In this document: positions 1 to 6,425 of the stretch, one piece after another
How the letters are laid out: the number at the start of each line of letters is the position of its first letter
How positions within the stretch are numbered: position 1 is the stretch's first letter
Assembly: GCA_001799975.1 (NCBI GenBank)
Contig: MGUQ01000110.1
Span: forward strand, 1 to 6,425
Reading direction: 5' to 3'
DNA length: 6,425 bases
From: Elusimicrobia bacterium RIFCSPLOWO2_01_FULL_54_10
GTDB taxonomy: Bacteria; Elusimicrobiota; Elusimicrobia; 2-02-FULL-39-32
Notes under the pieces: generated by a model
What the model was told of the DNA's origin: nothing
The model's input: only the letters and a program-made list of their open reading frames with translations
The model's database searches: none
Program-made: the position numbers and the translations under genes

Positions 1-398
1 CGAGTGAGGCTAACCGTGAGGCGGAACTTGGCCTCGTCCTCGGCAAAACCCGGAGCGATCAGATGAGTCAGGGCGGGAGTGAACACCATGCCCGCTGCGG
101 TCACCAGAAGGAGCACCATGCAGAGCGTGGTGAACAGGGAGTTTAGAAAATTTTGGACTTGCGGACGGGGTTCAGTTTTGAGCGACTGGGTGAATACGGG
201 AACGAAAGATGAGGACAGCGCCCCTTCTCCCAGAAGCCGGCGGAAAAGGTTCGAGGTGCGAAACGCGGTATAGAAGGCGTCCGTGAGATGCGTGCCGCCG
301 AAGAAGTGGGCCACGGCGGCGTCCCGGGCATAGCCCAGCACCCTCGAAATGAGAGTGGCCAGGGAAAAGCGGCCGGCCCGGCGGGCTATGTTTGACAT
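1..398 (-). CDS. murJ: Lipid II flippase MurJ (MviN family), N-terminal part, cut by the window edge
   Basis: MurJ moves lipid II, the peptidoglycan precursor, from the inner to the outer face of the cytoplasmic membrane. The 132 visible codons are open throughout. They begin MSNIARRAGRFSLATLISRV and continue with RVLGYARD (residues 19-26), a DAFYTAFR stretch starting at D39, then NLFRRLLGEG (R52, E57) and SSSFVPVF, all hallmarks of the MOP-superfamily MurJ N-terminus. By family knowledge the Arg pair near positions 19 and 25, D39, R52 and E57 correspond to charged residues important in the E. coli or Thermosipho proteins. A hydrophobic span around residues 91-110 fits a membrane helix. The family is about 500 residues long, so roughly three quarters lies off the left edge. 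The start is ATG at 398; no Shine-Dalgarno precedes it, and a weak AT-rich -10-like patch (TAAAAA, 414-409) would give a very short leader. It is divergent from rpsT, 32 bp between starts. Confidence 0.93.
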   Translation of the reverse strand, partial: MSNIARRAGRFSLATLISRVLGYARDAAVAHFFGGTHLTDAFYTAFRTSNLFRRLLGEGALSSSFVPVFTQSLKTEPRPQVQNFLNSLFTTLCMVLLLVTAAGMVFTPALTHLIAPGFAEDEAKFRLTVSLT

Positions 399-421
399 GC
401 GGAAAGAATTTTTAGTATGAT
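392..421 (+). promoter_or_regulatory. Sigma70-type promoter for rpsT (TTGACA-18-TATGAT)
   Basis: A perfect -35 TTGACA at 392-397 and a -10 TATGAT at 416-421 (one mismatch to consensus) are separated by 18 bp. The expected transcription start is about 428, only about 3 nt before the rpsT ATG at 431, so the mRNA would be nearly leaderless. The -35 box physically overlaps the murJ start codon (396-398), so rpsT promoter occupancy and murJ initiation share DNA. The boxes are seen directly; use as a promoter is inferred. Confidence 0.7.
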
Positions 422-430
422 GTGCGTCCC

Positions 431-718
431 ATGGCTAAATTAAAGACAGGCCGCCACACGTCGGCCATCAAGCAAAACCGAAAGGCGATGAAGCGCCAGG
501 GAGAAAACCGCAATTCGCTCAGGAAGATCCGCACCCTGGCCAAGCAGTTCGAAGCGGCCGTGACCCAGAAGAAAAAAGCTGAAGCCGGAAAGCTTCTTTC
601 CCAGTGCTTCTCCGCGTGGGATAAAGCCGCCAAAACCGGTCTTATCCACGACAACGCCGCGTCCCGCAAAAAAGCCCGTTTGTCTCACAAGCTGTCTCAA
701 CTCGCCCAAGCCGCGTAA
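431..718 (+). CDS. rpsT: 30S ribosomal protein S20
   Basis: S20 is a primary 16S rRNA-binding protein that stabilises the bottom of the 30S body during early assembly. The 95-residue product starts MAKLKTGRHTSAIKQNRK, is strongly basic, and has the family's alternating Lys/Arg helical pattern. The late motif GLIHDNAASRKKARLSHKL matches the conserved S20 C-terminal helix. E. coli S20 is 87 residues, so the length is normal. The start at 431 is chosen over the in-frame GTG at 422 because MAK is the family N-terminus and 422 lies upstream of the predicted transcription start. No Shine-Dalgarno is visible. The last 22 bp overlap the convergent end of holA. A holA-rpsT neighbourhood is common in bacteria, often with both genes in the same direction; here they converge. 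No terminator hairpin is evident after the stop. Confidence 0.96.
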   Translation: MAKLKTGRHTSAIKQNRKAMKRQGENRNSLRKIRTLAKQFEAAVTQKKKAEAGKLLSQCFSAWDKAAKTGLIHDNAASRKKARLSHKLSQLAQAA

Positions 719-1623
719 GCCCCAACCATCCTCTCCAAAACACCCGATTCTATCCCGTGGCCCGATTTCAGGGCCAGGTCGGAATCTTTGATCTGGCCAA
801 AAAGCTCCAGCTGAACCGCCGCTGAGCGCGGCCGGGCTTGCACCAGCTTCCGCGCGCTCCTGGCCATCATGTTGAGGAGAAAAAACGGCTCTTCGCCCTG
901 CTCCAGACAGCGCTCCATGGCGCGCCCTGCTTTGGGGATGAGGCCCGCTTCAAGATGATTGATGAAATCCCACACCCCTTGATCCGGACGGAAGCTCAAG
1001 GTGCGGCGCACGTCCTGAACCTGGATTTTTGCTTCCTTCCCCGCAAACAGAACAAGCTTTTCAATTTCCCCCTTGAGCTCGAGCAGCCCGTCGCCGCCTT
1101 CGCGGGCCAGCAGCATTGCGGCTTCCCTTTCGATGTCTTTGCCGCTCTCACGGAAGCGCGCGGCGATCCAGTCCGCCCGGCGGAAATCGTCCGACATCTT
1201 CCAGCAATTGACGACCATCGCTCCGGAAGCCGCAAGATCCTTGGGAAACGCCTTTGGCTCCTTATTCCAGACCATCACAAGCGCCGTGGCCGGATTGGGA
1301 GCTTTCAAATAGGAGGCCAGTTCCTCTTGCGCGGACGATGAGATTTTTTCCGCCCGGTGAAAAACAGCCATCCTCATGTCCATCCCCACAGGAAGCGTCT
1401 GGCAGGCGTCCAGAACCCGCGAGATATCGTCTTTGTCGCCGTATAAAATGTCCTGGTTAAAATCGAGCATCGCTTCTCCAAACCTCGCGGAAAAATTCTT
1501 CTTGAACACCGCCAGGCAGGCGGAAATGAGGGCTTCTTCCTCTCCCACCAGCGCAATCACCGGCGGCAATTGTTTGGCGGAGGTCAAGGTTTTTTCAAAC
1601 TGGGAGGAATCGACGGTGCTCAT
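697..1623 (-). CDS. holA: DNA polymerase III delta subunit (clamp loader)
   Basis: HolA is the subunit of the clamp-loader complex that opens the beta sliding clamp. The 308-residue reading (E. coli about 343) starts MSTVDSSQFEKTLTSAKQ. It shows the N-terminal domain opening PPVIALVGEEEALISA (residues 20-35), which stands where ATPases of the complex carry a P-loop but lacks one, as expected for delta. The conserved stretch CQTLPVGMDMRMAVFH (74-89) and the C-terminal collar region with EPFFLLNMMARSARKLVQ also fit. Order after leuS and lptE is the same as in E. coli (leuS-lptE-holA). ATG at 1623 is preferred: it would have formed an ATGA overlap with lptE before the insertion described at 1624-1696. 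An in-frame TTG at 1680 inside that element would add 19 residues (327 aa total) but they would be element-encoded. The ATG is preceded by GGTGGGGGG from the element rather than a standard Shine-Dalgarno. The stop lies inside the rpsT tail. Confidence 0.9.
   Translation of the reverse strand: MSTVDSSQFEKTLTSAKQLPPVIALVGEEEALISACLAVFKKNFSARFGEAMLDFNQDILYGDKDDISRVLDACQTLPVGMDMRMAVFHRAEKISSSAQEELASYLKAPNPATALVMVWNKEPKAFPKDLAASGAMVVNCWKMSDDFRRADWIAARFRESGKDIEREAAMLLAREGGDGLLELKGEIEKLVLFAGKEAKIQVQDVRRTLSFRPDQGVWDFINHLEAGLIPKAGRAMERCLEQGEEPFFLLNMMARSARKLVQARPRSAAVQLELFGQIKDSDLALKSGHGIESGVLERMVGAYAAWAS
1620..1623. repeat. Left copy of putative TCAT target duplication (contains holA start codon)
   Basis: TCAT directly abuts the left inverted end of the element. 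On the minus strand it reads ATGA, the holA start codon plus the next base. It matches 1697-1700. Part of the match is forced, because one side must hold a start codon and the other a stop codon, so the duplication is suggestive and not proof. Confidence 0.6.
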
Positions 1624-1624
1624 C

Positions 1625-1637
1625 CCCCCACCTGCTC
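1625..1637. repeat. Left inverted arm, 13 bp perfect
   Basis: CCCCCACCTGCTC is the exact reverse complement of 1683-1695. Read on the holA mRNA it is GAGCAGGUGGGGG, the purine-rich stretch immediately before the holA start codon. Confidence 0.95.
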
Positions 1638-1652
1638 TTGGCTCACAGCCAA
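1638..1652. other. Internal hairpin 1 of the element (6-bp stem, 3-nt loop)
   Basis: TTGGCT (1638-1643), loop CAC, AGCCAA (1647-1652) is a perfect stem. It begins at the base right after the left outer arm, which places it as one limb of a three-way junction. Confidence 0.85.
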
Positions 1653-1665
1653 TTGAGTCATAAAA

Positions 1666-1682
1666 ATTTGCCTTTTGCAAAT
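1666..1682. other. Internal hairpin 2 of the element (6-bp stem, 5-nt loop)
   Basis: ATTTGC (1666-1671), loop CTTTT, GCAAAT (1677-1682) is a perfect stem. It ends at the base right before the right outer arm, giving the second limb of the junction. Confidence 0.85.
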
Positions 1683-1695
1683 GAGCAGGTGGGGG
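1683..1695. repeat. Right inverted arm, 13 bp perfect
   Basis: GAGCAGGTGGGGG pairs exactly with 1625-1637. On the operon mRNA this arm lies just after the lptE stop and could pair with the sequence next to the holA start codon. Confidence 0.95.
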
Positions 1696-1696
1696 A

Positions 1697-1700
1697 TCAT
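1697..1700. repeat. Right copy of putative TCAT target duplication (contains lptE stop codon)
   Basis: TCAT directly abuts the right inverted end of the element. On the minus strand it reads ATGA, whose TGA is the lptE stop codon. It pairs with the copy at 1620-1623. Collapsing the two copies into one gives CAATGAGC, a 4-bp stop/start overlap. Confidence 0.6.
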
Positions 1701-2284
1701 TGGCCGCTTATTTTCTCCTTGCCGATGGGCCCGCCCTGGGGCACTTTCCTCTCCAGCTCGCCCGTGACGGAGCCGAAACCCTCTATGGTGCGGCGGTAAA
1801 TGTCGCGCGAGAGCTTGTCCCAAATGATTTCCTTGGCTTCTTCTTCCGAAATGCCGCCCGGGCGGGACTCCACAAAAAAGCGGTGGATGCCCTGCAGGTT
1901 GGGCTCCTGCCACAAGATTTTGTTCTGCACCTTGTCCCAGAACTGGATGTCCACCAGCACCCACATCTTCTTTTCCTGCACGACCAGGTTTTCGTCGTAT
2001 GACACGGGCTCGTTGATGAAACGCTTGATGTCGGCAATGATCACGCCGTCAGCGGTGTCTTTGCTCACAAGCGGATATTGCCCGCCGCGGGTGAATTCTT
2101 CCTGGAGCCGGAGGGTGAACTTGTCTTCAAGCCCGAAAAAAGTGGTTTCGTTGCGGATGGGGCGCAGGCCCATCCTCTTGATGTGCTGGGGGACGATTTG
2201 GGCGGAGGGTTCATAGGCGTACGGGCAGCCGGCGAGCGGCAGCACGGAAAAAATCAATAATGCCGTGAGGAGATAATTCTTCAT
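1697..2284 (-). CDS. lptE: LPS-assembly lipoprotein LptE-like
   Basis: LptE is an outer-membrane lipoprotein that plugs the LptD barrel and helps deliver LPS to the cell surface. The 195-residue product has a lipoprotein signal: MKNYLL, a hydrophobic run, then the lipobox LAGC with the lipidated Cys at residue 20. The following ribose-like alternation with [18 protein letters not shown] and [20 protein letters not shown] (about residues 40-80) fits the LptE fold, in which a strand, helix and a D-A-D-type turn precede the beta sheet. Sequence conservation in this family is low, so the call rests heavily on the lipobox and on position between leuS and holA, as in E. coli. Its ATG overlaps the leuS stop as ATGA (2284-2281), and a GGAGG Shine-Dalgarno within leuS (2299-2295) lies 10 nt upstream, which indicates translational coupling. 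Its stop codon sits at the edge of the 73-bp element. Confidence 0.82.
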
Positions 2285-4746
2285 GATTTGTTTGCCTCCA
2301 CTTGAGTGACGATAAAGTTCACCAGACGGCCCGGAACAAACTTGTATTTGGATTCCACCGCAATGCCCCGCTCAGACAACGCTTTCTGGGCCGCGGCAAT
2401 GACTTTCTTTTCATCTTTGGCGTCTCCGGCGGGCAGGGTGACTTTTGCGCGCAATTTGCCGGCCACCTGAATGACAATTTCCACAACGGTTTCCTGCACC
2501 AACTTTTCGTCATAAGCCGGGAACTCCGCCGATGACAACGGTTTGGGAGCAAACCCCATCTCATCCCATATTTCAGAACTGATGTGAGGCGCAAAGGGGA
2601 ATAAAAGAAGCACAAGGGCACGGAAGGCCTCTTTGGAAACCGCGTCGCCCTGCGCCGGATAATCGGAAAGGGAATTCAAAAGTTCCATGAGCGCGGAAAT
2701 GGCCGTATTGAACTGGAAACCGCGCTGGATGTCTTCATCCACTTTCTTGATGGTCTGGTGCGCCTTTTTTTGCAGGGCTTGGGATGCTTTGGGCTCTGCG
2801 GCACCCGCCGGGGCGTTCGCCAGAGTCCGGCTCATGCGCCAAATGCGGTTCAAAAATCTGAAAGAGCCCTGAACGCCGTCCTCGGACCACTCGAGCTGGT
2901 TTTTGGGCGGGGAAGCAAAAAGAACAAAGATGCGCGCGGTATCCGCCCCCAATCGCTCCACCATGTCTTCCACGGGAACCGCGTTGCCCTTGGACTTGGA
3001 CATCGCCGCGCCCCCCAGGGTCACCATGCCTTGGGTGAGCAGGTTGTCGAACGGCTCTTCGCAGGAGGCCATTCCCAAATCCTTGATGACCTTGTGAAAA
3101 AATCTGGAATAAATGAGGTGCATGCAGGCATGTTCAATGCCCCCGATGTATTGGTCCACGGGCATCCAGGAGTTGGCCGCGGCGGGGTCAAATGCGGCCT
3201 TTTCGTTTTTGGGGTCCAGATATCTCAGAAAATACCACGAGGAATCCACAAATGTGTCCATGGTGTCCGTTTCGCGCTTGGCAGGCCCGGAACATTTGGG
3301 ACACTTTGTGTTCACAAATTCCGGCATTTGAGCGAGCGGGGATTCCCCCTTGCCCGTGAGAGGCGCGTCTATGGGCAGGAGAACGGGCAAATCCGATTCC
3401 TTGACGGGTTGGAGGCCGCATTTGGCGCAATAGACCATGGGAATGGGCGTGCCCCAAAATCGCTGGCGGCTGAGCAGCCAGTCGCGGAGCCGGTAGGTGA
3501 CCTGGGACTTGGCCTGCCCCGTTTTCTCCAGTTTTTTTGTAATTTGCGCTTTGGCTTCGTCGGAAGACATATGATTGAACTCGCCGGAATTGACCATGAC
3601 CCCCGTTTCTTCAAAGGCGCGGTCGTGCGGGACAAACTGAGCCGGGTTTTCAGGCGCAATAACGGGAATGATCTCTATTTTAAATTTCAGGGCAAACTCA
3701 AAATCGCGCTGGTCGTGAGCGGGCACGGCCATGATGGCGCCCGTGCCGTAATCGCTCAAAACATAGTCCGCTATCCAGACGGGAACTTTGGCTCCGTTCA
3801 CGGGGTTGAGCGCGTAGCTGCCCGTAAAAACGCCTGTCTTGCCCTTTTCAACGGCCAGGCGCTCTTCGCGGCTCTTGGCGCGGGCGGCCGCAATATACTT
3901 TTCCCCAGCGGCCTTGTGGTCTGCGGTAAGCAATTCCTTGGCAAGAGGATGTTCCGGCGAAAGCACCAGAAATGTGGCGCCAAAAAGAGTGTCGGGACGC
4001 GTGGTGAATACAACAATGTCTTGGCCGGATTCGGTTTTAAAGTGGACTTGGGCGCCCTCGGACTTGCCTATCCAGTTGCGCTGCATGGCGATGACTTCGT
4101 CCGGCCACTTGCCTTCAAGAAGCTTTAAACCGTCCAGCAGGCGCTCCGCATAGTCCGTGATTTTGTAAAACCACTGCTCCAGTTCTTTCTGCGCGACAAC
4201 AGAACCGCAGCGCCAGCACTTGCCGTCGTGCACCTGTTCGTTGGCCAGCACAGTTTGGCAGGAGGCGCACCAGTTGACGGAAGATTTTTTGCGGTACGCC
4301 AGGCCTTTTTCGAACATCTTGATGAAAAACCATTGATTCCATTTGTAGTAATCCGGCCGGCAGGTGGCGATCTCGCGGTCCCAGTCGTAGGAAATGCCCA
4401 GCGACTTGATGTCCTCGCGCATGTCCAAAATGTTTTTCTCCGTCCAGTCACGGGGGCTGATTTTGTTCTGGATGGCCGCGTTTTCAGCGGGCAGACCGAA
4501 CGCGTCCCAGCCCAGGGGATGGAGCACTTTGAAGCCCTTCATGGTTTTGTAGCGCGCCAGGACGTCACCGATGCAGTAATTGCGCGCGTGGCCCATGTGG
4601 ATTTTACCCGAGGGATATGGGAACATCACAAGGCAGTAATACTTTTTTCCGGACGCGGGCGAGGGGGTCTGGAAGGCTTTATTCTCCTCCCAAATCTTCC
4701 TCCATTTGGCTTCAACCGACTTAAAATCGTAGAATTCGGCGCGCAT
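2281..4746 (-). CDS. leuS: Leucyl-tRNA synthetase
   Basis: This class Ia synthetase charges tRNA-Leu with leucine using ATP in the cytoplasm. The 821 residues match the bacterial family's usual length. Landmarks in order: the HIGH motif as HMGH (50-53) after PYPSGK; the leucine pocket region [16 protein letters not shown] (76-91); a Cys4 zinc knuckle (C160, C163, C177, C180); the CP1 editing domain with TTRPDT (248-253) and [15 protein letters not shown] (335-348, with D345 the family's key editing Asp); the [12 protein letters not shown] segment; a second Cys4 set (C440, C443, C482, C485); [13 protein letters not shown] (497-509); and the KMSKS loop, which reads AMSKS (581-585). The anticodon-binding helical domain and a C-terminal extension follow. 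The start ATG at 4746 coincides with the predicted transcription start, so the mRNA may be leaderless. It heads an operon with lptE and holA and is divergent from trxB. Confidence 0.98.
2295..2299 (-). promoter_or_regulatory. Shine-Dalgarno of lptE
   Basis: GGAGG on the minus strand lies inside the last codons of leuS, 10 nt before the lptE ATG. It is the only standard ribosome binding site clearly seen in the window. It shows that the organism does use Shine-Dalgarno initiation for genes internal to operons. Confidence 0.7.
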
Positions 4747-4752
4747 CGGAAT

Positions 4753-4761
4753 ATTCTATCA
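4753..4761 (-). promoter_or_regulatory. Extended -10 promoter for leuS operon
   Basis: The minus strand reads TGATAGAAT, an extended -10 (TGn) joined to TAGAAT, one mismatch from TATAAT. No good -35 is seen at 16-18 bp spacing, which is usual for extended -10 promoters. The expected start falls at about 4746, the A of the leuS ATG. No T-box leader or other riboswitch can fit in so short a leader. Confidence 0.5.
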
Positions 4762-4808
4762 CAATGACAGCCTGAATTTGCCTTCCTGATGCGCATTTGA
4801 TAAGCTTT

Positions 4809-4836
4809 TTGCGAACGAATCCAAACATCTTATTTT
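4809..4836 (+). promoter_or_regulatory. Candidate trxB promoter (TTGCGA-16-TATTTT)
   Basis: TTGCGA at 4809-4814 and TATTTT at 4831-4836 are spaced 16 bp apart and predict a start near 4843, 8 nt before the trxB ATG. TTGAAT at 4835-4840 is an alternative -10 that would leave an even shorter leader. Both boxes are imperfect. Confidence 0.4.
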
Positions 4837-4850
4837 GAATCTAAATAACA

Positions 4851-5777
4851 ATGATTAGGAATGTCATCATCATCGGTTCCGGTTGCTCGGGCTGTACCGC
4901 CGCGGTTTATAGCGCGCGGGCCAACCTGTCCCCCCTTCTCATTTCCGGCTCCGAAATCGGCGGCCAGCTCATGCTCACTTCCGACGTGGAGAATTATCCC
5001 GGGTTCCCCAAAGGCATTCTGGGCCCCGAGCTCATGGAAAGCATGCAGAAACAGGCGGAACGGTTTGGCACAGAGATTTGGACCGAATATGTCGAAAAAG
5101 TGGATTTTTCCAAGAAGCCCTTTGAAGTCACCACCTCGAGCGGCAAGACCGAGCAGGCTCATACCGTCATCATCTCAACGGGCGCAAGTGCTAAGTGGAT
5201 CGGCATCCCCTCCGAAAAGAAATTCTTCGGCAAGGGCGTTTCGGCCTGCGCGGTGTGCGACGGGGCATTTTATCGGGGCAAGGAAGTGGCCGTGGTGGGC
5301 GGCGGCGATACCGCCATGGAAGAATCCAACTTCCTCACAAAGTTTGCGTCCAAAGTGACTCTCATCCACCGCAGGAACGAATTTCGCGCCTCCAAAATCA
5401 TGCAGGACAGGGCCAAGGCCAATCCCAAGATCAAGTTCATGCTGGATTCCGTGCCGGAAGAAGTGGTGGGCGGAGAAACCGTGGAAGGCGTCAAAATCAG
5501 AAATGTCAAAACAAACCAGGTTTCCACCCTGCCTTGCACAGGATTTTTTGTGGCCATCGGGCATCAGCCCAACACCAAGGTTTTTAAAGACCAAATCAAA
5601 TTGGACCCGAACGGTTATATTATCACCGACGGCAGGACCCGCACGAATGTTCCGGGTGTTTTTGCTTCAGGAGATGTCATGGACTCCATGTACCGCCAGG
5701 CCGTCACGGCCGCGGGCACAGGATGCATGGCGGCTCTCGAGGCGGAACGCTACCTCGAATCTCTAAACCACCACTAA
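4851..5777 (+). CDS. trxB: Thioredoxin reductase (FAD- and NADPH-dependent)
   Basis: The enzyme passes electrons from NADPH through FAD and a redox-active Cys pair to thioredoxin, keeping cytoplasmic thiols reduced. The 308-residue product is of normal length for the low-molecular-weight type. It has the FAD-binding glycine motif GSGCSG (9-14), the EIGGQL and ENYPGFP segments (35-53), the active-site pair in CAVCDGAF (C133, C136), the NADPH-binding VGGGDTAMEE (149-158) with HRRNEFRA (173-180), and the C-terminal FAD motif GVFASGDV (269-276) followed by RQAVTAAGTG. Common forms are GSGPAG and CATCDG, so two positions differ modestly; both cysteines are kept. A ferredoxin- or flavin-dependent relative is possible, but the HRR motif favours NADPH. 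The start ATG at 4851 has no Shine-Dalgarno. The gene is divergent from leuS and converges on an unknown gene only 9 bp away. Confidence 0.95.
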   Translation: MIRNVIIIGSGCSGCTAAVYSARANLSPLLISGSEIGGQLMLTSDVENYPGFPKGILGPELMESMQKQAERFGTEIWTEYVEKVDFSKKPFEVTTSSGKTEQAHTVIISTGASAKWIGIPSEKKFFGKGVSACAVCDGAFYRGKEVAVVGGGDTAMEESNFLTKFASKVTLIHRRNEFRASKIMQDRAKANPKIKFMLDSVPEEVVGGETVEGVKIRNVKTNQVSTLPCTGFFVAIGHQPNTKVFKDQIKLDPNGYIITDGRTRTNVPGVFASGDVMDSMYRQAVTAAGTGCMAALEAERYLESLNHH

Positions 5778-5786
5778 ATCAAATTA

Positions 5787-6425
5787 TTATTTAATGATTC
5801 CTGATTTGATCAGGATCTTGGGCTCGACGACGATGTCGATGGTGCGGCCGTCGTTGCGGCCAATCTGGCCGCCGAACGCGGAGGACCGGGTGATCTGCTC
5901 GTAGTTCCACTTGAGGAGTTCCTGCTTGTACGCTTTGCCCGATGTTGCGCTGGCAAAAGCTGAAAGCGGAGCGACTTTGCCTTCATCCGAGATGATGTAG
6001 GTGTCATACTGCTCGAAAGGGATGTCCGATGCGCTCTTGGGGTAATAGGTGATCAGGCGGATGTGGAGATTGGCCGCTCCCGAAGGGAATGACGAATCGA
6101 AAGCGTAGCGGCCGTTCAAATATCTAAAGCTGGCATTGCCGATGTTCTGGTCTGGAATGGTGTCCAGAGTCTTGCCGCCCACAGTGAGGGAAGTGATGGT
6201 GGAGTCCGCCGTCAAAGCCGCATTATTGATGGATTCCAGAGTGGCGATGTTGGTGACTCCGGTTCTTTGAGCATAATGCTGGAACCAGGGCTGAGGCAAG
6301 GTGCCCGCAGGCGCATCATTGAGGGTCAGGTTGGCTAAAACGCCGCCCGGGCCCATCAGGTGGGCATAGCGATTAAATACGGTCCGCCAAAGCGTATCTC
6401 CCTGTTTCATGGTGGTGAAGGAATC
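5787..6425 (-). CDS. Hypothetical protein, C-terminal 212 residues, cut by the window edge
   Basis: I do not recognise this protein. The frame is open from the right edge (first visible residues DSFTTMKQGDTLWRTVF) to a TAA at 5789-5787, so the Met at 6410 need not be the start. The visible part is rich in Ser, Thr, Ala and Asn, has no cysteine, no clear transmembrane span, and several short beta-like stretches (for example STITSLTVGG, HIRLITYY, YDTYIISDEG). It ends in a more charged tail, GRTIDIVVEPKILIKSGIIK. The composition would suit an exported or surface protein, but no signal sequence is in view and this is only an impression. Codon use and base composition resemble the neighbours, so it looks like a real gene and not a recent import. 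It converges on trxB with 9 bp between stops. Confidence 0.75.
   Translation of the reverse strand, partial: DSFTTMKQGDTLWRTVFNRYAHLMGPGGVLANLTLNDAPAGTLPQPWFQHYAQRTGVTNIATLESINNAALTADSTITSLTVGGKTLDTIPDQNIGNASFRYLNGRYAFDSSFPSGAANLHIRLITYYPKSASDIPFEQYDTYIISDEGKVAPLSAFASATSGKAYKQELLKWNYEQITRSSAFGGQIGRNDGRTIDIVVEPKILIKSGIIK
5800..5814. terminator. Small hairpin near the trxB 3' end, weak terminator candidate
   Basis: CCTGAT, loop TTG, ATCAGG forms a perfect 6-bp stem 22 bp after the trxB stop, within the last codons of the opposing gene. An overlapping 7-bp inverted repeat (ATCAAAT 5778-5784, ATTTGAT 5804-5810) is a rival fold. Neither is followed by a convincing T run on the plus strand, so a terminator role is only tentative. 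Confidence 0.25.

Follow-up and report, generated by a model that had tools for sequence, protein, structure and literature searches.

A dispersed palindromic element in the lptE/holA stop-start overlap of an Elusimicrobia bacterium, with a putative portable start site

Mobile DNA would hardly be expected to settle where the genes of an operon overlap. We examined a long, hairpin-forming inverted repeat that lies between the stop codon of lptE and the start codon of holA in an Elusimicrobia bacterium. The window (the whole stretch of 6,425 nucleotides that was analysed) belongs to the draft genome G000, which comprises 1.89 Mb in 129 contigs, is 79% complete, and shares its genus with the genomes G001 and G002. 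On the minus strand of the window, lptE (LptE, PF04390; 195 aa; 1697..2284) is followed by holA (DNA polymerase III delta, PF06144; 308 aa from the ATG at 1623; 697..1623), both assigned by Pfam. On the plus strand, the inverted repeat is bracketed by TCAT at 1620-1623 and ATCAT at 1696-1700, which places it inside the lptE/holA stop-start overlap. The initial annotation, made from the letters of the window, had described this repeat as a MITE-like element of 73 bp inserted precisely in an ATGA overlap, with a 4-bp target duplication that separated two complete genes, and had pointed to the neighbouring leuS and lptE as a pair that still overlaps. Indeed, lptE ends at 1697 and holA starts with the ATG at 1623, and the leuS/lptE ATGA overlap (2281..2284, minus strand) is intact in the sequence and without an element.

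The coding (minus) strand of the window reads lptE...CAA-TGA-(T CCCCCACCTGCTC ... GAGCAGGTGGGGGG A)-TGA-GC...holA, where the parentheses enclose the inserted element of 74 bp (1623..1696, minus strand, as are all of the following features), running from the T at 1696 to the A at 1623. The left target copy, TGA at 1697..1699, is the stop codon of lptE, and the right copy, TGA at 1620..1622, provides with its TG the second and third bases of the holA start codon. The outer stem is formed by a 5′ arm (TCCCCCACCTGCTC, 1683..1696) and a 3′ arm (GAGCAGGTGGGGGGA, 1623..1637), and it encloses two hairpins in the predicted fold, ATTTGC/GCAAAT at 1666..1682 and TTGGCT/AGCCAA at 1638..1652. Five bases 5′ of the holA ATG, at position -10, lies the sequence AGGTG (1629..1633), a predicted Shine-Dalgarno core. 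The coding-strand RNA of the element is predicted to fold with -44.6 kcal/mol (z -4.9), and none of 200 shuffled sequences folded as well.

We then compared the junction with those of other genomes. After a screen of 41 genomes for leuS, the downstream region was read at 13 loci, and 11 lptE-holA junctions, including that of the window, were compared, with the loci L103 and L106 left out. As a result, both same-genus genomes were found to carry a bare overlap of the lptE stop with the holA start, ATGA in G001 (...CTGAAATGAGTTCG) and GTGA in G002 (...GGCCAGTGAGCTCC), and none of the eight junctions compared from more distant relatives contained such a hairpin spacer. The 77 extra bases of the window are thus most likely an insertion, and the window most likely represents the derived, filled state. 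The initial annotation had expected an empty ATGA junction in relatives and further copies elsewhere in the host genome if its reading was right; the two empty sites bore out the former, and 15 copies recognised in the draft G000, that of the window included, the latter. Judged from these sequence comparisons, the insertion at 1623..1696 is real and a member of a dispersed repeat family.

A DNA search of G000 revealed relatives with the same outer stem and TCAT flanks and with different inner hairpins, and a gapped stem pattern gave nine forward matches in this genome, compared with one match of its reversed control, which it did not outperform in many of the other genomes. A strict stem pattern was found in 11 of the 340 genomes of the phylum (reversed control, 0 among the genomes listed), and a covariance model built from 22 copies detected the element at E <= 0.001 in 23 of the 340, of which three reached no better than about 5e-4; since scoring was limited to the top 13 candidates of each genome, the copy numbers are lower bounds. 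The model found no copy in the same-genus G001. In a named genome collection, the exact stem pattern matched 52 stretches, 29 in Elusimicrobia/Elusimicrobiota, 21 in Omnitrophota/Omnitrophica, and the remaining two in a Planctomycetales MAG and in Persicitalea, the last of which looks like a chance match (L245); viral contigs gave no match. The collection thus assembled holds 138 distinct copies, from which the Persicitalea match, the second register of locus L085, two repeats among 60 later copies, copies with fewer than 16 bases of flank, and a loose-pattern match without the outer stem on contig C77 of G000 were excluded. A literature search found no description of this element family.

The palindrome of the element has the form Y-CCCACCACCTGC...GCAGGTGGTGGG-R and encloses hairpins, with ends that read CCCCACCACC and an arm-to-arm length of 36-125 bp in the copies counted. 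Among 22 aligned copies, 98.5% of 330 stem cells in the terminal inverted repeats were paired, the stem core CACCTGC/GCAGGTG was invariant, and five other pairs varied on both sides. The end base and its partner changed jointly (C:G in 11 and U:A in 10 of the 22), and the end bases inside the flanking repeat were complementary in 78 of the 82 first-set copies and in 57 of the 58 later copies. The inner part differs among copies yet still forms hairpins: it folded better than shuffled sequences (mean z -2.35 over 79 copies, 66 of which were below -1). Its predicted hairpin loops numbered two in 36 copies, one in 24, and three in 17, and three inner hairpins were also apparent in several Omnitrophota copies. 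The element carries no protein of its own, and it has the inverted repeats, the target duplication, and the many short copies of a MITE. The strong fold and the two-sided changes in outer-stem pairs, as well as the intergenic positions, would also suit a regulatory RNA or attenuator of operons that is immobile and inherited at fixed places. However, the same-genus empty sites count against this as the whole story, the target duplications, in-gene copies (described below), and patchy spread oppose it further, and an Rfam scan of 1500-1800 returned two irrelevant weak matches only, both below threshold, so that we regard it as very improbable.

Exact 3-bp repeats without a register shift flanked 67 of the 82 first-set copies, which had been found by the stem alone, and 43 of these 67 repeats were TGA/TCA. 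The later copies, found with the RNA model, had exact 3-bp repeats in 47 of 58 cases, TGA/TCA in 39 of the 47; this model was built with the end pair and the TGA columns on either side, so that the later set is biased towards such flanks, whereas no flanks entered the search for the first set. When a 1-base shift was allowed, which increases chance matches, 122 of all 138 copies had a 3-bp repeat and 16 had none, and the 122 targets were TGA/TCA (87), TAA/TTA (16), TGG/CCA (10), and others (9), with TCG among the targets. At L197 and L199 in Omnitrophota, the insertions lay in TATAAT with TAA duplicated.

In the window sequence alone, 3-bp and 4-bp duplications are indistinguishable. A 4-bp duplication, as initially proposed, would predict that nearly all of the 87 TGA-type copies agree at the fourth base, before TGA; however, this base was equal on both sides in 44 of the 87, compared with 33 expected from base composition (p 0.003). 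The agreement above chance indicates some dependence of the end base on the target, which may reflect a tendency to keep the start codon. Furthermore, 25 of the 87 copies have ATGA on the left and GTGA on the right, and in those copies it is thus the element that brings the first letter of the start. The 3-bp repeat over the family, together with the complementary end bases, indicate that the duplication is TGA and that the A of the holA ATG is likely the last base of the element; over the family, the fourth base is part of the element's own palindrome. The insertion and its flanking repeats, as annotated initially, are retained, while the duplication shortens from 4 to 3 bp and the element lengthens slightly from 73 to 74 bp.

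These targets recall the IS1031 group, for which 3-bp TNA repeats are typical, TGA being the repeat of the case described in the part of PMC12016507 drawn on here. An IS5/IS1031-type insertion sequence, duplicating TNA, might thus have the element as its non-autonomous partner, and 103 of the 122 repeats, being TGA/TCA or TAA/TTA, are indeed of this form. Nevertheless, DDE_Tnp_1 (PF01609) occurred in only three of 11 carriers, TGG, TCG, and other targets are used as well, and no long element with these ends was recognised, and we consider this origin unlikely. An exact-end search in five genomes gave 45 places, of which 15 loci were inspected: two (L189 and L192) held the same element with both arms exact, 12, including the bare stems L170 and L196, had an inverted partner arm that deviated at one or two positions, and one (L179) had no good partner arm, the nearest showing 4 mismatches. 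Three further places in G146 comprised two short copies and one with a partner at 3 mismatches, and distant inverted pairs in the loci were mostly neighbouring copies or lone weak arms. A longer element with the same ends was recognised neither by the exact end in the five genomes nor among the loci examined, most genomes being drafts. At L390:440 (G332 C1), a lone exact arm lay 1.3 kb from a complete copy, its best partner having 3 mismatches at 161 bp; for this arm and the complete copy, no matching target repeat was apparent by eye.

A REP/REPIN-type repeat mobilised by a RAYT (Y1 transposase) would likewise account for the hairpin shape, and the RAYT domain PF01797 was indeed enriched in the carriers, with 10 of 11 strict-pattern carriers vs 165 of 329 other genomes (Fisher p 0.007) and 19 of 23 RNA-model carriers vs 156 of 317 others (p 0.0015). 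However, PF01797 was absent from G000 (79% complete) and from the strong carrier G009 (82%), and an arm with at most one mismatch was found nearby at none of 12 RAYT loci, 11 of which came from strict-pattern carriers holding 44 PF01797 matches; four of the 12 showed a lone arm match with two mismatches. Since the GTAG/CGTC tag is also absent from the flanks and the target is duplicated, we hold this reading to be quite improbable, and a RAYT was set aside as the motor, given a genome-level association and no physical link to the element at the loci examined.

All 15 copies recognised in G000 run from a TGA at the left end to an RTGA (ATGA or GTGA) at the right, and a frame of at least 80 codons opens at the RTG in 14 of them, the exception on C108 meeting a second, N-masked copy. 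Upstream, four copies lack a frame of at least 80 codons ending at the TGA (C127, 5 codons; C33, 8; C112, 71, without a Pfam match; C123:5301, 57), and they are thus start-codon sites rather than proven overlaps. The gene pairs around the G000 copies that are supported by Pfam, from which the names are inferred, include pheS/pheT, gcvPA/gcvPB, purL-like/purQ-like, and lptE/holA, as well as nucleotidyl transferase/GHMP kinase, methyltransferase/glycosyltransferase, and HlyD/HAMP, with the HAMP match below the cut-off. Over the family, TGA-type copies with 300 bp of flank opened a frame of at least 80 codons at the RTG in 59 of 83 cases, whereas the one alternative frame gave 13 of 83. These 59 starts were 32 ATG and 27 GTG, and at least seven of the 59 copies lie inside genes, with the same frame running through. 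A frame of at least 80 codons also ended at the left TGA in 31 of the 83 copies. Start-only copies made up 16 of the 122 with a repeat, and 41 of the 122 fitted neither this landing mode nor the one inside genes.

Inside genes, 30 candidates keep an open frame across the site when the element is removed, and 27 of them carry an insert whose length is a multiple of 3, compared with five of 35 stop/start junctions (Fisher p 4e-10). In the remaining three candidates, a long frame begins at the RTG, and these are better read as start-codon sites. TGA/TCA was the commonest target here too (14 of the 27 in-frame candidates listed), and hence target choice does not need translation. By Pfam, in-frame copies lie in aspS-, pheT-, tilS-, glgA-, and dnaX-like genes and in one for a Mur ligase. 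When 20 ORFs with in-frame copies were scanned, 19 had a Pfam match, and in 12 the element was located within a domain or between domains of the same protein; these 20 were preselected for insert lengths that are multiples of 3, whereas the count of 27 of 30 was made without preselection. An aspartase-like protein, compared with PDB 1j3u, contained an exact 21-codon insert with the Trp codon TGG duplicated. The peptide of in-gene copies is often PPPA...AGGG. Ribosome hopping over these copies was dropped as an explanation, because they are in frame and open.

The rebuilt start is regularly spaced from the Shine-Dalgarno-like core. In the 11 of 15 copies that were modelled, AGGTG stood at -10 from the RTG in 10 and at -9 in one, with a spacing of five bases before R-TG, and four in C31. 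Going by the general consensus for 16S RNA rather than the host's own sequence, AGGTG would match its 3′ end. In the folding model, the probability that AGGTG is unpaired was 0.00-0.05 in free RNA and rose to 0.13-0.63 with the 10 bases after the stop covered; with a ribosome on the stop codon, it was still more paired than free in 10 of the 11 copies, and the coupling effect is accordingly predicted to be modest in most copies.

We propose that an enzyme supplied in trans would cut at TGA-like sites, with TGA preferred over TAA/TTA and TGG/CCA, and insert the element there. At an RTGA overlap, the left TGA copy would stay the stop codon of the upstream gene, and the last base of the element, R (A or G), would join the TG of the right-hand copy in a new start codon, usually five bases downstream of AGGTG. 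The stem is predicted to keep AGGTG paired in free mRNA, and a ribosome halted at the TGA at the stem foot, by covering the greater part of the 5′ arm, would assist in opening the AGGTG site; the translation of the second gene would then stay coupled to that of the first. With the empty sites, the 3-bp repeats, the complementary ends, and the dispersed and in-frame copies all seen in the sequences compared, we consider it probable that a member of a family of short palindromes lies in the window, inserted between two copies of TGA in the lptE/holA overlap, and that both genes likely work by means of the element's predicted Shine-Dalgarno core and start base. A broader proposal, that the family is harmless to translation, with the duplicated TGA and the AGGTGGTGGG-R end acting as a portable stop, ribosome site, and start that spreads through the overlaps of essential operons while keeping coupling, and with versions of a length that is a multiple of 3 crossing genes as PPPA...AGGG, stands in our judgement at roughly even chances. 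The family settles precisely in overlaps, including those of operons expected to be essential (pheS/pheT, lptE/holA, gatC), and the downstream genes apparently receive a fresh start. If the coupling holds, the family would show how insertions can separate overlapping genes harmlessly, and would offer a compact natural module for coupled expression.

Alternatively, the family may be an ordinary MITE, its landing in overlaps being what selection left over, and the AGGTG core and the start base being accidents of the end sequence. TGA/TCA is, after all, commonest inside genes too (14/27), CACCTGC is invariant in the 22 aligned copies wherever they are located, 41 of the 122 copies fall in neither mode, and the core CACCTGC/GCAGGTG could be kept by the transposition enzyme rather than by ribosomes. 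On the other hand, such accidents sit poorly with the position of AGGTG, which in all modelled copies is -10 or -9 relative to the new RTG, and with the covariation of the end base and its partner (C:G 11, U:A 10 of 22), and we give this reading a real but minority chance.

The family belongs with the bacterial MITE-like palindromes, among which it stands out by its probable start-rebuilding end. Compared by description with the Rickettsia palindromic elements, which are ~150 bp long and lie in frame inside unrelated genes (PMC10969869, as excerpted), the present elements are likewise short palindromic repeats in frame within unrelated genes (27/30). They differ in their length of 36-125 bp, their occurrence in Elusimicrobia and Omnitrophota instead of Rickettsia, the TGA-type duplication, and the second landing mode at start codons. 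They resemble the GTAG-/CGTC-tagged REPs and REPINs in being dispersed palindromes, unlike which they have no GTAG/CGTC tag, no flanking RAYT at the loci examined, and a duplicated target. GTAG REP ends often give flanking ORFs a TAG stop, and some REPs lie inside ORFs (according to the passages of PMC3733652 used here); in that case the element end gives the stop, whereas the present elements leave the stop to the target and likely contribute the first base of the start. Inverted repeats, the lack of an own protein, and target duplications are shared with the Correia/NEMIS and RUP MITEs, as these are outlined in the excerpt of PMC2229807. The latter have mostly TA ends and are A+T-rich in that outline, whereas the present ends hold a Shine-Dalgarno-like core, and the inner part, unlike theirs, is variable among copies yet hairpin-forming. 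Finally, the predicted pairing and release of AGGTG would fit the RNA unfolding model of translational coupling, in which ribosomes on the first gene open a stem that hides the site of the second (PMC12548453, in the sections consulted); the cases given there are native junctions, whereas here the junction would arrive as a movable piece.

Several copies deviated from the common form or arrangement. The copies L170, L196, and L388 of G146 are minimal, with an outer stem and almost no inner sequence. A changed stem core was observed at L234:950-1006 (ACCTGAC) and L232:4754-4814 (ACCTATT), with flanks of the same kind, and these copies would represent subfamilies that the searches used mostly miss. 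Another subfamily, CCTACC...GGTAGG, occurs at L343-L366 (G140, G138, and G139), mainly in the genus g44, and has mostly 3-bp repeats. In G000, two copies lie ~1.4 kb apart on C123 (5301-5364 and 6784-6845; L379 and L087), one between gcvPA and gcvPB and the other before a gene with a start similar to that of lipoate-protein ligase. At L085 (G000 C108:4900-7400), a tandem follows gatC, in which a full copy precedes a partial copy containing an N stretch, with ATGAACA at the right end of each, and at L148 (G002 C113:1-3000), a gene of ~277 codons is flanked by two copies.
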